Of a stretch of DNA of 64,000 nt, positions 1-64,000 are shown piece by piece (the stretch's first letter is position 1; each line of letters opens with the position of its first letter). The notes under the pieces were generated by a model, which was not told the DNA's origin, did not search any database, and saw only the letters and a list, made by a program, of their open reading frames with translations. The position numbers and the translations under genes were made by a program. Origin of the DNA: Planctomycetota bacterium (GTDB lineage: Bacteria > Planctomycetota > UBA1135 > GCA-002686595); contig JAJDET010000376.1 in the NCBI GenBank assembly GCA_029259655.1, forward strand, positions 62,001 through 126,000, written 5' to 3'.

Positions 1-105
1 AGAGACCCTGTGCAGCTCGCCTACTGCGTCTACCGAGGATCGCATGGCAAGTGCGTGAAGCTTCTCCGCAGGGTCCTCGAGGCGATGGAGAACGCGGGGC
101 GGTAG
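1..105 (+). CDS. C-terminal end of an unidentified protein (cut by window edge)
   Basis: Frame 1 is open from base 1 and stops at TAG 103-105, giving 34 residues that end EAMENAGR. The last part looks like an amphipathic helix rich in Leu, Arg and Glu. The next gene is on the other strand and starts 230 bp away, so this tail ends a plus-strand unit in a convergent arrangement. No family can be assigned from so short a piece. Confidence 0.45.
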   Translation, partial: RDPVQLAYCVYRGSHGKCVKLLRRVLEAMENAGR

Positions 106-106
106 C

Positions 107-337
107 TCAACCCTTCCTGAGCACGGCGTCGAATACCGCACTGTCGCGCGCAGCTTGCAGGACGGCGCGCACCTCTTCGCGAGTGAGCGACTTGTCGTCC
201 TCGCCCCTCCAGCAGAGTCGGTAGGCTCTGTGCCCGTCGACAACGCCGCAGCTGACCACCGCGATTCCTCCGTAGTCCGGGTCCTTCAGAAGGCCTCTCT
301 TCACCAACGACTCGAGGCTGACTTCTTCTCTTGGCAT
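107..337 (-). CDS. Small hypothetical protein
   Basis: 76 residues starting MPREEVSLESL. I chose the ATG at 337 because AGGAAAGGAGCGAC lies directly upstream of it; a longer reading to 373 lacks such a site. The protein is charged, with a short beta-like centre (GGIAVVSCGVVDGHRAYRLCW) and a helical C-terminus (SLTREEVRAVLQAARDSAVF). It is the last gene of a leftward group that begins near 1.03 kb. No domain is recognised. Confidence 0.65.
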   Translation of the reverse strand: MPREEVSLESLVKRGLLKDPDYGGIAVVSCGVVDGHRAYRLCWRGEDDKSLTREEVRAVLQAARDSAVFDAVLRKG

Positions 338-406
338 GTCGCGCTCCTTTCCTGTTAGGCTGGCTGCAGACACCTCTGGGACGGCCTTTGCACAGGCCCT
401 TCTGAT

Positions 407-439
407 GGCCCTCCGGTTGCCGCCGGGGGGCCGTTTTTG
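407..439 (+). terminator. Rho-independent terminator (plus strand)
   Basis: A 10-bp GC stem (407-416 with 423-432, one G-T wobble), loop TTGCCG, followed by GTTTTTG. It reads as a terminator on the plus strand although its flanking genes are on the minus strand, so it probably stops rightward transcription from the gene at the left edge. Confidence 0.7.
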
Positions 440-440
440 T

Positions 441-731
441 TCATGCCTTTTGTAGCCACGTACCGCGGCCGTCTCGCGATCCGTCGGGCGGCCACCCGCG
501 CTTCATTCCTTCGTCGTGATCCACTGAAGTGAAGCGCAGATCGTCTTTTGCGATTCCGAATCCGGACATGGTGATACGCAGTCCCTTTGCTCGCCAGTTG
601 CGGTGAGGGGCGAGCCAGGAGTCCAGTGGCCGAGCCAGCTCTGCGGCCATGCGCTTCCCGTGCTGGCGGTTGTGGCACACCTCGACGATGTGCCATTCAC
701 CGAGCTCGTCTCTGATCTCGAGGACTCTCAT
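441..731 (-). CDS. Small hypothetical protein
   Basis: 96 residues starting MRVLEIRDELGEWHIVEVCHNRQ. The ATG at 731 overlaps the stop of the upstream gene as ATGA, so the two are translationally coupled. It contains a basic stretch with Trp and Arg (SWLAPHRNWRAKGLRITMSGFGI). The final residues (DGRGTWLQKA) are not conserved-looking. No known family recognised; nucleic-acid binding is only suggested by its basic character. Confidence 0.65.
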   Translation of the reverse strand: MRVLEIRDELGEWHIVEVCHNRQHGKRMAAELARPLDSWLAPHRNWRAKGLRITMSGFGIAKDDLRFTSVDHDEGMKRGWPPDGSRDGRGTWLQKA

Positions 732-934
732 ACCCTCATGTCGTTCGGCTTGACCTCGGTGACAGAGACGGAGAACACGTACTTGAGGCCGGGCTTGATC
801 TCGATGCGGTCGAGCACGCGCGCGCACATCTCTCCGAGAAGCTCGTGAATCTCTTGAGTGGGCTCCTCTTGGGACAGGCAGTCGTCGCCGTAGAGGTAGT
901 CCTTGATCGCCACCAGACGTTCTTGGTCGGTCAT
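728..934 (-). CDS. Small hypothetical protein
   Basis: 68 residues, MTDQERLVAIKDYLYGDDCLSQ..., acidic and helical at the N-terminus and beta-like at the C-terminus (GLKYVFSVSVTEVKPND). It starts 1 nt after the stop of the small membrane peptide upstream and ends in an ATGA overlap with the next gene, so it sits in the middle of a leftward operon. No family recognised. Confidence 0.7.
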   Translation of the reverse strand: MTDQERLVAIKDYLYGDDCLSQEEPTQEIHELLGEMCARVLDRIEIKPGLKYVFSVSVTEVKPNDMRV

Positions 935-935
935 G

Positions 936-1031
936 TCAGATGCGCTCCACGATGACGAGGACCACGAGGACGAGCAGTCCGAGAAGGACCGCGTTGCCCG
1001 CCCACATGGAGGACGAGGATTGTTCGGGCAT
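936..1031 (-). CDS. 31-residue single-span membrane peptide
   Basis: The reading frame MPEQSSSSMWAG... has a hydrophobic run (VLLGLLVLVVLVIV) from about residue 15 to 28 followed by ERI, the pattern of one transmembrane helix. The ATG lies only 5 nt after the -10 hexamer of the promoter at 1037-1064, so it would be read from a near-leaderless mRNA; the second Met at residue 9 is an alternative start. It is the first gene of the leftward operon 107-1031. A role in lysis, superinfection exclusion or membrane anchoring is possible but not shown. Confidence 0.5.
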   Translation of the reverse strand: MPEQSSSSMWAGNAVLLGLLVLVVLVIVERI

Positions 1032-1036
1032 CGCCT

Positions 1037-1064
1037 ATAGTACGGTGATCGCCGCTCACCACAA
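1037..1064 (-). promoter_or_regulatory. Promoter with dyad operator, leftward
   Basis: On the minus strand: TTGTGG, 16-bp spacer, TACTAT. The spacer ends in the dyad CGGCGATCACCG (plus-strand 1043-1054), which abuts the -10. It drives the 936-1031 membrane peptide and the genes behind it. Confidence 0.65.
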
Positions 1065-1067
1065 GGG

Positions 1068-1101
1068 GGAAGCCTCGAAGGGGTGGGCCCTCGAGGCTTC
1101 C
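1068..1101. other. Inverted repeat (11-bp stem)
   Basis: GGAAGCCTCGA at 1068-1078 pairs with 1091-1101 across a 12-nt loop. No T-run on either side, so it is not a standard terminator. It lies just upstream of the leftward promoter. Confidence 0.5.
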
Positions 1102-1498
1102 GTGGGAGTCCGCTTCCCTGGAGATCATCGGTGAAGGAGTCGGGAAGCTCTTGCCGCCACAGCAGCGTACCAGGAAAGGTGCGGGCCGGCCAGCCACGGT
1201 ACGTTCAGGGAACGGGCGTAGGCCGTAGGCCCACGATGAAGAATGGTTACGGGTGGTGCTCTTCGAACGGCCGGCCGACCCGCGGTTGAGAGGCTACCCA
1301 CAAATGGCCGGGATCACCGAGAAACAATTTTCTCGGAAAAGTGTAGTCACTTCGGCAATTCGGCCCCTATATGGGTAGAGAGCTGCACGCCCCACGGAGG
1401 CAAACTCTCGGTAGGTCAGCCGTCGCGCTTCGGCGCCGACGCATCTGCCGAGAGCCGGGAGCGAGCATAGGACGGTAAGACTGCGCGAATCTCCGCAG
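1102..1498. other. Non-coding interval
   Basis: About 400 bp without a convincing gene on either strand. It contains an 8-bp perfect hairpin at 1317-1336 (CCGAGAAA, loop CAAT, TTTCTCGG) preceded by CGGGATCACCG at 1309-1319, which resembles a one-base-shortened copy of the phage operator. The remaining sequence shows no gene, repeat array or tRNA. Confidence 0.5.
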
Positions 1499-1530
1499 AA
1501 GAGCCCCGAGGAATCATCCTCGGGGCTCTT
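1499..1530 (+). terminator. Strong hairpin terminator
   Basis: A perfect 14-bp stem (1499-1512 with 1517-1530), loop ATCA, flanked by AA and TT-rich sequence (CTCTTAT). It directly precedes the promoter at 1529-1557 and insulates it from upstream transcription. Confidence 0.8.
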
Positions 1531-1557
1531 CTCTTATCCGGTGATCGCCGCTACTAT
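1529..1557 (+). promoter_or_regulatory. Promoter with dyad operator, near-leaderless
   Basis: TTCTCT (weak -35), 17-bp spacer, TACTAT at 1552-1557. The operator CGGTGATCGCCG lies at 1539-1550. The -10 is followed by GGGGGA and then ATG, so the predicted +1 coincides with the start codon at 1564. Confidence 0.6.
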
Positions 1558-1563
1558 GGGGGA

Positions 1564-1773
1564 ATGTCAGATTCGACAGCGCCCTCCGCTACGTGCCTCC
1601 GCGTCAACTGCGGCAGGATCGTGCATTCGCGCGGGGTGTGTGTGTCGCACTACACGCAGGTGCTTCGGTGGATACAGAGGGGCGAGCTCGATGGGTGGTA
1701 CGAGGCCATCGAGAAAGGCCTCTGCGTCCGCTCCAAGTACCGCTCGCACCGGTGGCCCGATCCGAGGAGTTGA
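1564..1773 (+). CDS. Small zinc-finger-like protein
   Basis: 69 residues. The N-terminal half has CxxxxC (residues 11 and 16), then GVCVSHY, i.e. a C-x4-C...C-x2-H arrangement typical of small phage zinc-binding modules (the 'RGlCxxHY' type, also seen next to HNH nucleases). The C-terminal half is basic. The ATG sits 6 nt after the -10 TACTAT, so translation is likely leaderless or nearly so. Its stop overlaps the next start (TGATG). Likely a nucleic-acid-binding regulator; the family assignment rests on the Cys/His spacing only. Confidence 0.65.
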   Translation: MSDSTAPSATCLRVNCGRIVHSRGVCVSHYTQVLRWIQRGELDGWYEAIEKGLCVRSKYRSHRWPDPRS

Positions 1774-2564
1774 TGTCCGTGGATACAGACCCCCCTTTCC
1801 GCGTGTGCCGTCCGGGGCATTTGGTGTTCGGCCGTGTCCTCAAGAAGCCCGGGAGGCAGAAGCCGTTCTTCATGACCTACGTACAGCGCTACCCCGAGAC
1901 CATTCTCGACCTCGAGGATGTCGAGGAGATCCACGACGAGTGGCTCTGGCTGATCGCCATGACCGTGGCCTACAACACGCGGCTGGTCGGGGTGTCGAAG
2001 AAGGTGCGGGGCAGGTTCGAAAACAAGACTGCAAGCACCCCACAGGAGGTGCGGAGGATCGACGCGCCGCGACCAGAGCCCGCAGGCAGCGACGGCAGCC
2101 TCGTAGACCCTGCGGAACCTGTCTGGGATGGTCAGTCCACCAAAGCCAAGCGACGCCGGCGAGACGAGCGCTTCAAGGCGTCCGATCGGTCATATGCGCG
2201 TGGCCTCGCCGACGGAATCACCCGCGGGAGGAACGAGGGCAAGAGCTGGAGCGCCGGCCAGTCTACGGCCATGGGAAGGCTCAGGGCCAAGGTCGAGGGT
2301 TTGAAGGCTTCGGTCACCGACCACCAGCGAACGATCACCCGCCTGCGCGAGCTCCTCGATGAGCGAGATGCCCGGTTGATCGCAGTGGAGGGGCACGATC
2401 GCCCCTTCCGCGATGTGGCGGCGAGTATGCAGCGGAGGATCGACGCTCTCGAGGAGGAGAACGTTCGACTTCTCGAAGGTGGCCGGCCTGGGCCGCGCGT
2501 CGTCCGTCACGAGGTGCGTTCTGCAGCCAAGTGCACCGTCCTGCTCAAGAGGCTGAGGCGTTGA
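1773..2564 (+). CDS. Hypothetical coiled-coil protein
   Basis: 263 residues, start ATG 1773 chosen for the TGATG overlap with the upstream stop. The N-terminal third has a compact region with many aromatic residues (RPGHLVFGRVLKKPGRQKPFFMTYVQRYPETI...). A Pro/Arg-rich linker with a basic KAKRRRRDERFK patch follows at about residue 127, then a long heptad-like region (about 160-240: MGRLRAKVEGLKASVTDHQ, TRLRELLDER, RRIDALEEENVRLLEGG). This points to an oligomeric, possibly DNA-associated protein. Its stop overlaps the TTG start of the next gene. No family recognised. Confidence 0.7.
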   Translation: MSVDTDPPFRVCRPGHLVFGRVLKKPGRQKPFFMTYVQRYPETILDLEDVEEIHDEWLWLIAMTVAYNTRLVGVSKKVRGRFENKTASTPQEVRRIDAPRPEPAGSDGSLVDPAEPVWDGQSTKAKRRRRDERFKASDRSYARGLADGITRGRNEGKSWSAGQSTAMGRLRAKVEGLKASVTDHQRTITRLRELLDERDARLIAVEGHDRPFRDVAASMQRRIDALEEENVRLLEGGRPGPRVVRHEVRSAAKCTVLLKRLRR

Positions 2565-3022
2565 TCTGCAAAAAGCACGTGTGGAAGATGATCGGCGTTC
2601 GCTCTTGCGCCCGGGACAAGCCGACCGAGTGGATCGATTGGTGCCGTACGTGCGGATCGATCCGCACCGAGCGGGTGTCCGCAGCGGGGCGGATGCGGCG
2701 AGAGATCCGGCTCTCCGATCCGGCGATCGACGCAGTAGTCGATCCTGCACCCACCGACCGCGTTGAGGCGATTCAGGGGCCGTGGAGGAGCCGGATCGAG
2801 TCCGTGTCCACGTCGGCTGGACATGAGCACGTCACGGACGCGGAGAAGGCCTCAGCAATACGAGTGATCGGAGAGATGATCGGCGCAGGGGCCCCCCAGC
2901 CGAGGATCTACTCGCTCCCGCTCGGCGGCCTCCTCGCCGAGTGGGACTTCGGCGAGGTGGAGCTCCGCGCCCAGTTCGTGGGGGGCGACGTGCGGCTGGC
3001 CACTCTCCGGGTGTGCTCATGA
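2561..3022 (+). CDS. Hypothetical zinc-ribbon protein
   Basis: 153 residues from TTG 2561, which overlaps the preceding stop (TTGA) and has GAGGCTGAGG upstream; an ATG 30 nt earlier is possible. The N-terminal region shows CKKHVWKMIGVRSC and then WCRTCGSIRTERV, a Cys/His set plus CxxC compatible with a zinc ribbon. The C-terminal part contains a short beta-rich segment (AEWDFGEVELRAQFVGGDVRLATLRV). Third gene of the unit beginning at 1564. Function unknown. Confidence 0.6.
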   Translation: MICKKHVWKMIGVRSCARDKPTEWIDWCRTCGSIRTERVSAAGRMRREIRLSDPAIDAVVDPAPTDRVEAIQGPWRSRIESVSTSAGHEHVTDAEKASAIRVIGEMIGAGAPQPRIYSLPLGGLLAEWDFGEVELRAQFVGGDVRLATLRVCS

Positions 3023-3024
3023 TC

Positions 3025-3053
3025 GTGACAGGAACGGCTCGAGTGAGTAGAAT
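3025..3053 (+). promoter_or_regulatory. Sigma70-like promoter
   Basis: GTGACA, 17-bp spacer, TAGAAT. The -10 is flanked by the inverted repeat GTGAG/CTCAC and the first ATG lies 8 nt after it, another near-leaderless arrangement. It lacks the CGGNGATCNCCG dyad. Confidence 0.5.
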
Positions 3054-3061
3054 TCCTCACC

Positions 3062-3403
3062 ATGATGCTGACCGCCCCGATCCACACGCCCGCCGCCGGG
3101 ATGGCTGCCGGGCCGCACACAGACACCAGCGGCCACGACACGAATTGCGCCGTAGCCTACGCCGACGATCCCTTCCAGCCGCAGGAGAAGGACGGCGGCG
3201 ACGACTACTTCCGCGAGGAGGAGCGGGTCGAGAACCAGGAGCTCTGGAAGGAGCGGGAGCGTTGCAGATCGCGGAGCCGCATCGCGGCCTACCGCAAGAT
3301 GCTCAGCCTTGTGGTGCCGCTGGCGCCGCCGGGATGGGCCATTTCAAGGAAGCTGCTGCCCGGTCGGCGGCGGGCCTCATTCGAAAAAGCCCCCCGCAGC
3401 TGA
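3062..3403 (+). CDS. Hypothetical acidic/helical protein
   Basis: 113 residues starting MMLTAPIHTPAAG. The centre is strongly acidic and helical (FREEERVENQELWKERERCRSRSRIAAYRKM), followed by a hydrophobic-aromatic segment (LSLVVPLAPPGWAIS) and a basic tail. There is no Shine-Dalgarno, but a -10 box TAGAAT ends 8 nt before the first ATG, so a near-leaderless transcript is likely. No known domain. Confidence 0.55.
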   Translation: MMLTAPIHTPAAGMAAGPHTDTSGHDTNCAVAYADDPFQPQEKDGGDDYFREEERVENQELWKERERCRSRSRIAAYRKMLSLVVPLAPPGWAISRKLLPGRRRASFEKAPRS

Positions 3404-3455
3404 CTTCGGCGAAGGTAGGATACTTCGGCAATCACGCTTACCGGAGACTCTTCCC

Positions 3456-3854
3456 ATGATTCGAATCGTCGGACTGTTCCTCATCCTCGGCCTGTGCGCC
3501 GTCCCCATGGGCTGCCAAGCGACCGCGGTCGCCGGCTCCCTGGCCCAAGCCACCCTCGATCCCTATGTCATCTCGGTCCACGGCGCCGCCGACGGCCACG
3601 TGTGGGTCAACGCACGAGTTCTCGCGATCGACGCCGGCGTGTCAGCCGAGCTGTTCATCTACGACTCGAGGGACATGCGGGAGCTCTTCAAGAAGACCTT
3701 CGAAAAGGAGGTCGGCCAGAGGGCCTACGAGCTCGTATTCAGACCCGACGCCGGCGGCGAAGGTGAGCCCCCAGCTGTGGAGGTCATCTCGATTCCCTGG
3801 GAGCGCGCGCGGGAGGTGATCCCGCAGCTGCCCCCGACCACTCCGGAGACCTGA
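3456..3854 (+). CDS. Putative lipoprotein
   Basis: 132 residues from ATG 3456, with GGAG 9 nt upstream. The N-terminus is a hydrophobic signal (IVGLFLILGLCAVP) ending MGCQ, a plausible lipobox with Cys at residue 20. The mature part is about 110 residues and beta-rich with an acidic end. It is followed 2 nt later by another exported protein, so the pair probably acts at the host cell envelope, perhaps in superinfection exclusion. That role is inferred from export alone. Confidence 0.65.
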   Translation: MIRIVGLFLILGLCAVPMGCQATAVAGSLAQATLDPYVISVHGAADGHVWVNARVLAIDAGVSAELFIYDSRDMRELFKKTFEKEVGQRAYELVFRPDAGGEGEPPAVEVISIPWERAREVIPQLPPTTPET

Positions 3855-3856
3855 CC

Positions 3857-4363
3857 ATGATCCGCACCCTGATCCTCACGGCGCTGTTCGTCATCTTGGC
3901 CTCGCCGGCTGCGAGCCAGCAGCAAAACACCCCCTCGGGGAGCATGTGGCTCGACGAATGCTGGACGGCGCCCACCTACGGGTGCGCGTTCGTGGGATCA
4001 GGGGCTCCGTACCCGATCTACCATCCCGTCTCGGGGACCAACGGTTGGATCACGCCGGTGATCGGCGGCCAGGGGGCCTACGCCTTCGAGATCTGGGCCG
4101 CGGCCGGCTTGCCGATCTCCGGCAACATCAGCACGCCGATCGGGTCCGTGGACCTCGATCCGAGCACCGCGGTCAGGGCCGTGTGCGGCAGCCTGATAGA
4201 CCCGTGCCTCACCACCGTAGGCTGCTCGTCCCTGGCCCCGTGGATGTTCTCCATCGCGATCCCCTACGTCGCGCCCATCCTGCTCACGACCATGCAGACG
4301 ATCGTCTTCGATCCGGCGGCGCCGACTGGGGCTGTTCTCACAGGGGCCGTGGGAGTAGGGTAG
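3857..4363 (+). CDS. Secreted hypothetical protein
   Basis: 168 residues with a clear Sec signal peptide (MIRTLILTALFVILASPAASQ, cleavage near ASQ). The mature part is Gly/Pro/aromatic-rich with four Cys residues in the centre and ends in a hydrophobic beta-like segment (TTMQTIVFDPAAPTGAVLTGAV). That end resembles C-termini of many host-type secreted beta-sandwich proteins, so it may have been acquired from a host. It is co-transcribed with the lipoprotein 2 nt upstream. Confidence 0.6.
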   Translation: MIRTLILTALFVILASPAASQQQNTPSGSMWLDECWTAPTYGCAFVGSGAPYPIYHPVSGTNGWITPVIGGQGAYAFEIWAAAGLPISGNISTPIGSVDLDPSTAVRAVCGSLIDPCLTTVGCSSLAPWMFSIAIPYVAPILLTTMQTIVFDPAAPTGAVLTGAVGVG

Positions 4364-4368
4364 GGCTA

Positions 4369-4387
4369 TCCCGCTCCGATAGCGGGA
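4369..4387. terminator. Hairpin after the exported-protein pair
   Basis: Seven-bp stem TCCCGCT/AGCGGGA with loop CCGAT, 5 nt after the stop at 4363. There is no T-run, so termination efficiency is uncertain. It lies between convergent genes. Confidence 0.4.
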
Positions 4388-4499
4388 CTGTGCCTCGGGG
4401 GCCTGCCCGGTCCCCTGGCGGCAACCTGAAGGACGAATGAGCCGGAAGGCCCGCCGACATCAAGAGCCTCGACGCTTGGCGCGCCGGGGTTCTTCACTT

Positions 4500-4517
4500 G
4501 CTGCAGGCTCCTGCAGC
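4500..4517 (-). terminator. Hairpin just after the leftward HTH gene
   Basis: Perfect 8-bp stem GCTGCAGG/CCTGCAGC with a 2-nt loop, immediately downstream (minus strand) of the stop at 4518. No T-run follows. Confidence 0.4.
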
Positions 4518-4802
4518 TCAGGCGCGGATGGCCATCTTGCGCGGCCGGCCCTTCCGCCGCGGCGCCCAGGCTTTGGCCGCTTCGGGCCTCACGCCGATGC
4601 AGACGATCTTCTGCTTCGCCCCCATGACGTACACCTCGGCGGGCAGGATGCCGGCTTCGATCGCGTTGAGGACGGTCTGCGGATGGGCGTCGTGGAGCTC
4701 GGCGACGGCTGCTGGTGAGAGGAGGGCGGTCCGACCTCGAATGGTCGGTGACGGCCCTGCCAGCGTCTTTTTCAGGCGCTCGGAGTCGCTGATTTCGGTC
4801 AA
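4518..4802 (-). CDS. Helix-turn-helix DNA-binding protein
   Basis: 94 residues from TTG 4802, which has GGGGAG 8 nt upstream; an ATG at 4862 (114 aa) is possible but overlaps the -10 box of the upstream dyad promoter. The centre LLSPAAVAELHDAHPQTVLNAIEAG reads as a helix-turn-helix of excisionase/MerR type, followed by a beta-hairpin wing and a basic tail with an AT-hook-like core (RRKGRPRK). It is paralogous to the protein at 22244-22453. It lies behind a copy of the phage operator, so autoregulation is plausible. Candidate regulator of the dyad regulon. Confidence 0.6.
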   Translation of the reverse strand: MTEISDSERLKKTLAGPSPTIRGRTALLSPAAVAELHDAHPQTVLNAIEAGILPAEVYVMGAKQKIVCIGVRPEAAKAWAPRRKGRPRKMAIRA

Positions 4803-4860
4803 GGGTGTGTCTCCCCAGAGGTCCCGTGATGTGCGGTCACCGAAGGCGACCTTCGAAACC

Positions 4861-4888
4861 ATAATACGGGGATCAGCGAATCAAGGAA
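4861..4888 (-). promoter_or_regulatory. Putative dyad promoter of the HTH gene
   Basis: On the minus strand the dyad variant CGCTGATCCCCG (plus 4867-4878) abuts TATTAT (plus 4861-4866). The -35 is poor (TTCCTT at 16 bp spacing). Placement in front of the HTH gene suggests autoregulation. Confidence 0.4.
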
Positions 4889-4892
4889 GGAA

Positions 4893-5108
4893 TCATCTCC
4901 GGGCAGTCCATCGACGATCGCACTTGAGACAGACTCTCATCTTCTGATCGGTGATGCCGTGCCAGCGATACCAGTGGGGGGACATGCCCTCTTCGGGTCT
5001 CGCCCACCAGGGGAGATGGAAGGTGCAGCACCGCGCTACCACGAGCCACCTGAGGACCATGTGTAGGAGCGCCAGGAGTTCGGCGCGGGAGCCTCGCCAG
5101 CTCCTCAT
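4893..5108 (-). CDS. Small zinc-binding-like protein
   Basis: 71 residues from ATG 5108, or 55 from the Met at 5060; neither has a good ribosome site. The C-terminus SPHWYRWHGITDQKMRVCLKCDRRWTARR combines His/Trp with CxxC, resembling short phage zinc-ribbon proteins. The region upstream is hydrophobic with two adjacent Cys. It is the last gene of the leftward group that starts at 6.06 kb. Real coding is likely but not certain. Confidence 0.45.
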   Translation of the reverse strand: MRSWRGSRAELLALLHMVLRWLVVARCCTFHLPWWARPEEGMSPHWYRWHGITDQKMRVCLKCDRRWTARR

Positions 5109-5124
5109 TGGCGGTGGCGAGCAG

Positions 5125-5403
5125 TCATTGGGGTGGGGGCCTGAATCGCTGGAGCTCGGTCTCGAGGTGGAAGATCCTACGCCGAAGACGTCTCTCCACC
5201 AGCGCGTGCAGGATCGGGATCGTCATGTCCGGTGGGCGCCTCCACCACCCCAACCTCATCTGGAGCCACAGGATCTGTACTTCGGCGAGCGGGCCGACGA
5301 AGTCCAGACGAAAGCTCACCGCCACCGTTAGTGCCGGCGACCAGACCACCGCCGCCACGAATCGGCGCGGGTGAGTCGGCGGAGTTGGTCCCAGATCCGA
5401 CAT
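5125..5403 (-). CDS. Small possible membrane protein
   Basis: 92 residues. ATG 5403 has a strong Shine-Dalgarno (GAGGAGG, 5 nt upstream). A moderately hydrophobic stretch spans about residues 15-50 (FVAAVVWSPALTVAVSF...VQILWLQM), followed by a basic amphipathic tail (ALVERRLRRRIFHLETELQRF). It overlaps the 3' part of the upstream gene in another frame by 227 bp, which is unusual. The strong ribosome site argues that this frame is used. Confidence 0.5.
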   Translation of the reverse strand: MSDLGPTPPTHPRRFVAAVVWSPALTVAVSFRLDFVGPLAEVQILWLQMRLGWWRRPPDMTIPILHALVERRLRRRIFHLETELQRFRPPPQ

Positions 5404-5788
5404 GTGCCCTCCTCAACGCGTTGCGCAGACCTTCCAGGTGCGCGTGTTTTGCGGCGTACGCCTCAACTTCATCGGTATGCTCTGAAGCAAACACGTGACA
5501 CTTCCCGTCCCAGACGTTGACCGTCCATCTGGCATCAAGGGGACGATGGACGACCACGACGAGATGTTCTGATTCGCGGTAGAGCTCGTTGGAGAGGCGC
5601 GCGCGCAACTCACCGAGGATGCCGTGAACGATCCGCTTCGAAGCGCTGCCGATCCCCACAGCCGTGATCGGGCCGTGCGAATCGATGGCGCATCTAAGGT
5701 ACCCCGTCACTTGTCTGCGTAGCCAGCGATTAAACGGCTCCTCGCCTTCTCGAGGGGGTTGGTGTGCTCTGGAAGTATCGTCAGTCAC
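5177..5788 (-). CDS. Hypothetical protein with disordered tail
   Basis: 203 residues from GTG 5788, chosen because AAGGAG lies 7 nt upstream and the start overlaps the previous stop (GTGACTGA). Residues 1-130 look folded (RWLRRQVTGYLRCAIDSHGP, IVHGILGELRARLSNELY, VVVHRPLDARWTVNVWDG); after about residue 135 it becomes Gly/Ala/Pro/Asp-rich. That tail is the part overlapped by the 92-residue gene in another frame, so the true end could differ if a frameshift is involved. Family unknown. Confidence 0.55.
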   Translation of the reverse strand: MTDDTSRAHQPPREGEEPFNRWLRRQVTGYLRCAIDSHGPITAVGIGSASKRIVHGILGELRARLSNELYRESEHLVVVVHRPLDARWTVNVWDGKCHVFASEHTDEVEAYAAKHAHLEGLRNALRRAHVGSGTNSADSPAPIRGGGGLVAGTNGGGELSSGLRRPARRSTDPVAPDEVGVVEAPTGHDDPDPARAGGETSSA

Positions 5789-6065
5789 TGGTCTGCTCCT
5801 TGAGCTCATTCGACTCCGCTTGTCGCTTCAGGGCGATCCAGAGAACGAGTATGCCGCGCACTATCATGGCGTGTTCCGAGTTCGGTCCGCCGTCACCTGG
5901 GTTCATCGTGAGGAGCCCCCCGATGAGGAACCCGACGTGAGGCTGGTCCTCAACGAGTTCGTCGAGGAGCTCGAGGCCTTCCACCTCCTCGTCTCCGTTG
6001 ATCAGATGGCCCACCTTTTCGAGGGTGGCGCGAGAGATCACGGGCATCTTGGATTCGGAACCCAT
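5781..6065 (-). CDS. Hypothetical small protein
   Basis: 94 residues, MGSESKMPVISRATLEKVGHL..., with an acidic helical N-terminal half and a C-terminal hydrophobic stretch (MIVRGILVLWIALKRQ). The ATG at 6065 is preceded by GAGGGG, and before that by the -10 TACAGT, so the mRNA would start at or next to the start codon. A second Met at 6047 is possible. It begins the leftward group 4893-6065. Function unknown. Confidence 0.6.
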   Translation of the reverse strand: MGSESKMPVISRATLEKVGHLINGDEEVEGLELLDELVEDQPHVGFLIGGLLTMNPGDGGPNSEHAMIVRGILVLWIALKRQAESNELKEQTSD

Positions 6066-6071
6066 CCCCTC

Positions 6072-6099
6072 ACTGTACGGCGATTACCGCAAAGCACAA
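6072..6099 (-). promoter_or_regulatory. Promoter with dyad operator, near-leaderless
   Basis: Minus strand: TTGTGC, 16-bp spacer, TACAGT, then 6 nt (GAGGGG) and ATG. The spacer contains the dyad variant CGGTAATCGCCG next to the -10. Confidence 0.65.
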
Positions 6100-6109
6100 G
6101 GGGGCTGGG

Positions 6110-6451
6110 TTAGAGCGCGCCGGCGGGCTGCCGGTCACGGAGGCGCAGGTAGATTCGCCTGAGGCAGTCCATGCGGTGCTCGAGGGCCTTCTTCCGGCTC
6201 GCCAGGGAGGCCGCGTAGGCCTGGATGTCCCTGGGGTCGTCGGTGAGCCAGAACCCCGCGGGGCCCGAGACCACGGGCACGCCCATTTGGTTCAGGGCCT
6301 GCATGGTCTTGCGGATGTCGTGGTCGGACGCTCGGATGCTCACGAGCGCTCGGAGCTCGGCCGAGGTCTTCGCGAGCTCGAGGCCGTGGCCCAAGATGCC
6401 TTGCAGCTCCGTAGCGAGCACCGGGTTGTAGTCGTACTCTGGCCTGGGCAT
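6110..6451 (-). CDS. Winged-helix DNA-binding protein
   Basis: 113 residues; ATG 6451 has TGGAGG upstream. Residues about 25-75 (SAELRALVSIRASDHDIRKTMQALNQMGVPVVSGPAGFWLTDDPRDI) match the winged-helix pattern in which a recognition helix (IRKTMQALNQMG) is followed by a short wing around GPAGFWLT. The C-terminal helix (AYAASLASRKKALEHRMDCLRRIYLRL) probably dimerises. A candidate repressor or activator for the dyad promoters. Transcribed leftward; its own promoter is not clear. Confidence 0.65.
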   Translation of the reverse strand: MPRPEYDYNPVLATELQGILGHGLELAKTSAELRALVSIRASDHDIRKTMQALNQMGVPVVSGPAGFWLTDDPRDIQAYAASLASRKKALEHRMDCLRRIYLRLRDRQPAGAL

Positions 6452-6836
6452 GGTTCTGCCTCCAGGAACACGAAGAGCCCCTCGGGGTGTGCCCGCGGGG
6501 CCCTCGCTGACTCTCTCTGGCTCCCCGTCTCGGCTGGAGTTCTCAACCGGGTCTCCGGCTGGGGAATTCCGCGCACGCGGGCGGGTTAGCTTGGAGTGAG
6601 CTCGCGAGGATCATACCTAAGTCTATACGGGACAAGCATTCAACACGGCAAGAGAAACCCCCAGGAGCTCGCGCTCCTGGGGATTCTCCGGACCTATCAG
6701 GAGCCAACCACCGGTTGGCGGATGTGCTTCGCTGAAGCACGAGGACCGAGGACCAGGGGCCCCGTCCTGGCTATATGATACGTGAGCAGGGGAGAAACTC
6801 CACGCCGATCACCGCAAGTAAAATTCGGTGATCCCC
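6452..6836. other. Non-coding interval with hairpin
   Basis: Nearly 390 bp without a credible gene. It holds a perfect 10-bp hairpin at 6659-6682 (CCCCAGGAGC, loop TCGC); on the minus strand this is followed by GTTTCTCTT, so it may terminate leftward transcription. It also holds two extra operator copies at 6803-6814 and 6826-6836. A weak leftward -10 (TATGAT) near 6.61 kb could serve the winged-helix gene. Confidence 0.45.
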
Positions 6837-6864
6837 TTGCAGGGTGCGGCGATCGGCGTATAGT
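6803..6864 (+). promoter_or_regulatory. Promoter with three operator copies
   Basis: TTGCAG (6837-6842), 16-bp spacer, TATAGT (6859-6864). Operators: CGCCGATCACCG at 6803-6814, CGGTGATCCCC at 6826-6836 and CGGCGATCGGCG at 6847-6858. Their GATC centres are 23 and 21 bp apart, about two helical turns, which would permit cooperative binding on one DNA face. It serves the membrane protein at 6991. Confidence 0.7.
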
Positions 6865-6990
6865 GTGACGTGTTCGAGAAAGCGGAGAGCCGAGAATCGG
6901 TGATCGGGCTTGATCGATGGAAACGACGGATCTACACTCAGGACCTCCTCTCGTGCGAGCGGAGGTCAACGACCACCCGGAGACATCAGC

Positions 6991-7395
6991 ATGGGCGACC
7001 CCAAGCCTCAGACCGTTCAGATCGTCACTGCCACGCCTTCGAAGGGCCTCGTTGGGGGCCTCCTCGAGTCGAAGCTCGTCACGGTCGGTCTTCTCTTCTA
7101 CATGCTCAGCGACAAGCTGGGCTTCGACCCCATCGGGGTCCTCACCGACGCGAACACCGCGAACTTCGCGATTCATGCGGCCAAGCCGCTGCTCTACACG
7201 CTCATGGTCCTGACCATGCCCTTCGCCGGGTTCTTCCTCGGCAGGTCGGGCATCCGAGGGATCGCGGCGTCGAGAGCCGCCGGCGACCGCACGAATCCCG
7301 AACATGCGTGGTCGACGCTACTCGGTGCCGGCCTCGGATCTTCGGGCATCTACATGTTGTCCCAGTGGTTCCAGGCGGCGAGCCCCGGACTCTGA
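6991..7395 (+). CDS. Small membrane protein
   Basis: 134 residues from ATG 6991, with CGGAG 8-9 nt upstream. Hydrophobic segments lie at about residues 27-45 (SKLVTVGLLFYMLSDKLGF), 66-86 (LYTLMVLTMPFAGFFLG) and 111-128 (LLGAGLGSSGIYMLSQWF), giving two to three membrane spans. Transcribed from the triple-operator promoter and ended by a strong terminator at 7414, so it is a monocistronic regulated unit. A holin-like or exclusion role is possible from size and topology but unproven. Confidence 0.65.
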   Translation: MGDPKPQTVQIVTATPSKGLVGGLLESKLVTVGLLFYMLSDKLGFDPIGVLTDANTANFAIHAAKPLLYTLMVLTMPFAGFFLGRSGIRGIAASRAAGDRTNPEHAWSTLLGAGLGSSGIYMLSQWFQAASPGL

Positions 7396-7413
7396 TCCTC
7401 GAGATCACGGCTG

Positions 7414-7455
7414 AAAAAGCCGCTCTCGGGGCAAGACCTCGGGAGCGGCTTTTTT
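7414..7455 (+). terminator. Strong rho-independent terminator
   Basis: AAAAAGCCGCTC pairs with GAGCGGCTTTTTT around a GC-rich inner stem; the T-run is uninterrupted. It ends the membrane-protein unit before the tRNA region. Confidence 0.9.
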
Positions 7456-7477
7456 CGTGAGCGAACGAACAACCTAT

Positions 7478-7550
7478 GGAAGGGGTAGTTCAGCGGAAGA
7501 ACGCCGAGTTGTGGCCTCGGTAGTCGCGGGTTCGAATCCCGTCCCTTTCC
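7478..7550 (+). tRNA. tRNA-His (GTG)
   Basis: Cloverleaf complete. Anticodon loop TTGTGGC gives GTG. The extra 5' G at 7478 pairs with C73, the His identity feature. No CCA encoded. Confidence 0.93.
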
Positions 7551-7634
7551 CTTGCGGTGCTTGAACGTCGGGCGCCGGTCGATCTGCTCGCAGGTCGATG
7601 CAGGTCCTTTTGGGGGCCACACGTTCGTATGTAG
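7551..7634 (+). other. Inter-tRNA spacer with CACGTTCG
   Basis: 84 nt with GGTCC and GGGGGCC blocks and the octamer CACGTTCG at 7622-7629, which recurs in the split tRNA-like genes. No gene seen. Confidence 0.35.
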
Positions 7635-7707
<73 letters not shown>

Positions 7708-7806
7708 CCGTCTCGGTGCTATCTCCGAGGCGAGACCTGTTCTCTGACAACATGGTTTCCTCAGATACGGAGGCGCGAGCTCACCCATGAGCACGTGCCT
7801 CCTCAC

Positions 7807-7879
7807 GGGGCCGTAGCTCAACTGGGAGAGCGCCTGTTTTGCAAACAGGGGGTTCGGGGTTCGATTCCCCGCGGTTCCA
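7807..7879 (+). tRNA. tRNA-Ala (TGC)
   Basis: Full cloverleaf; anticodon loop TTTGCAA. Acceptor GGGGCCG/CGGTTCC uses G-T wobbles; A73. Confidence 0.93.
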
Positions 7880-7880
7880 C

Positions 7881-8020
7881 TCGACGGTAGCTCAGTGGTA
7901 GAGCACCTTCCCGCAAGGGATCTCGATCATCCACCAACACGTTCGTTTCGGCGGACCATCGGAAACGATCGTTATTGACTTCCAATCAGGTGGCCGTGGG
8001 TTCAACTCCCACCCGTCGAT
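7881..8020 (+). tRNA. tRNA-Gly-like (TCC) interrupted by a 68-nt insertion
   Basis: A perfect 7-bp acceptor (TCGACGG/CCGTCGA), U73, D arm and T arm enclose an insertion at 7908-7975 inside the 5' anticodon stem. Removing it restores CCTGA-CTTCCAA-TCAGG, a good tRNA-Gly(TCC) arm. A normal tRNA-Gly(TCC) is also present at 8394. The insertion is homologous to the one in the next gene and lies upstream of Ro60, so the unspliced RNA may itself be the functional form (a tRNA-mimicking Y RNA). Confidence 0.6.
7908..7975 (+). other. Insertion element A in the anticodon stem
   Basis: 68 nt beginning TTCCC-GCAA-GGG (tetraloop hairpin), then CACGTTCG at 7938-7945, TTCGG and GGACCA, and ending GATCGTTAT (7967-7975). 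About two-thirds or more identical by eye to element B at 8050-8115. Far too small for a group I or II intron. Confidence 0.6.
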
Positions 8021-8021
8021 T

Positions 8022-8160
8022 TCAGCGGTAGCTCAATTGGTAGAGCGCTTCCCTTCGGGGATCCCGATCACCGGCATCACGTTCGCTTCGGTGGACCACA
8101 CGGAACGATCGTTATTGAAATGTAATCAAGAGGTTGTGGGTTCGAGTCCCACCCGCTGTA
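8022..8160 (+). tRNA. tRNA-like gene (TGT after removal of a 66-nt insertion)
   Basis: Acceptor TCAGCGG/CCGCTGT pairs at six positions (T1-T72 mismatch); D and T arms are good. The insertion at 8050-8115 splits the anticodon stem. Removing it gives CTTGA-AATGTAA-TCAAG, but position 33 would be A, not the near-universal U. It is therefore a doubtful decoding tRNA and a stronger candidate for a tRNA-mimic RNA. Confidence 0.5.
8050..8115 (+). other. Insertion element B in the anticodon stem
   Basis: 66 nt: TTCCC-TTCG-GGG hairpin, CACGTTCG at 8078-8085, TTCGG, GGACCA and GATCGTTAT at 8107-8115. The tetraloop differs from element A (TTCG versus GCAA) while the stem is kept, i.e. the change preserves structure. 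Confidence 0.6.
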
Positions 8161-8164
8161 CTTT

Positions 8165-8239
8165 GCCTCTGTGGAGCAGCCTGGAGTGCTCGTCAGATTG
8201 TCGATCTGAAGGCCGTGGGTTCAAATCCCACCAGGGGCG
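8165..8239 (+). tRNA. tRNA-Asp (GTC)
   Basis: Anticodon loop TTGTCGA, stem TCAGA/TCTGA, G73. D arm GGAGCAGCCTGGAGTGCTC resembles that of the initiator but the anticodon is GTC. Confidence 0.92.
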
Positions 8240-8242
8240 TTT

Positions 8243-8314
8243 GCGGCCGTAGCTCAACGGTAAAGCACCTCGTTGCCAACGAGGAGATTAGGGGTTCGAA
8301 TCCCCTCGGCCGCT
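8243..8314 (+). tRNA. tRNA-Gly (GCC)
   Basis: Acceptor GCGGCCG/CGGCCGC, anticodon loop TTGCCAA, U73. Confidence 0.93.
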
Positions 8315-8393
8315 CTTCGATGGACCACTGCACTGAGGGTTACTGAACCTGAAAATCAACACCCCTCGCCGCATCAACACGTTCGTCGGTCTT
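8315..8393 (+). ncRNA. Possible small structured RNA between tRNA-Gly genes
   Basis: 79 nt with GGACCA near the 5' side, a GAGGG...CCCTC pairing and CACGTTCG at 8378-8385, followed by GGTC that can pair with GGACC. It has the same sequence blocks as the split tRNA insertions in a different order and lies 150 bp from the Ro60 gene. Low-confidence Y-RNA-like candidate. Confidence 0.3.
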
Positions 8394-8465
8394 GCTGCAA
8401 TAGCTCAGTCGGTAGAGCAGGTGGTTTCCACCCATCGTGCGGGGGTTCGACTCCCCCTTGCAGCT
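8394..8465 (+). tRNA. tRNA-Gly (TCC)
   Basis: Acceptor GCTGCAA/TTGCAGC, anticodon loop TTTCCAC, U73. Followed by CTTTTT, a possible stop signal. Confidence 0.9.
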
Positions 8466-8473
8466 CTTTTTCG

Positions 8474-8512
8474 CGGTGATCACCTTGTCCACCTCGGTGA
8501 TCGCCGTATAGT
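8474..8512 (+). promoter_or_regulatory. Ro60 promoter with two operators
   Basis: TTGTCC (8485-8490), 16-bp spacer, TATAGT (8507-8512). Operators CGGTGATCACC (8474-8484) and CGGTGATCGCCG (8495-8506) have GATC centres 21 bp apart. A 30-nt leader precedes the ATG at 8542. Confidence 0.75.
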
Positions 8513-8541
8513 ACCCGGACCTCACGTTCAGGGAGACAGCC

Positions 8542-10287
8542 ATGAACATTCGACGGATGACTCGAGACGCCACCGTACCGATCCCGGACTCGCAGCCCTT
8601 GCCGGGCCGTGAGCAGGTCAAGAACCGTACCGGTGGCTACGTGTTCAAGGCGGACCCCTGGGCCACCTACGCCAAGTTCCTTCTGACCGGCACCGACGGC
8701 GGCACGTACTACGCCCGCCAGCCGGAGCTCACGCAGGAGAACGCGGCGCTCGTCTTCGAGCTCCTGAAGATCGACGGCCCGCGGGTCGTCAACGTCGCGG
8801 TCGACTTCGCGGCACAGGGGCGCGCACCGCGCCGGATCGCCATCATGTTCTCCTTGGCCGCAGCCGCGGCGCGGGGCGACGAGGTGACCAAGGCGGCGGT
8901 GTACAGGCGACTGCCGGAGGCGGCGTTCATCCCCACCGACTTCTTCGCGTTCCTGACGGCCTTCAAGGCCCTGGGAACGGGGAAGCTGTCCGGCCGAGGC
9001 ATCATGCGGGCAATCGCTCGCTGGTACTTCGCGAAGGACCCGAGGACCCTTGGGTACCATCTGGCGAAGTACGTGCGGCGGGAGGGCATGACCCACCGCG
9101 ACGCGATCCGCGCCGGCCATCCGTTCCGCGAGCGTGGGCTGGTCCCCATCGAGAGCGAGGCCGCGTACCGCGAGCTCTTCGAGTACGCCACCTTCCAAGA
9201 GGGCTCAGGTTCAGCCGAGCTGCTGACTCAGGAGGGCGGCCGACACACGAACCCGCGCATTCGCTCTGGACCGCCGCGCGTTCTGCAGTTGGCTGCAGAC
9301 GGCGATGTCCCGGAGCAGGACTACCTCCAGCCGATCTGGGCGCGCCACCGGGCGCACTCGGACGACGCGACGACCCCGCAGATCCTGCACCTGATCAAGG
9401 AGCACGGGATCACGCGGGAGATGATCCCGACTCAGTTCCTGAAGGAGGCGAAGGTTTGGGGGGCGCTCCTCGAGCGCATGCCGATCGGCGCAACCATCAG
9501 GAGCCTGGGCCAGATGAGCTCAAGGGGGCTTCTGGCTCGCACCTCTCCTTCGGAGGCGGTGGTCCTGCAGAGGCTGGGAAGCGTCGAGGCGATCCGCAGG
9601 GCGCGCCTCCATCCGCTGAACATCCTCTCGGCGCTGTTCGCCTACAAGGGCGGACGGAGTCAGGCAGGCCAGCAGCGCGGCGCCAAGGCCATCACCTGGG
9701 CCGTGAACCCGAAGATCGTCGACGCGCTCGACGCAGCGTTCTACGCGGCGTTCGAGACGGTGCGGCCGACGGGCAAGCGCATCCTGTGGTCGGTGGACAC
9801 CTCGGGCTCGATGAGGTGCCCGGTGATCGGGATGCAGGGCATCAACTGCACGACCGCAGCGGCGGCTTGGGGCCTCGTCCTGGATCGGACGGAGCCGAAC
9901 GCGATCGCGAGCCAGTTCAACAACACGGCGTCGATGGTCGACATCAGCAGCCGCCGTCGGGTCGACGACGTCGAGAGCTACCTGCGCAAGTTCGGAGGCG
10001 GCACCGCGCTGGCGGCGCCGATCCAGCTGGCGCTCCAAGCGAACGTCGACGTCGACGCGGTCGTGATCCTGTCCGACGAGGAGACCTGGGTCTCCAAGGA
10101 GCAGGTCGCGCCGGCGATGGAGCGGCTCCGCAAGAAGCTCGGTCACCCGGTCAAGCTGGTCGTGGCCGGCCTGGGCGCAACGAACTACACCGTCGTGGAT
10201 CCGGAGGATCCGTGGGGCCTCAACCTCGCGGGCCTCGACTCCGCGGCGCCCTCGCTCGTGAGCGAGTTCATCGCCTTCGAGGCGTGA
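8542..10287 (+). CDS. Ro60-like TROVE/vWA RNA-binding protein
   Basis: 581 residues; ATG preceded by AGGGAG. Residues 1-400 form the HEAT-like TROVE ring, with the family's N-terminal signature (NRTGGYVFKADPW...KFLLTGTDGGTYY). The C-terminal von Willebrand A domain carries an intact MIDAS start DTSGS (419-423) and a TALAAPIQLAL segment. Ro60 proteins bind Y RNAs and misfolded RNAs; in Deinococcus Ro60 is tethered by Y RNA to the exoribonuclease PNPase. Here the gene lies inside the tRNA array, directly downstream of tRNA-like genes with unusual insertions, under a two-operator promoter. This context suggests RNA quality control or tRNA protection during infection. Confidence 0.92.
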   Translation: MNIRRMTRDATVPIPDSQPLPGREQVKNRTGGYVFKADPWATYAKFLLTGTDGGTYYARQPELTQENAALVFELLKIDGPRVVNVAVDFAAQGRAPRRIAIMFSLAAAAARGDEVTKAAVYRRLPEAAFIPTDFFAFLTAFKALGTGKLSGRGIMRAIARWYFAKDPRTLGYHLAKYVRREGMTHRDAIRAGHPFRERGLVPIESEAAYRELFEYATFQEGSGSAELLTQEGGRHTNPRIRSGPPRVLQLAADGDVPEQDYLQPIWARHRAHSDDATTPQILHLIKEHGITREMIPTQFLKEAKVWGALLERMPIGATIRSLGQMSSRGLLARTSPSEAVVLQRLGSVEAIRRARLHPLNILSALFAYKGGRSQAGQQRGAKAITWAVNPKIVDALDAAFYAAFETVRPTGKRILWSVDTSGSMRCPVIGMQGINCTTAAAAWGLVLDRTEPNAIASQFNNTASMVDISSRRRVDDVESYLRKFGGGTALAAPIQLALQANVDVDAVVILSDEETWVSKEQVAPAMERLRKKLGHPVKLVVAGLGATNYTVVDPEDPWGLNLAGLDSAAPSLVSEFIAFEA

Positions 10288-10297
10288 TGAAGAACAA

Positions 10298-10319
10298 GGT
10301 GGGGGCTTCGGCCTCCACC
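10298..10319 (+). terminator. Hairpin after Ro60
   Basis: Nine-bp stem with TTCG tetraloop, 11 nt after the stop. No T-run; may instead protect the mRNA 3' end. Confidence 0.45.
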
Positions 10320-10327
10320 ATACATCT

Positions 10328-10410
10328 GGGTCCGTGGCACAGCGGCAACTGCAGCGGGTTGTAACCCCGCCGTCATCATGACTCCGGAGGTTCGAGTCCT
10401 CCCGGGCCCA
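10328..10410 (+). tRNA. tRNA-Tyr (GTA)
   Basis: Anticodon loop TTGTAAC in stem GCGGG/CCCGC, with the long variable arm expected for bacterial tRNA-Tyr; A73. Confidence 0.9.
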
Positions 10411-10584
10411 CTATCTCTCTCCTTGAAGCAGGAAACTCGGAGAGAAGCGTTTCCGGATCGCTAAACCGGAGTGTTCCGTCCTCCCACAACAAAGGGGGGC
10501 TGCGTTGTTCGGCGTGAAGGGTGGTGATCCTTGCTCCCCACTCACGAACAACCCTCGACCCTCTGCAGAGGGTTGGGGGCCTAT
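10411..10584 (+). other. Spacer without recognised gene
   Basis: 174 nt. Contains the perfect palindrome CCCTCTGCAGAGGG followed by TTGGGGG just before the tRNA-Leu, and a GTGGTGATCC half-operator near 10.52 kb. No gene visible. Confidence 0.35.
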
Positions 10585-10658
10585 GCTCCCATAGGCCAAT
10601 TGGCAGAGCCGGCCCGCTCAGAACGGGTGCGTTGGAGGTTCGAGTCCTCCTGGGAGTA
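10585..10658 (+). tRNA. tRNA-Leu (CAG), short variable arm
   Basis: Acceptor GCTCCCA/TGGGAGT, loop CTCAGAA, A73. Variable loop of about 5 nt instead of the long arm usual for bacterial Leu tRNAs; D arm GGCCAATTGGCAGAGCC is shared with the other two Leu genes. Confidence 0.82.
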
Positions 10659-10803
10659 CTGGCCTGTACTCAGGTAATTCAGGTCGTGTTTCCCCCGTCC
10701 ACTAAAATGGGGGGCGTTTCTACCGCGTTCGACATAAAGCGCGGTCGCTCGGCTCGGAGTGTAATCAGGGGAGGAGTACTTGAGACCCTTCCTTCAGAGC
10801 AAT

Positions 10804-10837
10804 CCCCGTGGCTGCGGCCGCGGCCACGGGGCCTTTA
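10804..10837 (+). terminator. GC-rich hairpin terminator
   Basis: CCCCGTGGC pairs with GCCACGGGG (9 bp) around a GC-rich loop, followed by CCTTTATT. It sits just upstream of tRNA-Leu (CAA). Confidence 0.55.
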
Positions 10838-10844
10838 TTCACAT

Positions 10845-10918
10845 GCCCCTGTAGGCCAACTGGCAGAGTCGCCTGTTTCAAACTCAGGATGTTGGGGGTT
10901 CGAATCCCTCCAGGGGTA
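10845..10918 (+). tRNA. tRNA-Leu (CAA), short variable arm
   Basis: Loop TTCAAAC, acceptor GCCCCTG/CAGGGGT, A73. One T-T mismatch at the base of the anticodon loop. Short variable arm as in 10585. Confidence 0.8.
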
Positions 10919-11026
10919 TTCGGTGGCGCCGTGGGCCGTCACCTCGTTCGGCAGTGGAGAAGTCCACCGAGCACAAGCAGGGAGCACCGCACCTCGATGA
11001 GACGCAAGGGACCCTGCCCACACAAT
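10919..11026 (+). other. Spacer without recognised gene
   Basis: 108 nt, no gene or strong hairpin recognised. Confidence 0.3.
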
Positions 11027-11099
11027 GCTGGCGAAGCTCAGGTGGAAGAGCGCTTCCTTGGTACGGAAGAGGTTAGGGGTTCGACTCCCCTCGTCAGCT
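11027..11099 (+). tRNA. tRNA-Thr (GGT)
   Basis: Acceptor GCTGGCG/CGTCAGC, anticodon loop TTGGTAC, T73. Confidence 0.92.
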
Positions 11100-11112
11100 T
11101 CCAGAAACACCC

Positions 11113-11185
11113 GCTGGTGTAGCTCAGTTGGAAGAGCGGCCGTCTCGTACGCGGCAGGCCGGGAGTTCGAATCTCCCCACCAGCT
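11113..11185 (+). tRNA. tRNA-Thr (CGT)
   Basis: Acceptor GCTGGTG/CACCAGC, anticodon loop CTCGTAC. Confidence 0.92.
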
Positions 11186-11310
11186 CTTGTAGGTGCTACC
11201 GAGCCCAGACTTGGCGCGAACCGAGAGGGGCACGGGCGAAAGACGGTCGTTCGCGCGGCCTATGGGGCGGGCCTCCTTGGCGGGAGGCGCGCGGCACCAA
11301 TTATTATTCC

Positions 11311-11383
11311 GCCACCGTAGCTCAGCTGGCAGAGCGGCGATCTTGTAAGTCGCGGGTCCGGGGTTCGAACCCTCGCGGTGGCA
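11311..11383 (+). tRNA. tRNA-Thr (TGT)
   Basis: Acceptor GCCACCG/CGGTGGC, anticodon loop CTTGTAA with normal U33. A proper Thr(TGT) here makes the split gene at 8022 redundant as a decoder. Confidence 0.92.
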
Positions 11384-11388
11384 TTCAT

Positions 11389-11471
11389 GGAAGGTGAATC
11401 GGGCAGGGCCCGAGCCCGTTTTGAAAGCGGAACGTGCTTCACGGCATGGGGATCGAGACCTCCGCCTTCCG
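11389..11471 (+). tRNA. tRNA-Ser (TGA)
   Basis: Anticodon loop TTTGAAA, long variable arm, acceptor GGAAGGT/GCCTTCC, G73. The T loop (ATCGAGA) departs from TTCGANN. Confidence 0.85.
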
Positions 11472-11532
11472 TCTCAAGTAGCTGTTAGCTCGAGGGCTAA
11501 ATTCAGTCGACGGACTAACAGCAACGCAACAT
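11472..11532 (+). other. Spacer with 8-bp inverted repeat
   Basis: GCTGTTAG (11481-11488) pairs with CTAACAGC (11515-11522). Possibly a processing hairpin between tRNAs. Confidence 0.35.
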
Positions 11533-11606
11533 GCACCCGTAGGCCAATTGGCAGAGCCAGCGGACTGAGACTTCGTGTGTTGGGAGTTCGACTCTCCCCG
11601 GGTGTA
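11533..11606 (+). tRNA. tRNA-Leu (GAG), short variable arm
   Basis: Anticodon loop CTGAGAC, acceptor GCACCCG/CGGGTGT, A73, D arm identical to tRNA-Leu (CAG). Confidence 0.8.
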
Positions 11607-11611
11607 CTCAA

Positions 11612-11696
11612 GGTGAGGTGGCCGAGTCTGGCAAGGCGGCGCACTGCTAATGCGTAGAACCGCAAGGTTTCCGGGGTTCAAATCCCCGTCTCACCG
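11612..11696 (+). tRNA. tRNA-Ser (GCT)
   Basis: Anticodon loop CTGCTAA, stem GCGCA/TGCGT, long variable arm, G73. Confidence 0.93.
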
Positions 11697-11702
11697 TCGC
11701 TT

Positions 11703-11811
11703 GTGAACCCTGGGCAAAGGGAATCGGAAGAGCCCTGCAGGCGGGTGCACCGTAGGGTGTGCCTGAATTCGATGCTGAGAAGCTGTAGGTTCGAAGCCTA
11801 CTGAGCAAGCG
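11703..11811 (+). ncRNA. tRNA-like element, anticodon unassigned
   Basis: A good T arm (GTAGG-TTCGAAG-CCTAC) and outer pairing GCTTGT/GCAAGC suggest a tRNA shell of about 109 nt. The centre instead has a CAGGC/GCCTG stem enclosing a long loop with GGTGCACC. It could be a degenerate Ser-type tRNA or another tRNA mimic; no anticodon can be assigned. Confidence 0.35.
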
Positions 11812-11815
11812 GCTT

Positions 11816-11899
11816 GGAAGGCATCCGGCTGGATGAGGAGCACGTTTCGAAAGCGTGTAGCACCGCAAGGTGTTCGGAGTTCGAGTCTCCGGCCTTCCT
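11816..11899 (+). tRNA. tRNA-Ser (CGA)
   Basis: Anticodon loop TTCGAAA, stem CACGT/GCGTG, long variable arm; T at position 73 rather than the usual G. Confidence 0.88.
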
Positions 11900-12013
11900 C
11901 TTGGGAATCTGGTAGCCGGGCTCGTCTGGACCAGACAATGCTCTCTCGGGTGACGAGTCGGCGCGGGTTGTCGAAAGATCGATGCGTTGAGAGTGGGCTG
12001 AGGAGAGCACCAA
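11900..12013 (+). other. Structured spacer
   Basis: 114 nt containing the palindrome GTCTGGACCAGAC and TGCTCTC...GAGAGCA pairing. GGACCA and GAAAGATCG resemble blocks of the tRNA insertion elements, but the overall match is weak. Confidence 0.3.
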
Positions 12014-12101
12014 GGAAGGTGAACCGGACAGGCGTGCCGGTCTCGCTTGGAAAGCGATGAGCACCTCGCAAGGGTGTGGGGGTCGGGTCCCCCGCCTTCC
12101 T
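12014..12101 (+). tRNA. tRNA-Ser (GGA)
   Basis: Anticodon loop TTGGAAA, long variable arm, acceptor GGAAGGT/GCCTTCC. The T loop lacks TTC (TCGGGT), so modification may be atypical. Confidence 0.83.
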
Positions 12102-12106
12102 CTTCA

Positions 12107-12178
12107 TGCGCCGTAGTTCAGCGGTAGAACGACGGGTTTTGAACCCGGATGTCAGAGGTTCGAATCCTCTCGGCGCAG
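12107..12178 (+). tRNA. tRNA-Gln (TTG)
   Basis: T1-A72 acceptor TGCGCCG/CGGCGCA, anticodon loop TTTTGAA, G73: standard Gln features. Confidence 0.93.
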
Positions 12179-12194
12179 TTACGGAGATCACCGC

Positions 12195-12452
12195 ATGGTC
12201 GAGCGCACGACGAAGAACAAGATCGGCGACGCCGTCAACCACCCAGATCATTACAACGCTCATCCGAGCGGTGTCGAGTGCATCGACGTGGTTCGACACA
12301 TGGGCTTCAATCTCGGGAACGTCGTGAAGTACACGTGGCGCGCTGACCTCAAAGGCGCCGCCACCGAAGATCTCCACAAGGCTCTCTTCTACCTGAAGGA
12401 CGAGATCCAAAGGCGGGAGGGGAGCCCAGACAAGACATCTCATGGGGCATAG
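12195..12452 (+). CDS. DUF3310 family protein
   Basis: 85 residues. The sequence VNHPDHYN...GVECIDVVRHMGFNLGNVVKYTWRADLKGAATEDLHKALFYL is the full DUF3310 signature, a family common in phages and often located near nucleotide-metabolism genes; its biochemical role is not established. ATG 12195 has GGAG upstream and lies 16 nt after tRNA-Gln (TTG). Its last 10 nt, including the stop, are the 5' end of tRNA-Gln (CTG), so RNase P processing would cut the shared transcript inside the coding 3' end. Confidence 0.9.
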   Translation: MVERTTKNKIGDAVNHPDHYNAHPSGVECIDVVRHMGFNLGNVVKYTWRADLKGAATEDLHKALFYLKDEIQRREGSPDKTSHGA

Positions 12453-12515
12453 TTCAATTGGTAGAACGGTCGGTTCTGATCCGGCATGTTGGGGGTTCGA
12501 GTCCTCCTGCCCCAG
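12443..12515 (+). tRNA. tRNA-Gln (CTG)
   Basis: Acceptor TGGGGCA/TGCCCCA, anticodon loop TTCTGAT, G73. Overlaps the DUF3310 3' end by 10 nt. Confidence 0.92.
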
Positions 12516-12519
12516 TCCT

Positions 12520-12593
12520 CGAGCGGTGGTCCAGTTTGGAAAGACGCTGGCATGGGGAGCCAGAGATCGCGGGTTCGAATCCCGCCCGCTCGA
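12520..12593 (+). tRNA. tRNA-Pro (GGG)
   Basis: C1-G72 acceptor CGAGCGG/CCGCTCG, anticodon loop ATGGGGA, A73. Confidence 0.92.
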
Positions 12594-12594
12594 C

Positions 12595-12623
12595 TTGACA
12601 AGATACGGCGAACGCCGCATAAT
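12595..12623 (+). promoter_or_regulatory. Promoter with dyad operator, abutting tRNA-Val
   Basis: TTGACA (consensus), 17-bp spacer ending in CGGCGAACGCCG, CATAAT at 12618-12623. The tRNA-Val body begins at 12624, before the expected +1, so this promoter cannot make an intact tRNA-Val. It most likely serves the vWA gene at 12723. Confidence 0.7.
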
Positions 12624-12696
12624 GGGCCCGTAACTCAGCGGCCAGAGTGCCCGGTTTACACCCAGGTGGTCGGGGGTTCAAATCCCTCCGGGCCCA
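12624..12696 (+). tRNA. tRNA-Val (TAC)
   Basis: Acceptor GGGCCCG/CGGGCCC, anticodon loop TTTACAC, A73; one C-A mismatch in the anticodon stem. It must be transcribed from upstream. Confidence 0.87.
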
Positions 12697-12722
12697 CTCG
12701 CATCTCCAAGGAGCTTGGATTC

Positions 12723-13451
12723 ATGGGAAAGATAGTGGACGCCCTTCTGGGCGACCGGAAGCCGAAGCAGCGCACGGCAGTGGCGTTGATCGGCGACTCG
12801 AGCATCTCGATGTCGAGTGTTCGGGAGCAAGCGCTCAACGGCTTCAACGATCAGATCGCGGCCATCCGAGCTCGAGCTGACGACGACAACGCCGTCGAGG
12901 CGACGGTCGTCTTCTTCGACTCCCCCGATCGGTACCGCGTCGTGATGGACCGCGTGCCGCACACGAAGCTCGAACCGCTCGCCGAGGGGGAGTACCTGAC
13001 GGACGGGTGCTCCACGGGGCTGGCTCACGCTGTGATCTCGACCGTCGAGCACCTCGTGACCTCCTACGACGAGGCCGACCCCAACCTCGCGTTCCTCGTG
13101 CTCATCATCACCGACGGTAAGGAGAATTGCTCTCCGGAAGGCTACGGCCTCGACGCCCTCAACGCTCTGATCAAGGGCAAGGAGGAGACGGGGAAATGGA
13201 CCTTCGTCTTCGTCGGCTGCGCAATCAACTTCGGGCAGGCCCAGAAGGACATGAACGCCTTCGAGGCCGGCAACACGATGGAGGTCAAGACCAAGGGCGC
13301 CGAAGTCATGAACGCCGCGCTCGGTGCGACGGCCCGGCGCACCGAGGCCTACCTCAGCGTGAGGTCGTGCGGGGTGATGGCGAGCACCAACTTCTACGGC
13401 ACTCCTGAGGGAGAGCATGCGGTGGCCGACGAAGAGTCGTCCGAAGCCTGA
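12723..13451 (+). CDS. von Willebrand factor A domain protein
   Basis: 242 residues; ATG preceded by AAGGAG. Residues 18-200 form a vWA domain: the MIDAS motif reads DSSISM (canonical DxSxS kept), later DGCSTGLAHAV (the conserved Thr position) and LIITDGKENCSPEG. This is the soluble 'VWA-type' fold used for metal-dependent protein binding and found in phage and stress-response proteins. It is driven by its own dyad promoter and lies in the same tRNA array as the vWA-containing Ro60, so the two may share a regulon. Substrate unknown. Confidence 0.85.
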   Translation: MGKIVDALLGDRKPKQRTAVALIGDSSISMSSVREQALNGFNDQIAAIRARADDDNAVEATVVFFDSPDRYRVVMDRVPHTKLEPLAEGEYLTDGCSTGLAHAVISTVEHLVTSYDEADPNLAFLVLIITDGKENCSPEGYGLDALNALIKGKEETGKWTFVFVGCAINFGQAQKDMNAFEAGNTMEVKTKGAEVMNAALGATARRTEAYLSVRSCGVMASTNFYGTPEGEHAVADEESSEA

Positions 13452-13457
13452 ACGAGT

Positions 13458-13477
13458 CCCTCGCCTTCGGGCGGGGG
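13458..13477 (+). terminator. Hairpin after the vWA gene
   Basis: Eight-bp stem CCCTCGCC/GGCGGGGG with TTCG tetraloop, 7 nt after the stop; no T-run. Confidence 0.5.
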
Positions 13478-13489
13478 CAACCGAATTAT

Positions 13490-13562
13490 TCACCCGTAAC
13501 TCAGTGGTCAGAGTAACCGGCTGTTACCCGGAGAGTCCGAGGTTCGAATCCTCGCGGGTGAG
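13490..13562 (+). tRNA. tRNA-Asn (GTT)
   Basis: Acceptor TCACCCG/CGGGTGA, anticodon loop CTGTTAC, G73. Confidence 0.92.
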
Positions 13563-13566
13563 TTCA

Positions 13567-13641
13567 CTGACAGTAGCTCAGCTTGGTAGAGCGCTTGGTT
13601 CGGGACCAAGAGGTTCGGGGGTTCGAATCCCCCCTGTCAGA
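13567..13641 (+). tRNA. tRNA-Pro (CGG)
   Basis: Acceptor CTGACAG/CTGTCAG, anticodon loop TTCGGGA, A73. Confidence 0.93.
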
Positions 13642-13647
13642 TTGCAT

Positions 13648-13722
13648 CGGACGATAGCTCAGCTTGGTAGAGCGTTCGGTTTGGGACCGAAAGGTTCGGG
13701 GGTTCGATTCCCCCTCGTCCGA
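13648..13722 (+). tRNA. tRNA-Pro (TGG)
   Basis: Acceptor CGGACGA/TCGTCCG, anticodon loop TTTGGGA. Very similar to its upstream neighbour, so a tandem duplication is likely. Confidence 0.93.
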
Positions 13723-13726
13723 CTCT

Positions 13727-13798
13727 GCTCCCGTGGCACAGTGGTAGTGCATCCGCCCGACACGCGGAAGAACGGAGGTTCGATCCCTCCCGGGAGCA
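13727..13798 (+). tRNA. tRNA-Val (GAC)
   Basis: Acceptor GCTCCCG/CGGGAGC, stem TCCGC/GCGGA, loop CCGACAC. Position 33 is C instead of U, which may reduce activity. Confidence 0.82.
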
Positions 13799-13887
13799 CT
13801 GTCGTACCGCAAGGGACGACGTTTCGCAAAGAAGCATAGAGCAGCAAAACCGGAGGCCCACAAGCCGACCGCTCTGGCTGCTCGTTA
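13799..13887 (+). other. Structured spacer
   Basis: Contains GTCGT/ACGAC and GAGCAGC/GCTGCTC pairings. No gene recognised. Confidence 0.3.
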
Positions 13888-13960
13888 GGCCCCGTAGCTC
13901 AATTGGAAGAGCGCCACCCTCCGAAGGTGATGGTTGGAGGTTCGAGTCCTCCCGGGGTCA
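13888..13960 (+). tRNA. tRNA-Arg (CCG)
   Basis: Acceptor GGCCCCG/CGGGGTC, anticodon loop CTCCGAA, A73; outer anticodon-stem pair mismatched. Confidence 0.9.
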
Positions 13961-13962
13961 CT

Positions 13963-14376
13963 GGGCCCGATCGGTTTCGACGGGTTCGCAGAGCTGATTC
14001 CGGCGTGCCAGCACTTGGTCTCGCGGCTGTGACAGAGAGACCGAAAACATGAATGCCAACAGCAACATGATCGACGCCGCTCACCGCTTCGGTGGTCAGC
14101 GCACTCTCGCCCTCGCGGGCTAAGTGAGTCGCGGTGTCCCGCTTGTTCCGTGCGAGCGACGACGCCGTCAACAACAACGGATGGCTCCCAGGAAAGACTG
14201 GGTGGCGGTGGGCACGTCCTAACGGGCGTCCACTCCCGTTCTCTGGTGCGGGTTATCGCCAGGGTGGTGGAGGGCGACTCCGGTCGCCCCCAGACGCCTC
14301 GGAAAGACGAGGAACGCACGTAGATCTGGATGATGGGACGCGTATTCGGACGAGGGTTCAATTCCCTCCGGGTCCA
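13963..14376 (+). ncRNA. ssrA: Transfer-messenger RNA (tmRNA)
   Basis: 414 nt. The tRNA-like domain is formed by GGGCCCG at 13963-13969 with CGGGTCC at 14369-14375 plus A73, with the typical 5' GGTTTCGACGGG and a T arm GAGGG-TTCAATT-CCCTC. The tag frame runs from GCC 14055 to TAA 14121-14123 and encodes 22 residues that start ANSN and end TLALAG. tmRNA with SmpB rescues stalled ribosomes and adds a degradation tag; most bacterial tags end in LAA, whereas this one ends in LAG. It lies within the tRNA array, 3 nt after tRNA-Arg (CCG). Confidence 0.93.
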
Positions 14377-14459
14377 ACCCGTTCGATCTCCCGAGCCTCA
14401 CCTCCGTCAGCGATCTCAGCGGTTCGCGAAGCGGTGGGATGACAAGAGTGGGGCACCAT

Positions 14460-14532
14460 AGGTCCGTAGCTCAACTGGTAGAGCGCCCGTCTCCAAAGCG
14501 GGGGGTTCCGGGTTCGAATCCTGGCGGGCCTG
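14460..14532 (+). tRNA. tRNA-Trp (CCA)
   Basis: Acceptor AGGTCCG/CGGGCCT, anticodon loop CTCCAAA, G73. Confidence 0.93.
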
Positions 14533-14536
14533 TTTC

Positions 14537-14609
14537 GGTGCGATGTCCGAGTCTGGTCAGGTAGTGGATTGCAAATCCGCCTACGGGGGTTCGAATCCCC
14601 CTCGCACCT
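14537..14609 (+). tRNA. tRNA-Cys (GCA)
   Basis: Acceptor GGTGCGA/TCGCACC, anticodon loop TTGCAAA, U73. Confidence 0.92.
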
Positions 14610-14724
14610 CTGCCTTGCGGCCGACCCCTTGATGCAAGGCCGCCCGCGGTCAGTACAGAGAGAACGTCGGTTTCGGCCGATCACCTCAAAGCGCGCGGGA
14701 GTGGAAAAGGCGGGTCGGCACCTT
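14610..14724 (+). other. Spacer with 7-bp hairpin
   Basis: GCCTTGC...GCAAGGC pairing near 14.61-14.64 kb; otherwise nothing recognised. Confidence 0.3.
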
Positions 14725-14796
14725 GGCACCATCGTCTACCGGAAGGACTGTCGGGTTTTCACCCCGACAACGGGGGTTCGAATCCCCCTGGTGTCA
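14725..14796 (+). tRNA. tRNA-Glu (TTC)
   Basis: Acceptor GGCACCA/TGGTGTC, anticodon loop TTTTCAC, D arm GTCTACCGG...GGAC typical of Glu. Confidence 0.92.
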
Positions 14797-14800
14797 CCAT

Positions 14801-14872
14801 GGCGGAGAAGTCCGTTGGAGGACAACCGGCCTCATGAGCCGGGAGCGGTAGGTTCGATCCCTACCTCCGCCA
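14801..14872 (+). tRNA. tRNA-Met or tRNA-Ile2 (CAT)
   Basis: Acceptor GGCGGAG/CTCCGCC fully paired, anticodon loop CTCATGA, A73. It lacks initiator features, so it is an elongator Met or a lysidine-modified Ile tRNA. Confidence 0.88.
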
Positions 14873-14900
14873 CTTTCTCTGTTGGGCAGGGAAAAGCCCC

Positions 14901-14928
14901 TTGACGAAATCGGTGATCACCGTATCTT
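14901..14928 (+). promoter_or_regulatory. Promoter with dyad operator
   Basis: TTGACG, 16-bp spacer ending in the perfect dyad CGGTGATCACCG, TATCTT. It points toward the tRNA-Glu (CTC)/Arg cluster at 15.06 kb and has no coding gene directly behind it. Confidence 0.75.
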
Positions 14929-15060
14929 GGGCGCAGTGAGCACTCTTTGTGGTTGTGAGCTCACTCCAAAAAAACACCAACCGCGGGTCTCCGGAGCGGC
15001 GGCGGAGTGATATCACCGCCAAAGTTCTCCACCCTCCCCCTCGTTCGCGATGGGGAAAAT
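14929..15060 (+). other. Leader region before the tRNA-Glu (CTC)/Arg cluster
   Basis: 132 nt after the promoter with GTGAGCTCAC and CGGCGG...CCGCC inverted repeats. No gene recognised; possibly a structured 5' leader removed by RNase P. Confidence 0.35.
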
Positions 15061-15134
15061 GGCCCCATGGAGTAACTGGTCAACTCGTCAGGTTCTCAAC
15101 CTGGAGACTGGGGGTTCGAATCCCCCTGGGGTCA
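15061..15134 (+). tRNA. tRNA-Glu (CTC)
   Basis: Acceptor GGCCCCA/TGGGGTC, anticodon loop TTCTCAA, A73. Confidence 0.9.
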
Positions 15135-15137
15135 TCT

Positions 15138-15212
15138 GGGCGTGTAGCCAAATTGGATAAGGCGCCTGACTACGAATCAGGTAATTTGGAGGTTCAAGTC
15201 CTCCCACGCTCG
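15138..15212 (+). tRNA. tRNA-Arg (ACG)
   Basis: Acceptor GGGCGTG/CACGCTC, stem CCTGA/TCAGG, loop CTACGAA, G73. Confidence 0.93.
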
Positions 15213-15400
15213 CTTCTGTTTCGTCTCAAGGGTGGGGGTAATGAGTTCCCCCTTTGACACAAGGAATTGACCTTAGTCGGTGGAGCACAGGGGAGCAGCT
15301 AACGACTGCCTGAAACCCTTCGCGGAATACCCGATGGCCGTGAAGCCGGCACACATTGACCCTGCACGGGAGTGGAGACCCGGCGAGGCGAAGCAGATTC
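15213..15400 (+). other. Spacer with GC hairpin
   Basis: 188 nt. GGGGGTAATGAGTTCCCCC followed by TTTGACAC may be a terminator; no gene recognised in the rest. Confidence 0.35.
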
Positions 15401-15474
15401 GGACCCGTAGCTCAAAAGGACAGAGTAGCGGTTTCCTAAACCGAAGGTTGGAGGTTCGATCCCTCCCGGGTTCA
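15401..15474 (+). tRNA. tRNA-Arg (CCT)
   Basis: Acceptor GGACCCG/CGGGTTC, anticodon loop TTCCTAA, A73. Confidence 0.9.
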
Positions 15475-15485
15475 TCGGTCTACCA

Positions 15486-15559
15486 ACGACCACGTTCGGC
15501 GAGGGGCGTACCCTCGTTCGGACCACGTGGCGGATCGTTATCGTCAACGATGAGGTCGT
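15486..15559 (+). ncRNA. Free-standing homologue of the tRNA insertion elements
   Basis: 74 nt closed by ACGACC/GGTCGT. It contains CACGTTCG (15491-15498), TTCGG, GACCA and GATCGTTAT (15533-15541) in the same order as elements A and B, with an additional GAGGG/CCCTC hairpin between the first two blocks. A candidate Y-RNA-like molecule or a mobile structured element. No experimental class can be assigned. Confidence 0.45.
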
Positions 15560-15598
15560 GCAGGACGCGTCTACGGTACGCCGCCTGTGCGGCCAGCC

Positions 15599-15671
15599 GG
15601 CTCCGTAGCTCAACCGGCAGAGCTCCCGGTTCTTAACCGGAGGGTTGGGAGTTCGAATCTCCCCGGGGCCA
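15599..15671 (+). tRNA. tRNA-Lys (CTT)
   Basis: Acceptor GGCTCCG/CGGGGCC, anticodon loop TTCTTAA, A73. Confidence 0.92.
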
Positions 15672-15676
15672 CTCTT

Positions 15677-15750
15677 GGGACCGTAGCTCAGCTGGATAGA
15701 GCACCGAGCTTCTACCTCGGATGTCGGGGGTTCGATCCCTCCCGGTCTCG
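15677..15750 (+). tRNA. tRNA-Arg (TCT)
   Basis: Acceptor GGGACCG/CGGTCTC, stem CCGAG/CTCGG, loop CTTCTAC, G73. Confidence 0.93.
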
Positions 15751-15841
15751 TCTTCCTCCCCGCGCCCACCCCTGGTTTGATAGGCTGTGCCCAGAGCTCG
15801 CCGAGAGCTCGAGCATCGTCATCCAGCGGGGAGCGGCTCTG

Positions 15842-17659
15842 ATGAGCGAGTTTCGGATCAACGGCACCAGCGGCATCGACACGGCCAGCGGTGCGCCCGG
15901 CTCACCCAAGAAGACCCTCGGGGTCATCGATCCGGCCGACGCCAACGCCCTGACGCTGGTCTCTGGCGACGTCGTCATCATCGAGGCCGGCTCGGGGGTC
16001 TACCTGGGTCAGCACCTCCAGAACATTCCCGCCGGCGTCACGGTCATGACGGAGACGGGGACTCTTCCCAACGATCGCCCCCTCATCGACGGTGACCTCC
16101 AGTTCGACTACGGAGCCGGCAAGGACACCTTCGGCGACACCATGAATGGGGTCAGCATCATCGGCCTCAGGTTCCGGAGGTTCAGGAAGGGTGGCGTTGG
16201 ATTTGGGGTAGGCGACTCGTCGAACAACCTATTGCAGTCGCTGAAGATCTTCGAAATCTGGAACGGCGCCCTGGACTCCGCCACTCCCGCCGGCGAAGGC
16301 GCGGGGCTGGTCCTCGTGAACGACAGCGGCAGCACAGGGAATCGAGCGACCGATTGCGTCGTCGAGGACATCTACGGAGATGGGATCTTCCTGACTACGT
16401 TCACGGGCACGCAAGACTGGCAGGTGGACCACAACACGGTTCGACGCTGCGGACGACTCGCGTGGCTCGAGCGGGGCTTGAACGACGCCGCCGGCGACGG
16501 GATCGCTGACCACAGCGGCTGCATTGGAGAACGGTTCAACAACTGGATCGAGGACGTCTACAACAAGGGCCTGAGCCACCGCGGAACCGGCAAGGCCACT
16601 ATCTACAACAACTTCATCCGGAACGTTCGCCAGAAGGCACTCCTCTGCGCAACCGGACAGGCGGATTTCTTCAACAACATCGTCGTGATCCTTCCGAGGG
16701 ACCCGAACGATCCGTTGCTCCTGAACACGCCGGTGGGGCTTGCCATCGAGCCCGCGCTGACCACCGTCATCAACCTCGTGAACAACACGTTCGCGAACTA
16801 CTTCGACGGCCAGACGTTCACGATCATGGGCGGCATCGGCGCCAACTACGCGATCAGTTCGTTGGGGAACATCTTCTACGGCAACGGGGAGCTCATCACG
16901 CACTTCCGCCAGTCGGCAGGCGTTCCGGCCTTCGGTCCGTGGGACTACAACCTCTACGACGGCGACGGCTCGCGGGCGTTCTCCTACGCCCCTGGCGACA
17001 CCTTCGTCAACTTCCAAACGTGGAAGGACACCCTCGCAGTCCTGCTGGTTGATCGAGCATCGATCGTCGGTGCGTCCGGTCTTCCGATCTCGGCTGACCT
17101 GTTCACGCATCCGCTTGACGCGGACATCGGTGCGCAGTCCGATGCGCGCGGCGTGGCTCGAGAGCAGATCGTCCTGGTCCCGCACAGTGGCTTGGCATCC
17201 GACTACCTCGGCAGGACGAGGCCCCTGTCCGCAAACTGGACCGCAGGAGCGATTCAGTACGAGACCCCGACGACGGCGAATCAGACGCTCACCATGTTGG
17301 GCAGTTACACCACGCCTGTCGAGAAGAACATCACCTTGCGTCGGAGCGATACCGCCGCGTTCAGGCTGACTCTCACCGGGCTGGGCGCCAACTGGCCCGA
17401 GCTCACCCGGGACGTTGTCTTCACCATCCGGCATCCTGTTGAGCAGGATCCGATCCGACCCGTCCTCTCAAGGACCTACGAGGCGGAAGAGGTCGTCGTC
17501 GACGGGACGACCGAAACGGCGATCACCGTGCTGGCTCCGCAGGTAGATCTCAGAGCCGGCCAGCAGTACTTCTACAGCTGGCTGGTAGAAGAGGCCAATG
17601 GGGAGAAGACGACGGTCTCCCACGGCAAGATCACCGTGACCGAAAACGCTGTCGCGTAG
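15842..17659 (+). CDS. Beta-helix tail-spike-like protein
   Basis: 605 residues from ATG 15842. Residues about 100-430 have the Asn/Gly-rich, aliphatic-repeat pattern of a right-handed parallel beta-helix, as in pectate lyases and phage tail spikes (e.g. TIYNNFIRNVRQKALLCATG, ADFFNNIVVILP, VINLVNNTFANYF). The last ~120 residues (PVEKNITLRRSDTAAFRLTL...DVVFTIRHP...GQQYFYSWLVEE...GKITV) look like the beta-sandwich of BppU-type baseplate proteins, which may attach the spike. Catalysis on a host polysaccharide is possible. It is isolated from the tail operon, among tRNAs. Confidence 0.7.
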   Translation: MSEFRINGTSGIDTASGAPGSPKKTLGVIDPADANALTLVSGDVVIIEAGSGVYLGQHLQNIPAGVTVMTETGTLPNDRPLIDGDLQFDYGAGKDTFGDTMNGVSIIGLRFRRFRKGGVGFGVGDSSNNLLQSLKIFEIWNGALDSATPAGEGAGLVLVNDSGSTGNRATDCVVEDIYGDGIFLTTFTGTQDWQVDHNTVRRCGRLAWLERGLNDAAGDGIADHSGCIGERFNNWIEDVYNKGLSHRGTGKATIYNNFIRNVRQKALLCATGQADFFNNIVVILPRDPNDPLLLNTPVGLAIEPALTTVINLVNNTFANYFDGQTFTIMGGIGANYAISSLGNIFYGNGELITHFRQSAGVPAFGPWDYNLYDGDGSRAFSYAPGDTFVNFQTWKDTLAVLLVDRASIVGASGLPISADLFTHPLDADIGAQSDARGVAREQIVLVPHSGLASDYLGRTRPLSANWTAGAIQYETPTTANQTLTMLGSYTTPVEKNITLRRSDTAAFRLTLTGLGANWPELTRDVVFTIRHPVEQDPIRPVLSRTYEAEEVVVDGTTETAITVLAPQVDLRAGQQYFYSWLVEEANGEKTTVSHGKITVTENAVA

Positions 17660-17679
17660 GTCACGAAAACCTCATCTCT

Positions 17680-17753
17680 CCTACGGTAGCTCAGTCCGGT
17701 AGAGTGCCCGTCTGATACGCGGGTGGCCGGAGGTTCAAATCCTCCCCGTAGGA
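17680..17753 (+). tRNA. tRNA-Ile (GAT)
   Basis: Acceptor CCTACGG/CCGTAGG, anticodon loop CTGATAC, A73. Confidence 0.9.
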
Positions 17754-17756
17754 CTC

Positions 17757-17785
17757 TTGAAACGGTGCGGCGATCGCCGTATCCT
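17757..17785 (+). promoter_or_regulatory. Promoter with dyad operator before tRNA-Phe
   Basis: TTGAAA, 17-bp spacer ending in the perfect dyad CGGCGATCGCCG, TATCCT. The predicted +1 is 1-3 nt before the mature 5' end of tRNA-Phe at 17794. Confidence 0.75.
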
Positions 17786-17793
17786 ATTGAAAT

Positions 17794-17867
17794 GGTGCCG
17801 TAGCTCAGTTGGATAGAGCGCTGCCTTGAAACCGCAGAGGCCCGTGGTTCGAATCCACGCGGTACCA
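17794..17867 (+). tRNA. tRNA-Phe (GAA)
   Basis: Acceptor GGTGCCG/CGGTACC, anticodon loop TTGAAAC, A73; inner anticodon-stem pair is C-C. Confidence 0.87.
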
Positions 17868-17872
17868 TCGAC

Positions 17873-17945
17873 GGGTCCGTAGCTCAGACGGTAGAGCAGC
17901 CCACTCATAATGGGTTGGTCCGCGGTTCGAATCCGTGCGGGCCTA
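17873..17945 (+). tRNA. tRNA-Met or tRNA-Ile2 (CAT)
   Basis: Acceptor GGGTCCG/CGGGCCT, stem GCCCA/TGGGT, loop CTCATAA, A73. No initiator 1-72 mismatch of the A-C type (G-T wobble here), so probably elongator or Ile2. Confidence 0.87.
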
Positions 17946-17957
17946 TTGGAGGAAACC

Positions 17958-18470
17958 ATGTTCAGAGCGATCTTCGAAGGTCTCGGCATCATCCGTCCCA
18001 AGGCTCCGACTCTGAGCTCGGACGCGCCGCTATCGACGGAGCACAGCGAGGTCTGGGCGCGAGCGCGCACTCGCCTCATGAGTCTCCAGGCTCTGTGCTG
18101 GCAGCCCGTCGGCGTTCAGCTCAAGAGCGATGGTCGAACGTGGTGTGTTTCCCTGCAAGGCGTCACCGTGGACGGAGTGGACACCGCGCTCAACCGGGAG
18201 CATGAGTCTCTCGCCACGGCGATCCTCAAGCTCTACGGAGCCGTACTGGTTCTACTCCAGAACGACTCCGTGGTGATCGTGACCCGCACGTCGCTGACTG
18301 GCCGGCAGAGCAGGGTCAGGGTCACCAGAGAGGCGGAGGAGGGCGGCTTCCTGGTGGTCAGCGCCCAGGACCCGCCCCTCCATCAGGTGCCGACCACTGC
18401 CTCCGCGCCAGGACTCTCCGGAAAGCGCAGGGGCAGCATGGCGGCCTTCGTCAAGCACGTAATCGGCTGA
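17958..18470 (+). CDS. Hypothetical protein
   Basis: 170 residues from ATG 17958, with a strong GGAGGAAACC site. It follows tRNA-Met by 12 nt and is probably transcribed from the dyad promoter at 17.76 kb, downstream of tRNA-Phe and tRNA-Met. The centre looks beta-rich (WQPVGVQLKSDGRTWCVSLQ, AVLVLLQNDSVVIVTRTSL, VRVTREAEEGGFLVVSAQ). The C-terminus is Pro/Ser/basic. No family recognised; it converges on the large minus-strand gene 2 nt away. Confidence 0.65.
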   Translation: MFRAIFEGLGIIRPKAPTLSSDAPLSTEHSEVWARARTRLMSLQALCWQPVGVQLKSDGRTWCVSLQGVTVDGVDTALNREHESLATAILKLYGAVLVLLQNDSVVIVTRTSLTGRQSRVRVTREAEEGGFLVVSAQDPPLHQVPTTASAPGLSGKRRGSMAAFVKHVIG

Positions 18471-18472
18471 GC

Positions 18473-21157
18473 TCAGGGCATCGTGACGGTGTAGGTGGTC
18501 TTGTTGATGCGGACCACCTTGCCGCCGACGCTGATCTCCCACGCTCCGGGGAACGTGCTCAGCGACGAGGGGATCTCCACCGGCGACGTGCTCAGCACGT
18601 GGATCAGAACTCCTGAGGTGTCCGCAAGACGGAGTCTCGTCGAAGCCCAGTCGTCCGGACCCTTCCCGTCGTCGAGCTCGGTCTGTCCCGGGTGAGGGAA
18701 CATCCGAACGCCGCTCGTGGGAGTTGGGCCCACTTCCCAGGTCCCGTCGCCGAGCAGCTTCCTGATCCACAGGTGACCGCTGATCGTCAGGTTGTTCCCT
18801 GCCCTCCGCTTCGCCGGCTGCGCGACATGGGGCCATCCGTTCTGCGCTGAGACGAGGACGCCGTTGCGCTTGAGGTGCCATGCTCCGTTGTCGAGCACCG
18901 GTGTTCCGTGGAGGTGGAGATCCCAGGCAGAGGTGACGTCTGCGAGCGGCCGCGGGTCGTCGAGCACGACCACCCACCCGTCTCCGAAAGCGAGCGTGCG
19001 CACCCACCGCTCAACACGCGTCGGGCGCGAGTTCACCTTGGCGCGGAACAGGAGCTCGGTTCCATCGGACCAGCTCTGGAAACTCGGACCCCAGTCGATG
19101 GACTCCCACCCCGGTCCGTAGCCCAAGCTGCTCGAATGCACGAACTGACGCCGCCGGCTGTTGAAGTCTTCCCACGGATCAGCAGAGAAGGGCGCCGTCT
19201 GCGCCGGCCGATACGTGTACGGATTCACGCCGGTGAGATTTGGTCCCCCGTCGTCGGTGTAAGGGAGAGTCTTCATGACTCCCGGAGAGATGTAGAAGGG
19301 GTACGACTCGGAGGAGCTCTGGTCACCGGGACCCCAGAACCGCATCCCGTTGTAGAGCGGGTTGCGGTGGTAGAACTCGGCCTGCCAGCCGAAGCCGTAA
19401 TGCCGCGGTCGACCTACGAGCCAGCAGCAGTCGTCGAAGACGACGAACTCGCCGGGCGCGATGAAGCGGTGATGGCCGAGGAGGTAATCACCGCGGTGCC
19501 AGGAGACGACCGCGTCGTTTTCGGTCCACCCGGTACGGTGCATTCCGAAAGTAGCGCACCGCCACTCGAGGTCACCCTCGACGACGGGAGGCGCGGACGT
19601 AGGCGCGAACGCCGACCACGGGAGTGAGAACCCGTTGAGAGCCTTCGAGCTCTTGAAGCCGTCCTGCCACGCGAGATGCGATCCGACCGGGTGCTTGATC
19701 TGGTAGGACAGCGCGTGCGCGTGCGGGAACCCAGGCATGTTCTGCCAGTAGGTCGGCACGTAGAAGGAGTTGGCCTGACAGCCCCACGAGATGTCCTGGC
19801 CAGATGGGAGACGGCGCTGCCACGCCATCTCGAGCATGTGCCCGTAGTACCCGCCGTCGAGCACGTTCGTGAAGGTGTCGAGACCGGTGGCGACGCTCAT
19901 CGACAGGTGGAGGTGGTAGAGATACGCTCCGGTGTTCGATGCAAGGTAGTTCTGTTGCGGGTGGGATCCGCCGTCGGGCCCGTAGGTCTTCTGCCAGTTC
20001 AGCGGTGCGTAGCGCATGAACCAAACGTGTCCGAACCAGTCCCAAAGAGGTCGCCACTCCGGCGTGTCTTCGGCGAAGACGAGGAGGGCCCACGCGAACC
20101 CGTGCGCGCCGCTGCTCTGCGTCCACTCTTCCCAGTCGAGGCCGTGCCAGCCGGTGCCGGCGGGCTTCACGCGGTGCGCGTCGAGCTGACCTCGGATGAC
20201 CGCCGCCGCTCCGGCGAACGTGGCCGGATCGATCTGCGATTTGAAGTGGTCGCCGAGGACCGCCGCGGTCAGCCACGCCCACAGGTAGGTGGGCGGCGCC
20301 GGGCCGGTGAACCTCTGGAGGAACGCCTCGGCCTTCGTGGCGTAGACGGGGTCCCCGGTGGCGAGGCCAGCGATGACGACGTCGATGGAGCTCCAGGCCA
20401 AGCTGGCGCCTACGGATCCCTGCGGGTTCCATGCGTCAGCCTTGGTGGTGTGCGAGTCCGTGTTTCCGACCTGCAGATAGGACCCCTCGTCTGGGTGCGG
20501 GCCGTTGATCGGTCCTGGCCCCCTGGGGTGTGTCTTCTCGAGGACGGCGTCCCATTCGGCAGGGATCCGCCAGACGGGCTCTGTGGTTCCCGGAGGCGGA
20601 TCGGGGATGGGATTGCCGGGGATCTCCCACTCATCCACGGCGGCGTCGACGGACTGAGCGGTGCCTACGGCGCCCGTCGAGGCTGCTGGCGTGACGACAG
20701 CGGTCAGGGTGGCCCCGCGGTCTGCTTCGATCAGGGTGTAGGTCTGCTCCCTCCCGGCGACCTCGGCTCCGCGCATCCAGAGGTAGGTCGTCCCTTCCTC
20801 GGTGCCGGCATGGGACGCGAAGGTGTAGGCGATGGTCAGGGTGTCGCCGGCGGCGGCCAGCGACCCCTCGATCCTCAGGCCGAAGACTGCCGGCGGAGGC
20901 GGCGCCACCGCGAGCCCGGGCGCAGGGACCAGCTCACCGCGGAGGATCCAGGTGGACCCGTCACTCAGCTGGAGCGATCCGAGGACGAACGGACCGGCCT
21001 GCTGGGCCCACAGGGCCTGGATTTCGTGCTGGTTGGCCGTCCCGTCGCCGGGCACGTGCAGCCACCAGGGCGGCACCTGTGCTGAGCACGGGCTCAGCGC
21101 GAAAAGGAGGGCCAGGAGGACCAGGGTCGGCCCCGCCAGGGGGGTGTTCTTCATCAT
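18473..21157 (-). CDS. Large secreted protein, polysaccharide-lyase-like
   Basis: 894 residues from ATG 21157 (or 21154). A clear signal peptide (TLVLLALLFALSPCSAQ) is followed by an Ig-like beta domain at about 85-165 (DTLTIAYTF...TTYLWMRGAEVAG...ADRGATLTAVVTP). A helix/Trp-rich region at about 240-520 (AYLYHLHLSMSVATG, LPSGQDISWGC) and a long beta-rich C-terminal half (e.g. HRGDYLLGHHRFIAPGEFVVFDD, LAFGDGWVVVLDDP) follow. This alpha-toroid plus beta-sandwich layout recalls heparinase II/III or alginate-lyase-type enzymes, but catalytic residues cannot be confirmed. It is the only large minus-strand gene and looks like an acquired cargo gene. Confidence 0.6.
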   Translation of the reverse strand: MMKNTPLAGPTLVLLALLFALSPCSAQVPPWWLHVPGDGTANQHEIQALWAQQAGPFVLGSLQLSDGSTWILRGELVPAPGLAVAPPPPAVFGLRIEGSLAAAGDTLTIAYTFASHAGTEEGTTYLWMRGAEVAGREQTYTLIEADRGATLTAVVTPAASTGAVGTAQSVDAAVDEWEIPGNPIPDPPPGTTEPVWRIPAEWDAVLEKTHPRGPGPINGPHPDEGSYLQVGNTDSHTTKADAWNPQGSVGASLAWSSIDVVIAGLATGDPVYATKAEAFLQRFTGPAPPTYLWAWLTAAVLGDHFKSQIDPATFAGAAAVIRGQLDAHRVKPAGTGWHGLDWEEWTQSSGAHGFAWALLVFAEDTPEWRPLWDWFGHVWFMRYAPLNWQKTYGPDGGSHPQQNYLASNTGAYLYHLHLSMSVATGLDTFTNVLDGGYYGHMLEMAWQRRLPSGQDISWGCQANSFYVPTYWQNMPGFPHAHALSYQIKHPVGSHLAWQDGFKSSKALNGFSLPWSAFAPTSAPPVVEGDLEWRCATFGMHRTGWTENDAVVSWHRGDYLLGHHRFIAPGEFVVFDDCCWLVGRPRHYGFGWQAEFYHRNPLYNGMRFWGPGDQSSSESYPFYISPGVMKTLPYTDDGGPNLTGVNPYTYRPAQTAPFSADPWEDFNSRRRQFVHSSSLGYGPGWESIDWGPSFQSWSDGTELLFRAKVNSRPTRVERWVRTLAFGDGWVVVLDDPRPLADVTSAWDLHLHGTPVLDNGAWHLKRNGVLVSAQNGWPHVAQPAKRRAGNNLTISGHLWIRKLLGDGTWEVGPTPTSGVRMFPHPGQTELDDGKGPDDWASTRLRLADTSGVLIHVLSTSPVEIPSSLSTFPGAWEISVGGKVVRINKTTYTVTMP

Positions 21158-21194
21158 CTCTGGAGGTCTCTCTGTGATTTCTTCACATTTATTG

Positions 21195-21222
21195 CGGTGA
21201 TCGCCGTCAATTCTCGTATGAT
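21195..21222 (+). promoter_or_regulatory. Putative promoter/operator between divergent genes
   Basis: The perfect dyad CGGTGATCGCCG at 21195-21206 lies upstream of a rightward TATGAT (21217-21222). On the minus strand TTGACG (21210-21205) abuts the same dyad. It lies between the divergent genes starting at 21157 and 21288 and could control both; the hexamer spacings are not ideal. Confidence 0.45.
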
Positions 21223-21287
21223 GTCGTAGTCCGAACGTCTTCCGAGGTAAGATCTTGGAGACGATGCTACCCCCAAGGAGCTTGTTC

Positions 21288-21725
21288 ATGCACGACCTCA
21301 AGCACGAGCGCGGGAGACGCAGGAAGGGTTTGGTGTTCCTCGCCCTGAGCGTGATCCTTGCCGCGGTGATTGTAGCGGTTTCGTCGAATGCTGGCGCAGC
21401 GAAGTCTCAGGCTGAGCCCGCTGCACCCGTCTGCACCGATGGCGCCGGCGGCGGCGCGGCGCCGGAGCTCTCGAAGGAGCAGCGGCGCTACCTCGCTGCT
21501 CAGGAGATCGCCGCGAGAGTGATCTCAAGGCCGGTCTCTGCGATCGTGTTCTCGCCTCTTTCCGAGGTCCAGGTGTGCCGGAGCCGCGATACCGGCAGGC
21601 GCTACATGAGCTTCTGCATGGACTTTGACACCCACAACGGTCGAGTTCAGAGGGAAGCGTTCATCACGCTCGAGCTCGGACGGCCGGTGAAATCTGAAGC
21701 CTTGGTGCGCCGTATCGGCTGGTAG
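21288..21725 (+). CDS. Membrane-anchored hypothetical protein
   Basis: 145 residues from ATG 21288, with AAGGAG upstream. Basic N-terminus (KHERGRRRKG) followed by a single hydrophobic segment (LVFLALSVILAAVIVAVSS, residues 15-33), i.e. a signal anchor with the rest outside the cytoplasm. The outer part has three Cys residues (VCTDG, QVCRS, MSFCMDFD), possibly disulphide-bonded, and a helical segment (LSKEQRRYLAAQEIAARVI). No family recognised. Start of a run of small plus-strand genes. Confidence 0.65.
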   Translation: MHDLKHERGRRRKGLVFLALSVILAAVIVAVSSNAGAAKSQAEPAAPVCTDGAGGGAAPELSKEQRRYLAAQEIAARVISRPVSAIVFSPLSEVQVCRSRDTGRRYMSFCMDFDTHNGRVQREAFITLELGRPVKSEALVRRIGW

Positions 21726-21799
21726 GGAAGGGGGTGATCGACTAAGATTTCCCGAGTCGCCTTGCTCTCGCAGGGGTCCTTTCTCGAGGAGATCCGGTC

Positions 21800-22228
21800 A
21801 TGACGGAACGCGCCCCCCTGATGGGAGACGAGCAGACTTTCTCCAGTGTCGACGCCGTTGCCGTGAAGGGCAACAAATTCGACATGCGGGGTCGAAACGC
21901 CATCGGCATCGCGATCAGCAAGCTGGATCTCGCCGGCTATTCCTCCCTGTCCGTCGGCTTCGAGGTGTCTTACGAGGGCGAGCCAGAGCAGTGGCATCGC
22001 GTGAAGCAGCCGGGGTCCGACACCGACTACGTCTTGACCCTCTCAGCGAACATCAACGCTACGACGAGCCCGGTCAGCGCCGGAATCGGGGCGTTCCACG
22101 AGGCCCGGCACTCCAGCTTCCCGCTTCGGATCGGGGCTCCAATGGTGAGGCTCGTGGTCCTCATGACCGGGACCTCCCCGGTGAGCCCGAGCAACTCCGA
22201 GGTCCGTATCCGCCCCGTGGCCCTGTAG
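21800..22228 (+). CDS. Hypothetical beta-rich protein
   Basis: 142 residues; ATG preceded by GAGGAG. Alternating hydrophobic pattern (YSSLSVGFEVSYEGEPEQWHRV, DYVLTLSANINATTSPVSAG, PMVRLVVLMTGTS...SEVRIRPVAL) suggests a small jelly-roll or Ig-like sandwich, as in head decoration or tail accessory proteins. The general design resembles the tandem beta proteins at 43.4-44.3 kb but no clear homology is seen. Followed 15 nt later by the HTH gene. Confidence 0.65.
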   Translation: MTERAPLMGDEQTFSSVDAVAVKGNKFDMRGRNAIGIAISKLDLAGYSSLSVGFEVSYEGEPEQWHRVKQPGSDTDYVLTLSANINATTSPVSAGIGAFHEARHSSFPLRIGAPMVRLVVLMTGTSPVSPSNSEVRIRPVAL

Positions 22229-22243
22229 GCGGACCTGGGCACC

Positions 22244-22453
22244 TTGGCTACCAAATACTGCCTATCCCCCGCCGCGGTGGCGGCTCGCTGCAGGGCCGGC
22301 GAACAGACAGTCAGGACAGCCATCAAGGGGGAAGAGCTCGAGGTCGAGTACGAGATCGTCGGCCCGAGCGGGAAGGTGGTGACCCTGGCCATCACCGACA
22401 AAGCGGTGCGTGCCTGGGAGAGAGACCGCGAAAAGAAGAAGCGCCAGACGTGA
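22244..22453 (+). CDS. Small helix-turn-helix protein
   Basis: 69 residues from TTG 22244; the site upstream is weak. YCLSPAAVAARCRAGEQTVRTAIKGEELEVEYEI is a helix-turn-helix plus wing, matching the core of the minus-strand protein at 4518-4802 (LSPAAVA...TV..AI...GK...A.AW), including a basic tail (RDREKKKRQT). Likely excisionase/MerR-like DNA binding. Candidate regulator of the dyad promoters or of the following genes. Confidence 0.55.
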   Translation: MATKYCLSPAAVAARCRAGEQTVRTAIKGEELEVEYEIVGPSGKVVTLAITDKAVRAWERDREKKKRQT

Positions 22454-22495
22454 TCTGGTAGGATCTTCGGTAGTCCCATTTCCGGGAGGATCGAC

Positions 22496-22807
22496 ATGGC
22501 TGAAATGCTTGCAAGCGTGGCTCGTGGGAAGACCCAGGGCAAGGTGAAGAGCGCCGGTGGCGGCCGCTCAGCTTCGACTGACAGCGGTATCGAGATGCGC
22601 GCGGGTCGCTCCCTCATGGCTCGCGTAGCCAGGGGTGGGAACCTGACCGTCAGCTCGGACACCGTTGCGGGCAAGGCGCCGCTCGGCGACGGAACCCTCG
22701 CTCAGCGCCTCCGGGCCGCCGACGACAGTGCGCCAACCACGCACGTTGGCAGCGGAATCCACGGGGCGACGGTCTCCGGGCTCCGGATGGCACCGAAGGT
22801 CGGGTAG
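22496..22807 (+). CDS. Hypothetical small protein
   Basis: 103 residues; ATG preceded by GGGAGGA. Gly/Ser-rich and basic, with a central segment GRSLMARVARGGNLTV that recurs in modified form in the next gene (GPRLLARLARNGQAVK), so the two may be diverged duplicates. No catalytic motif. Probably structural or host-interaction; function unknown. Confidence 0.6.
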   Translation: MAEMLASVARGKTQGKVKSAGGGRSASTDSGIEMRAGRSLMARVARGGNLTVSSDTVAGKAPLGDGTLAQRLRAADDSAPTTHVGSGIHGATVSGLRMAPKVG

Positions 22808-22810
22808 GAG

Positions 22811-23077
22811 TTGCCGCGCCGGACATCAACTCTCTCCGGCCCCGTCGACATGATCGGGGCCGATGCGTCGAAGGCCGAGAAGGAGCCTGATCCCGAGCCC
22901 GTGAAGGCGGAGGTGAAGAAGCCCACAGGCCCGAGGCTCCTGGCACGCCTTGCGCGCAATGGTCAGGCCGTCAAGATGCAGCCCATGATAGAACAGGGGG
23001 GCAGGATCACCTTGCCTCCGATCACCGACACGGCGAACGACAAGCTCGTTCGGATGATGATTCCACGAGGACTCTGA
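22811..23077 (+). CDS. Hypothetical small protein
   Basis: 88 residues from TTG 22811 or about 75 from ATG 22850; neither start has an ideal site. Acidic/Lys-Pro-rich first half (EKEPDPEPVKAEVKKPTGP), then PRLLARLARNGQAVKMQPM, similar to the neighbour upstream. Function unknown. Confidence 0.5.
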   Translation: MPRRTSTLSGPVDMIGADASKAEKEPDPEPVKAEVKKPTGPRLLARLARNGQAVKMQPMIEQGGRITLPPITDTANDKLVRMMIPRGL

Positions 23078-23078
23078 C

Positions 23079-23651
23079 ATGACCATGCACGGCACCTACA
23101 TCGAGGTTCCTCCGGTCGACAACGGCCGAGCGCGCCAGTTCGGCACGAGCCCCGTCAAGGCGCTCGGCATCGTCTTCACCAACCCGCCGCGCGTCTGCTG
23201 CACCGAAGCGGTGATGAAGTGGACCCCTCAGCGCGAGGGGCAGCGGCTCGAGTGCGCGGCGTGTTCGAACGTCGCGAAGTCCTCGTACGGGTTCGACGAG
23301 ATCGTCAAGACCGGCCGCGCGCCCGACGGGATGCCGACGGCGACCCTCAAGGAGGGCTACGCATTCTGCACGCTCGTCTACGAGCGCCAGATGTGGCACC
23401 CGAACGCCATCGAGACCGACCTCGAGGAGCGCGAGCTCCGCAAGGACGGCATGATGGACGCGCCCCAGTACGTCATGGCGAACCAGCGCCCCGTCGACTG
23501 GTTCAACCCCGATTCGCTCACGGTCATGTGGTTGGAGCGCGGCATGAAGGCCTTGATCGGCAAGATCAAAGGCGAGCACGTCGGACAGGCGGCCGGCGTG
23601 GACGCGCTGACGGACCTCGGCTCCGAGAGTTTCGGTGTCGAGCGGTACTGA
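23079..23651 (+). CDS. Hypothetical Cys-containing protein
   Basis: 190 residues; CGAGGA precedes ATG 23079. Contains a double Cys (PPRVCCTEAV) and CAACSNVA, a possible metal site (C-x-x-C), and a Trp-rich C-terminal half (RPVDWFNPDSLTVMWLERGMKALIGKIKGE). It overlaps the GTG start of the sugar-cluster gene by 17 nt and so belongs to that operon. No family recognised. Confidence 0.6.
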   Translation: MTMHGTYIEVPPVDNGRARQFGTSPVKALGIVFTNPPRVCCTEAVMKWTPQREGQRLECAACSNVAKSSYGFDEIVKTGRAPDGMPTATLKEGYAFCTLVYERQMWHPNAIETDLEERELRKDGMMDAPQYVMANQRPVDWFNPDSLTVMWLERGMKALIGKIKGEHVGQAAGVDALTDLGSESFGVERY

Positions 23652-24702
23652 CCCGCTACCGACCGGCACTCTCTTCTGGAACGACCCCTTCTGGCAAAGC
23701 CTCAGGGGTCGGCCTGCCATCATCCTGGGGAACTCCCCGGCGGTGTCCTTCGAGCTTGACCGCGGCGGCGGCGATCACCTGAATCAGCTCTACACCTTCG
23801 GCGTGAACCGAATCCTCCGGGTCTTCGTACCCTCTGCTCTCGTGGTCTGCGACATGTCCGTCGTTCAGCACGAGGGCGCGCGGCTCGGCGCGTACCGCGG
23901 CCGGCGGCTGTTCTGGGAGGGGATGATGCGCAAGGACGGCTCCCTCGGGCACCGTCTCTACCACCACTCCTACGCGCTGCAGGGGAACACGGGGCCGAAG
24001 GGTTGGGTGCACCCGAAAAAAGTGGACGATCACCCCATCCGATGCGGAACTACTCCTGGCTATGCCGTGCAACTCGCGGTTATGTTGGGCATGTCTCCTA
24101 TTGGCTTGTTGGGTGTCGATTTCAACGCCGCCGCCCTTCGGTCAACGCGGGTTCCGAGCCATTGCTACGGCGAAGGAAATCCTGAAGGGGCGACAGGCGG
24201 AGGCCTGTTCACTGACGAGCCGAACACGCTCTTCTGGACGTCCGTGCCGAGCTGGGCGCGGGACCTCGGTGTCGAGGTGGTGAACCTCTCTCCGTTCGAT
24301 GACTCGCCATTCTCCCGGGGCTCTGGTTGGGCCCGGGAGAGCCTTCAGGACTTTGCCGGTCGCGCGCGAGAGGTCGAGGATGAGTGGCGAACGCATCGAC
24401 ATGACGGGCCACGTTCGGGAAGTGGCGCAGAGGACCCTGGAGGCTGTCAGGGAGTCCTCGACGGGGAAGGGCCTTGCGTCTCGGACGGTCCACCCGCGAG
24501 CCGTGAGCGAGCTCCGAGAGAGGCAGCAGCGAAGATCCTTCACGATCCCGTGCGCCCTCCTCGAAGAGATGATCCGGTTCGCGAACAGTCCGGAGGGGAA
24601 TCCGTCCCGGCCACGCCTACCTTCAATCCCCTCGGACGCGAGGCTGGTCGGGGGAAGCTACCTATCGGAAGTAGACAGCTTCTCACTCGTCTTCGAGAGT
24701 GA
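23635..24702 (+). CDS. MptE-like/DUF115-type glycan protein, 3' end uncertain
   Basis: 355 residues from GTG 23635. The first ~240 residues look like an MptE/motility-accessory-factor type domain: RPAIILGNSPAVSFEL (nucleotide-sugar loop), LYTFGVNRILRVFVPSALVVCDMS and GYAVQLAVMLGMSPIGLLGVDF. After about residue 247 the sequence turns Pro/Gly/Arg-rich and overlaps, in another frame, the better-looking gene 24380-24760. The true protein probably ends near 24.38 kb through a frameshift or tail overlap. Such proteins act on glycans or sialic-acid-like sugars. Confidence 0.6.
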   Translation: MSSGTDPLPTGTLFWNDPFWQSLRGRPAIILGNSPAVSFELDRGGGDHLNQLYTFGVNRILRVFVPSALVVCDMSVVQHEGARLGAYRGRRLFWEGMMRKDGSLGHRLYHHSYALQGNTGPKGWVHPKKVDDHPIRCGTTPGYAVQLAVMLGMSPIGLLGVDFNAAALRSTRVPSHCYGEGNPEGATGGGLFTDEPNTLFWTSVPSWARDLGVEVVNLSPFDDSPFSRGSGWARESLQDFAGRAREVEDEWRTHRHDGPRSGSGAEDPGGCQGVLDGEGPCVSDGPPASRERAPREAAAKILHDPVRPPRRDDPVREQSGGESVPATPTFNPLGREAGRGKLPIGSRQLLTRLRE

Positions 24703-24760
24703 CCTCTTCGAAGATCTCCCTGAGGCTGAGCCCGAAGACGGGGGCACCGATGAGCTCTGA
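24380..24760 (+). CDS. Hypothetical protein in sugar cluster
   Basis: 126 residues; ATG 24380 has GAGG upstream and its stop overlaps the next start by 11 nt. Helical N-terminal half (MTGHVREVAQRTLEAVRESS) and Asp/Glu-rich C-terminus (FSLVFESDLFEDLPEAEPEDGG). It overlaps the end of the upstream open frame by 323 bp. Codon and residue composition favour this frame. No family recognised. Confidence 0.55.
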   Translation: MSGERIDMTGHVREVAQRTLEAVRESSTGKGLASRTVHPRAVSELRERQQRRSFTIPCALLEEMIRFANSPEGNPSRPRLPSIPSDARLVGGSYLSEVDSFSLVFESDLFEDLPEAEPEDGGTDEL

Positions 24761-25475
24761 GGCTCCGGCAGTCGTGTGCGTGATGCCGACGCGCGACAGG
24801 CACGTGTTCGCGAGCCGCGCCGTGGATCTGTTCCGTCGCCAGACCTATCCGAACAAGGCCCTGATGGTGGTGACCGACGGCGCGCCGCTCGACATCCCCA
24901 ACCCAGTGTTCCCTGGCGGGTTCATCTTCCAGAACCCCAGGCCGCCGACGCGCGACGGCATCGGGTCGCTGGTCGACAACATCCGATACGCGATCAAGCT
25001 CTTGACCATGGGCGGCTACTTCGGAGCCACCCACGTCGCGTTTTGGGAAGACGACGACTGGTATCACCCGGAGCGCCTCGCGTTCCAGATGTCGCAGGTC
25101 GGCGACGCGCCCGCGCACGGGTACCCCTTCACGAACTACTACCACATCGGAACGTCGATGCGGTGGGAGGGGCCGCACCCGGAGCGCGCATCGAACAACG
25201 GAACGCTCGTCCGCAGGGACTGGCTCATCAAGAACGGCTATCCGGACACTCGCTACCCCGACGTCGACCTGTGGAAGTCGATCCGGGGCGGCGTCCTCTC
25301 TGGCAACCCCCACAAACCTCACTGCATCGGGATCAAGCACAACCACGGTGGACTGGGCGCAGGCCATCGAGGAATGTGCACGACGCCAGACGCCGGCTGG
25401 GGATGGCTCAGCAGCAAGATCGACGACGAGAGCCTCGAGTTCTACCGGAGCCTGGGACATGCGGCCGAAGATTGA
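24750..25475 (+). CDS. Glycosyltransferase-like protein (GT-A)
   Basis: 241 residues. N-terminal VVCVMPTRDRHVFASRAVDLFRRQTY is the family-2 type opening, and HVAFWEDDDWYHPERL carries the acidic DxD-like metal site. Predicted to transfer a sugar from a nucleotide donor in the cytoplasm. Coupled at both 5' and 3' ends to neighbouring genes. The acceptor is unknown. Confidence 0.8.
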   Translation: MSSEAPAVVCVMPTRDRHVFASRAVDLFRRQTYPNKALMVVTDGAPLDIPNPVFPGGFIFQNPRPPTRDGIGSLVDNIRYAIKLLTMGGYFGATHVAFWEDDDWYHPERLAFQMSQVGDAPAHGYPFTNYYHIGTSMRWEGPHPERASNNGTLVRRDWLIKNGYPDTRYPDVDLWKSIRGGVLSGNPHKPHCIGIKHNHGGLGAGHRGMCTTPDAGWGWLSSKIDDESLEFYRSLGHAAED

Positions 25476-26166
25476 CGTCTCCGTGGTCGTCCCCTCCTAC
25501 AAGGACGCCGAGTGGGTCAGGAGGCTCTTCGCGGGGCTATCGCGGCAGACGCGCCTTCCCGCGGAGGTCTTCGTGGTCGACGATGGAACCCCGGTGGGCC
25601 AGGGGCACATCCCTGACGGCGACGAGTTCGTCGAGCCCCACAGGAACCTGTTCAACATCGGCCGCGGCTACCAGGAGCACCTGGGCGCGTCGGCTGCCCG
25701 CAACGCGGGCTGGCGCGCCGCCACGTGCGAGTACGTCTTCTTCTGCGACGCCGACATCGATCTCGAGCCCGACTGCCTGGAGGAGCTCCACCGGAACATG
25801 CAGCTGGGAGCCGCCGGGTCGGACGTGGGCTACTGCCAATTCGACCACGGGCCAGGGTCGAAGGTCCTTGGCGCGCCGTTCACCGCAGACGCTCTTCGCA
25901 GCGGAAACTTCATCGGCGGCGTGGCCATGATCCGCAAGCCAGCGATCCCGGACGAGGGCTGGGACGAAGAGCTTCTTCGCTTCCAGGACTGGGAGTTCTG
26001 GCAGCGTGTGCTCATCCGCGATAGGCGTAGCTGGGTCTTTGTCAACAAGATCCTGTTCCATGCGCCGCACCGCCCCGGAGGGATCTCTGGCGGGGGCTCC
26101 ATCTCGCACGAAGAAGCCAGACGAATCGTTCTGGAGAAGAAGGCTCGATGGGACGTCCAAGAGTAG
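25459..26166 (+). CDS. Family 2 glycosyltransferase
   Basis: 235 residues from ATG 25459 (overlaps the previous gene by 17 nt). Classic GT2 layout: VSVVVPSYKDAEWVRRLFAGLSRQT, EVFVVDDGT, ASAARNAGWRAATCEYVFFCDADIDL (DxD), then FQDWEFWQRVLIRD, the ED-like acceptor segment. A galactosyl- or similar transferase is likely; the donor cannot be told. Confidence 0.88.
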   Translation: MRPKIDVSVVVPSYKDAEWVRRLFAGLSRQTRLPAEVFVVDDGTPVGQGHIPDGDEFVEPHRNLFNIGRGYQEHLGASAARNAGWRAATCEYVFFCDADIDLEPDCLEELHRNMQLGAAGSDVGYCQFDHGPGSKVLGAPFTADALRSGNFIGGVAMIRKPAIPDEGWDEELLRFQDWEFWQRVLIRDRRSWVFVNKILFHAPHRPGGISGGGSISHEEARRIVLEKKARWDVQE

Positions 26167-26864
26167 CGATCATTACGCTCACTCGAGACCGGCTGGAGTA
26201 CACGAAAGCGTGTCTCCAGCGGCTCTGGGAAACGGAGACCTTCCCGTTCGATCATTTCGTCTGGGACAACGGTTCTGAAGACGGAACGGTCGAATGGCTC
26301 TCGGAGAACCGGGACAAGTTCGAGTCACTCCATCTTCATCCAGAGAACGTGGGGATCTCCCTCGCGCACAACGCATTTCTCGACCACGTCGACGGCGCAG
26401 GCTACGACGTGGTGATCAAGCTGGACAACGACTGCTGGGTCAAGACTCGAGGCGCGGTGAGGCGAGTCGCGGAGTTCGTGGTCAACTGTGGATTTCCAGT
26501 CATCGCCGGACCGCTCGTCCACGGTTTGAAGGCAGGTCTTCGAGTCCCCAAGGACCCGCAGCTGATCGCTCGGGAGCGTTTTGGGGACATCGGCATAGGC
26601 GGTATATTCATGGCCGCGCCAGGGGACTTCGCCCACGAGTTTCGAAACGACGTAGGACGTCCGAAAGCCTACGGACAAGACACGGACATCCACGTGTGGG
26701 CGCAGAAGGTCGGGTGGCGCGAAGGCCACATCCTGACTGTCGAGGTCGAGCACTACAGAACGTCCACGGGCCAGGAGGCGGACCTCCCGGGCTACCACGC
26801 CCGGAAAGCCAGCGAGGTGAGGACGCCTCCCGATCAACAACGCACTCGAGGACTCTGCTGGTGA
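26148..26864 (+). CDS. Family 2 glycosyltransferase
   Basis: 238 residues. RVAIITLTRDRLEYTKACLQRL, FVWDNGSEDGTVEWL, NVGISLAHNAFL and DVVIKLDNDCWV (DxD) define a GT2 domain; the C-terminal region has YGQDTDIHVWAQKVGW. Overlaps its upstream neighbour by 19 nt and its downstream neighbour by 4 nt. Acceptor unknown. Confidence 0.87.
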   Translation: MGRPRVAIITLTRDRLEYTKACLQRLWETETFPFDHFVWDNGSEDGTVEWLSENRDKFESLHLHPENVGISLAHNAFLDHVDGAGYDVVIKLDNDCWVKTRGAVRRVAEFVVNCGFPVIAGPLVHGLKAGLRVPKDPQLIARERFGDIGIGGIFMAAPGDFAHEFRNDVGRPKAYGQDTDIHVWAQKVGWREGHILTVEVEHYRTSTGQEADLPGYHARKASEVRTPPDQQRTRGLCW

Positions 26865-27628
26865 GACTTGCACTCCTGACGCCCACACGTGATCGGCCCG
26901 AACAGGTCGCTCGGTATCTGAACTCGATCGCCGACACCTGCGAGCCCGAGGAGCTCGAGCAGGTCCTGGTGATGTTCTACGTCGACACCGACGACCCACA
27001 GCGCACGAAGGTGCTGGACACCATCGAGACCGTGTGCCGGGACCGCGGCATCGCGAAGCACGTCCATCTCTCTGAGCGGGTGGTTTTGTCCAGGGGCTGG
27101 AACGACCTCTGGGAAATCGCGCTGCGGGAGTACGACGACGTCGAGCTCTTCATGATGGGAGCGGACGACATCGTCTTCGAGACCCGCGGGTGGCTCTCCC
27201 GGTTTCAGTACGAATTCCGAAAGACCAGTGACCGGATCGTGATCGTGGGGGCCGACGACGGTATTCAGCCCAACCCCAACGGTCTCGGGTGGTCGCCCGG
27301 CACGCGCGGGGGAACCGAGCCGGCAGGATCGCTGACTCACGCCTGCGTGTCGAAGCTGTGGACCGAGATCCTGGGGTATTTCGTTCCTCCTTTGTTCGCA
27401 TGCGCGAAGAACGACACCTGGATCACCAACATCGGGCGTCGGATCGACAGGTGCGTATGGCTCGGCGACGTCATGATCCGTCACCTCCACTACGGCAAGG
27501 GTCTGTCGGTGAACGATCTCACGTACCGAGAGCAGAAGGCGCAACGGGGGCCGTCGCAGACTCTGTACAACGACACCTTCGAAGACCGCGTTCGTGACGC
27601 GGAGAAGCTGCGGGAGTTCCTGGTATGA
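26861..27628 (+). CDS. Glycosyltransferase-like protein
   Basis: 255 residues from GTG 26861, which overlaps the previous stop as GTGA. LALLTPTRDRPEQVARYLNSI, VLVMFYVDTDDPQRTKV and FMMGADDIVFETRGWL form a GT-A-like core; the remainder is less typical (RGGTEPAGSLTHACVSKLWTEILGY). Ends in a 4-nt overlap with the dehydrogenase. Confidence 0.75.
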   Translation: MRLALLTPTRDRPEQVARYLNSIADTCEPEELEQVLVMFYVDTDDPQRTKVLDTIETVCRDRGIAKHVHLSERVVLSRGWNDLWEIALREYDDVELFMMGADDIVFETRGWLSRFQYEFRKTSDRIVIVGADDGIQPNPNGLGWSPGTRGGTEPAGSLTHACVSKLWTEILGYFVPPLFACAKNDTWITNIGRRIDRCVWLGDVMIRHLHYGKGLSVNDLTYREQKAQRGPSQTLYNDTFEDRVRDAEKLREFLV

Positions 27629-28932
27629 AAATCGGATTCGTGGGCATCGGGAAGCTTGGGTTCCCTTGTGCGGTAGCTGCTGCATCTCAGGGCCACGAGG
27701 TCCTGATGTACGACGCCAACCGCGCATGGTCCGACGAGCTCAACTGTGGCGGGGTGCGCCTCTACGAGCCGGGCCTCCAAGAGCTCTTCGACGAGAACCG
27801 AGGGAAGCTGAGGTTCTGCGATGATGTCCAGGCCGTGGTGGAGGGCGCGGAGATCATCTTCATCGCCGTCCAGACACCGCACCCGCCGGAGCTCGATGGG
27901 TCGACTCCACACAACGGTGCACGCAAGGACTTCGACTACAGCTACCTCGTCAGTAGCTGCGCGGAAGTAGCTGACGCGATGAACCGCGTAGAAGATGGCA
28001 CTTACCGGGTGGTCTCGGTCATCTCCACCGTCCTCCCCGGCACCATGCGCAGGCTGGTGTTCCCGGCGTTCGAGGCGCGTATTGCTCGCGCCATCGGAAC
28101 CACGTGGGGTCTCTGCTACAACCCATTCTTCATCGCGATGGGGACGACGGTGGAGGACTATCTCCACCCCGAGTTCACGCTCATCGGCCAGAGCCTCGAC
28201 GTCGGCGACTCCGACCGGGCGGGTCATGCGCTGGCGGCGTTCTACGAAGGGATGCAGACCAGCCCGAAGCTGCGCATGACGTGGGACGAGGCCGAGATGG
28301 TGAAGATGGGCTACAACACCTTCATCGGCATGAAGATCGTGTTTGCCAACACCATCATGCAGCTCTGCGAGGCCACTCCTGGTGCCGATTGCAGCGTCGT
28401 GATGGGCACCTTGAAGCAAGCGACGGATCGCTTGATCAGCGGCAGGTATCTCTCTCCTGGGATGGGAGACGGTGGCGGCTGTCACCCGCGCGACAACCTC
28501 GCGCTCGCGTACCGGTCCGACGAACTCGGACTCGACTACAATCTCTTCGCGTTCATCATGGAGGTGCGTGAGAGGCAGGCGAGCTGGCTGGCGGTGATGG
28601 TCGACCGCTACATGGGTGATGATGAAGAAGGCGACCCTGTGATCATGGGGGTCACCTACAAGCCAGGGACCGATCTCGTCGCAGGCTCCCCCAGTCTCCT
28701 CGTCGGCCACTACTTGGAGAAGCTCAACTACATCCCCATCTACCACGACCCGGAGACGCATCCGGACAAGCCGGAGGACAGCAGCGTCTACCTGATCGGA
28801 ACCAAGTGGCCCGAGTTCAAGTCCTTCCCGTACCCCTCAGGATCGACCGTGATCGACCCGTGGGGGTTCCTCTCGAAGGTTGACGTCCCGAGCGACGTGG
28901 AGCTTGTTCGTGTCGGACGTCACAATCCATAA
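27625..28932 (+). CDS. UDP-glucose/nucleotide-sugar 6-dehydrogenase
   Basis: 435 residues. N-terminal Rossmann motif MKIGFVGIGKLGFPCAVAAA binds NAD; the catalytic Cys is C286 in GDGGGCHPRDN, matching the family's GGSCFPKD. The C-terminal substrate/UDP domain (IMGVTYKPGTDLVAGSP...) is complete. The enzyme oxidises a UDP- or GDP-sugar to the uronic acid, giving uronate donor for the adjacent transferases. Length matches the family. Coupled to its neighbours by overlaps. Confidence 0.93.
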   Translation: MKIGFVGIGKLGFPCAVAAASQGHEVLMYDANRAWSDELNCGGVRLYEPGLQELFDENRGKLRFCDDVQAVVEGAEIIFIAVQTPHPPELDGSTPHNGARKDFDYSYLVSSCAEVADAMNRVEDGTYRVVSVISTVLPGTMRRLVFPAFEARIARAIGTTWGLCYNPFFIAMGTTVEDYLHPEFTLIGQSLDVGDSDRAGHALAAFYEGMQTSPKLRMTWDEAEMVKMGYNTFIGMKIVFANTIMQLCEATPGADCSVVMGTLKQATDRLISGRYLSPGMGDGGGCHPRDNLALAYRSDELGLDYNLFAFIMEVRERQASWLAVMVDRYMGDDEEGDPVIMGVTYKPGTDLVAGSPSLLVGHYLEKLNYIPIYHDPETHPDKPEDSSVYLIGTKWPEFKSFPYPSGSTVIDPWGFLSKVDVPSDVELVRVGRHNP

Positions 28933-29497
28933 TCTCGAGCGCCGGCGCGAGTTCTGGTCGGTGCACTCGGCTGCAGCTTGCCAGGGCGCCACTGTTCCGA
29001 TCGACCACCACATCGACCCCGCGTGGTTCTACGACCGCGACGTGCTCGAGATAGGGCCTGGGGAGGGTCGACAGACGAGAATCCTCAAGGGGATGGCTGC
29101 GAACTATGCGGTGGCAGACATCTGCCAGGAGGTCCTCGACCGATTCCCCAATCTGGCGACGATGCTTTTGTCTGGGTACGAGCCCAGGACCTGTCCTTTC
29201 GTGGACACGGTGACCTTCTGGTACGTGCTGCATCACGTGACGAGGAGCGAGGGCCTTCAGTTCCTCAAGTTCGTTCACTCCTGCCTCCACCCCGTGGAGT
29301 CGAGCCTCATCGTGTTCAATAGCTGCAGGCGTTCTGGCGGCGCAGGAGACGACGGGATGATCACTACGGAGCGATCTGACAGGGAGATACGGGAGCTCCT
29401 CGAGGAGGCGGGGTTCTGCTTGAAGCACTACCTCAAAAGCCAGAGCGGTCAGCTACACGATCTCTACGTCGCGAGCCTGAGAATTTCACATGGCTGA
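28910..29497 (+). CDS. SAM-dependent methyltransferase
   Basis: 195 residues from GTG 28910, with GGAG 9 nt upstream. VLEIGPGEGRQTRILK is the SAM-binding motif I; TFWYVLHHVTRSEGLQFLK corresponds to motif IV. Likely O- or C-methylates a sugar or other small acceptor made in this cluster. Overlaps the dehydrogenase by 23 nt. Confidence 0.85.
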   Translation: MSDVTIHNLERRREFWSVHSAAACQGATVPIDHHIDPAWFYDRDVLEIGPGEGRQTRILKGMAANYAVADICQEVLDRFPNLATMLLSGYEPRTCPFVDTVTFWYVLHHVTRSEGLQFLKFVHSCLHPVESSLIVFNSCRRSGGAGDDGMITTERSDREIRELLEEAGFCLKHYLKSQSGQLHDLYVASLRISHG

Positions 29498-30092
29498 CGC
29501 CCTCTTTCCGAAGACGCACAAGTACCGAACGATCCACAGCATGTCGGACTACCGGGTCGGAGCCCTGATGGACTTGGTCGGAGAAGGTGTTCCTCTGTTC
29601 GTGGACTACGGATGCCACCTGGGCCACGTCTCTTTTGAGGTCGCTCTCCGTGAACGGACGGAGCTCGTCCTGTCGGTGGACAACTTCCGCGGAACGGAGG
29701 GCGACGAGCTGATGGCGGGCACCGTCCGAGACCTCGCGGGCGACGGAGGGGACTTCCTCTTTCGGTTTCTCGAGAATCTAAATGAGATGCGGCCCCAGCT
29801 CTTCGGGCTCATCATTCCGATGAGAGCCGAGTTCTTCTGGGAGATCGCAGCACCTGCTCTACGGGGGGAGGTAGACATCGCGTGCATTGACAGCTCCCAC
29901 AGGCCGGAAGACGATTGGGAGTTTGCAAAGCTGAGTGAGCTCGTTCGTCCGGGCGGTGTCTTTTGCGGAGACGACTACACCAACGGGCACTCCCCCAACG
30001 TGGCGGATAGAGTCGATGAGGTGGCCGCGGACCCTCAGTACTCTTGGATCCACCAAGATAGTTTCTTCGCTCTCAGAAAGGCGTCCGCATGA
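29490..30092 (+). CDS. SAM-dependent methyltransferase-like protein
   Basis: 200 residues. FVDYGCHLGHVSFEVALRE fits motif I (a variant GxxxG loop), LSVDNFRG motif II and DIACIDSSHRPEDDWEFAKLSELVRPGGVFCGDDY the Methyltransf_24-like end. Overlaps both neighbours. Confidence 0.8.
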   Translation: MADALFPKTHKYRTIHSMSDYRVGALMDLVGEGVPLFVDYGCHLGHVSFEVALRERTELVLSVDNFRGTEGDELMAGTVRDLAGDGGDFLFRFLENLNEMRPQLFGLIIPMRAEFFWEIAAPALRGEVDIACIDSSHRPEDDWEFAKLSELVRPGGVFCGDDYTNGHSPNVADRVDEVAADPQYSWIHQDSFFALRKASA

Positions 30093-30943
30093 GGTACGCC
30101 GTCTACCGCATCCTCTACGGCGAGGACTTCATCGCCGAATCGATCAAGTCCGTGCTCCCGCACGTGGACAAGGTCTTCGTCTTCTGGACTGATCAGGCTC
30201 TCGGCGGCGCGACGTCGGCGGTGTACCGGGGCGAGCAGGTTGCGTTCGGCCTTCACCCGGGCGAGCCGTTCGACGATTGGCGTGACCGCGTCGAAGAGAT
30301 CGACACCGACAAGATCGTCATCGAGAAGCATCACCACCCGAACTTCACGGGGCAGTTCACGATCCACGTCAACGACCTCATTCTTCCGAGGTTCCCTCGT
30401 CCCGACACAATCCTCTCGTTGGAGCCAGACCACGTGTTCCGGGCGGATCAGATCGAGGCGGCGCTGACCGAGTTTGAAGGCGGCAACCACGCGGCCGCCA
30501 AGACGCGTCAGGTAGAGCTCTGGAGAACGCCGAGCTACCGCTGCGACCCGGAGCGCCCCTGGCGAACAGGGACCGTCTTGTGGAACCTCAGCCGGGTTAA
30601 GCGCGTGCCGCCGACCCACAGGCAGGCGCAGCCGATTGGCGGCGGCCCTGCGTTCGGAACGCTCGACGCGTACGTGCACAACTTCGGGTTCTGCGTCTCC
30701 GAAAAGTCGATGTACTGGAAGCACGTGCTGGCTCTCGGGTTCTCTCCGTTGATCGGCGACAGCATCCCGAACGAGGACTGGTACGAGAGCATCTGGCTGA
30801 AGTGGCACCCCGACAGGAACAATGCAAACCTCGAGATTTCTCGAGGCGCTGAGCACCACATCCAACGGGCCGTCCCCTATCCGGAGCAAGAGCTCCCGGA
30901 GCTGATCAGAGAAAAGGGATGGACCACGTACCCGACACAGTGA
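30089..30943 (+). CDS. Glycosyltransferase-like protein
   Basis: 284 residues. RYAVYRILYGEDFIAESIKSVLPHVDKVFVFW and TILSLEPDHVF (ExD in place of DxD) resemble family-2 transferases that act on large acceptors. The C-terminal part is Trp/His-rich and unusual. Overlaps its neighbours at both ends. Activity inferred from fold pattern only. Confidence 0.7.
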   Translation: MRYAVYRILYGEDFIAESIKSVLPHVDKVFVFWTDQALGGATSAVYRGEQVAFGLHPGEPFDDWRDRVEEIDTDKIVIEKHHHPNFTGQFTIHVNDLILPRFPRPDTILSLEPDHVFRADQIEAALTEFEGGNHAAAKTRQVELWRTPSYRCDPERPWRTGTVLWNLSRVKRVPPTHRQAQPIGGGPAFGTLDAYVHNFGFCVSEKSMYWKHVLALGFSPLIGDSIPNEDWYESIWLKWHPDRNNANLEISRGAEHHIQRAVPYPEQELPELIREKGWTTYPTQ

Positions 30944-32262
30944 TCCGAACGGTGGAGCTTCCTGGCGGCCAAGGGACGATGTCTCTTCGGCGTTCAGGGG
31001 GAGGTCTGCAGCTGGTCCGAGAAGCAACTCGTGGCGGCGTGACCAACGTCATGGACAGCTACGAGAGGATCGGGACCGACGGCGCGGCCCGAGTGCTGGC
31101 GCTTGATGAGGAGTACGGCGGGGTCATTCTGGACAGAGTGGCCGCGGGAGAGTCCCATTCGTCGTGCTTCGTCTTCTACGACGGAGAGGCGGTAGAGAGC
31201 ACGGACCTCGACACCTCAGAGGTGGAGCACACGTACACATCAACGGGGAGGAAGTTCTGGAGACACCCTGCCCAGATGAACTCCTACCGAGAGGGAACGG
31301 GGCGGTCGGTGATCTCCACGCACATCTCTCCCGAAGGAGCGTGCAACCTCAAGTGCCCCTACTGCTCGGTGACCTACAGGGACACCCACAAGAGGATCCG
31401 GCTCGAAGTCATCCAGGACTACGTCCGCAAGCTCAAGTCCCGAGGCTTGAAAGCGGTGATCCTCACCGGCGGCGGCGAACCGACGGCCTACCCGCACGTC
31501 AACGCGCTGGTTCAGTGGCTGAAGCACGATCAGGGCTTGTCGGTCGCGCTCATCACTAACGGAACGCTCAGCCGGAAGCTGGACAGGGAGACGTGGCAGT
31601 GTTTCTCGTGGGTGCGCGTGTCCATCAACATCTTTGATGGCTGGCAGCGTCGCATTGACCTTCCTGTCCATGAGCTCGCAGAGGATTGCGTGGTCGGCTG
31701 TTCGATGGTCGTCACGGTTGAGCACGAGGCGACGGAGGCCCCTCGAGATCGAGTTCAGCTGCTCCAAGAAGTCGCAAAGGTCGCTCGAAGGATGGGCGCC
31801 AAGTACGTGCGCCTCCTCCCCAACTGCCTGCTCAAACAGGAGGACTTGGTTCCTCAGCACCGAGCGCTCGACCTTCTCCTTGAGGAAGTCGACGACGACA
31901 TCTTCTTCCATCAGCACAAGGTCCACGGGGCGCCCACGTCCGCCGTCTGTCATCAGTCCTACTTCCGACCCTATTTGTCGGAGGAGGTGTTCGGAGAGAG
32001 TGGCGAGCCGGGAGCGGTCTACCCCTGTGACTCACTCGTCCTGAACGAATCGCACCAGCACTTCCACGAGAGGTTCCAGCTGTGCGCTCCTGGCGACGTG
32101 CTCAAGTTCCTCGACCGTGAGCTGAGTCCTCGGTTTTCTCCGTACATGCACTGCTCTGGTTGCGTGTTCACGAGGAGCGTGGAGATGCTCGGAGAGTGGC
32201 GAGCACACGGCGGCGGCAGGTTCGACGAGATTGGCGCGCTTGAACACGAGGAATTCGTTTGA
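30919..32262 (+). CDS. Radical SAM enzyme with C-terminal Cys cluster
   Basis: 447 residues. The CxxxCxxC motif (C142, C146, C149, in GACNLKCPYCS) binds the 4Fe-4S cluster that cleaves SAM; KAVILTGGGEPTAYPHV is the GGE-type SAM contact. About 130 residues precede the barrel. The last ~110 residues hold further Cys (VCHQSYF, YPCDS, LCAPG, HCSGCVF), a SPASM/auxiliary-cluster-like arrangement. The enzyme may perform a radical reaction on a sugar, peptide or nucleotide. It sits between transferases and methyltransferases. Confidence 0.88.
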   Translation: MDHVPDTVIRTVELPGGQGTMSLRRSGGGLQLVREATRGGVTNVMDSYERIGTDGAARVLALDEEYGGVILDRVAAGESHSSCFVFYDGEAVESTDLDTSEVEHTYTSTGRKFWRHPAQMNSYREGTGRSVISTHISPEGACNLKCPYCSVTYRDTHKRIRLEVIQDYVRKLKSRGLKAVILTGGGEPTAYPHVNALVQWLKHDQGLSVALITNGTLSRKLDRETWQCFSWVRVSINIFDGWQRRIDLPVHELAEDCVVGCSMVVTVEHEATEAPRDRVQLLQEVAKVARRMGAKYVRLLPNCLLKQEDLVPQHRALDLLLEEVDDDIFFHQHKVHGAPTSAVCHQSYFRPYLSEEVFGESGEPGAVYPCDSLVLNESHQHFHERFQLCAPGDVLKFLDRELSPRFSPYMHCSGCVFTRSVEMLGEWRAHGGGRFDEIGALEHEEFV

Positions 32263-32900
32263 TGTCGTCGTCTGACTACGACCGGGACTACTACGAAAAC
32301 GGACCGGACACCGGCAAGAGCCTGTACAAGGATTACCGGTGGTTGCCGGAAATGACTCTTCCGTTCTGTCACGAACTGATCGTCAACCTCGGTATCGAGA
32401 AGACGTCGCGCGTGCTGGACGTGGGGTGCGCGAAGGGGTTCTACGTCAAAGGACTTCGTATGCTCGGGATCGACGCGTACGGAGTTGACATCAGCGCGTA
32501 CGCCATCGATCACTCGCATCCTGACGCCAGGGAGTTCCTCACCCGCGTTGACCGACTTCAGGATTACCGCGCCCCGCACAGCTACCATTGGATCCTCGCG
32601 AAGGACGTCCTTGAGCACATCCCCTACTCAGAGATTGACGAGGTGCTCGAGAAGCTACGGGAGCTCAGCATCAACCTCTTTGCGATCATCCCTCTCGCAA
32701 GGAGAGGGAAGTACATCATCGAGTCCCATGAGGACGACCCCACGCACCACATTCGGGAGTCCGCCGAGTGGTGGGAGAAGAAGCTCAAAGAGGCCAAGTT
32801 CCCGTTCGTCAGGTCGGTTTGTCACCTCGATCACATGAAGGAGAGGTACCGTGGAACTGCAGGAGGAACAGGATTCTTTCGAACTGGCCCCAGTATTTAA
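32262..32900 (+). CDS. SAM-dependent methyltransferase
   Basis: 212 residues from ATG 32262 with GAGGA upstream; a TTG 3 nt earlier is less likely. RVLDVGCAKGFYVKGLRMLGIDAYGVDISAYAI is motif I-II of class I methyltransferases and WILAKDVLEHIPYSEID motif IV. Third methyltransferase of the cluster. Confidence 0.87.
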   Translation: MSSSDYDRDYYENGPDTGKSLYKDYRWLPEMTLPFCHELIVNLGIEKTSRVLDVGCAKGFYVKGLRMLGIDAYGVDISAYAIDHSHPDAREFLTRVDRLQDYRAPHSYHWILAKDVLEHIPYSEIDEVLEKLRELSINLFAIIPLARRGKYIIESHEDDPTHHIRESAEWWEKKLKEAKFPFVRSVCHLDHMKERYRGTAGGTGFFRTGPSI

Positions 32901-33615
32901 CCAGCTGCTCGTTTGCATCCCGATGCACAACTATTCGGAGGGAGTTCTCCGGATCATGGATTGGTTGGAGACGAGCCCCGCGATGTCGCGAGTCTCCTGG
33001 TCAGCGGTCATCTTCAACGACGCGTCCGATCTCGAGGACGTGTCGCCCGTTCGACTCAGAGTCAAGAAGGACAAGGGTGACCGCTATGTGCTCATGGGGG
33101 TTCCCGGACCAGAGTCCGGCGGCCCGAGGTACGCAGTCAGGAGATCCGGCGAGCTCGCGATAGCTGGCAGACACGAGTTCGTGCTGGTGGTTGAGACGGA
33201 CGCTGTTCCGGACAACGCTGCGTTCACATCCATGCTCAAGGCGTTTCGGTCGCCCATCCGCGGCGTCCCCGACGTGCCGGGCGTGGTGTCCGCCTCACCG
33301 GTGTACGTCTGGCCGGGCACGACGCGTTCCTGCTACCCCACCAACCCAAACTGGTTCACAACGGGGCACGGCAACTGCTACCGTAGAATCGACGACCGCA
33401 AGCTGGGGAAGCTCGCCCTGGCCGATGCAGTCCCGTTCCTGTTCAGCCTTTGGAGGCCTCACGGGCTCCTCGAGATCGACGACTCCATGCCTAAGCTCAT
33501 GCACCTGGACACGGCGCTCGGGCTCAAGCTGACGGCCCAAGGCCATGCGCACCTCAGGCTCCTTGGGAATTACGTGGGCCACGCCGATGGCGGGGCCAAG
33601 AGTAGGAAGCCGTAG
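32851..33615 (+). CDS. Glycosyltransferase-like protein
   Basis: 254 residues from GTG 32851, preceded by GGAG; overlaps the methyltransferase by 50 nt. LLVCIPMHNYSEGVLRIMDWL and VLVVETDAVPDNAAFTSML suggest a family-2-like fold with an acidic metal site. Later segments contain Pro, Gly and aromatics (YPTNPNWFTTGHGNCYRRI). Substrate unknown. Confidence 0.68.
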   Translation: MELQEEQDSFELAPVFNQLLVCIPMHNYSEGVLRIMDWLETSPAMSRVSWSAVIFNDASDLEDVSPVRLRVKKDKGDRYVLMGVPGPESGGPRYAVRRSGELAIAGRHEFVLVVETDAVPDNAAFTSMLKAFRSPIRGVPDVPGVVSASPVYVWPGTTRSCYPTNPNWFTTGHGNCYRRIDDRKLGKLALADAVPFLFSLWRPHGLLEIDDSMPKLMHLDTALGLKLTAQGHAHLRLLGNYVGHADGGAKSRKP

Positions 33616-33618
33616 CCC

Positions 33619-33783
33619 GTGGGACGCCGAAGAGTGAGGCCGATCGTTTCGACCAAGAAGCGACGTCCCGGAAGACCGACGATCAACCCGCCTCCGGAGG
33701 GCCCGCGGTCGATCCCAAAGGCTCCCCGAGCTCCGTCCGCGCCTAAGCCTCCGAAGCCGCGAAGGCCTAATAGGAAGTACTGA
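33619..33783 (+). CDS. Small very basic Pro-rich protein
   Basis: 54 residues from GTG 33619, not previously obvious because of its size: it starts VGRRRVRPIVSTKKRRPGRP and ends PKPPKPRRPNRKY. More than a third of the residues are Arg/Lys and about a quarter Pro. It lies between the sugar cluster and the terminase (4 nt before it), so a DNA-condensing or packaging role is possible. It could also be a structured linker frame with no function. Confidence 0.5.
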   Translation: MGRRRVRPIVSTKKRRPGRPTINPPPEGPRSIPKAPRAPSAPKPPKPRRPNRKY

Positions 33784-33786
33784 CAG

Positions 33787-35553
33787 ATGGGCGGCAAGAG
33801 CAGTGGTCGGCGAAAGACCGCAGACGCCATGCTGGGAGCGCAAGCTGTTGAGAGGGTGGTCACGAACTCTCAGCAGCGCTCTCTTCTGATGGAACTGCAG
33901 CTCCTTGAGACGGAGGTCCGCCGCAGGGACAGCGTCGTCGATCCGACCACGTATGACCTCCCCGTGCTGAACTTCCCGCAAGAAGAAGGCGAGACCGACG
34001 AGGCTTACGCCGAACGACAGAATACGGCGATCGCCGATTGCATCGACGGCCATCTGCGGTTCAAGAAGGACGGAACCTTCCGCAAGGTGGTGTTGATCCC
34101 AAGGATGCTCGAGTTCATTGCGGACTTGTTCTTCGCACGGGTGGACATGGCCATCCTGTGGAAGCCGCGAGGATCTGGTGGGTCACTTGCAGCGGCGGTG
34201 CTGATCTTCTTGGTGAACGTCTACCACCGGAAGTCTTTCGTCAACATCGCGGGCTCGGGTGAGCAGTCCCTGGCTGTCTACGAGTACATCCGCGGGTTCT
34301 GGGACTACCTTGCCGAGTTCAAGAGGAACATGATCCTCGGCGAGCCGTTGGCGATGAAGATCACTCTAATCAACGGTGTGTACGTGAAGTGCATTACTGG
34401 ATCGGAGAAGGCGGCTCGTGGAAAGCACCCGAGTTGCCTCATGGTCGACGAGGCTTGCCAGAGAGACGAGCGGACCGACCTCGCGCTGGCTGCGGCGATG
34501 CAGACGCCGATGTCAGAGCCCGATCGCATGATTGTGCTTGTGTCGACGTTCCACCATCCGACAGGGCTGTTCCAAGAGCACTGGGATTACGCCGACGAGA
34601 AGGGGTTCACCAAGTACAAGTGGACGATCTTCGAAACGATGGCCCAGTGCCATCAGGGGATGAATACGGCGACCGAGGAAGATCCTAAAGCTCTCAACCA
34701 CTGCAAGACTTCGTGTCCGTTGACGAGGAAGGTGGCCGTACGGGATAAGCAGGGGGTGATCATCGACTGGGCGTTCAAGGGATGCAACGGCGTCGCTCGA
34801 GACACGCACGGATTCCAGACTTACGATCAGGTGCGCAAGGCCAAGAACATGAACGCCGGGTCGTCGACGTTCGAAATCGAGTACGAGGGCGAGCGGCCGG
34901 AGTTCGGGACGAACATCTACGCGCCGGCGAAGATCGATGCCGCTGTTTCTCGTTGTCCTGTTGACGATGCAGGCCGATCGTACATCGAGTGGGATTACGA
35001 GAGCCCGAAAGCGATCGGCGTTGACTGGGGTCTGCAGGAGACTGCGTTGGTCTTGCTTTCTCTGGAAAGAGGGCGCGGCTACGCAGGGGTCATGGAGTAT
35101 CTGCAGCTGACTGGAAAGCTGGTCCCTGAAGTGGCTCGGTACCTCGACGAGTGGCACGCCACCTACTCTCCCAGCGGTAAGACCATTCCGGTGTTCGCCG
35201 ATTACTCTCACCCCTACAACAACATTGAACTCGGGCAGCGTGGGTTCGAGGTGGTGGACGTACCCTTCCAGCGCTACAAGGATTTCGGGATCGGAAACCT
35301 GGGCCGCTACTTCGAGTATGAGCGGATCAGAGTTCTTCCCGGTTTTGCAGTCTTGGTGAGGCAGCTGCATGCCTATCGCTACGGCCGTGACGGGAAGCCC
35401 GTCAAGAAGGATGACCATGGGCCGGATGCCCTCCTCTGCGCTATGATGGCCTTCCGCTTCACCGAGACTTTTCCAGAAGACATCTTCACGTCCGAAAACG
35501 TCGACGCGGACGCAGAGGGCGAGCTCAAGAGCGAAGAGGTCATGGAGTTCTGA
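33787..35553 (+). CDS. terL: Terminase large subunit (ATPase/nuclease)
   Basis: 588 residues. The Walker-A-like WKPRGSGGS at about 125-133 and Walker B CLMVDEA (217-223, with D221/E222) form the packaging ATPase. The RNase H-like nuclease has acidic residues in GVDWG (D413), FADYSHP (D473) and DDHGPDALLC (about D547). It powers DNA translocation into the prohead and cuts concatemers. No small terminase was recognised immediately upstream. It overlaps the portal start (TGATG). Confidence 0.9.
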   Translation: MGGKSSGRRKTADAMLGAQAVERVVTNSQQRSLLMELQLLETEVRRRDSVVDPTTYDLPVLNFPQEEGETDEAYAERQNTAIADCIDGHLRFKKDGTFRKVVLIPRMLEFIADLFFARVDMAILWKPRGSGGSLAAAVLIFLVNVYHRKSFVNIAGSGEQSLAVYEYIRGFWDYLAEFKRNMILGEPLAMKITLINGVYVKCITGSEKAARGKHPSCLMVDEACQRDERTDLALAAAMQTPMSEPDRMIVLVSTFHHPTGLFQEHWDYADEKGFTKYKWTIFETMAQCHQGMNTATEEDPKALNHCKTSCPLTRKVAVRDKQGVIIDWAFKGCNGVARDTHGFQTYDQVRKAKNMNAGSSTFEIEYEGERPEFGTNIYAPAKIDAAVSRCPVDDAGRSYIEWDYESPKAIGVDWGLQETALVLLSLERGRGYAGVMEYLQLTGKLVPEVARYLDEWHATYSPSGKTIPVFADYSHPYNNIELGQRGFEVVDVPFQRYKDFGIGNLGRYFEYERIRVLPGFAVLVRQLHAYRYGRDGKPVKKDDHGPDALLCAMMAFRFTETFPEDIFTSENVDADAEGELKSEEVMEF

Positions 35554-37430
35554 TGCCCACCGACACCCTGATAGATCCCATCGACGCTCTTCAGGCATCT
35601 GAGAACATCGACGTCTTCGAGGTCGGGCAGGTCCCGGATAGCGCCGAGATCGGCGGGAGCCGAGTTCTCAAAGCGATCCTCGTGGCCGGCAAGGTCTCCG
35701 AGCCCCCCGGCTCATCGGGACAGCTCCCCCCAGAGGACGGTGGGAGTCACTTCCAGGGCCTCGACGTCGTCGATCCTCCGTACAACCCGGGCCTCTGGGC
35801 CCTGGTCCCCGAACAGAACACCCGGCTCGGCAGAGCGATCAACACCTGGGCCAGGAACACCGTCGGCCTGGGGTGGCGGATCATCGCGCAGGACCCCGAG
35901 GGGAACGCGGTTGACAAGGAGGAGCTCGAGGCTCAGCCGGGGCTCAAGGAGAAGTTCGAGTCCGAGCGCCGACAGCTCCAGGCCCTGTTCATGTTCCCGA
36001 ACAGGGAGATGCCGTTCACCCGAGTCCTCTTTGACGTGAAGCGAGACGAAGAGGCCACCGGCAACGGCTACCTCGAGGTTGTACGAAACGCCGTGGGCGT
36101 GATCACCGGGCTGTATCACATCCCTTCGCATACCATGCGAGTGCGGAAGAAGGGGCTGGGGTTTGTCCAGCTTCGCGGGCTCAATGCGTCTCCGACCACG
36201 GTCACCTTCTCGGTGTCCGAAGGCGGAACCCCGCAGAGGCGCTACTTCAAGAACTTCGGTGATCCCCGCGTAATCCACCGAATTACAGGCAAGCCCAGCA
36301 ACGGCCGCCTCGGAGTCAAGAAGCGCGCCACCGAGATCATCCACTTCAAGGTCTCCACCGCGAGGTCGCAGCTGTACGGAGCTCCTCGCTACGTGTCGAC
36401 GGCGCCGGCCACCACGGGCAACCGGTTGGCGGCGGAACGCAACGTCAACTTCTTCGACAACGACGCGGTTCCGAGGGGAATCATCTTCGTCACCGGCGGC
36501 AAACTCGACACGCGGTCAGTTGGCCGGATCGAGAAGTTCATCCGGGCCAAGAGTCAGGGCGTGGAGAACTCGGGTCGTCTTCTGGTGCTGCAGCTCGAGT
36601 CCAAGCGCACGGCCATGGGTGAGGAAGGCTCGGCGGCGATGCACTTCCAGCCGCTCACGGTCGGGGTGACCGAAGATGCTTCTTTCCTGTCGTACAGAGC
36701 GGCCAACGACGAAGAGATTCGCGAGGCGTTCGGTCTCGCAGAGAGCTTCTTCCGGACCGACACCGTCAACAGGGCGAGCGCGGAGATCGGCAGGCAGACC
36801 ACGAACGAGCAGGAGTTCGAGCCCGACCGTTTGGAGAAGGAGTTCCTGCTGAACCACACCATCGCCTCCGACCCCAACTGGGAGGGCGGGCCGATGTCGG
36901 TTGCGCGACTCCAGTTCCGCAGACCGCAGATCGCGGACCCCTCGGAAAAGGCGAGGATCAACACACTTTACGCAGGTGCTGGCGGGCTGACCCCCAACGA
37001 CCTGCGCAGAGAGCTCGGCAAGGATCCGTACCCCGATGAGTTCACGTTCGCAGACAAACCTCTGCCATGGGCACTTGCGGAGCTGAAGGCCCAAGTTGTA
37101 GGCTTGAACGGGATCCCAGCGCCTATCCCTGTCCCGGAGACTCCGGGTGAGGCGGGAGGCGGTGGCGATGAGGGGGCCAAGAGCGCGGCTGAGCAGCAGC
37201 GGCGAGCAGCGGCCTTCCTGGCAGAGATGGGTGATCCGCTGGATCACTTCTTCAGAATGGTCGAGGGCGTTCGACAAGAAGTCGTTGCCGACGACCAAGA
37301 TGGCAGGCTGGATAGTCTGCTCAAGGAGGTCAGGGATGACCTCACTTCTCTGCGAACTTTGACGCGCAAGTCGATGGACACGGGCAGAAGTCCCGGCCGA
37401 CGCAATAACGGATCAGGGTTCCGCTACTAA
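35553..37430 (+). CDS. Portal protein
   Basis: 625 residues. N-terminal region contains NPGLWALVPEQNTRLGRAINTWARNTVGLGW; RDEEATGNGYLEVVRN matches portal proteins of the PBSX/SPP1 type, and GRIEKFIRAKSQGVENSGRLLVLQLE belongs to the stem/crown part. The C-terminal 100 residues are Gly/Pro-rich with a heptad-like tail. Forms the dodecameric DNA gate between head and tail. Confidence 0.88.
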   Translation: MPTDTLIDPIDALQASENIDVFEVGQVPDSAEIGGSRVLKAILVAGKVSEPPGSSGQLPPEDGGSHFQGLDVVDPPYNPGLWALVPEQNTRLGRAINTWARNTVGLGWRIIAQDPEGNAVDKEELEAQPGLKEKFESERRQLQALFMFPNREMPFTRVLFDVKRDEEATGNGYLEVVRNAVGVITGLYHIPSHTMRVRKKGLGFVQLRGLNASPTTVTFSVSEGGTPQRRYFKNFGDPRVIHRITGKPSNGRLGVKKRATEIIHFKVSTARSQLYGAPRYVSTAPATTGNRLAAERNVNFFDNDAVPRGIIFVTGGKLDTRSVGRIEKFIRAKSQGVENSGRLLVLQLESKRTAMGEEGSAAMHFQPLTVGVTEDASFLSYRAANDEEIREAFGLAESFFRTDTVNRASAEIGRQTTNEQEFEPDRLEKEFLLNHTIASDPNWEGGPMSVARLQFRRPQIADPSEKARINTLYAGAGGLTPNDLRRELGKDPYPDEFTFADKPLPWALAELKAQVVGLNGIPAPIPVPETPGEAGGGGDEGAKSAAEQQRRAAAFLAEMGDPLDHFFRMVEGVRQEVVADDQDGRLDSLLKEVRDDLTSLRTLTRKSMDTGRSPGRRNNGSGFRY

Positions 37431-37483
37431 CCCGGTCAACGCAACGGCACGCCGATCCAGGGCGATCGGCACGGAGACTCTCG

Positions 37484-39427
37484 ATGGCAGACGTTGCCTT
37501 CGACCTCGACTTCAAGCAAGCGTTCGTCAACAAGGACCGCGGCGGCAAGCTGTGCGTCGTTGGCGTCGCCAGCGATGACCTCCCGGACGCCCAGCGCGAG
37601 CGCGTCACGTCTGGGTGCTTGGAGAAGTGGGCGGGCCAGTGCAGAGAGGGCTTGCCGCTCCTGGACAGTCATTCAGGGACCTTCCCTTTCGGCGTCTCCT
37701 ATGACGGAGTCGTGAAGAAGGGCGGAGAAGGTCAGAGCGAGCTCGAGGTTCATTTCGAGCTCGACCCCGAATACCCGCAAGCGCGGACGCTCTTCGCCGA
37801 GCTGCAGAAGGGCTCGTGCGATAAGCAGATGAGCATCGGGGGAGACCTCAACCTCGAGAACCCCGACTGCGTGAAGTTCGCAGTCCAGGACGACGGCACG
37901 ATCCTCCGTGAGTTGGAGGACGTGGATCTCGAACACATCACCACGACACGCTCGTCACGCGCGGCCAACGAGAGGTCCGGCTTCTCAGCGGCCATCGTGA
38001 AGTCGCTCGACGCCTCTTATCAGCACATGATCAGCCCCCCGACCAAGTCGGAGGTGCAGGCAGGTGCAGCTGACGTGGAGAAGAGCGCCGACGCTCCGGC
38101 CGATGCTCCGGCTGACGCCCTCAGTGCAGTGCTGCACGCCTTTTCGCGCACTGGGGCAGACCCGTGGGACGGGCACTCCCATTTCGCTCGGGTGGATGGC
38201 AACGGCAACGGGATGACCGACGTGGAAGGGTCACCGCCGCACGCCCACACGATCCGCAAGGGCACGGTGATGGCGGTGAAGCTCCTTCCGGAGTACACGT
38301 CGAAGCACCCCGGCGATATCGACGCCGCGACCGAGGGCAGCGGTTTCATGCTGTCCCAGGTGGTCGACGAGGGTGGCGGCGAAGGGTCGTTCTCCATCCA
38401 GAAGACGGACAGCGAGCTCGACGTGATCAAGCCGCTGTCGGGGCACAGCGATCTTTCGATCCCCGAGAAAATCAGACGGCTGCCTGTGGAGAAGCAGAAG
38501 CAGTGGGTGCGGACCTTCAATCGGTCCTTCGCCTCTTGCATTGCGAAACACGGAGCAGGCGTGGAGGCCCCTGGCAGGACGCTCAGGGCCAAGAGCGAGA
38601 GCTTCGCGTTCGCGAGGGCGAACGCCGCCGTCGTCAAAGAGGAGAAGACCATGGATCCTAAGAAGACCGTCGAGACGGCAGGAGGCGGAGCCGCAGTAGC
38701 GGTCGCCGAAGGCTCTTCCGTCAACGAAACCTCGCGGAATGCCGCGCTGGGGGCGGGGTTCCTCGCTGATCTCGGCAAGGCGCTCCTGAAGGACACCACC
38801 GGGGGCGATGACGCGCCCGCCGACACCGCCGCCGACGCGCCTGCCGACGCGGCAGCCGACGCGCCCGCCGACGCCGCCGCCGACACGGCCGCGGACAAGC
38901 CGGCGGTCGATGCCGATGCGGCCGCCGATGCGGGCGACGACGCCAGCACGGGCGACGAGGGCGGCGGTGATGCCGCTGCCGAGGCCGCCGTGACCGCCAT
39001 GAACGCCCTCGCCAAGGCCGGCGTGGCCGATGGCGACAAGGAGGGGGTCCGGCTCGCGGCCGTCCAGCTCCTGAAGGCTTCCGGCGCCGAAGACGTGGGC
39101 GAGTCCTTCCTCTCGGCTGCCGAGCGCGGCGGCACCCTGAAGGCCGAGCTGCTCTCCGAGCTCAAGGAGTTCGCGACGACCCTCGTGAAGGGCCTCGTCG
39201 CCACCGTCGAGAAGGTGGGCGGCGACACCGCAACGATCAACAAGTCCCTGGACGTACTCAACAAGCGGATCGCCCGCGTCGAGGCCGTCGAGGGTGGAGG
39301 TGCCGGAGGAGATCCGGATGACGACAATGACATCGCGAAGACTCGCGCGTCCCAGGGCAAGGACCAGGGATGGGGTGGAATCTTCACCGCAGCGAGAACG
39401 ACGGCCCTGAAGCAAAACCAGGGCTGA
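37484..39427 (+). CDS. Prohead protease fused to scaffold
   Basis: 647 residues. The N-terminal ~190 residues form a prohead-type serine protease with His63 in LLDSHSG and Ser117 in MSIGG. A central region (about 220-260) has GHSHFARVDGNGNG and PHAHTIRKG; IPEKIRRLPVEKQKQWVRTFNRSF (about 325-350) looks like a ChaB-type helical motif. Residues about 440-500 are Asp/Ala repeats (APADAAADAP), and the end is coiled-coil-like. Fusion of protease and scaffold is plausible; the inserted motifs are unusual. Assembly and later self-cleavage in the prohead are inferred. Confidence 0.82.
   Translation: MADVAFDLDFKQAFVNKDRGGKLCVVGVASDDLPDAQRERVTSGCLEKWAGQCREGLPLLDSHSGTFPFGVSYDGVVKKGGEGQSELEVHFELDPEYPQARTLFAELQKGSCDKQMSIGGDLNLENPDCVKFAVQDDGTILRELEDVDLEHITTTRSSRAANERSGFSAAIVKSLDASYQHMISPPTKSEVQAGAADVEKSADAPADAPADALSAVLHAFSRTGADPWDGHSHFARVDGNGNGMTDVEGSPPHAHTIRKGTVMAVKLLPEYTSKHPGDIDAATEGSGFMLSQVVDEGGGEGSFSIQKTDSELDVIKPLSGHSDLSIPEKIRRLPVEKQKQWVRTFNRSFASCIAKHGAGVEAPGRTLRAKSESFAFARANAAVVKEEKTMDPKKTVETAGGGAAVAVAEGSSVNETSRNAALGAGFLADLGKALLKDTTGGDDAPADTAADAPADAAADAPADAAADTAADKPAVDADAAADAGDDASTGDEGGGDAAAEAAVTAMNALAKAGVADGDKEGVRLAAVQLLKASGAEDVGESFLSAAERGGTLKAELLSELKEFATTLVKGLVATVEKVGGDTATINKSLDVLNKRIARVEAVEGGGAGGDPDDDNDIAKTRASQGKDQGWGGIFTAARTTALKQNQG
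38806..38960 (+). repeat. Asp/Ala-coding degenerate tandem repeat
   Basis: Imperfect 12-15 nt repeats of GCCGACGCGCCC type inside the scaffold gene encode a low-complexity APADAAAD chain, likely a flexible acidic linker. Confidence 0.75.
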
Positions 39428-39439
39428 GCTCCCGAAGGT

Positions 39440-39456
39440 GACACCCGCTCAGGTGT
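39440..39456 (+). other. Hairpin in protease-capsid spacer
   Basis: GACACC/GGTGTC with a 5-nt loop between the protease and the capsid gene. It may stabilise the capsid mRNA 5' end; no T-run. Confidence 0.4.
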
Positions 39457-39492
39457 CTGGACCCTGACTCAGCAGATCAAGGAAAAACCGAG

Positions 39493-40836
39493 ATGAATCC
39501 CAACGAGGCGATGGTCGAAAAGACCATTACAACCGGCAACATCTCGACGACGAATGGTGGTCAGCTGACCCCGGCGCAGCAGAGCCGCTTCGTGACCCTC
39601 GTCCGTCGTCATGCCACTCTCCTCCCTCTCGTCCGTTTCATTCGGATGTCGCGGCCGTCGATGGACATCGACAAGCTGCACATCGGTGAACCGCTCACGC
39701 AGGGGGCCAGTGAGAACACCACCACTTCGGACAGCTACGCGCCGAAGTTCAACAAGGTCACCCTGACCGCAGTCAAGGTGCGCACCGACTGGGCGCTCAC
39801 CACCGAGCTGCTCCAGGGCAACATCGAGCAGGACCAGTTCGAAGCGACGTTGATGCGCGGCATCACGGAGCGCATGGCCCACGATCTCGAGCTCATGGCG
39901 GTCCAGGGTGACGACACCCTGACCGGCACCACTCCCCTCCAGAAGCTCCGCAAGGTGCTGGACGGCTGGGACAAGCTCACCGACTCCGCCCACATCATCG
40001 ACGTGGACGGCGGCAACATCTCGAAGGCCGTGTTCTCGGCGATGCTCCGGCAGGTCCCGAAGGAGTTCAAGGGTGATCCCGGCATGCGCTGGTTCATCGG
40101 CTCCGACATCGCGACCGACTGGCTGGACACGCTGGCCGACCGGGCCACGGGTGTCGGCGACGACGCGCTCCGCGGTCAGGGCATCGCCCCGTACGGCAAG
40201 CCCCTGGTCGAGGTCCCGATGATCCCGGACGACAAGGTCATGACCGGCCTCAACGTCCAGACCTCCGCCTACCTCCTCGGTGAGGAGTTCGGGCCCTTCG
40301 AGTTCGACGACTCCGCGAACCTCGATCGCCTGTCGATCAACGTCGACGGCGCCGGTGCCGTCGTGGTGACCTTCATCACCTCGGCCAGCCTCCACACCAC
40401 GCTGGGCGCCACCGAAGTCGCCGAGGCGATCAACACCGCGTACGTCGCCGCTCACGGCGCCTCCTACGCGAACGTCGCCCGTGTCACCAGCGACGGCCGT
40501 GTCCTGCTCGTCTCGCCGACGGTGGGTACGTCCTCCGCGATCGTCGTGGCCGACCCCGACTCCCCGACCAGCACGGTCGACCTGCTCGGCTTCACCGCGA
40601 ACAGCGACGCCGGTCTGGCCGCGGGCTCCGGTGAGGCGGCGGACGGCTCCTTCCTCTGGCTCCTCAACCCCCAGAACCTGATCTGGGCCCTGCTGGACGG
40701 CACCCGTATCTACACGGAGTTCAACCGTCAGGCGGACCGGATCGAGGCCACGATCTTCAATCAGGTCGCGGCTCAGGTCGAGAACCTCAGCGCCATCGTG
40801 AAGGCTGTCAACGTCCGCAAGAAGGCGGCGATGTAG
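39493..40836 (+). CDS. Major capsid protein (HK97 fold) with inserted domain
   Basis: 447 residues. The N-terminal arm and E-loop region (TPAQQSRFVTLVRRHATLLPLVRFIRM) and KFNKVTLTAVKVRTDWALTTELLQGN...MAHDLELMAVQGDDT match HK97-type shells; LNPQNLIWALLDGTRIYTEFNRQADRIEATIF is the P-domain end. Residues about 265-395 contain an extra module (TSASLHTTLGATEVAEAINTAY, VLLVSPTVGTSSAIVV, STVDLLGF) of a type common in baseplate and fibre proteins. It probably projects from the capsid surface. Confidence 0.88.
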   Translation: MNPNEAMVEKTITTGNISTTNGGQLTPAQQSRFVTLVRRHATLLPLVRFIRMSRPSMDIDKLHIGEPLTQGASENTTTSDSYAPKFNKVTLTAVKVRTDWALTTELLQGNIEQDQFEATLMRGITERMAHDLELMAVQGDDTLTGTTPLQKLRKVLDGWDKLTDSAHIIDVDGGNISKAVFSAMLRQVPKEFKGDPGMRWFIGSDIATDWLDTLADRATGVGDDALRGQGIAPYGKPLVEVPMIPDDKVMTGLNVQTSAYLLGEEFGPFEFDDSANLDRLSINVDGAGAVVVTFITSASLHTTLGATEVAEAINTAYVAAHGASYANVARVTSDGRVLLVSPTVGTSSAIVVADPDSPTSTVDLLGFTANSDAGLAAGSGEAADGSFLWLLNPQNLIWALLDGTRIYTEFNRQADRIEATIFNQVAAQVENLSAIVKAVNVRKKAAM

Positions 40837-40864
40837 CAGCGGCCCGTCAGTGACATGACCTTGA

Positions 40865-40890
40865 GGGCCCCGGCACCCGTGCTGGGGCCC
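40865..40890 (+). terminator. Strong hairpin after the capsid gene
   Basis: A 12-bp GC stem (40865-40876 with 40879-40890) followed by TTCC. It probably attenuates transcription so that capsid mRNA exceeds that of the tail genes. Confidence 0.65.
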
Positions 40891-40915
40891 TTCCAACAAC
40901 TGGGAGGATTTCCCG

Positions 40916-41602
40916 ATGCCGGCGACAGCAGCAGTAGAGACAGGAACCCACACGAGGTACTTCGTACTCTCGACAGCGAGGACGTACTCCTACAGGTTCA
41001 ACTCCGTGGGCCGGGTCACGTTCCGCCAGGGGTACATCTACCCCACGGACATGCCCGACGTCGCGGACATCCTCTCGAGAACGCCGGACTTCACCGAGAC
41101 CGACGCCGAAGGCCGCGAGCTCCTGACCATGGAAGGGGCTGGCCCGTCGGGCAAGGCGATGAGCTACACGAAGATGGGAGATGCCCTGTCCGACGTGCCT
41201 GCGGAGATCCGCGAGCAGGTGCGGAAGGAGATCTCTCCCATTCCGAAAGGGCAGCGGCGCGCTGACAAGCCGGAGAGTGCCGTCAATCGCCCCGTCAGCG
41301 GCGAGGAGGTTCCGGACGCCGGGCGGCCGATGACCGAGAGGGAGCAGGAGCAAGCCGCGGATGCACAGACGCGCACCGACGAGCTCCGTGCGGGCCTGTC
41401 GGGCGACAGGCCCGAAGAAGCGGCCGCCGACGCCGGCTCCGAAGTCGAGACCGAAGAGGTGGCCGCCAACGCCGACGCCAACGCCGAAGTCGAGACCGAA
41501 GAGAAGTCCGAAGCGATCGACCCCCCGCCCGCCGCAGCGCCGAAGAAGGACCCCAAGAAGGCCAAGAAGGCCAAGAAGCCCCGTAGGAACAGGTCCAAGT
41601 AG
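40916..41602 (+). CDS. Hypothetical virion-assembly protein
   Basis: 228 residues. The first ~100 residues are folded-looking (TRYFVLSTARTYSYRFNSVGRVTFRQGYIYPTDMPDVADIL). The rest is disordered: acidic Ala/Glu repeats (EVETEEVAANADANAEVETEE) and a Lys/Arg-rich end (KKDPKKAKKAKKPRRNRSK). Its position between capsid and head-tail connector suggests head completion or DNA contact. Confidence 0.6.
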   Translation: MPATAAVETGTHTRYFVLSTARTYSYRFNSVGRVTFRQGYIYPTDMPDVADILSRTPDFTETDAEGRELLTMEGAGPSGKAMSYTKMGDALSDVPAEIREQVRKEISPIPKGQRRADKPESAVNRPVSGEEVPDAGRPMTEREQEQAADAQTRTDELRAGLSGDRPEEAAADAGSEVETEEVAANADANAEVETEEKSEAIDPPPAAAPKKDPKKAKKAKKPRRNRSK

Positions 41603-41616
41603 AGAAGCCTTGAGGC

Positions 41617-42609
41617 ATGACGCTGTCGTTCTATGAAGACCCTCGAGCCCGACACGTTTTCGCGTACGCCACGGTGGACCGAGTGCGTGAGGAGGGCATC
41701 TCCGCGCCAGTCATGGCAGCTGAGAAGGTCTTGGAACGGCTGCGCGCCGTCGGCGAGATCATCAACCGGGTCACGACCCAGTTCTTCCTCCCCGTAGAAG
41801 GCACCGAGCGCGTCAGCGTCGACCCCCGCGACGCGTGCATCCACCTCGACAACCAGGACAAGATCCTGGCGGTGAGGTCCGTCAAGGTCGCAGACTCCGC
41901 GGGCGCGCTCACCTCGATCGCCGCCAACCGTTACCGCATCGACGACCGCTACATCCACATGACGCAGCCGCGGTTCGGCACGGGGATCGAAGACAAGATT
42001 GCGGCGATCGAGTTCGGCGACGACGGGTCGAGATTCCCTCCTGGCACGCGACACATCCTGGTTGACGGTGCCTTCGGGTGGCAGGAAGAGCGGCCCCATT
42101 CGGATGACGGGACTCAGAGGTTCATCTCCACCACGACGACTGCCAGTTTGACAGATGGCGCGGAGTTGGTTCCGGTCGCGGACTCGTCCAAGTTCAGGGT
42201 GGGCGATGCGCTCATCATCCGTCAGGGTGACAACCCCCTGACGCCGGGGTGTCACGCAATCGTGACCAAGATCGTGGACGCCACCAGTCTGACCGTCGAC
42301 CCCCTTCGGATCGTGGCTCGAGGCGTGACGATCGCGTCAGGCTCGACCGTGATCTCGTATGGGCGCGTTCCGAGAGAGGTGGAGCTCGCCGCGATCATCT
42401 TGGTGAACAGATTCCGCTACGGCGTGGCTACTGCGCAGGCTGCATCCGCTGCCGTGCAGAGTAGAATCAGGGCGGAGATGACCGACAACTACCAGTACAC
42501 TCTGGAGCCGCGGGGAGCCGCGGCCCAGTTCAGTAACTCCACCGGAGATCTGGAGGCGGACCGGCTCTTGAGCCAGTTCCATGCGCCTCCGTACGTAGGA
42601 GGGGTTTGA
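41617..42609 (+). CDS. Head-tail connector-like protein
   Basis: 330 residues. The N-terminal helix pair (AEKVLERLRAVGEIINRVTTQFFLPVEGTERVSV) and the C-terminal RVPREVELAAIILVNRFRYG fit gp6/gp15-type adaptor proteins. In between a beta-rich insert (about 160-240: TTTTASLTDGAELVPVADSSKFRVGDALIIRQ) is added. Likely ring that joins portal to tail. Confidence 0.65.
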   Translation: MTLSFYEDPRARHVFAYATVDRVREEGISAPVMAAEKVLERLRAVGEIINRVTTQFFLPVEGTERVSVDPRDACIHLDNQDKILAVRSVKVADSAGALTSIAANRYRIDDRYIHMTQPRFGTGIEDKIAAIEFGDDGSRFPPGTRHILVDGAFGWQEERPHSDDGTQRFISTTTTASLTDGAELVPVADSSKFRVGDALIIRQGDNPLTPGCHAIVTKIVDATSLTVDPLRIVARGVTIASGSTVISYGRVPREVELAAIILVNRFRYGVATAQAASAAVQSRIRAEMTDNYQYTLEPRGAAAQFSNSTGDLEADRLLSQFHAPPYVGGV

Positions 42610-42627
42610 CCCCAAGGAGGAAGCCTC

Positions 42628-42987
42628 ATGGCTACCAACATCGCACCGAAGCTCAGCGGCAGACTCCAGCACGGCGTCGGACTCGGCCTCACCGGCATGG
42701 GCGAGGCCGGCGCGGGAATGGCCAACGTTCCCGTCCGCCGGCTGCTGCAGTCGATCAAGCAGATCGTCGTCGAGGGCGCGGGCGCAAACGCTGCCCTGGT
42801 CGCGGCCGGCATGGAGATCGGTGACATCATCATCGGTGTTCAGGGCATCAACGTCCAGTCGGTCTCGCCGGCAGCGGACGTCGTGGATCGCACGGCCACG
42901 TGCGACGTCACGGGCCTGGACACGCTCCGCTGCACGGCGAACACCGAAGGCGAGTTCCTGACCGTCACGTTCTGGGACCTCACGTAG
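42628..42987 (+). CDS. Small head or neck protein
   Basis: 119 residues starting MATNIAPKLSGRLQHG; Gly/Ala-rich N-terminus followed by a short beta domain (GDIIIGVQGINVQSVSPAADVVDRTATCDVTGLDTL). The pattern (an 'ASV/GDxIxxV...TCxxT...TLRC..NTxGxxLxVxWxD' domain) recalls small decoration or lid proteins. AGGAGG upstream. Confidence 0.6.
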   Translation: MATNIAPKLSGRLQHGVGLGLTGMGEAGAGMANVPVRRLLQSIKQIVVEGAGANAALVAAGMEIGDIIIGVQGINVQSVSPAADVVDRTATCDVTGLDTLRCTANTEGEFLTVTFWDLT

Positions 42988-42997
42988 TCCCAGAGCT

Positions 42998-43408
42998 GTG
43001 TCTCAGCCCTGGGTGATGAACCCGGTCGACATCGTCGTCGACCAGAGGGACTCGTCTTCCTCGGGCACCGTTGTTGATGACGTGTTCGATGAGCCGATCA
43101 CGACGGTGGCGAGGCAGGGTCCGATCACTATTTCCGGTCAGGTGAACTACGGCACCGGAGCGAACGAGCGGCTCCAGCGATCGCGGACAGGGGACATCGG
43201 CGACTCTCGAGGTCATTTCGTCTTCAGGAAGACGGATCTCGATGAGGCGTCGGTGGTCTTGAAGAAGGGGGACATCGTCACCTCAGTTGCGGGCGTGGCC
43301 GTGAGTCTCGAGATCATCCAGATCCGACATCAGTGCCCCCTCAAGGGGGTCTTTCTCACGACGGTTGTCGAGTTCCGCGATCGGTCGGAAGTCCGGGCGT
43401 CGACCTGA
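42998..43408 (+). CDS. Head-tail completion protein candidate
   Basis: 136 residues from GTG 42998, or 130 from ATG 43016. Mostly beta (ITISGQVNYGTG, HFVFRKTDLDEASVVLKKGDIV, LKGVFLTTVVEFRDR). Its size, position after the connector and predicted fold are compatible with a stopper or tail terminator. No signature motif seen. Confidence 0.55.
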   Translation: MSQPWVMNPVDIVVDQRDSSSSGTVVDDVFDEPITTVARQGPITISGQVNYGTGANERLQRSRTGDIGDSRGHFVFRKTDLDEASVVLKKGDIVTSVAGVAVSLEIIQIRHQCPLKGVFLTTVVEFRDRSEVRAST

Positions 43409-43425
43409 GCTCAGGAGGGTAGACC

Positions 43426-43851
43426 ATGCACACCTTTCTCGATCCAGGCCTCTCCCACTCAGCCCGGGTGTTGGTCGGGGCGATGGCCGGATCGCCGGTC
43501 CTTGACCTGCAGACAATCCTGCGCCCGCCGTGGAACTTCCTGCTGTTCTCTTCGGACGCAGGGGCCGCGGCGATCGACTTCCACATGACCTTCGACGGCA
43601 CCGACCCGGTGGACCCGACCGCGGTGGCCGCCAGTACGATGGTCCCCGGCGTCATGTTCAAGGTCACCGGGCTCACGCGCTTCCCGCTCCTGTTCTCGAA
43701 GCCGGTGACCACCCCGGTGAAGATCAGAGCTGTGGGTACGGCCTCGTTCAATGTCTGGATCCTTCACGGGAACGTCGAGACGTCGCAGCACGACGTCCAG
43801 CCGGTCCCTGGCGCCCGCGTCCGTGGCGGTGCTGTTGGGGGTTCAGCATGA
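43426..43851 (+). CDS. Beta-rich virion protein, copy 1 of tandem pair
   Basis: 141 residues; GGAGGGT precedes the ATG. The order DPGLSHSARVLV...LDLQTILRPPWNFLLFSS...FDGTDPVDPTAVAASTMVPGV...PVTTPVKIRAVG matches that of the next gene, so the two are paralogues. Probably an Ig-like or jelly-roll decoration or neck protein. Ends in an ATGA overlap with the next gene. Confidence 0.6.
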   Translation: MHTFLDPGLSHSARVLVGAMAGSPVLDLQTILRPPWNFLLFSSDAGAAAIDFHMTFDGTDPVDPTAVAASTMVPGVMFKVTGLTRFPLLFSKPVTTPVKIRAVGTASFNVWILHGNVETSQHDVQPVPGARVRGGAVGGSA

Positions 43852-44267
43852 TGGGCGGCGTAGCTCCTACGTCCCCGATCTTCCTCCACCCGGGGTTCTT
43901 CCACTCGACCCGTGTGCTCGCGGCGGTGCTGGACGGCACCTTCGATCTGCAGACTGTAGTCAGAGACCCGTGGAACGTCATGATCATCCACGCCGACGGG
44001 GTCGTCAGCGGCGAGGTCCACATCCGTTTCGACGGCACGAACGCGACGCTGCCGAGCTCACTCACAGCGTCCACCGCGGTCCCGGGAATCGTGTCGGACG
44101 TCTCTCACCTGGACCCGATCGTCCTGGTGCACGAGCATCCGGTCAGGACCCCGGTGATGATCGCGCTCGAGGGTGCGCCGGCGTACCTCATGATCTCGGC
44201 GGGGCTGGCCGAAACGTCGCAGCTCCATGAATGGGGAGTTCCGGTCACCCGGGTTCCCGGAGGGTAG
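43848..44267 (+). CDS. Beta-rich virion protein, copy 2 of tandem pair
   Basis: 139 residues. HPGFFHSTRVLAAVLDGTFDLQTVVRDPWNVMIIHA...FDGTNATLPSSLTASTAVPGI...PVRTPVMIALEG and a shared ETSQ near the end align with the preceding protein. A diverged duplicate that may form a heteromeric shell or collar component. Confidence 0.6.
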   Translation: MMGGVAPTSPIFLHPGFFHSTRVLAAVLDGTFDLQTVVRDPWNVMIIHADGVVSGEVHIRFDGTNATLPSSLTASTAVPGIVSDVSHLDPIVLVHEHPVRTPVMIALEGAPAYLMISAGLAETSQLHEWGVPVTRVPGG

Positions 44268-44272
44268 GCGGC

Positions 44273-44809
44273 ATGGCCAAGCCGCTGTGGGGCATGGAGC
44301 TCACCACCTCTTGGGTGAGAGCCGTGAAGAGGTGGATGGCGCTGCCCGTGCTGGCCCCCACCATCCAAAAGCGCGTGCTGTTCCGCATCGCGCGCATTGC
44401 AGGTCCTGCACTCCAGAAGAAGATCCGCGCCGGCGGAGACCCGACCAGGGCCTTGAGCCCCCTGACCATCTCACTGAAGGGGTCCGGGATACCGCTCGTC
44501 GACTCGGGAAGGCTGCTGGCCGGTGCGGCAGTGTCTGTCGACGGCGAGGGGGTGACGCTGGGCTGGCCGAATGACCCCGAGGCGGGACGCGTCGCGGGTA
44601 TCATGGAGTCGGGTGTCTTCACCAAGGTTACGCCCGCGATGCGCAGGCTGTTCGCGGCGCGCGGAGTTCCCTTGAGGAAGACCACGGTCGTTCTTGTGGT
44701 CCCGCCGCGGCCTATACTGGGTCCCGCGGTGGACGAAGTTCTGGAGGCCATTCCCCAGATCACCGAGGAAGAGACTGATCGTCTTCTGAGAAGAGTGGGT
44801 CTGCTCTGA
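44273..44809 (+). CDS. Tail-completion/virion-morphogenesis protein
   Basis: 178 residues from ATG 44273. Basic, helical N-terminal region (WVRAVKRWMALPVLAPTIQKRVLFRIARIAGPALQKKIRAGG) and the LVDSGRLLAGAAVSVDGEGVTLGW motif characteristic of tail-completion (gpS/neck) proteins. Overlaps the next gene by 1 nt (TGATG). Confidence 0.65.
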   Translation: MAKPLWGMELTTSWVRAVKRWMALPVLAPTIQKRVLFRIARIAGPALQKKIRAGGDPTRALSPLTISLKGSGIPLVDSGRLLAGAAVSVDGEGVTLGWPNDPEAGRVAGIMESGVFTKVTPAMRRLFAARGVPLRKTTVVLVVPPRPILGPAVDEVLEAIPQITEEETDRLLRRVGLL

Positions 44810-46563
44810 TGCCCAGCCGAGTCTTCGACTACCTCGATGCGAGCGCGGTGACGCCGGACAGGAACGTCGCGTTCGTCAACGACGCGGTGTCGGGATCCAG
44901 CTACGTGACCCTTCGGCGAGTTGGCACGGGCCTCTTGTTCGACTTGATCGCTACCGGAGACGGATCTCTCGCGTCTTTCTCGGTCACTATCGGCAAGGGC
45001 AACCTCAAGCCAGGAACGATTTCGATCCTCATCGACAACGTCGTCGTTGCAGCAGACGACGGCGCGGGGGTGTTCACTGCATCTGGGTCACCTCCCCCCA
45101 ACGCCACCACCGGAACCGTGGACTACGACACGGGGGCAGCGGTCCTGACGATGGCCGCGGCTCCGGTGAGCGGCGGCCTCATCACCGTGAAGTACAACAG
45201 CTACCGATCCATCGGAGCTGCAGAGGGCGGAGCCTACGAAAAGGGAGACATCGTCTTCCCCAACACTCTGGGGGAGGGGATCACGGAGCTGTTCGGGTTC
45301 AAGTCGCGAGAAGGCCATTGGTATGCACGCCTCGAGGTCGGCGTCGACGATTTCGGATCGAAGCAATACCTCGACGACCTCGACGCCAATTTCGCAAAGC
45401 AGAAAGACTCCGCGGTCAAGTACCAAGTATCGGTCGACGGCGGTACGACGTGGCAGTACTGGAACACGGCGTCGCCTGCCTCCTGGCAGACCGGGTCGTC
45501 AGCCGACGCCACGTTCAGCACCGAGGAGGAGATCGCCGCAGGCATCTCAGCTCTGCTCTTCAGCTCAGCCTCTGGTGCGAAGCAGTTCAGGCTGAAAGCG
45601 AGGCTCTTCCCCACGGCGGACGCCAAGGAGTCTCCGCGTCTGTACTGGTCCGCCTTGTTCTTCGAGCACAGCTTCGACCCCGAGGAGGACCTGATCCGGA
45701 GTTTGGACTCCTACCTTTCGACGAACCTCAGGGTTCGCGAAGTCATGCGGTTCAACCTGACGGGCGACACGGCGGTGACGCTGGACGCCAGCGAGGGTGA
45801 TGAGACCATCGAGTACTCAGGCGTCATCGCCTACAACCTCACGGACGACCCCGGAAGGACGACCCCCCTGGCTCTGACCCAGGGCGTGCCCTCGAGCTCC
45901 ATCACGCTCGCCGTGGCTCAGGTCGGAGTGGTGGAGTTCATCGCATTGGCCACCGTCCCGGTGTCGGTCAGGGCGGACTCGTTCACTCAGCTGTCGACCT
46001 CTCGGTCGGTGGTGATCACGGTTCCGCAAACGACGGTCGTGGGAGAGTACGAGGGCTACCCGAGACTCGACGACGGCGAGGCCGGACAGGGCTTGGTCGG
46101 TCTGGTGAAGGAGCCTGTTGGCTATCCGATCAATGCCTACCGAGTGCGGCCACCGCCGAGCATGGTGGCCTTCAGCGTCGGCCTCTTCGCGCAAAGCCCC
46201 CGGGAACGTCAAGCGCTCGCAATCCAGTCCGCCATCCGCAAACTTCTCGACGATCGTCCAGTTTTTGATTCAGTTGGAACGACCGAGAGATACGTTCGCG
46301 CGGTGGGCGGCGACGTGACGCTGGGGTCAGGCACGGCGGCCCTGGCAGCACTTGCACTCGACAACGTCGCGCTTGGTCTGTCGGTCAAGAACCAGCAGGC
46401 GAGCTTTCTGCTGTGGGCGCAAGAGGGGGGCTATGATACGGTAGAGTCCGTCCAGGTCGTCGACATGAGGATGATTCTGCATCCTCCGGACTCCGTACGC
46501 GATGCGTTCGCATGTGTGGAGAGTATCGAGGTCGGCGTCAACGACATTCGTGAAGGACTGTAG
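44809..46563 (+). CDS. Large structural protein, unknown
   Basis: 584 residues of mainly beta pattern: N-terminal half with repeated DG/GT turns (TIGKGNLKPGTISILIDNVVVAADDGAG), a middle segment with KYQVSVDGGTTWQYWN (a 'sequence-sensor-like' fibronectin/Ig feature), and a helical C-terminus (PRERQALAIQSAIRKLLDDRP). It lies between tail completion and sheath; probably a neck, collar or sheath-associated protein. Confidence 0.6.
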   Translation: MPSRVFDYLDASAVTPDRNVAFVNDAVSGSSYVTLRRVGTGLLFDLIATGDGSLASFSVTIGKGNLKPGTISILIDNVVVAADDGAGVFTASGSPPPNATTGTVDYDTGAAVLTMAAAPVSGGLITVKYNSYRSIGAAEGGAYEKGDIVFPNTLGEGITELFGFKSREGHWYARLEVGVDDFGSKQYLDDLDANFAKQKDSAVKYQVSVDGGTTWQYWNTASPASWQTGSSADATFSTEEEIAAGISALLFSSASGAKQFRLKARLFPTADAKESPRLYWSALFFEHSFDPEEDLIRSLDSYLSTNLRVREVMRFNLTGDTAVTLDASEGDETIEYSGVIAYNLTDDPGRTTPLALTQGVPSSSITLAVAQVGVVEFIALATVPVSVRADSFTQLSTSRSVVITVPQTTVVGEYEGYPRLDDGEAGQGLVGLVKEPVGYPINAYRVRPPPSMVAFSVGLFAQSPRERQALAIQSAIRKLLDDRPVFDSVGTTERYVRAVGGDVTLGSGTAALAALALDNVALGLSVKNQQASFLLWAQEGGYDTVESVQVVDMRMILHPPDSVRDAFACVESIEVGVNDIREGL

Positions 46564-46565
46564 GT

Positions 46566-46913
46566 ATGGCGCGCCGAACGCGAAAGCCAAGTACCCGAGC
46601 CCCGGATGGGGGCGCACCTTCAAGCGACAGGTCAGGAAGTGGAAGCGGGGAGTCCGGTTCCCAGGAGAAGACGACTCTCGTCCCGGCGATCGAGCCGGAC
46701 CCGAGAGCCTCAGCTCCGATCGCAGAAGTCGTAGTCCCTGCTCCATCCGATGAGGTGACGGTGGTCAACCAGACCGGCGGAACCATCCATCTACAGGTGG
46801 CCCGCAAGGACGTTCGAATTCCGCACGGAAGCAGCCATACGGCTTCACGGTCCGCACTGCCCTGGGCGAAGATCAAGCAGCTCGCCCGAGACGGTCTGAT
46901 CCGTGTGGTCTAA
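46566..46913 (+). CDS. Hypothetical small virion protein
   Basis: 115 residues starting MARRTRKPSTRAPDGG; first half disordered (Ser/Gly/Pro), second half a small domain with TVVNQTGGTIHLQVARKDVRIPHGSS. Placed 2 nt after the large structural protein and 25 nt before the sheath. Function unknown. Confidence 0.55.
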   Translation: MARRTRKPSTRAPDGGAPSSDRSGSGSGESGSQEKTTLVPAIEPDPRASAPIAEVVVPAPSDEVTVVNQTGGTIHLQVARKDVRIPHGSSHTASRSALPWAKIKQLARDGLIRVV

Positions 46914-46938
46914 CGCTCCTCTGGGAGGATAGGACGAC

Positions 46939-49143
46939 ATGACCCAGACACTCCATCCCGGAGTCTATGTGATCGAAGAGCCGGCCGCGCCGGCGATCAC
47001 CGGAGTCGGGATCACCACCGCAGGGTTCGTCGGGCTTGCCGCGAAAGGCACGACCGACACCCTCCGCTTGATCACCTCGTTCCAGCAGTTCAAGGAGGAG
47101 TTCGGGGACTACTTCAAGCTGGGCGGCTCCTACGTCTACCTCGCTTTCGCCGTGAACGCCTTCTTCAACGAGGGCGGGTCCGCCTGCTACGTGGTTCGGG
47201 TAGCCCCCAACGACGCGGTCAAGTCGTCAGGCTCTCTTCTCGAGCTCGATCAGACCGCTCAAGCAGCGAACCTCGAAGCCCTCAGCGTCGGTGACTGGGG
47301 CAACAAGCTCGCGATCCAGGTGGAGAAGCGGGCGCCGATGGTCGTGCAGACCGCGGTCACGGACGAAGCCTCGGACACGATCGCCGTCGACAACATCGTC
47401 GGGCTCGAGACGGGCGACCTCGTCTACGTCAAGCCGGCTTCGGGCGGCGACGCCCTCGATGACAACCTGAAGGTGGTCTACGGGATCGACACTTCGGGAA
47501 CGAACCCGGTCATCGAGCTCGACTCCGCTCTGGCCTTCACTCCCTCGCCAATCACCAACGGACTCCCGGTCAATTCCACGGTTCACGTATCGAGCAGGCA
47601 TCGATTTCGTTCCAAGCTCGTCAACGACGTGAGCATCGGTTCGGCGCCCACCTCGATCGACGTCACCTCCGGCACCGGGGCCAACCTCGTGCCCGGCCAG
47701 CTCATCGTTCTGGTGGGCGACGACGGCCTGTCGCCAGTGGCCAAGGGCGTCGTGTATGGCGTCGTCGACAGCGTGATCGAAGCCGCGAACTACGATCGGA
47801 TCAACTTCAAGTCGGGGTCCGGCAAGGAAGGCAGTGCGGCAACCATCCAGGCGAACGGGAACGAGACCGTTTGCTCGGTCGAGTTCGACGTCAACATCTT
47901 CGAGAACAACATCCTCAAGGAGTCGCACGAGCGGGTATCGATGTCGCGCGACAACGCGAGGGACTTCGTCGGCGGCAGCACCACCGGAGCATCGCCGCTC
48001 ACCGCCTTCCTGGACGGCCGTCTCTACGGAACCACCAACGAGTCGAACAGGGTCCAGATCACGTCCTGGGGCAACTCGACGGCGACCACGGTCGCCAAGG
48101 ATGTCATCGAGGCGATCCCGCTCACGGACTCCAAGACGCAGCTGTCCAGCGGCGCCGACGGAACCAACAGCACCGCCCAGATCCCCGACTCGAAATTCAC
48201 GGCAGCGGTGGACCTCTACAAGGACTCCGAGGACGTGTCGATGCTGGCCTGCCCGGATGCGGCCGGCAACACCGTTGTCCAGAAGAAGCTCGCGGATCAC
48301 GCGACGCTGATGAGGACTCTGGTGGCCTTGATCGATCCGGACCTCTCCGATTCGGAGGGGACGACGGCGATCACGGAGATCACCAACTGGCGGAACAACG
48401 TCCTGAACGTGGACGACAGCTACTCGGCGCTCTACTGGCCGTGGTTGGTCGTTCCGGATCCCGCCCAGTCGTCCCTCGCCACCCCCGATCCCGGCGCATT
48501 CAGCCAGGGGTTCGGTTCGGCCTCGGTCAAGATCCCGCCCTCGGGCCATATGGCCGGCGTGTACGCCTCGGTGGTGTTCAACCGCGGTGTCCACAAGGCT
48601 CCGGCCAACGAGGTCCTCTCGGGCGTCCTGGACGTCACGAGAAGGATCACGGACGCCGACCACGACTTCCTGAACCCGATCGGCATCAACGCCATCAGGT
48701 TCTTCCCGGGCCAGGGTATCCGTCCCTGGGGCGCTCGTACGCTGTTCTCGAACAAGAACGGCAAGCATTACGTCAACGTGCGTCGCCTCCTCATCTTCAT
48801 CGAGCGGTCCCTGAAGGAGGGCAACCGGTTCGCGGTCTTCGAGCCGAACGATCCGGCCCTCTATCAGGTCTTGCGTCAGGTGAACACGAGGTTCCTGCGC
48901 TCCCTCTGGGAGCAGGGGATGCTCTTCCCGAGCAACGACATCAACAAGGCCTTCTTCGTCAAGGTCGACGAAGAGACCACGACGGCTGCGGACCGCAAGA
49001 ACGGTCGGGTCAACATCCTCATCGGTGTGAACCCGCCCTTCCCGGCGGAGTTCGTCGTCTTCAGAGTGTCTCTGTTCGACGGTCAGACGTCGCTCGAGAC
49101 GGTAGTCACCGGAACCACGGCGTCGGGCGCCGTGATTCTGTAG
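46939..49143 (+). CDS. Tail sheath protein
   Basis: 734 residues. The N-terminus HPGVYVIEEPAAPAITGVGITTAGFVGLAAKG and the C-terminal block (HKAPANEVLSGVLDVTRRITDAD, GINAIRFFPGQGIRPWGARTL, FVFEPNDPALY-like section and LWEQGMLF) are hallmarks of contractile-tail sheaths. An extended middle insertion (about residues 120-330) makes it larger than the 400-500 residues typical of small sheaths. This defines a myovirus morphology. Confidence 0.93.
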   Translation: MTQTLHPGVYVIEEPAAPAITGVGITTAGFVGLAAKGTTDTLRLITSFQQFKEEFGDYFKLGGSYVYLAFAVNAFFNEGGSACYVVRVAPNDAVKSSGSLLELDQTAQAANLEALSVGDWGNKLAIQVEKRAPMVVQTAVTDEASDTIAVDNIVGLETGDLVYVKPASGGDALDDNLKVVYGIDTSGTNPVIELDSALAFTPSPITNGLPVNSTVHVSSRHRFRSKLVNDVSIGSAPTSIDVTSGTGANLVPGQLIVLVGDDGLSPVAKGVVYGVVDSVIEAANYDRINFKSGSGKEGSAATIQANGNETVCSVEFDVNIFENNILKESHERVSMSRDNARDFVGGSTTGASPLTAFLDGRLYGTTNESNRVQITSWGNSTATTVAKDVIEAIPLTDSKTQLSSGADGTNSTAQIPDSKFTAAVDLYKDSEDVSMLACPDAAGNTVVQKKLADHATLMRTLVALIDPDLSDSEGTTAITEITNWRNNVLNVDDSYSALYWPWLVVPDPAQSSLATPDPGAFSQGFGSASVKIPPSGHMAGVYASVVFNRGVHKAPANEVLSGVLDVTRRITDADHDFLNPIGINAIRFFPGQGIRPWGARTLFSNKNGKHYVNVRRLLIFIERSLKEGNRFAVFEPNDPALYQVLRQVNTRFLRSLWEQGMLFPSNDINKAFFVKVDEETTTAADRKNGRVNILIGVNPPFPAEFVVFRVSLFDGQTSLETVVTGTTASGAVIL

Positions 49144-49161
49144 CCCCGAGGAGATGACGGA

Positions 49162-49641
49162 ATGCCTACCGACGCACTGACAGGTCGAGCTCGGCCGGTA
49201 TCCGGGTTCAAGTTCCGGGTCACGTGCTCGGAGCTCCAGGGTGTCCTCTCGTTCACCAAGGTCGACGGCCTCGAGGACGAGACGGAGGTCGTGGACTACC
49301 GTGAGGGGATGGACCCCGTGACGATGGGGAAGCACCCCGGGCTCTCGACCTTCCCCAACCTCACGCTCGAGCGGGGGGTCTCCAGCGACTCCTCCCTCAT
49401 CGCTTGGAGGCGGAAGGTCGTGGACCTCGTCGGATCAGCGGGGACGGGAGCGATCGGATCGGCCGGCTTCCAGGCGGACGTCTTGGTCGAGCTCTACGAC
49501 CGCGCGGGGCAGTCGGTACGCAGGTGGGAGGTCAAGAACGCTTGGCCGAACAAGCTCTCGACCGAAGCCCTCGATGCGTCTTCTTCCGACATCCTGATCA
49601 ACTCCTTGGAGCTCGCGCACGAAGGTCTGATCGCCCTGTAG
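49162..49641 (+). CDS. Tail tube protein
   Basis: 159 residues. SGFKFRVTCSELQGVLSFTKVDGLEDETEVVDYREGMD...MGKHPGLSTFPNLTLERGVSSDSSLIAWRRKVVDL is the T4-gp19-like tube fold. Follows the sheath by 18 nt as in many myoviruses. Confidence 0.92.
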   Translation: MPTDALTGRARPVSGFKFRVTCSELQGVLSFTKVDGLEDETEVVDYREGMDPVTMGKHPGLSTFPNLTLERGVSSDSSLIAWRRKVVDLVGSAGTGAIGSAGFQADVLVELYDRAGQSVRRWEVKNAWPNKLSTEALDASSSDILINSLELAHEGLIAL

Positions 49642-49657
49642 TGGTGCGGACCGCGCA

Positions 49658-50161
49658 ATGGCGAACGGCAGCGGCACCCAGGGGCGGTTCGGAGGCGACT
49701 CAGCCCTACGTCCGGCCATGGGGTTCCGGTTCTCGGTGTCGATCCCTCAGCGCGGCTCTATGTCGAGCTGGGCGAAGATCAGCGATACCGGCAACGAGAG
49801 CGAGGTCCTCGAGCTCAAGCAGGTCACGCGCTCAGACGGCGTATCGAAGTACCCCGGGATTCCCCGGTACGCCCCGATAACCCTGAGCCGGGGAGCCTCC
49901 GACGACGAAGCCCTCGCCATTTGGCGAGAGGAGGTCATGGACCATGCGTCTGGTCGACGAACACGTCCCAGCGGAATGGTGGCCGACGTAGAGATCAGCG
50001 TCTTCGATCGGTTGGGGGAACGCCCCGTGAAAGTGATCGCCCTCTACAAGGCTTGGCCATCAGGCCTTCGATTCGCAGGCTTGAACGCCGGCTCGTCGGG
50101 GTTCTTGTTCGAGGCGCTGACCCTGGTGTTTGACCAGATGGAAATCATCACACCTCCGTAG
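49658..50161 (+). CDS. Second tail-tube-like protein
   Basis: 167 residues. MGFRFSVSIPQRGSMSSWAKISDTGNESEVLELKQVTRSDGV...YPGIPRYAPITLSRGASDDEALAIWREEV follows the tube fold and resembles the preceding gene in layout. Probably a tube initiator/terminator (gp48/gp54-like) or a second tube subunit. Confidence 0.75.
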   Translation: MANGSGTQGRFGGDSALRPAMGFRFSVSIPQRGSMSSWAKISDTGNESEVLELKQVTRSDGVSKYPGIPRYAPITLSRGASDDEALAIWREEVMDHASGRRTRPSGMVADVEISVFDRLGERPVKVIALYKAWPSGLRFAGLNAGSSGFLFEALTLVFDQMEIITPP

Positions 50162-50235
50162 ATTCCTCTACGATGGTGCTGCGCTGCCGGCGGTGTGCCG
50201 GGTGAACTTCAAGAGCTCTGACCCCGGAGGTGGGT

Positions 50236-51138
50236 ATGGACAATCCTACGACCACGAAAGACATCAGGCTGCCTTGCGGCTACCTGGACAATGACGGCCA
50301 CGTAGTTCGGGACGCCGTCATCCAGGAGATGACCGGCCGCACCCAAACGATCTTCGGGCGCAAGGACATCAAGAAGGAGCCTCATCTCTTCTACAAGGCT
50401 CTGATGCGGGACTGCCTCAAGGAAGTCAACGGCACCTCGTCTATCTCCCAGACCGTCCTCGACAGCATGCTGGTGGCCGACCGTGACGCCATCGTGCTGC
50501 AGACGCGAAGGCTCTCCCTCGGGGAGGACATCACCCTGGAGGTGCTGTGCCAGAACCCGGAGTGCACCACCAAGATCTTCGCAGACGTCAACCTCGAAAC
50601 TCAGGTCGACGTGTGGGAGCTCCCGGACGAAGACGCCGAAGACTCTCCCTACGCAATCCAGCGCCTGCAGGTGGGGGGAACGGAGGATGCCCCCATCGTC
50701 AGGCCGGTGAGGGTCTGGTCCGCGTCGATGCCCGACGGATCGCTCACCGTGCAGATGCGTTATCCCACCGTCGAAGATCAGATGTCCGCGTCTGACGACA
50801 ACGACGTGGTGGCTCTGCACGTCCTCCTCGGGAGGCTCATCGTTTCCTGGAACGCCCGCGGTGCGGAAGAGGTCAGGGGACCCGTCGGCGCGTCCTTCCT
50901 TTCTGGCAAGCCCCTGCGTCAGATCGACTGGCTCGAGAATGCGCACCTCGCGAATTCTCCGGGACCGGAGATGGTCAAGAATGTAGCCTGTGAGAAGTGC
51001 GGGACTGAGACCCCCGCCAGACTCGAGGCCTCGGATTTTTTCTCCTCTCGCGCCCCGACTCGTGGTCAGCGGTCGACATCGATGCAGCGATCTGGGACAT
51101 CTGCCTCGCGAACAAAGGACTCACCCCAGAGTGGGTAG
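50236..51138 (+). CDS. Tail assembly chaperone, zero-frame product
   Basis: 300 residues from ATG 50236 with GGAGG at 5 nt. IRLPCGYLDNDGHVVRDAVIQEMTGRTQ...KALMRDCLKEVNG...DRDAIVLQTRRLSLGEDITLEVLCQNPECTTKIFADVNLE contains a CxxxxC-type zinc site and matches baseplate/tape-measure chaperones of myoviruses. The zero frame ends at 51138 with a poor-quality tail (SSRAPTRGQRSTS...), while a -1 frame continues in a well-formed protein, indicating programmed frameshifting (next entry). Confidence 0.78.
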   Translation: MDNPTTTKDIRLPCGYLDNDGHVVRDAVIQEMTGRTQTIFGRKDIKKEPHLFYKALMRDCLKEVNGTSSISQTVLDSMLVADRDAIVLQTRRLSLGEDITLEVLCQNPECTTKIFADVNLETQVDVWELPDEDAEDSPYAIQRLQVGGTEDAPIVRPVRVWSASMPDGSLTVQMRYPTVEDQMSASDDNDVVALHVLLGRLIVSWNARGAEEVRGPVGASFLSGKPLRQIDWLENAHLANSPGPEMVKNVACEKCGTETPARLEASDFFSSRAPTRGQRSTSMQRSGTSASRTKDSPQSG

Positions 51139-51230
51139 AGGGAATGCCTCTCCGTAGGATCCAGAAGTTCTACGGATGGGCACAGGACCGCTTCAAGAAG
51201 CTGGAGCAACAAGCACGAAAAGGGAGGTAG
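50236..51230 (+). CDS. Tail assembly chaperone, -1 frameshift product
   Basis: A canonical slippery heptamer T-TTT-TTC lies at 51036-51042, in frame with the zero-frame codons. A -1 slip enters a 62-codon frame (51042-51230) reading ...DSWSAVDIDAAIWDICLANKG and ending in KLEQQARKGR, giving a 331-residue fusion. The stop at 51228 is 6 nt before the tape-measure start. G/GT-type frameshifting at exactly this position is the rule in long-tailed phages. Confidence 0.85.
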
Positions 51231-51236
51231 CCTGCG

Positions 51237-53489
51237 GTGGCAACACGTCGGCTCGGTGGATCCACATTCATGGCGAGGTTCGTCGGGGACGCCTCCGGCT
51301 TCATCGCTGCGTCCAGGGCTGCCGGCCGAGCCGCAGAGGATTTGGGAACCGCTTCCGGTCGTGCAGCGCAAGCGATCGGGTTTGCCGCCGTCAACATGGT
51401 CGGGAACAAGATTCGCCAGGGTGGTCAGGTTCTCGGCGGCGTGCTCTCGTCTGCGACCCGAGAAGCATCGATGCTGGAGAGCACGATCGCTTCCCTCACG
51501 GCGGTCATGGGCAGCGGATTTGACGCGGACAAGTTCTCCGTGCAGGTCAAGAAGGCCTCAGCCCCTCTCCCGACGTCGGCTCTCGAGATGGCGCAAGCCG
51601 CAGAGCAGTTCGCTCGTCAGGGTCAGCGCGGGGCGGACAACCTGATTGCCCTGGGCACGTCGGCGGTCAACTTTGCCCGCATCTCCAAAGAGCCGATCGA
51701 GGTCGTTGCCAGGAGAATGTCGTTCCTGGCCACCCAGATCAAGAGGCCTGGAGAGAGCTTCCGCGAAGCTGCCAACCGCGGTCTTGAGATGGCCACGGTC
51801 ATCGGCCAGAGCCTCCCCGGCGCTGAGAAGGAAGTCCTCCGAGCAAGTACTCGCGTCGCCGCTCTCGCCGAAGCCTTCGGCGTGTCCAACGAGGCTGCGC
51901 TCGCTTTGGCGGCCGGCGCTCGAGCAGGTACCGAGCAAACTCTGACTGCCGCGTCTAACACTGGGCGCATCATTGCGGCGCTGAACAACCCCGCCAACTT
52001 CAACGCGATCGACAAGGCTCTGAACAGACCTCTGGGTACGTTCGCGAAGGAGGTGTCGAAGGATGCAGAGGGCGCCCTTTTCGGGCTGTTGGGCCGGTTC
52101 GACGAGATGACCAGGAGTGGGAAGATCATCGGTCCTCAGATGATCGCCATGCTCAAGTCGATCAGCGTGGGTGGGGCTCGAGCTCAGTCTGCGTTCGTCG
52201 GGTTGGTGAAGTCGAACAAGCAAATCCAGCTCGCCATTCAGGGAACGCGTACGGCGATCGACAACCTTGCAGAAGGAGCCGAGACGCAGCTCCAGGCGAA
52301 GACGAACAGAATCATGGACACCATGGCTGGTAAGGCCATGATCGCCCGCGGTACGTTCCAGAACTTCATGTCCACTCTCGGCCAGTTCATCATCATCGCC
52401 CTGAAGCCGATGCTCGACGTGCTGGCGGTGATCCTCGAGAAGCTGTCGGCGTTCGCCGCAGACCACCCGGTAATGACCAGCGTTGTTCTCGGGTTCACTG
52501 CTCTTGCGTTCATTCTCCTGAAGGTGATCGGAACGCTGATCAACTTCACCGCAAACGTGGGGTTCGCTACGGTGTCCATGCAGAGCATGGCGGCCATGTC
52601 TACGACCGCGTCCACTCGGGTAAGCCTCTTCGGACTCGTGATTGGGAACGTGTCGTCTGCGCTGGGCGTGATGAACAAGATGCTCGGGCTCAGCGGCATC
52701 CTTGGCGCGCTGAAGAACGTGTTCCGCTGGTTCACCTTCCTCGCATTCCACCCCATCGGTCTTGCGATCGTCGCCATCGGCGCCGCGTTCGCGTTCGCGG
52801 CAGTGAAGGGTGGGTTCCTCGGGGACATCATGGAGGCGTTCAAACCGATCCTCGACGTCCTTCAGGAGATTGGGCAAGAGCTGGTGAACGTACTCGTGCC
52901 GGTTTTCAAGACTTGGATGGCGGTGCTCAAGCCGATCATCGCGATTCTCGTCGCAGTCCTGATTCCGGTGCTGAAGCTGTTCTTCACCATCTTCAAAGCG
53001 CAGGTGTTCCTGATCGAAAAACTGCTGAGGTTCGTCGTGCTCCCGATCATCTCCGCGGTGGCCATCGCCTTCGCGCTTCTCGCCAACCTCGTCATCGACA
53101 CCATCAACTTCTCGCTGCTCCGTCCTCTGGGGTTGTTCTTCAAGGCAATCAACGACGTCTCCGCGGCGCTCCCCGGCATCGAAGGGACCAGTCTTCCGAC
53201 GGACCTGACGATCGGCAACATCGACGTCCCCGACTTCCCCGCGCTCGCTACCGGCGGCATCGTCACGAAGCCCACCCTGGCTCTGGTCGGTGAGCAGCAG
53301 GACGAGGCAGTGATTCCTCTGGATCGCCTGCGTGGCGGCATGGGAGGCGGTGCTGGTAAGGTGGTGATCCCCGTCACCGTCGTGCTCGATGGCGAAGAGG
53401 TGGGGCGTGCCCTGATCAAGCGGACGATCTCGGGCGATGATTCTGGGGGCCTCGGAGGGCCGCAAATCCAAGGCGGCGGAATCGGATAA
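51237..53489 (+). CDS. Tape measure protein
   Basis: 750 residues from GTG 51237, preceded by GGGAGG. N-terminal two-thirds helical with Ala-rich repeats (AAEQFARQGQRGADNLIALG); hydrophobic helices at about 410-600 (VMTSVVLGFTALAFILLKVIGTLI; IAILVAVLIPVLKLFF). The C-terminus has ATGGIVTKPTLALVGEQQDEAVIPLDRL, a near-universal tape-measure motif. Helical length suggests a tail of about 110 nm, an estimate only. Confidence 0.92.
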   Translation: MATRRLGGSTFMARFVGDASGFIAASRAAGRAAEDLGTASGRAAQAIGFAAVNMVGNKIRQGGQVLGGVLSSATREASMLESTIASLTAVMGSGFDADKFSVQVKKASAPLPTSALEMAQAAEQFARQGQRGADNLIALGTSAVNFARISKEPIEVVARRMSFLATQIKRPGESFREAANRGLEMATVIGQSLPGAEKEVLRASTRVAALAEAFGVSNEAALALAAGARAGTEQTLTAASNTGRIIAALNNPANFNAIDKALNRPLGTFAKEVSKDAEGALFGLLGRFDEMTRSGKIIGPQMIAMLKSISVGGARAQSAFVGLVKSNKQIQLAIQGTRTAIDNLAEGAETQLQAKTNRIMDTMAGKAMIARGTFQNFMSTLGQFIIIALKPMLDVLAVILEKLSAFAADHPVMTSVVLGFTALAFILLKVIGTLINFTANVGFATVSMQSMAAMSTTASTRVSLFGLVIGNVSSALGVMNKMLGLSGILGALKNVFRWFTFLAFHPIGLAIVAIGAAFAFAAVKGGFLGDIMEAFKPILDVLQEIGQELVNVLVPVFKTWMAVLKPIIAILVAVLIPVLKLFFTIFKAQVFLIEKLLRFVVLPIISAVAIAFALLANLVIDTINFSLLRPLGLFFKAINDVSAALPGIEGTSLPTDLTIGNIDVPDFPALATGGIVTKPTLALVGEQQDEAVIPLDRLRGGMGGGAGKVVIPVTVVLDGEEVGRALIKRTISGDDSGGLGGPQIQGGGIG

Positions 53490-54217
53490 TGCCTAACCAA
53501 AGAGCAACCCGCCACGGGAAGATGTCTCTGTGGAAGAGGTCGGACCCGAACGACGTCCTGGTGTTCCCCTTCCCCCCGGCGTCCATCGCGGACTCCCGCA
53601 ACTCCTCGACGAGCGGCGCCAAGACGAACGAGGAGGGCCAGGAATCCGCTCCCCCTATCCAGCACATGGCCGTGCCCCGGGTCACCAACTACGATCCGAG
53701 GCAGGTGTCGTTCTCAGTGACGTTCGACGACCGGGCATTCCTCGACGAGCCGGGCAACCTCGGTCATGGGAAGACCGCGCACGGGGCGATGAAATGGCTC
53801 CGTGAGCAGCAGGCGCCGCAGAACTCCGTCGACGACCCGTCGCGAGATGGGCAGCCCCCCGTGCTGGTGCTCAGCGCCTACGACATCTTCGAGTGCATCC
53901 TCACGAAGGTGAGCTTCGACGTCGATCTGTACAACCCGTACACCAACGCGATCATGGCGGTGACCGCTACGCTGACCTTCGTTCAGTACGTCGCGGAGGA
54001 GGTCTCCAGAACTCTGTTCAAGGGGTTCGGCGGCGGGTTCGACAACGTCGAGAACTTCAACAGCGTTCAGCAGGGCAGAAGGAACCGGAAGACGTTGGAC
54101 ACGGCACTGAGGGCGTTCTCAGGAATCCCCTTGGTGAGCAGCGCTGCGCAGAGAGCTCGCAGCATCGTCGACAGTCTTCCTGATGCAGCTCTCTCCAGCA
54201 GGAGCCCGTTCCTCTAA
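53489..54217 (+). CDS. Baseplate hub-proximal protein (CIS-tube/LysM type)
   Basis: 242 residues. DVLVFPFPPASI... and PRQVSFSVTFDDRAFL...LVLSAYDIFECILTKVSFDVDLYNPYTNAIMAVTATLTFVQYV have the pattern of the contractile-injection-system tube/LysM-associated proteins that follow the tape measure in myoviruses. Start overlaps the previous stop by 1 nt. Confidence 0.68.
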   Translation: MPNQRATRHGKMSLWKRSDPNDVLVFPFPPASIADSRNSSTSGAKTNEEGQESAPPIQHMAVPRVTNYDPRQVSFSVTFDDRAFLDEPGNLGHGKTAHGAMKWLREQQAPQNSVDDPSRDGQPPVLVLSAYDIFECILTKVSFDVDLYNPYTNAIMAVTATLTFVQYVAEEVSRTLFKGFGGGFDNVENFNSVQQGRRNRKTLDTALRAFSGIPLVSSAAQRARSIVDSLPDAALSSRSPFL

Positions 54218-54558
54218 TGCCCGTGTTCTCCGGAAGCCGCTACAGCGGGGCGCGCCAAGCGGACATCCTCTTCGCCGGCGGGGAGCGGCGTCCGTACGTC
54301 TACGGTCGAAAGGTGTACGGGTCAGGAAGCCTGGGGCCCGGAACGACCACGTGGCAGTACGAGATCGGCGACTCGTTCGACCAAGTAGCGCTGGCGATTC
54401 TTGGGACCGAGCTGCGTTGGTGGTTGGTGGCGGACGTCAACAGCGTTTTGTTCCCCGAGTTCGATGAGTCTCTGCGGCCCAGCTTCTTTTCGATCTTCAT
54501 TGGAAGGAACCTTCTCGTCCCGACGGTCGACGTCCTGGTCGAGGGGTCGTCGAGGTGA
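54217..54558 (+). CDS. LysM-like baseplate protein
   Basis: 113 residues. YEIGDSFDQVALAILGTELRWWLVADVNSVLFPEFD is the LysM/gpX-type motif in which a short domain recognises the hub. Placed directly before the hub gene, with a 4-nt overlap. Confidence 0.7.
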   Translation: MPVFSGSRYSGARQADILFAGGERRPYVYGRKVYGSGSLGPGTTTWQYEIGDSFDQVALAILGTELRWWLVADVNSVLFPEFDESLRPSFFSIFIGRNLLVPTVDVLVEGSSR

Positions 54559-55859
54559 TCGTCGGGGGCACCGACGCAGGGACTGTCTCCAGCACTCCCA
54601 CGCAGATGGACTCCTCTCCGGGGACGAGGATCACGTTCAAGTACGAGATCAAGATCTCCGACGGCGGGGCGCCGCTGAACATCAAGGACCTCGGCTGGCA
54701 CCTGCATCTCACAGCGATTCGGATTCGTGAGCGCATAGACGGGCCTGATGTCTTGACGCTGCGGTTCCGGAACGTCGGCGACTTCCCTTTCTCTGACTCG
54801 GGGCTTCTTTCGGAAGGGAGTACGATCAAGGTGAAGCTTGGGTGGGCGGGCCACGCCCTCGTTGATCACGGCACCTACCGAATCACGCAGCCGATCCAGC
54901 GCTACGGAAAGAGGAATGAGGTTGAGGTCCAAGCGCTGGGCGAAGAGATCCTCTTGGCCAGAACCGGCGATCGCCGTAGGTCGTGGGAGGAGAACCCTGA
55001 TGGGATTAGGGACAGCGACATCGCCAAGAAGATCGCTGAGGAGTACGGGCTCGAAACGGACGAGATCGACGACACCGACCCCCGGTACCAAGTGGTCATC
55101 CAGAACTCCTCCGACTGGGACTTCTTGCAGTCGAGAGCCAAGCTCTACGGTTACCAGCTGTTCGCCAAGGACGGCCAGCTCCATTTCCATGAGCCGAAGA
55201 GAGAAAACTCCAGGGGGAAGCTCAGCTTCCTTTCGTCCGCGAAGGACAACATCTCCGCAGTGGAGCTCCGCGTCAACACCTTCAGGAACGCCCCGCAGGT
55301 CAAGAAGGATCAGGTGGAGCTCGCGACCTTCGGCGTCCTTTCTGGCGGTTCGTCTGACGGCCCGGACTTCCTTGCGGAGGCGGCAGAGAACCCTGTTCTG
55401 GCGCAGGATGTCGTTGCGCGGGTGGGTCGTTCACAGACGTACCTCATCGGAGAAGGCCACCTCAACGATCCAGCAGAAATCCAGCGGCAGACCGAGCGGT
55501 TCTTCCGGTCGTCGGCATGGACAGTGGTGTCGATGGTGTGCAAGTCCATTGGTCTCGAGTTCATCCGTGCGAACCAGACCATCGAGGTCGTGATGGGGGA
55601 GCTCAGAAGGTTTGCGGGGGACTACCTGATCGCCTGGGTGGACCACACGTTCGACACCTCCCAGACCGGCACCTACGTTTCGCAATACGGTCTCACGCGG
55701 TCCTTCATCACGGGTACCGGCGATGACCCGAACTTCTTGGGCAGTGGTGCGCCCCCGTCAACTCCGGACGCTCCGAGCAACACCGATCGCGAGAACCCTG
55801 TTCGCGAGATCGCTGCGCTCGAGTTGGTGTCTGGGGGAGTGCTGGGGGTCATTGAGTAA
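54555..55859 (+). CDS. Baseplate hub protein (gpD/late control D family)
   Basis: 434 residues from GTG 54555. [42 protein letters not shown] and [57 protein letters not shown] match the P2 gpD/T4 gp27 hub fold. It trimerises under the spike. Overlaps the spike start (TAATG). Confidence 0.85.
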
Positions 55860-58318
55860 TGCCGTCGAGAAATGACCGGATGAGCGGCACCGGAGCGCCG
55901 CGGTACTTCGGAAAGTACCGGGCCGTGGTCGTCGACAACGAGGACCCCGACAAGCTCGGCAGAGTGAAGTTCATCTGCCCTGAAGTGATGGGCCTCCCCG
56001 ACCCCAGTACCGCTCCGCCCACCTCGGTGACGTCGGGCTGGGCGTGGCCGTGCTTCCCCTTTGGATCAGACTGGAACCACGCGTCGTCGTACAAGGGTCA
56101 GCGCGATCACGGCGTCGGCGTCTTCGCCGTTCCTGAGGTCGGCAGCGGCGTGTGGGTGGAGTTCGAGGCGGGAGACGTGAACCGCCCCATCTGGGTAGGT
56201 CTCTGGCACGCCACGCCCATCGCGATCGATGGCGATCCCTACGAAACGCCTGAAGGAGAGCTGCGCCCCCCGACCACTCCTCTTGAGGCGCACGACTCGG
56301 CGGGCATCGACGGCGAGGGCGACGACTACCCCGTAGAGAAAGTCTTGAAGGCGGAGCGGTGGACCATCTCTGCTTTCCGCCGGCTGCTCTTGACTCTGGA
56401 CCTCGACAAGGACGACGACGTTCAGGTCCAGCCGCACATCAGTCTCGGCCGTCCGGGGAAGGACCCCGAATCCGACGAGACTGACAAGAGCAACATCCAC
56501 TACTATGCCCGCGATCACCGCACCGACGCTACGCGTGACATCCTGGACTGCTCGGAGAGAGATCAAGTCGCCTGGGCCCAGCGTCACCTCGAGAGGTTCG
56601 CTGCGGAGCACATGTGGCTCATCACGCGGCACGGACAGCTGTGCGACGTCCGGGATCCTGGCCCCGACTTCTCGCAAGATCCCGTAGCTTCGATTTGGAG
56701 CTCCCTGTTCTCGTCCCAGGCTGCCCCGATCAAGGTCAGCTCGTGGGACACCCTGATGCTGATGTCGCGGTACAGCGACGTTCTGATCGGCGCGGGTAGC
56801 ATCGGCGGCCTCGACACCTCAGTGAGCCCCGACTCCCCCACGGTTGGGAGGAACGTGGTGGTGAACGCCACCAACGGAATCGTCCTTGAAGCGTTCATCA
56901 ATGGGACTCTGGATCCCGTTGACGGGAAGAAGGCGATCCACCTCTTCCACCGCGCCGACGAGCTTCCCTACATCAGCCAAGACAACCCGCCGATCGAGGC
57001 GGGGCGCAGGTGGGACCCCGGCGCGACGTCCAGGTACCTTCCCCCGAACGGGGACGTGGCGCACCCTCCGAACAAGAGCTTCAACCGCCTCGTCGATGAG
57101 CGAGCAGCGGTGTCGTACAACCACCACCAGCACGAGGTGCGGTTCTCGGTCGACATTCCGGGCCAACTCGGTCAGTTCGAAGGCAACTTCATGTTGCACT
57201 TCCCGTGGTACCCGCCCCCCTGGACGCCGCCGCCGCCAACGGTTCCTGGCCCACCGCCACCGCCACCGCCGCCGCCGACCGTACCCGGGACTCCTGGGAC
57301 GACTCCGCCTACGGTCCCTCCCTACAATCTTCCCGGCTACGGTGGTCCGTCTGGTGGCGGAACCCCTCCGTACCATGGCCCTTCTGGGAGTGGGACGCCC
57401 GGGGTTACCGGCGGCGATCCGCCTCCGGTGGGCGGCGGCGTGGGCGTTGGTGTTGGCGGCGTGGAGTCGATCATCATCACCGCGCCGGCGATGGCCCCCG
57501 GTCCGGACCCGAACGGCGCTTCCTGGGGCGGCTGGGACCCCTACGGCGGCGCCCACAGCGGTCGAGGGATTCACGGCACTCTCGAGGCTATCGCTGGGTC
57601 CGGGAGCCGTGGCGGGGTTCTGGGGCAGATTGGTACGGCCCTGAACGCTCTGCTGACCTTCGCCACGGAATGCCTCGGGATGTCCTGGGAGGAGTTCGTT
57701 TTGGGCAGTGAGAGCTCGACGATCGCCGACTTTGCAGCGACGTGGTTCGACGGGTTTCCTGGGCACAAGCCGGTGGACACAGAGGTTCCCGAGTTCACCC
57801 GAGATCTCAGAAAGCGAATGCCCTTCTATCTCGAGGAGCACCCGGTTGGTGCGGTGGCTCCACCCGAAGACCGGGGGAGAGCTCCGAACCAATTCGACTC
57901 ACCGGACGCGAGATTCGGAGCGAGCTTCGGATCCAGCCCACCCACGGCCTTCCCGACCGAGCCGCCCCGACCTGGGGTCGAGGACCAAGGTGAGGCGCTC
58001 GGCCTGAGCACGTTCGAGGGCACATTCGAGGACTTCGTGGAGTCGGGGGTCTCCGGATTCTTGCCTCCAAGACTGCGCCCATTCGGACATACAGGCTTCG
58101 GCAGCTTCCACGGGGAGTTTATGATCCCAGGGCAGACGGTCTCTGTCGTGGCCAAGACATCGGCCCCGTGCCCTCCCGAGCGGTGGGTGCCCGCATGGCA
58201 CACTCCCGCGGATGCGTGGGGCACATCTGTGTCAGGGATCGTTGCAGGCCCCGTGCCTTACCCCGGATCGGCGGTAGAAAATCGTTCGGTGATGACCGAA
58301 TTCGTACGAGCAAACTGA
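55859..58318 (+). CDS. Baseplate spike protein with OB fold and Pro-rich linker
   Basis: 819 residues. Residues about 10-125 form a gp5/gpV OB domain ([27 protein letters not shown]...[33 protein letters not shown]). A repetitive Pro/Gly region follows at about 446-540 ([12 protein letters not shown]...GVGVGVGG), then a C-terminal section with GAWNGxG-free, Trp/Gly-rich sequence of unknown fold ([22 protein letters not shown]). No lysozyme motif is evident. The long linker is unusual for a membrane-piercing spike. Confidence 0.8.
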
Positions 58319-58767
58319 TGGCTGATCAGATTCCAGTAGTCGGGTTTTACGAGAGCCTCGGCAGCGTTGACCGTGACCTGTTCGTCGGCGTCATGGACGT
58401 CATGTGCGCGGACGCCACGCCGGAGTCGACGCAGGCGGTGCGGTACACGATTCATCAGCTGACCATCGAGGTCGATCGCGATAGGAGGAAGCGCGAGAGC
58501 TTTCTCACCCAGCAACGAAACGTGGAGCGCTTGATTGCTCTCGCAGAGGACGCCATCGGCAACAACGGCACCGCAGAGATGAGGATGTTCTTGACGATGC
58601 TCAGGACGAGATGTTCTGACCTGCAGGCAAGGATTCACGAGCTCGCCTCAGGCGACAAACTGTCGAGGAGATCTCGCCTAAGGCAGATGCTCATGGCGAT
58701 GGAGTCCCGAGCCTCTTCTTCGATCAGAATCATGGAGGCGGTGAAGGGTGCCACGGCCAACGAATAG
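58318..58767 (+). CDS. Hypothetical baseplate protein
   Basis: 149 residues from ATG 58318, which overlaps the spike stop (TGATG). Largely helical with two long basic segments (TQAVRYTIHQLTIEVDRDRRKRESFLTQQRNVERLIALAEDAIG; DKLSRRSRLRQMLMAMESRAS). Located between spike and gp25-like gene, a place often held by small wedge or assembly factors. No family recognised. Confidence 0.6.
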   Translation: MADQIPVVGFYESLGSVDRDLFVGVMDVMCADATPESTQAVRYTIHQLTIEVDRDRRKRESFLTQQRNVERLIALAEDAIGNNGTAEMRMFLTMLRTRCSDLQARIHELASGDKLSRRSRLRQMLMAMESRASSSIRIMEAVKGATANE

Positions 58768-59209
58768 ATCGTTCATCGGATCGGGATACAGCTTCCCGTT
58801 CGAGATCACCACTGACTTCGGTGGGATCGCAGTGCAGGCTGCGACGACCATCTCGTCCGGAACGGAGAGATTGCGCCAAAGCCTGCTGCTGATCCTCTAC
58901 ACCAACCTCGGTGAGAGGGTGATGAACCGAACTTTCGGAGCGGACTTCCGATCCTTCGTGTTCGAGCCCATGGATCAGCTGGTCTTGGACCGGATCACTT
59001 TCTCCATCCGAAAAGCGGTGGAGCTCTGGGAGCCTCGGGTGCTCATCGAGCGGCTCGACATCAACCTCATCGACCCAAAGAACGGTCTGATGCAGGTGGC
59101 GGTCGACTTCCGTGAAGTCGCGACGAACCAGCCCGGAAACCTCGTGTTCCCCTTCTTCCTCGGGGACTCCTCTATTCCTGGCCGGTTGGTCTCGGCGAGG
59201 ACCGCTTAG
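58748..59209 (+). CDS. gp25-like baseplate wedge protein
   Basis: 153 residues from GTG 58748 (overlaps upstream by 20 nt). TERLRQSLLLILYTNLGERVMNRTFGADFRSFVFEPMD is the gp25/gpW lysozyme-like wedge signature, ending in QVAVDFREVATNQPGNLVFPF. Connects baseplate to sheath. Confidence 0.9.
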   Translation: MPRPTNRSFIGSGYSFPFEITTDFGGIAVQAATTISSGTERLRQSLLLILYTNLGERVMNRTFGADFRSFVFEPMDQLVLDRITFSIRKAVELWEPRVLIERLDINLIDPKNGLMQVAVDFREVATNQPGNLVFPFFLGDSSIPGRLVSARTA

Positions 59210-59221
59210 GAGGGCGCATCG

Positions 59222-61021
59222 ATGGTTGAAACCGTACGAGTACCGCCGGTCGACTACACGTCCAGAGACTACGCCGGCGTCAGGTCCAGCCTCATTTCGC
59301 TGATCCCGTTCTTCACGGACGAGTGGACAGACTTCAACCCGTCGGATCCAGGGATCACGCTCCTGGACATGACTGCCTGGGTCTCCGACGTTCTTCACTA
59401 CTACATCGACCGCATGGCGGGCGAGTCGTATCTCGACACGGCCATCACACCCGAAGCCGTTACCGCGCTCACCCGTCTGATCGACTACACGCCCTCCGGT
59501 CCTTCCCCGGCAGTGGTCACGCTCGTGATCACCGTACCGTCAACGGCGACGGCGACTTCGGACTATACGATCCCTGCCGGAACGCGAGCGACCACCGGAG
59601 TTGTGGAGTTCGAGACTGACCGTGACCTGACCATCCCTGTTGGTGCCACTGCCGGAAGCGTGAGCGCAACGCAGGGCCAGACCATCGGGTCTGCGGCTCC
59701 GAGCGGCGAGTCCGTCGGCATTTCCGATGGGCTCCCGTTCCAGGTGATGTCCCTCACGAAGACCCCCGCCATCTCTTCCACTGTCCGCGTGTTCGTCGAC
59801 GAGGCGTCGTCCGGCACTTGGACTGAGTGGTCTCTCGTGGACACCTTCGTCGACAGTCTCGCGGCTGACCGGGTCTACAAGCTGTCGCGCGAGCCCGATG
59901 GGGTGGTGGCTATCGAATTCGGCGACGGGGTTACGGGGGCGGTGCTTCCGTTCGGTGCTCCGGTGCAGGTCGCGTACCGGATCGGCGGAGGTGAGTCGGG
60001 GAACGTAGGAGCAGGCACGGTCAAGACGTTTGTGTCGAGCCTTCCTGGAGGAGTCTCTGCGACGGTCAGCAACGCCCAGTCTGCCGCCGGGGGGTCGAAC
60101 GGCCAGACGATTGCCCAGGTGAAGCAGGACGCCCCCAAGGCCCTGCGCGCGCTCCATAGGGCGGTCAGCCTCGACGACTACAGGTCCCTGGCAGTCAACG
60201 TCGCAGGAGTGCAGGCAGCTGCATCCAGGTGGAACAATACCCGTCAGCTTGTAGAAGTGGCGGTGGCATCTGGCAGCGGTCTGGTTAGCGATCTGGTCAA
60301 GGAGAACGTGCGCGCGGAGCTCGACGCGAAGGACGGGGTAGGCCTTGGCCTGGACATGATCGACCCGACTCTTGTCCTCATCAACATCACCGGAACGGTG
60401 GTGGTGAGGGACACGGCATCGCGGTCGGCGGTCCAGGCGCTGCTCGACGCTGCCCTGGACGCGTTCTTCACGATCGGCCAAGCCGACGAGGAGTCCAACT
60501 TCGATCGCGACGTGTTCGAGTCCGACATCACGGCCTTGATCGACAACCTCGACGGGGTGGACCACCTCGACGTCATCCGTCTGTCCAGGACTGCAACCCA
60601 GGACGGGAGCTCGTGGGCTTCCACCCAGGCGGTCGTGACGGTCTCGGTGGGCGTGGACAACGACATCGAGCAGGACATCACGGTCACCCTGCCGGTGGAT
60701 CTCGTAGTGGGCTCCGACGTTGCCTACGAGGTCCGTGGGTCCAAGACCGGCCTGGAGGCTCTGTCTGGAACGGCGGTCTTCGACGACGGAAGCGGCAACA
60801 ACGGCGTCTCCTTCAAGCTCGAAGCAGACAATACTGACGTGTCGATTATCATCCTGTTCCCGACCGCGGCAGCCATTCTGGCCGAGACCGCGATCGCTCC
60901 ACAGGGCGGTGATGTCCTCGTGATCACCGTGGGCAAGCATCGAGGAAACCAGACTCTCGGTGCGTTGGAGATCCGTCGGAAGGGTACCATCGCTCTGACC
61001 ATCACCGGAGGAACAGCCTGA
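59222..61021 (+). CDS. Baseplate J-like protein (gp6 type)
   Basis: 599 residues; AGGAGGGC upstream. VPPVDYTSRDYAGVRSSLISLIPFFTDEWTDFNPSDPGITLLDMTAWVSDVLHYYIDRMA is the classic J-protein opening, and ALRALHRAVSLDDYRSLAVNVAGVQAA a later family block. An additional beta-rich C-terminal domain of about 130 residues (SVGVDNDIEQDITVTLPVD...ITVGKHRGNQTLGALEIRRKG) extends the usual length. Wedge iris that contracts during infection. Confidence 0.9.
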   Translation: MVETVRVPPVDYTSRDYAGVRSSLISLIPFFTDEWTDFNPSDPGITLLDMTAWVSDVLHYYIDRMAGESYLDTAITPEAVTALTRLIDYTPSGPSPAVVTLVITVPSTATATSDYTIPAGTRATTGVVEFETDRDLTIPVGATAGSVSATQGQTIGSAAPSGESVGISDGLPFQVMSLTKTPAISSTVRVFVDEASSGTWTEWSLVDTFVDSLAADRVYKLSREPDGVVAIEFGDGVTGAVLPFGAPVQVAYRIGGGESGNVGAGTVKTFVSSLPGGVSATVSNAQSAAGGSNGQTIAQVKQDAPKALRALHRAVSLDDYRSLAVNVAGVQAAASRWNNTRQLVEVAVASGSGLVSDLVKENVRAELDAKDGVGLGLDMIDPTLVLINITGTVVVRDTASRSAVQALLDAALDAFFTIGQADEESNFDRDVFESDITALIDNLDGVDHLDVIRLSRTATQDGSSWASTQAVVTVSVGVDNDIEQDITVTLPVDLVVGSDVAYEVRGSKTGLEALSGTAVFDDGSGNNGVSFKLEADNTDVSIIILFPTAAAILAETAIAPQGGDVLVITVGKHRGNQTLGALEIRRKGTIALTITGGTA

Positions 61022-62112
61022 TGGCCCTCGTCGATCTCAGAGAACTCGCCAACTCCCCCAACGCGGCCGCCTTCGACAAGGCGGGGAGTCCGCTCGATCG
61101 GTTCTTCGCTGAGGACTGGCAAGACGTCCGCAGAGCCATCCAGCTGGGCGCCGTGGGGATCAAGTCCAGAGACATCGAGGCAGTGGCGAGCATGAAGGTC
61201 GGCACCGAGCTGACCGTCACCGGTGGAGTTACGCTGTCCGCCGTCCTCGCTGTTGCGCAGCTCGCGACCTTCGATGGCGGAGCGCAGGTCAACGGAAATC
61301 TCGGTCTCACCGGAACGGTGGCGGGCGTGAACCTTGGAGCTCACCAGCACTCGGGGGCTGACGGGACCCCTAAGATTCCGCTGTCAGCGCTCATCGGAGT
61401 CGGCGGATCCCCAGTCGCCACCTGGGCAACGCACAACCACTCCGGCGATGGGTCGTCACAGGTCGATACCGCCGGTCTCGCAGCCTCTGCGGTGACCTTC
61501 GCGAAGATCGACTCCTCGGCCATCGGTTTGGTCCTGAACTCCATCGCCCGTGGCAGCAACCTCGCAGCGGTGCGCGCCCGGTTCCAGGACGCAATGTTTG
61601 CGCCAGACGCCCAGTATCCGATGCTGGGTCAGTGGATCAGTGCGCTTCAGATGCAGCCGGCCGGGTCGGACACCGAAGCGGCGATCGCCGAAGACATCAT
61701 CAGCACTCGGGGCTATGTCGGGAGGGAGTTCCCGACGGGGTCGGCACGGTCGGCCCGGTTCACGTTCCCTCTCCCAAGCACCGTACTCAGCCCGGAGATC
61801 ATCTACGTCTTCTGGGTAGACGCGGCAGTGCCGGGATCCCCCGCCATCCAGATTACACAGGACCTGCTGATCGCCGGCACCGGCGGAGCGATGGGGTCGG
61901 GAACGTCGACCTCCACCGTGCTGGAGTTCTCGGGATCGCAAGAGGTCGTGACAGACAAGGTCACTGGCACGTTCGCGCGGTCCTCTTCTCCTGCAGCTCC
62001 CGAGCTCGTCACTGTTCGACTCACCCGATCCGCGACCGACGGTGTGGCTGCGAGCCTGTATCTCGCAGGCGCCTTCGTTCGATATGACCCGGACTACGCA
62101 TCCCTCGACTGA
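61021..62112 (+). CDS. Tail fibre-like protein with HxH motifs
   Basis: 363 residues, start overlaps the previous stop (TGATG). GAHQHSGADGTPKI and ATHNHSGDGSSQV are the HxH(S/G) type motifs that bind metal in trimeric fibre tips, preceded by a GGVTLSAVLAVAQLATFDGGAQVNGNLGLTG repeat-like stretch. The C-terminal third is a beta domain (ARFTFPLPSTVLSPEIIYVFWVDAAVPG). Probably short tail fibre or receptor-contact protein. Confidence 0.68.
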   Translation: MALVDLRELANSPNAAAFDKAGSPLDRFFAEDWQDVRRAIQLGAVGIKSRDIEAVASMKVGTELTVTGGVTLSAVLAVAQLATFDGGAQVNGNLGLTGTVAGVNLGAHQHSGADGTPKIPLSALIGVGGSPVATWATHNHSGDGSSQVDTAGLAASAVTFAKIDSSAIGLVLNSIARGSNLAAVRARFQDAMFAPDAQYPMLGQWISALQMQPAGSDTEAAIAEDIISTRGYVGREFPTGSARSARFTFPLPSTVLSPEIIYVFWVDAAVPGSPAIQITQDLLIAGTGGAMGSGTSTSTVLEFSGSQEVVTDKVTGTFARSSSPAAPELVTVRLTRSATDGVAASLYLAGAFVRYDPDYASLD

Positions 62113-64000
62113 TGCCTGCCTTCTTCCTCAAGGGTAGTCTCTCTTCAGCTCTGCTGGGCCTCGGCTCTCCAGGGCTGATGCTCATGGGTACGGGTGCGAA
62201 GCTTCTCGGCACCGCGGAGATCGACCTCGACTTCGTGCCGACCAACTTCCTGGTCGAGCGTGCGGTCGAAGGTCCGCAGGTGCTGATCTCCTGGGGAAAC
62301 CCGTCCAACGCTACGGCCTACCCCTACCGCTATGAGCTGCGGAGAGGCGCGCGCTACTTCCCGCTGCGGAAGAAGGACGGGTTCCTGGTTCAGTCGGGAA
62401 CAGCGGACGGGGACATCAAGATCAGCGACCGAGCCTCCATGCTCTCGGGGCAGATCTACTACTACAGCCTGTTCGTAGAAGACACCTCGCAGGTCGAGTC
62501 TCCCCCCGGCGACGAGCCTTGGTACACGCACCCGGCAATCCAGGGGCACACGCTCTCCATCGAGACGGGGTACTGGCGGACGAGGATGTTCGACCTCCTC
62601 CCCAACATCTTCAGGATCATGGACGGCCGCCCAGATTTGGGTGGCCTGTTCGGCCAAACGAAACTGGCCGAGGTCACGGGAACGGCGCTGACGGGCAGAG
62701 AGAGCGAGGTCTTCAACTTCGGCGAGGACTCTTCGGTACCGCAAGGTCAGCTGCAGCGCTTCCTCAAACTCCCCGGAGTGATGTTCGACGAAGCAAGGAG
62801 GCTGATCGAGCACCACATCAAGGACCTGACTGCAGCGCAAGCGCACCCGCATCTGCTCAGATTCCTGGCCTCCAACATCGGATGGGTCTTGAACGAGGAG
62901 GTCCCTCTCAGATCTCAGCGGCTCGAGGTGGACTCCGCTGTCCACTACTACAAGCGCAAGACTTCCGCGGCCGGGATCGAGACACAGGCCAAGTCGTCCG
63001 GGGGTGTGCACGGAGCGTACGCGTCCGAGGTCCGAGATTCCGTTCTGCTCACCAACGACCCCAGCAAGGCGCAGGGGTCGCACGACGTCGGTCGCTCAGT
63101 CGTCCAGCTCCCGACAGCGGACGCACTCGTGGTGTCTTCAGCGAACGCTCCGAATCTGTTGAGCAAGCGTCCTCTTGCGATGCAGTTCTTCGGCGGCCGC
63201 GGGGCAACCGGGTACCCTCCTGGCCACGTCTTCTTCGCCTATGCAGAAGACACCCCCGACACTCGACAGATGATGCTCTTCCCCGGGGAGTTCACGGTCG
63301 AGTTCTGGCTGAGGGTGAATCAATGGCCTCAGGTTCCGTCGTCGACCCCCGCCATCCCTACATCGAACGTAGAGGTGGAAGCGTCGGTGGTAGGTGCCAG
63401 CTACCAGAGCGGGGCCACCGGGTTGTTCACCCTGTATCTCCGCACGATCCGAGATACGGTCGGCAACGAAATCCACACACTGGACGTCGAGACCGGTGCT
63501 TTCGCCGGCCCCTCAAGGATTCTCCACATCCCGGAGATTCAGGGCGGCATCGTTCCTGGCGAAGCGGCCCACGTCTCGGTCAGCCGGAGAGTGCTGAAAG
63601 GGCCTGGGTTCGGCAGCCCGCTGCCGTCTCCGGAGGCCGTGGACACGGAGTGGACGGTCTACGTCAACGGTACGGCCTATGAGGCGGTACAGAGGGAGTC
63701 CGGGGATCATTTCCTCTCCACGCTGGGCGGCACGGACGCGATCTTCGTCGGCCCCGAAGCAACGATCAGCACGGCCCAGCACAGGTCTGACTTCGTCATA
63801 GACCAGCTGCGATGCTGGAGAGTTGCCCGCACGGCGGCCGAGCTTTTGGCGGCGTATGGCAGCAAGGTCAACGGCCACAGCCCGGGTATGGTGGTCCATG
63901 CGATGTTCGACGACAATCAGGTGGTGCCGGCGCTCGATGGGCTGGCTACTGCCGACGTTGTCCAGGACACGAGCTCGGTAGAGGGGCACGGGGGCTATTC
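62112..64000 (+). CDS. P2 gpI-like tail protein with lectin-like domain (cut by window edge)
   Basis: Open frame from ATG 62112 (TGATG overlap) with no stop before the window ends; at least 629 residues. SIETGYWRTRMFDLLPNIFRIMD...LQRFLKLPGVMFDEARRLIEHHIKDL...LRFLASNIGW and SAVHYYKRKTSAAGIETQ are the P2-gpI-like tail protein blocks (KGT-like segment). A fibronectin-like region lies N-terminal (VLISWGNPSNATAYPYRYELRRG), and a concanavalin/LamG-like beta domain C-terminal (FTVEFWLRVNQWPQV...VSVSRRVL). Links baseplate to fibres and may bind glycan. Confidence 0.8.
   Translation, partial: MPAFFLKGSLSSALLGLGSPGLMLMGTGAKLLGTAEIDLDFVPTNFLVERAVEGPQVLISWGNPSNATAYPYRYELRRGARYFPLRKKDGFLVQSGTADGDIKISDRASMLSGQIYYYSLFVEDTSQVESPPGDEPWYTHPAIQGHTLSIETGYWRTRMFDLLPNIFRIMDGRPDLGGLFGQTKLAEVTGTALTGRESEVFNFGEDSSVPQGQLQRFLKLPGVMFDEARRLIEHHIKDLTAAQAHPHLLRFLASNIGWVLNEEVPLRSQRLEVDSAVHYYKRKTSAAGIETQAKSSGGVHGAYASEVRDSVLLTNDPSKAQGSHDVGRSVVQLPTADALVVSSANAPNLLSKRPLAMQFFGGRGATGYPPGHVFFAYAEDTPDTRQMMLFPGEFTVEFWLRVNQWPQVPSSTPAIPTSNVEVEASVVGASYQSGATGLFTLYLRTIRDTVGNEIHTLDVETGAFAGPSRILHIPEIQGGIVPGEAAHVSVSRRVLKGPGFGSPLPSPEAVDTEWTVYVNGTAYEAVQRESGDHFLSTLGGTDAIFVGPEATISTAQHRSDFVIDQLRCWRVARTAAELLAAYGSKVNGHSPGMVVHAMFDDNQVVPALDGLATADVVQDTSSVEGHGGY

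Follow-up and report, generated by a model that had tools for sequence, protein, structure and literature searches.

Putative Y RNAs shaped as open-acceptor tRNAs, with a predicted Ro60-binding arm in the anticodon stem, beside a phage Ro60 gene

What kind of RNA is encoded by two adjacent tRNA-like genes whose anticodon stems are each split by an insert far shorter than a bacterial group I intron? The two genes, termed A and B, lie in a window of 64,000 nt taken from a 157-kb Planctomycetota contig, C308, whose phage genes include those for portal, sheath, tape measure and baseplate. The contig has 37 called tRNAs and one tmRNA (ARAGORN, Rfam), and A and B sit between tRNA-Ala and tRNA-Asp. 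The contigs used here are metagenomic and the E-values are rough. Based on the evidence below, A and B are very probably Y RNAs, predicted to partner the Ro60 protein whose gene follows directly downstream. Each consists of a tRNA cloverleaf whose anticodon stem takes up an additional arm between nucleotides 28 and 29 (Table 1).

Table 1. Coordinates and parts of the features discussed, numbered from the first nucleotide of the window
Feature	Position	Strand	Parts	Basis
RNA A, putative tRNA-shaped Y RNA	7881..8020	+	acceptor 7881-7887/8013-8019; D arm 7890-7904; anticodon nt 27-28 = 7906-7907, nt 29-43 = 7976-7990; T arm 7996-8012; discriminator U8020	sequence, RNAalifold, tRNA-plus-insert search, pair-change comparison
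Insert A, 68 nt	7908..7975	+	P1 hairpin 7909-7920 (GCAA loop); P2 7924-7928/7967-7971; P2b 7930-7932/7961-7963; P3 7941-7946/7951-7956, UUCG-closed, then UUAU	RNAalifold consensus, R1 model
RNA B, putative tRNA-shaped Y RNA, paralogue of A	8022..8160	+	acceptor 8022-8028/8153-8159; D arm 8031-8046; anticodon nt 27-28 = 8048-8049, nt 29-43 = 8116-8130, no U33; T arm 8136-8152; last nt A8160	sequence, Rfam, RNAalifold, pair changes
Insert B, 66 nt	8050..8115	+	P1 8050-8061 (UUCG loop); P2 8065-8069/8107-8111; P2b 8071-8073/8101-8103; P3 8081-8086/8091-8096, UUCG-closed, then UUAU	RNAalifold, R1 model, pair-change comparison
Probable small Y RNA, usual topology	8318..8388	+	paired ends CGAUGGAC 8318-8325 / GUUCGUCG 8381-8388	fold, pattern, R2
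Ro60/Rsr homologue, presumed protein partner	8542..10287	+		Pfam, PDB match
Third Ro60-stem module copy	15475..15552	+		R1, fold

The original prediction described acceptor, D and T arms in both genes, interrupted by inserts of 68 and 66 nt, and these are present in the sequence. The acceptor of A has 7 bp (TCGACGG/CCGTCGA) and that of B has six pairs and a U-U at 1:72. Also as predicted, excision of the insert restores a perfect Gly UCC arm in A (CCUGA-CUUCCAA-UCAGG) and gives an arm without U33 in B (CUUGA-AAUGUAA-UCAAG). An ordinary tRNA has an uninterrupted anticodon arm with U33, from which both genes depart by the insertion at 28/29 and B by the missing U33 as well. In the ARAGORN output, A is wrongly folded into a tRNA-Gly at 7948-8020 and B is not called; the Rfam tRNA model detects B only (46 bits). 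Both programs also miss two tRNA-Ser-like sequences with unusual T loops (no UUC) at 11386-11475 and 12014-12101. A normal tRNA-Gly(UCC) at 8394 and a normal tRNA-Thr(UGU) at 11311 (ARAGORN) already serve the codons concerned, which had been held to favour a non-decoding role; the genes are indeed there but are a weak argument for such a role.

RNAalifold, applied to a structural alignment of A and B, gave the fold adopted here, in which P1 is UCCC-[GCAA or UUCG]-GGGA, P2 is CGAUC:GAUCG and P3 is GUUCGY-UUCG-GYGGAC. The elements that had been noticed as common to both inserts, namely the P1 hairpin with its exchanged loop, CACGTTCG, TTCGG, GGACCA and GATCGTTAT, were all found. Five double-compensatory pair changes separate A from B, two in the acceptor, one at 28:42 and two in P2b, while two one-sided changes remain paired and one change breaks pairing. 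Hence A and B are conserved folded RNAs, and the compensatory changes, with two in the acceptor, fit with each gene folding on itself. The minimum free energy fold of A was rejected as the true fold: it pairs P2/P3 differently, and in B a C-A mismatch interrupts that pairing. An RNA model trained on A and B only (R1) scores them at 107 and 100.7 bits against 17.3 for the runner-up in the window (15456-15552), indicating that the pattern is not due to chance. That they are functionless tRNA genes in decay, broken up by spacer DNA, is extremely unlikely: the absence of U33 and of pair 1:72 in B and the partial third copy in a spacer would suit decay, but the compensatory changes, the strict conservation of the inserts and the recurrence of the design beside other Ro60 genes do not.

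The same pair changes bear on where each RNA begins and ends. The RNA could instead run from P3 of A to P3 of B, with a closed acceptor hairpin made from the 3' half of A and the 5' half of B, so that the separate genes would be an illusion created by a tandem array. Tandem Y RNAs are read in this way at many loci (R3 matches in which the P3 loop contains long gaps), the alignment to the Rfam YrlA model spans the A/B junction, and P2 and P3 pair equally well between the two genes. Within A and B, however, 7/7 and 6/7 acceptor pairs form, two of them differing by double-compensatory changes, whereas the cross acceptor has five Watson-Crick pairs, one G-U and a mismatch, and its innermost pair leaves a 2-nt loop. 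Further, only a 4-nt UUCG loop without any spacer lies between the P3 ends, full P2b and 28:42 pairing is obtained only inside each gene, and isolated, non-tandem copies exist elsewhere (for example at loci L145, L166 and L181). A permuted RNA spanning A and B is thus very unlikely.

The case for Y RNAs begins with the inserts. In 14 named phage Ro60 loci, the intergenic DNA upstream of Ro60 was inspected, and the Y RNAs found there follow the pattern 5'-P3-GNC-CGR-N9-11-UCGGUUAYC ... CCGG-N11-13-CAC-P3'. A, B and the third copy have GGAC-CA ... GAUCGUUAU and CGRUC ... CAC-GUUC in the places that match this signature. In predicted fold and in register, the inserts resemble the Y RNAs upstream of phage Ro60 genes, with a helix, an asymmetric loop, a second helix and the (G)GUUAU signature, although the independent model R3 (below) matches them weakly; they most likely represent a Ro60-binding module, predicted to consist of P2, the asymmetric internal loop and P3. 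The GNCGAA-type Ro60 motif of Y RNAs is absent from A and B, where a degenerate GGACCA stands in its place, and GUUAU is found instead of the usual GGUUAU.

The presumed partner is an intact gene 382 nt downstream of A and B on the same strand. Its product has TROVE and Ro60 vWA domains (Pfam) and matches Xenopus Ro60 (1yvp, E 1.8e-77) and D. radiodurans Rsr (2nvo) in the PDB. K176, R180 and H193 of the phage protein align with K170, R174 and H187 of Xenopus Ro, residues important for Y-RNA binding. A single-sequence scan found no close relatives of this Ro60 in viral or genome contigs. A second vWA protein is encoded near Ro60, with a TerF-like domain and a gene at 12486-13448 within the tRNA array.

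Two further elements in the window resemble parts of this system. A probable small Y RNA of the usual topology lies just upstream of the Ro60 gene; its ends pair and it contains an internal GGUUAC. R2, a model trained on 24 phage Y RNAs with the P3-GNC-CGR signature, matches it weakly at 8319-8387, over its full length and in register (10.9 bits, E 0.83 in 10.8 kb). The third copy of the Ro60-stem module occupies the spacer directly 3' of tRNA-Arg(CCU), with an extended, closed P3 and no D or T arm of its own. R1 detects it with an E-value of 0.03 over the window (15456-15552) and 0.005 over the tRNA array without filters. A fifth CACGTTCG lies at 7620-7627 in the spacer before tRNA-Met, with no GGACCA partner.

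R2 finds Y RNAs at many other Ro60 loci. About 110 further copies at E<=1 were detected in 80 IMG/VR viral Ro60 loci, all on the Ro60 strand, and 76 copies at E<=0.01 in 80 bacterial Ro60 loci. Ro60 loci often contain tandem arrays of several Y RNAs (for example L121, L094 and L093), in which adjacent P3 strands are able to pair over the junction. Several actinophage Y RNAs keep an anticodon hairpin in the body (for example AUUGCAA in Sparky and Dandelion). A GenBank tRNA-Thr(tgt) of prophage prophiGD43A-5 (L050:1762-1840) overlaps a permuted Y RNA and is likely a misannotation. In the window, matches of R2 and of R3, a model trained on permuted phage Y RNAs, are not significant by themselves; R3 matches A and B weakly and in exact register (B 7.5 bits, E 3.4; A 6.0 bits, E 9.8). 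The Rfam YrlA model (RF02553) scores A and B at 33.7 and 32.3 bits against a cut-off of 69, with the tRNA parts only aligned. DNA-pattern searches of IMG/VR for the insert returned one chance match within a coding region, and relatives of the portal protein had no tRNAs nearby and no R1 match.

A script requiring a 7-bp acceptor, a D arm and a T arm with a long insert between them was applied to all collected Ro60 loci. It returned 56 candidates in 3.8 Mb of strand sequence, with A and B counted twice as locus L054 repeats them, and most candidates contain GGUUAY. Reversed sequence gave 0 candidates, and at loci without Ro60 (953 kb of strand sequence) slightly looser rules found none. The 47 candidates retained include a few chains wrongly fusing two genes (for example L142 904-1083 and L181 6950-7148), and the true count besides A and B is ~40 genes at 26 other Ro60 loci, usually <1 kb from Ro60. 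These open-acceptor genes occur on phage contigs (L073, L090, L123) and in bacteria, including Gemmatimonadetes (L139), Sorangium (L181/L209), Polyangium (L156/L157) and loci L154 and L163. In these genes P3 usually forms a short-looped hairpin (3-8 nt in the loop) between CUUG and GGGCCGAAGG-like bases, and the position of the GNCGAA-type motif reads GGGCCGAAGG.

The attachment point is equally consistent. Among the 47 candidates, joining the tRNA parts restores 27-28:42-43 pairing in 36, against a mean of 12 and a maximum of 21 in 1000 shuffles, and cutting after nucleotide 28 gives the most perfect anticodon stems. The original prediction had proposed a covariance-model search for the insertion in other phages. 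In two independent 0.8-Mb sets, the best R1 matches are open-acceptor genes beside Ro60, with E-values of 0.012 for L090 in one set and of 0.0037, 0.046 and 0.072 for L139, L163 and L178 in the other. R3 matches open-acceptor inserts significantly (Sorangium L187, E 1.4e-6; L181, 3.3e-6; L168, 4.2e-6). L139:4312-4397 is matched by R1 as well as by R3 (E 0.0012), and is on this evidence the predicted bridge between A and B and the wider Y-RNA family. The assignment of A and B as Y RNAs therefore draws on signature, synteny and this bridging locus, with models from other phages matching them weakly.

Individual loci show further variation. At L139:4307-4421 the D arm is apparently replaced by a hairpin (CUGCCC-CGAAA-GGGCAG) while the acceptor and T arm are intact. 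The phage locus L090 (IMG/VR; 3972-4380 and 4594-4746) carries Ro60-stem inserts in three or more tRNA genes, probably four, none of which are called by ARAGORN. Their restored anticodons include Arg UCU and UGA, and one Leu-like gene has its insert after the anticodon loop.

The original prediction left two options, a new type of micro-intron or Y RNAs. The first would see the inserts spliced out to leave a working tRNA-Gly(UCC) and a tRNA-Thr-like molecule, perhaps freeing a Ro60-binding hairpin. The perfect arm of A after excision is in keeping with this, as are its Gly-type U73, C2:G71 and G3:C70, the restoration of all five anticodon-stem pairs in 20 of the 47 similar genes (cut after nucleotide 28), where position 33 is usually U and position 37 a purine, and an RtcB ligase encoded on a host contig. 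Splicing machinery is another matter: no tRNA-splicing endonuclease (PF01974, tRNA_int_endo) was found in the 91%-complete genome that includes the phage contig, by a search that was positive in archaeal controls. The inserts match no group I family in Rfam and are far below the > ~200 nt of such introns. Searches of Rfam and of the genome gave no evidence for group I or bulge-helix-bulge introns. Moreover, B could not decode after splicing as it has no U33, and the conserved P1 hairpins of A and B are not equally far from the junction, the two distances being 1 nt apart. The 5-bp anticodon stem is also able to form while the insert branches off its side, hence restoration of the arm needs no splicing. 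Micro-introns are therefore unlikely, whereas the Y-RNA option is well supported by the signature and by the recurrence of the tRNA-plus-insert layout beside Ro60.

A further point against reading these RNAs as Y RNAs is that the recurrent genes often retain U33 and a purine at 37, for which an RNA that only binds Ro60 would have no use. Open-acceptor genes might instead be working tRNAs, with Ro60 and a ligase such as RtcB switching between a Y RNA and a decoding tRNA, although this is quite improbable. If true, a Ro60-binding micro-intron at 28/29 would give bacteria and phages a tRNA splicing switch that is neither of group I nor dependent on an endonuclease.

If A and B act as Y RNAs, the transcript of the tRNA array would be cut at their acceptor ends by RNase P and RNase Z, and CCA added. 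Ro60 would then clamp the P2/P3 arm, which would not be removed, leaving the tRNA-shaped body as the effector end, as in other Ro60-Y RNPs. The body may tether PNPase or serve as a tRNA decoy for tRNA-acting enzymes, including anticodon nucleases. A role as an anticodon-nuclease inhibitor would suit phage RNAs with varied, intact anticodon hairpins. Competitive inhibition of such a nuclease is a proposed role (PMC7790460), and in a phage proteogenomic study Rsr and Y RNAs were suspected to belong to the highly transcribed phage loci (PMC12282133).

With their ordinary tRNA ends, open-acceptor RNAs could be processed, CCA-tailed and even charged like tRNAs, something that a closed-acceptor YrlA would be unable to undergo. 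Neither tRNA finders nor Rfam detect the class, which lies unannotated beside Ro60; many phages and bacteria, isolates of Sorangium and Polyangium among them, hence have mis-annotated or un-annotated Ro60 RNPs. No earlier description of open-acceptor Y RNAs was found in the open literature, a search that did not extend to the founding YrlA papers.

Several known systems share parts of this design. In tRNA-scaffold constructs, a foreign RNA replaces or extends the tRNA anticodon arm and thereby gains tRNA-like processing and stability. These resemble A and B in layout but are artificial, whereas A and B are natural and recurrent. Small Y RNAs without a tRNA body (YrlB-like, as probably at 8318-8388) have both strands of the Ro60-stem module but no cloverleaf. 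Archaeal and algal disrupted or permuted tRNA genes likewise have tRNA halves split by extra sequence, but are described as needing bulge-helix-bulge sites and a splicing endonuclease (PMC3978253); no such endonuclease was found in the genome here. The Y RNAs of the actinophages Dandelion, Myrna, Sparky and Cashline and of prophiGD43A-5 arrange P3, GNC motif, asymmetric loop, P2 and (G)GUUAU in the order seen in A and B, and several have a full anticodon arm with the Ro60 stem joined at 28/29. They differ in having a permuted topology or no tRNA body, and lie closer to the GNCGAA-type motif.

Another known system close to A and B is YrlA (Y RNA-like A, Rfam RF02553; Chen et al. 2014 RNA 20:1715, as cited in PMC8394870 and PMC7790460). 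Its 5' and 3' ends are described as pairing into the Ro60 stem, followed by a tRNA-like body for which PNPase binding and modification by tRNA enzymes are reported (PMC8394870). In the Rfam alignments the consensus order is T arm, closed acceptor, D arm, hence the YrlA body is a circularly permuted tRNA entered via the anticodon stem. Like A and B, YrlA is linked to Ro60/Rsr and has a Ro60 stem, predicted in A and B, on a body with D, T and acceptor arms, joined via the anticodon stem. In YrlA, however, the ends of the Ro60 stem are open and the acceptor is closed by a loop, whereas in A and B the acceptor is open and the Ro60 arm is closed by UUCG. A and B further differ in their intact anticodon hairpin, their P1 hairpin and their scores far under the RF02553 cut-off. 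They lack the permuted order of YrlA, and the compensatory changes back the opposite topology. The position of the Ro60 arm (28/29) appears to be the same in the inspected permuted YrlAs and the open-acceptor genes. This suggests a tRNA with a fixed attachment point in which only the location of the ends varies, so that one can test directly whether YrlA arose from a tRNA-Y fusion through circular permutation. A and B are thus the predicted un-permuted counterpart of YrlA, with the attachment point kept and the opposite end open.
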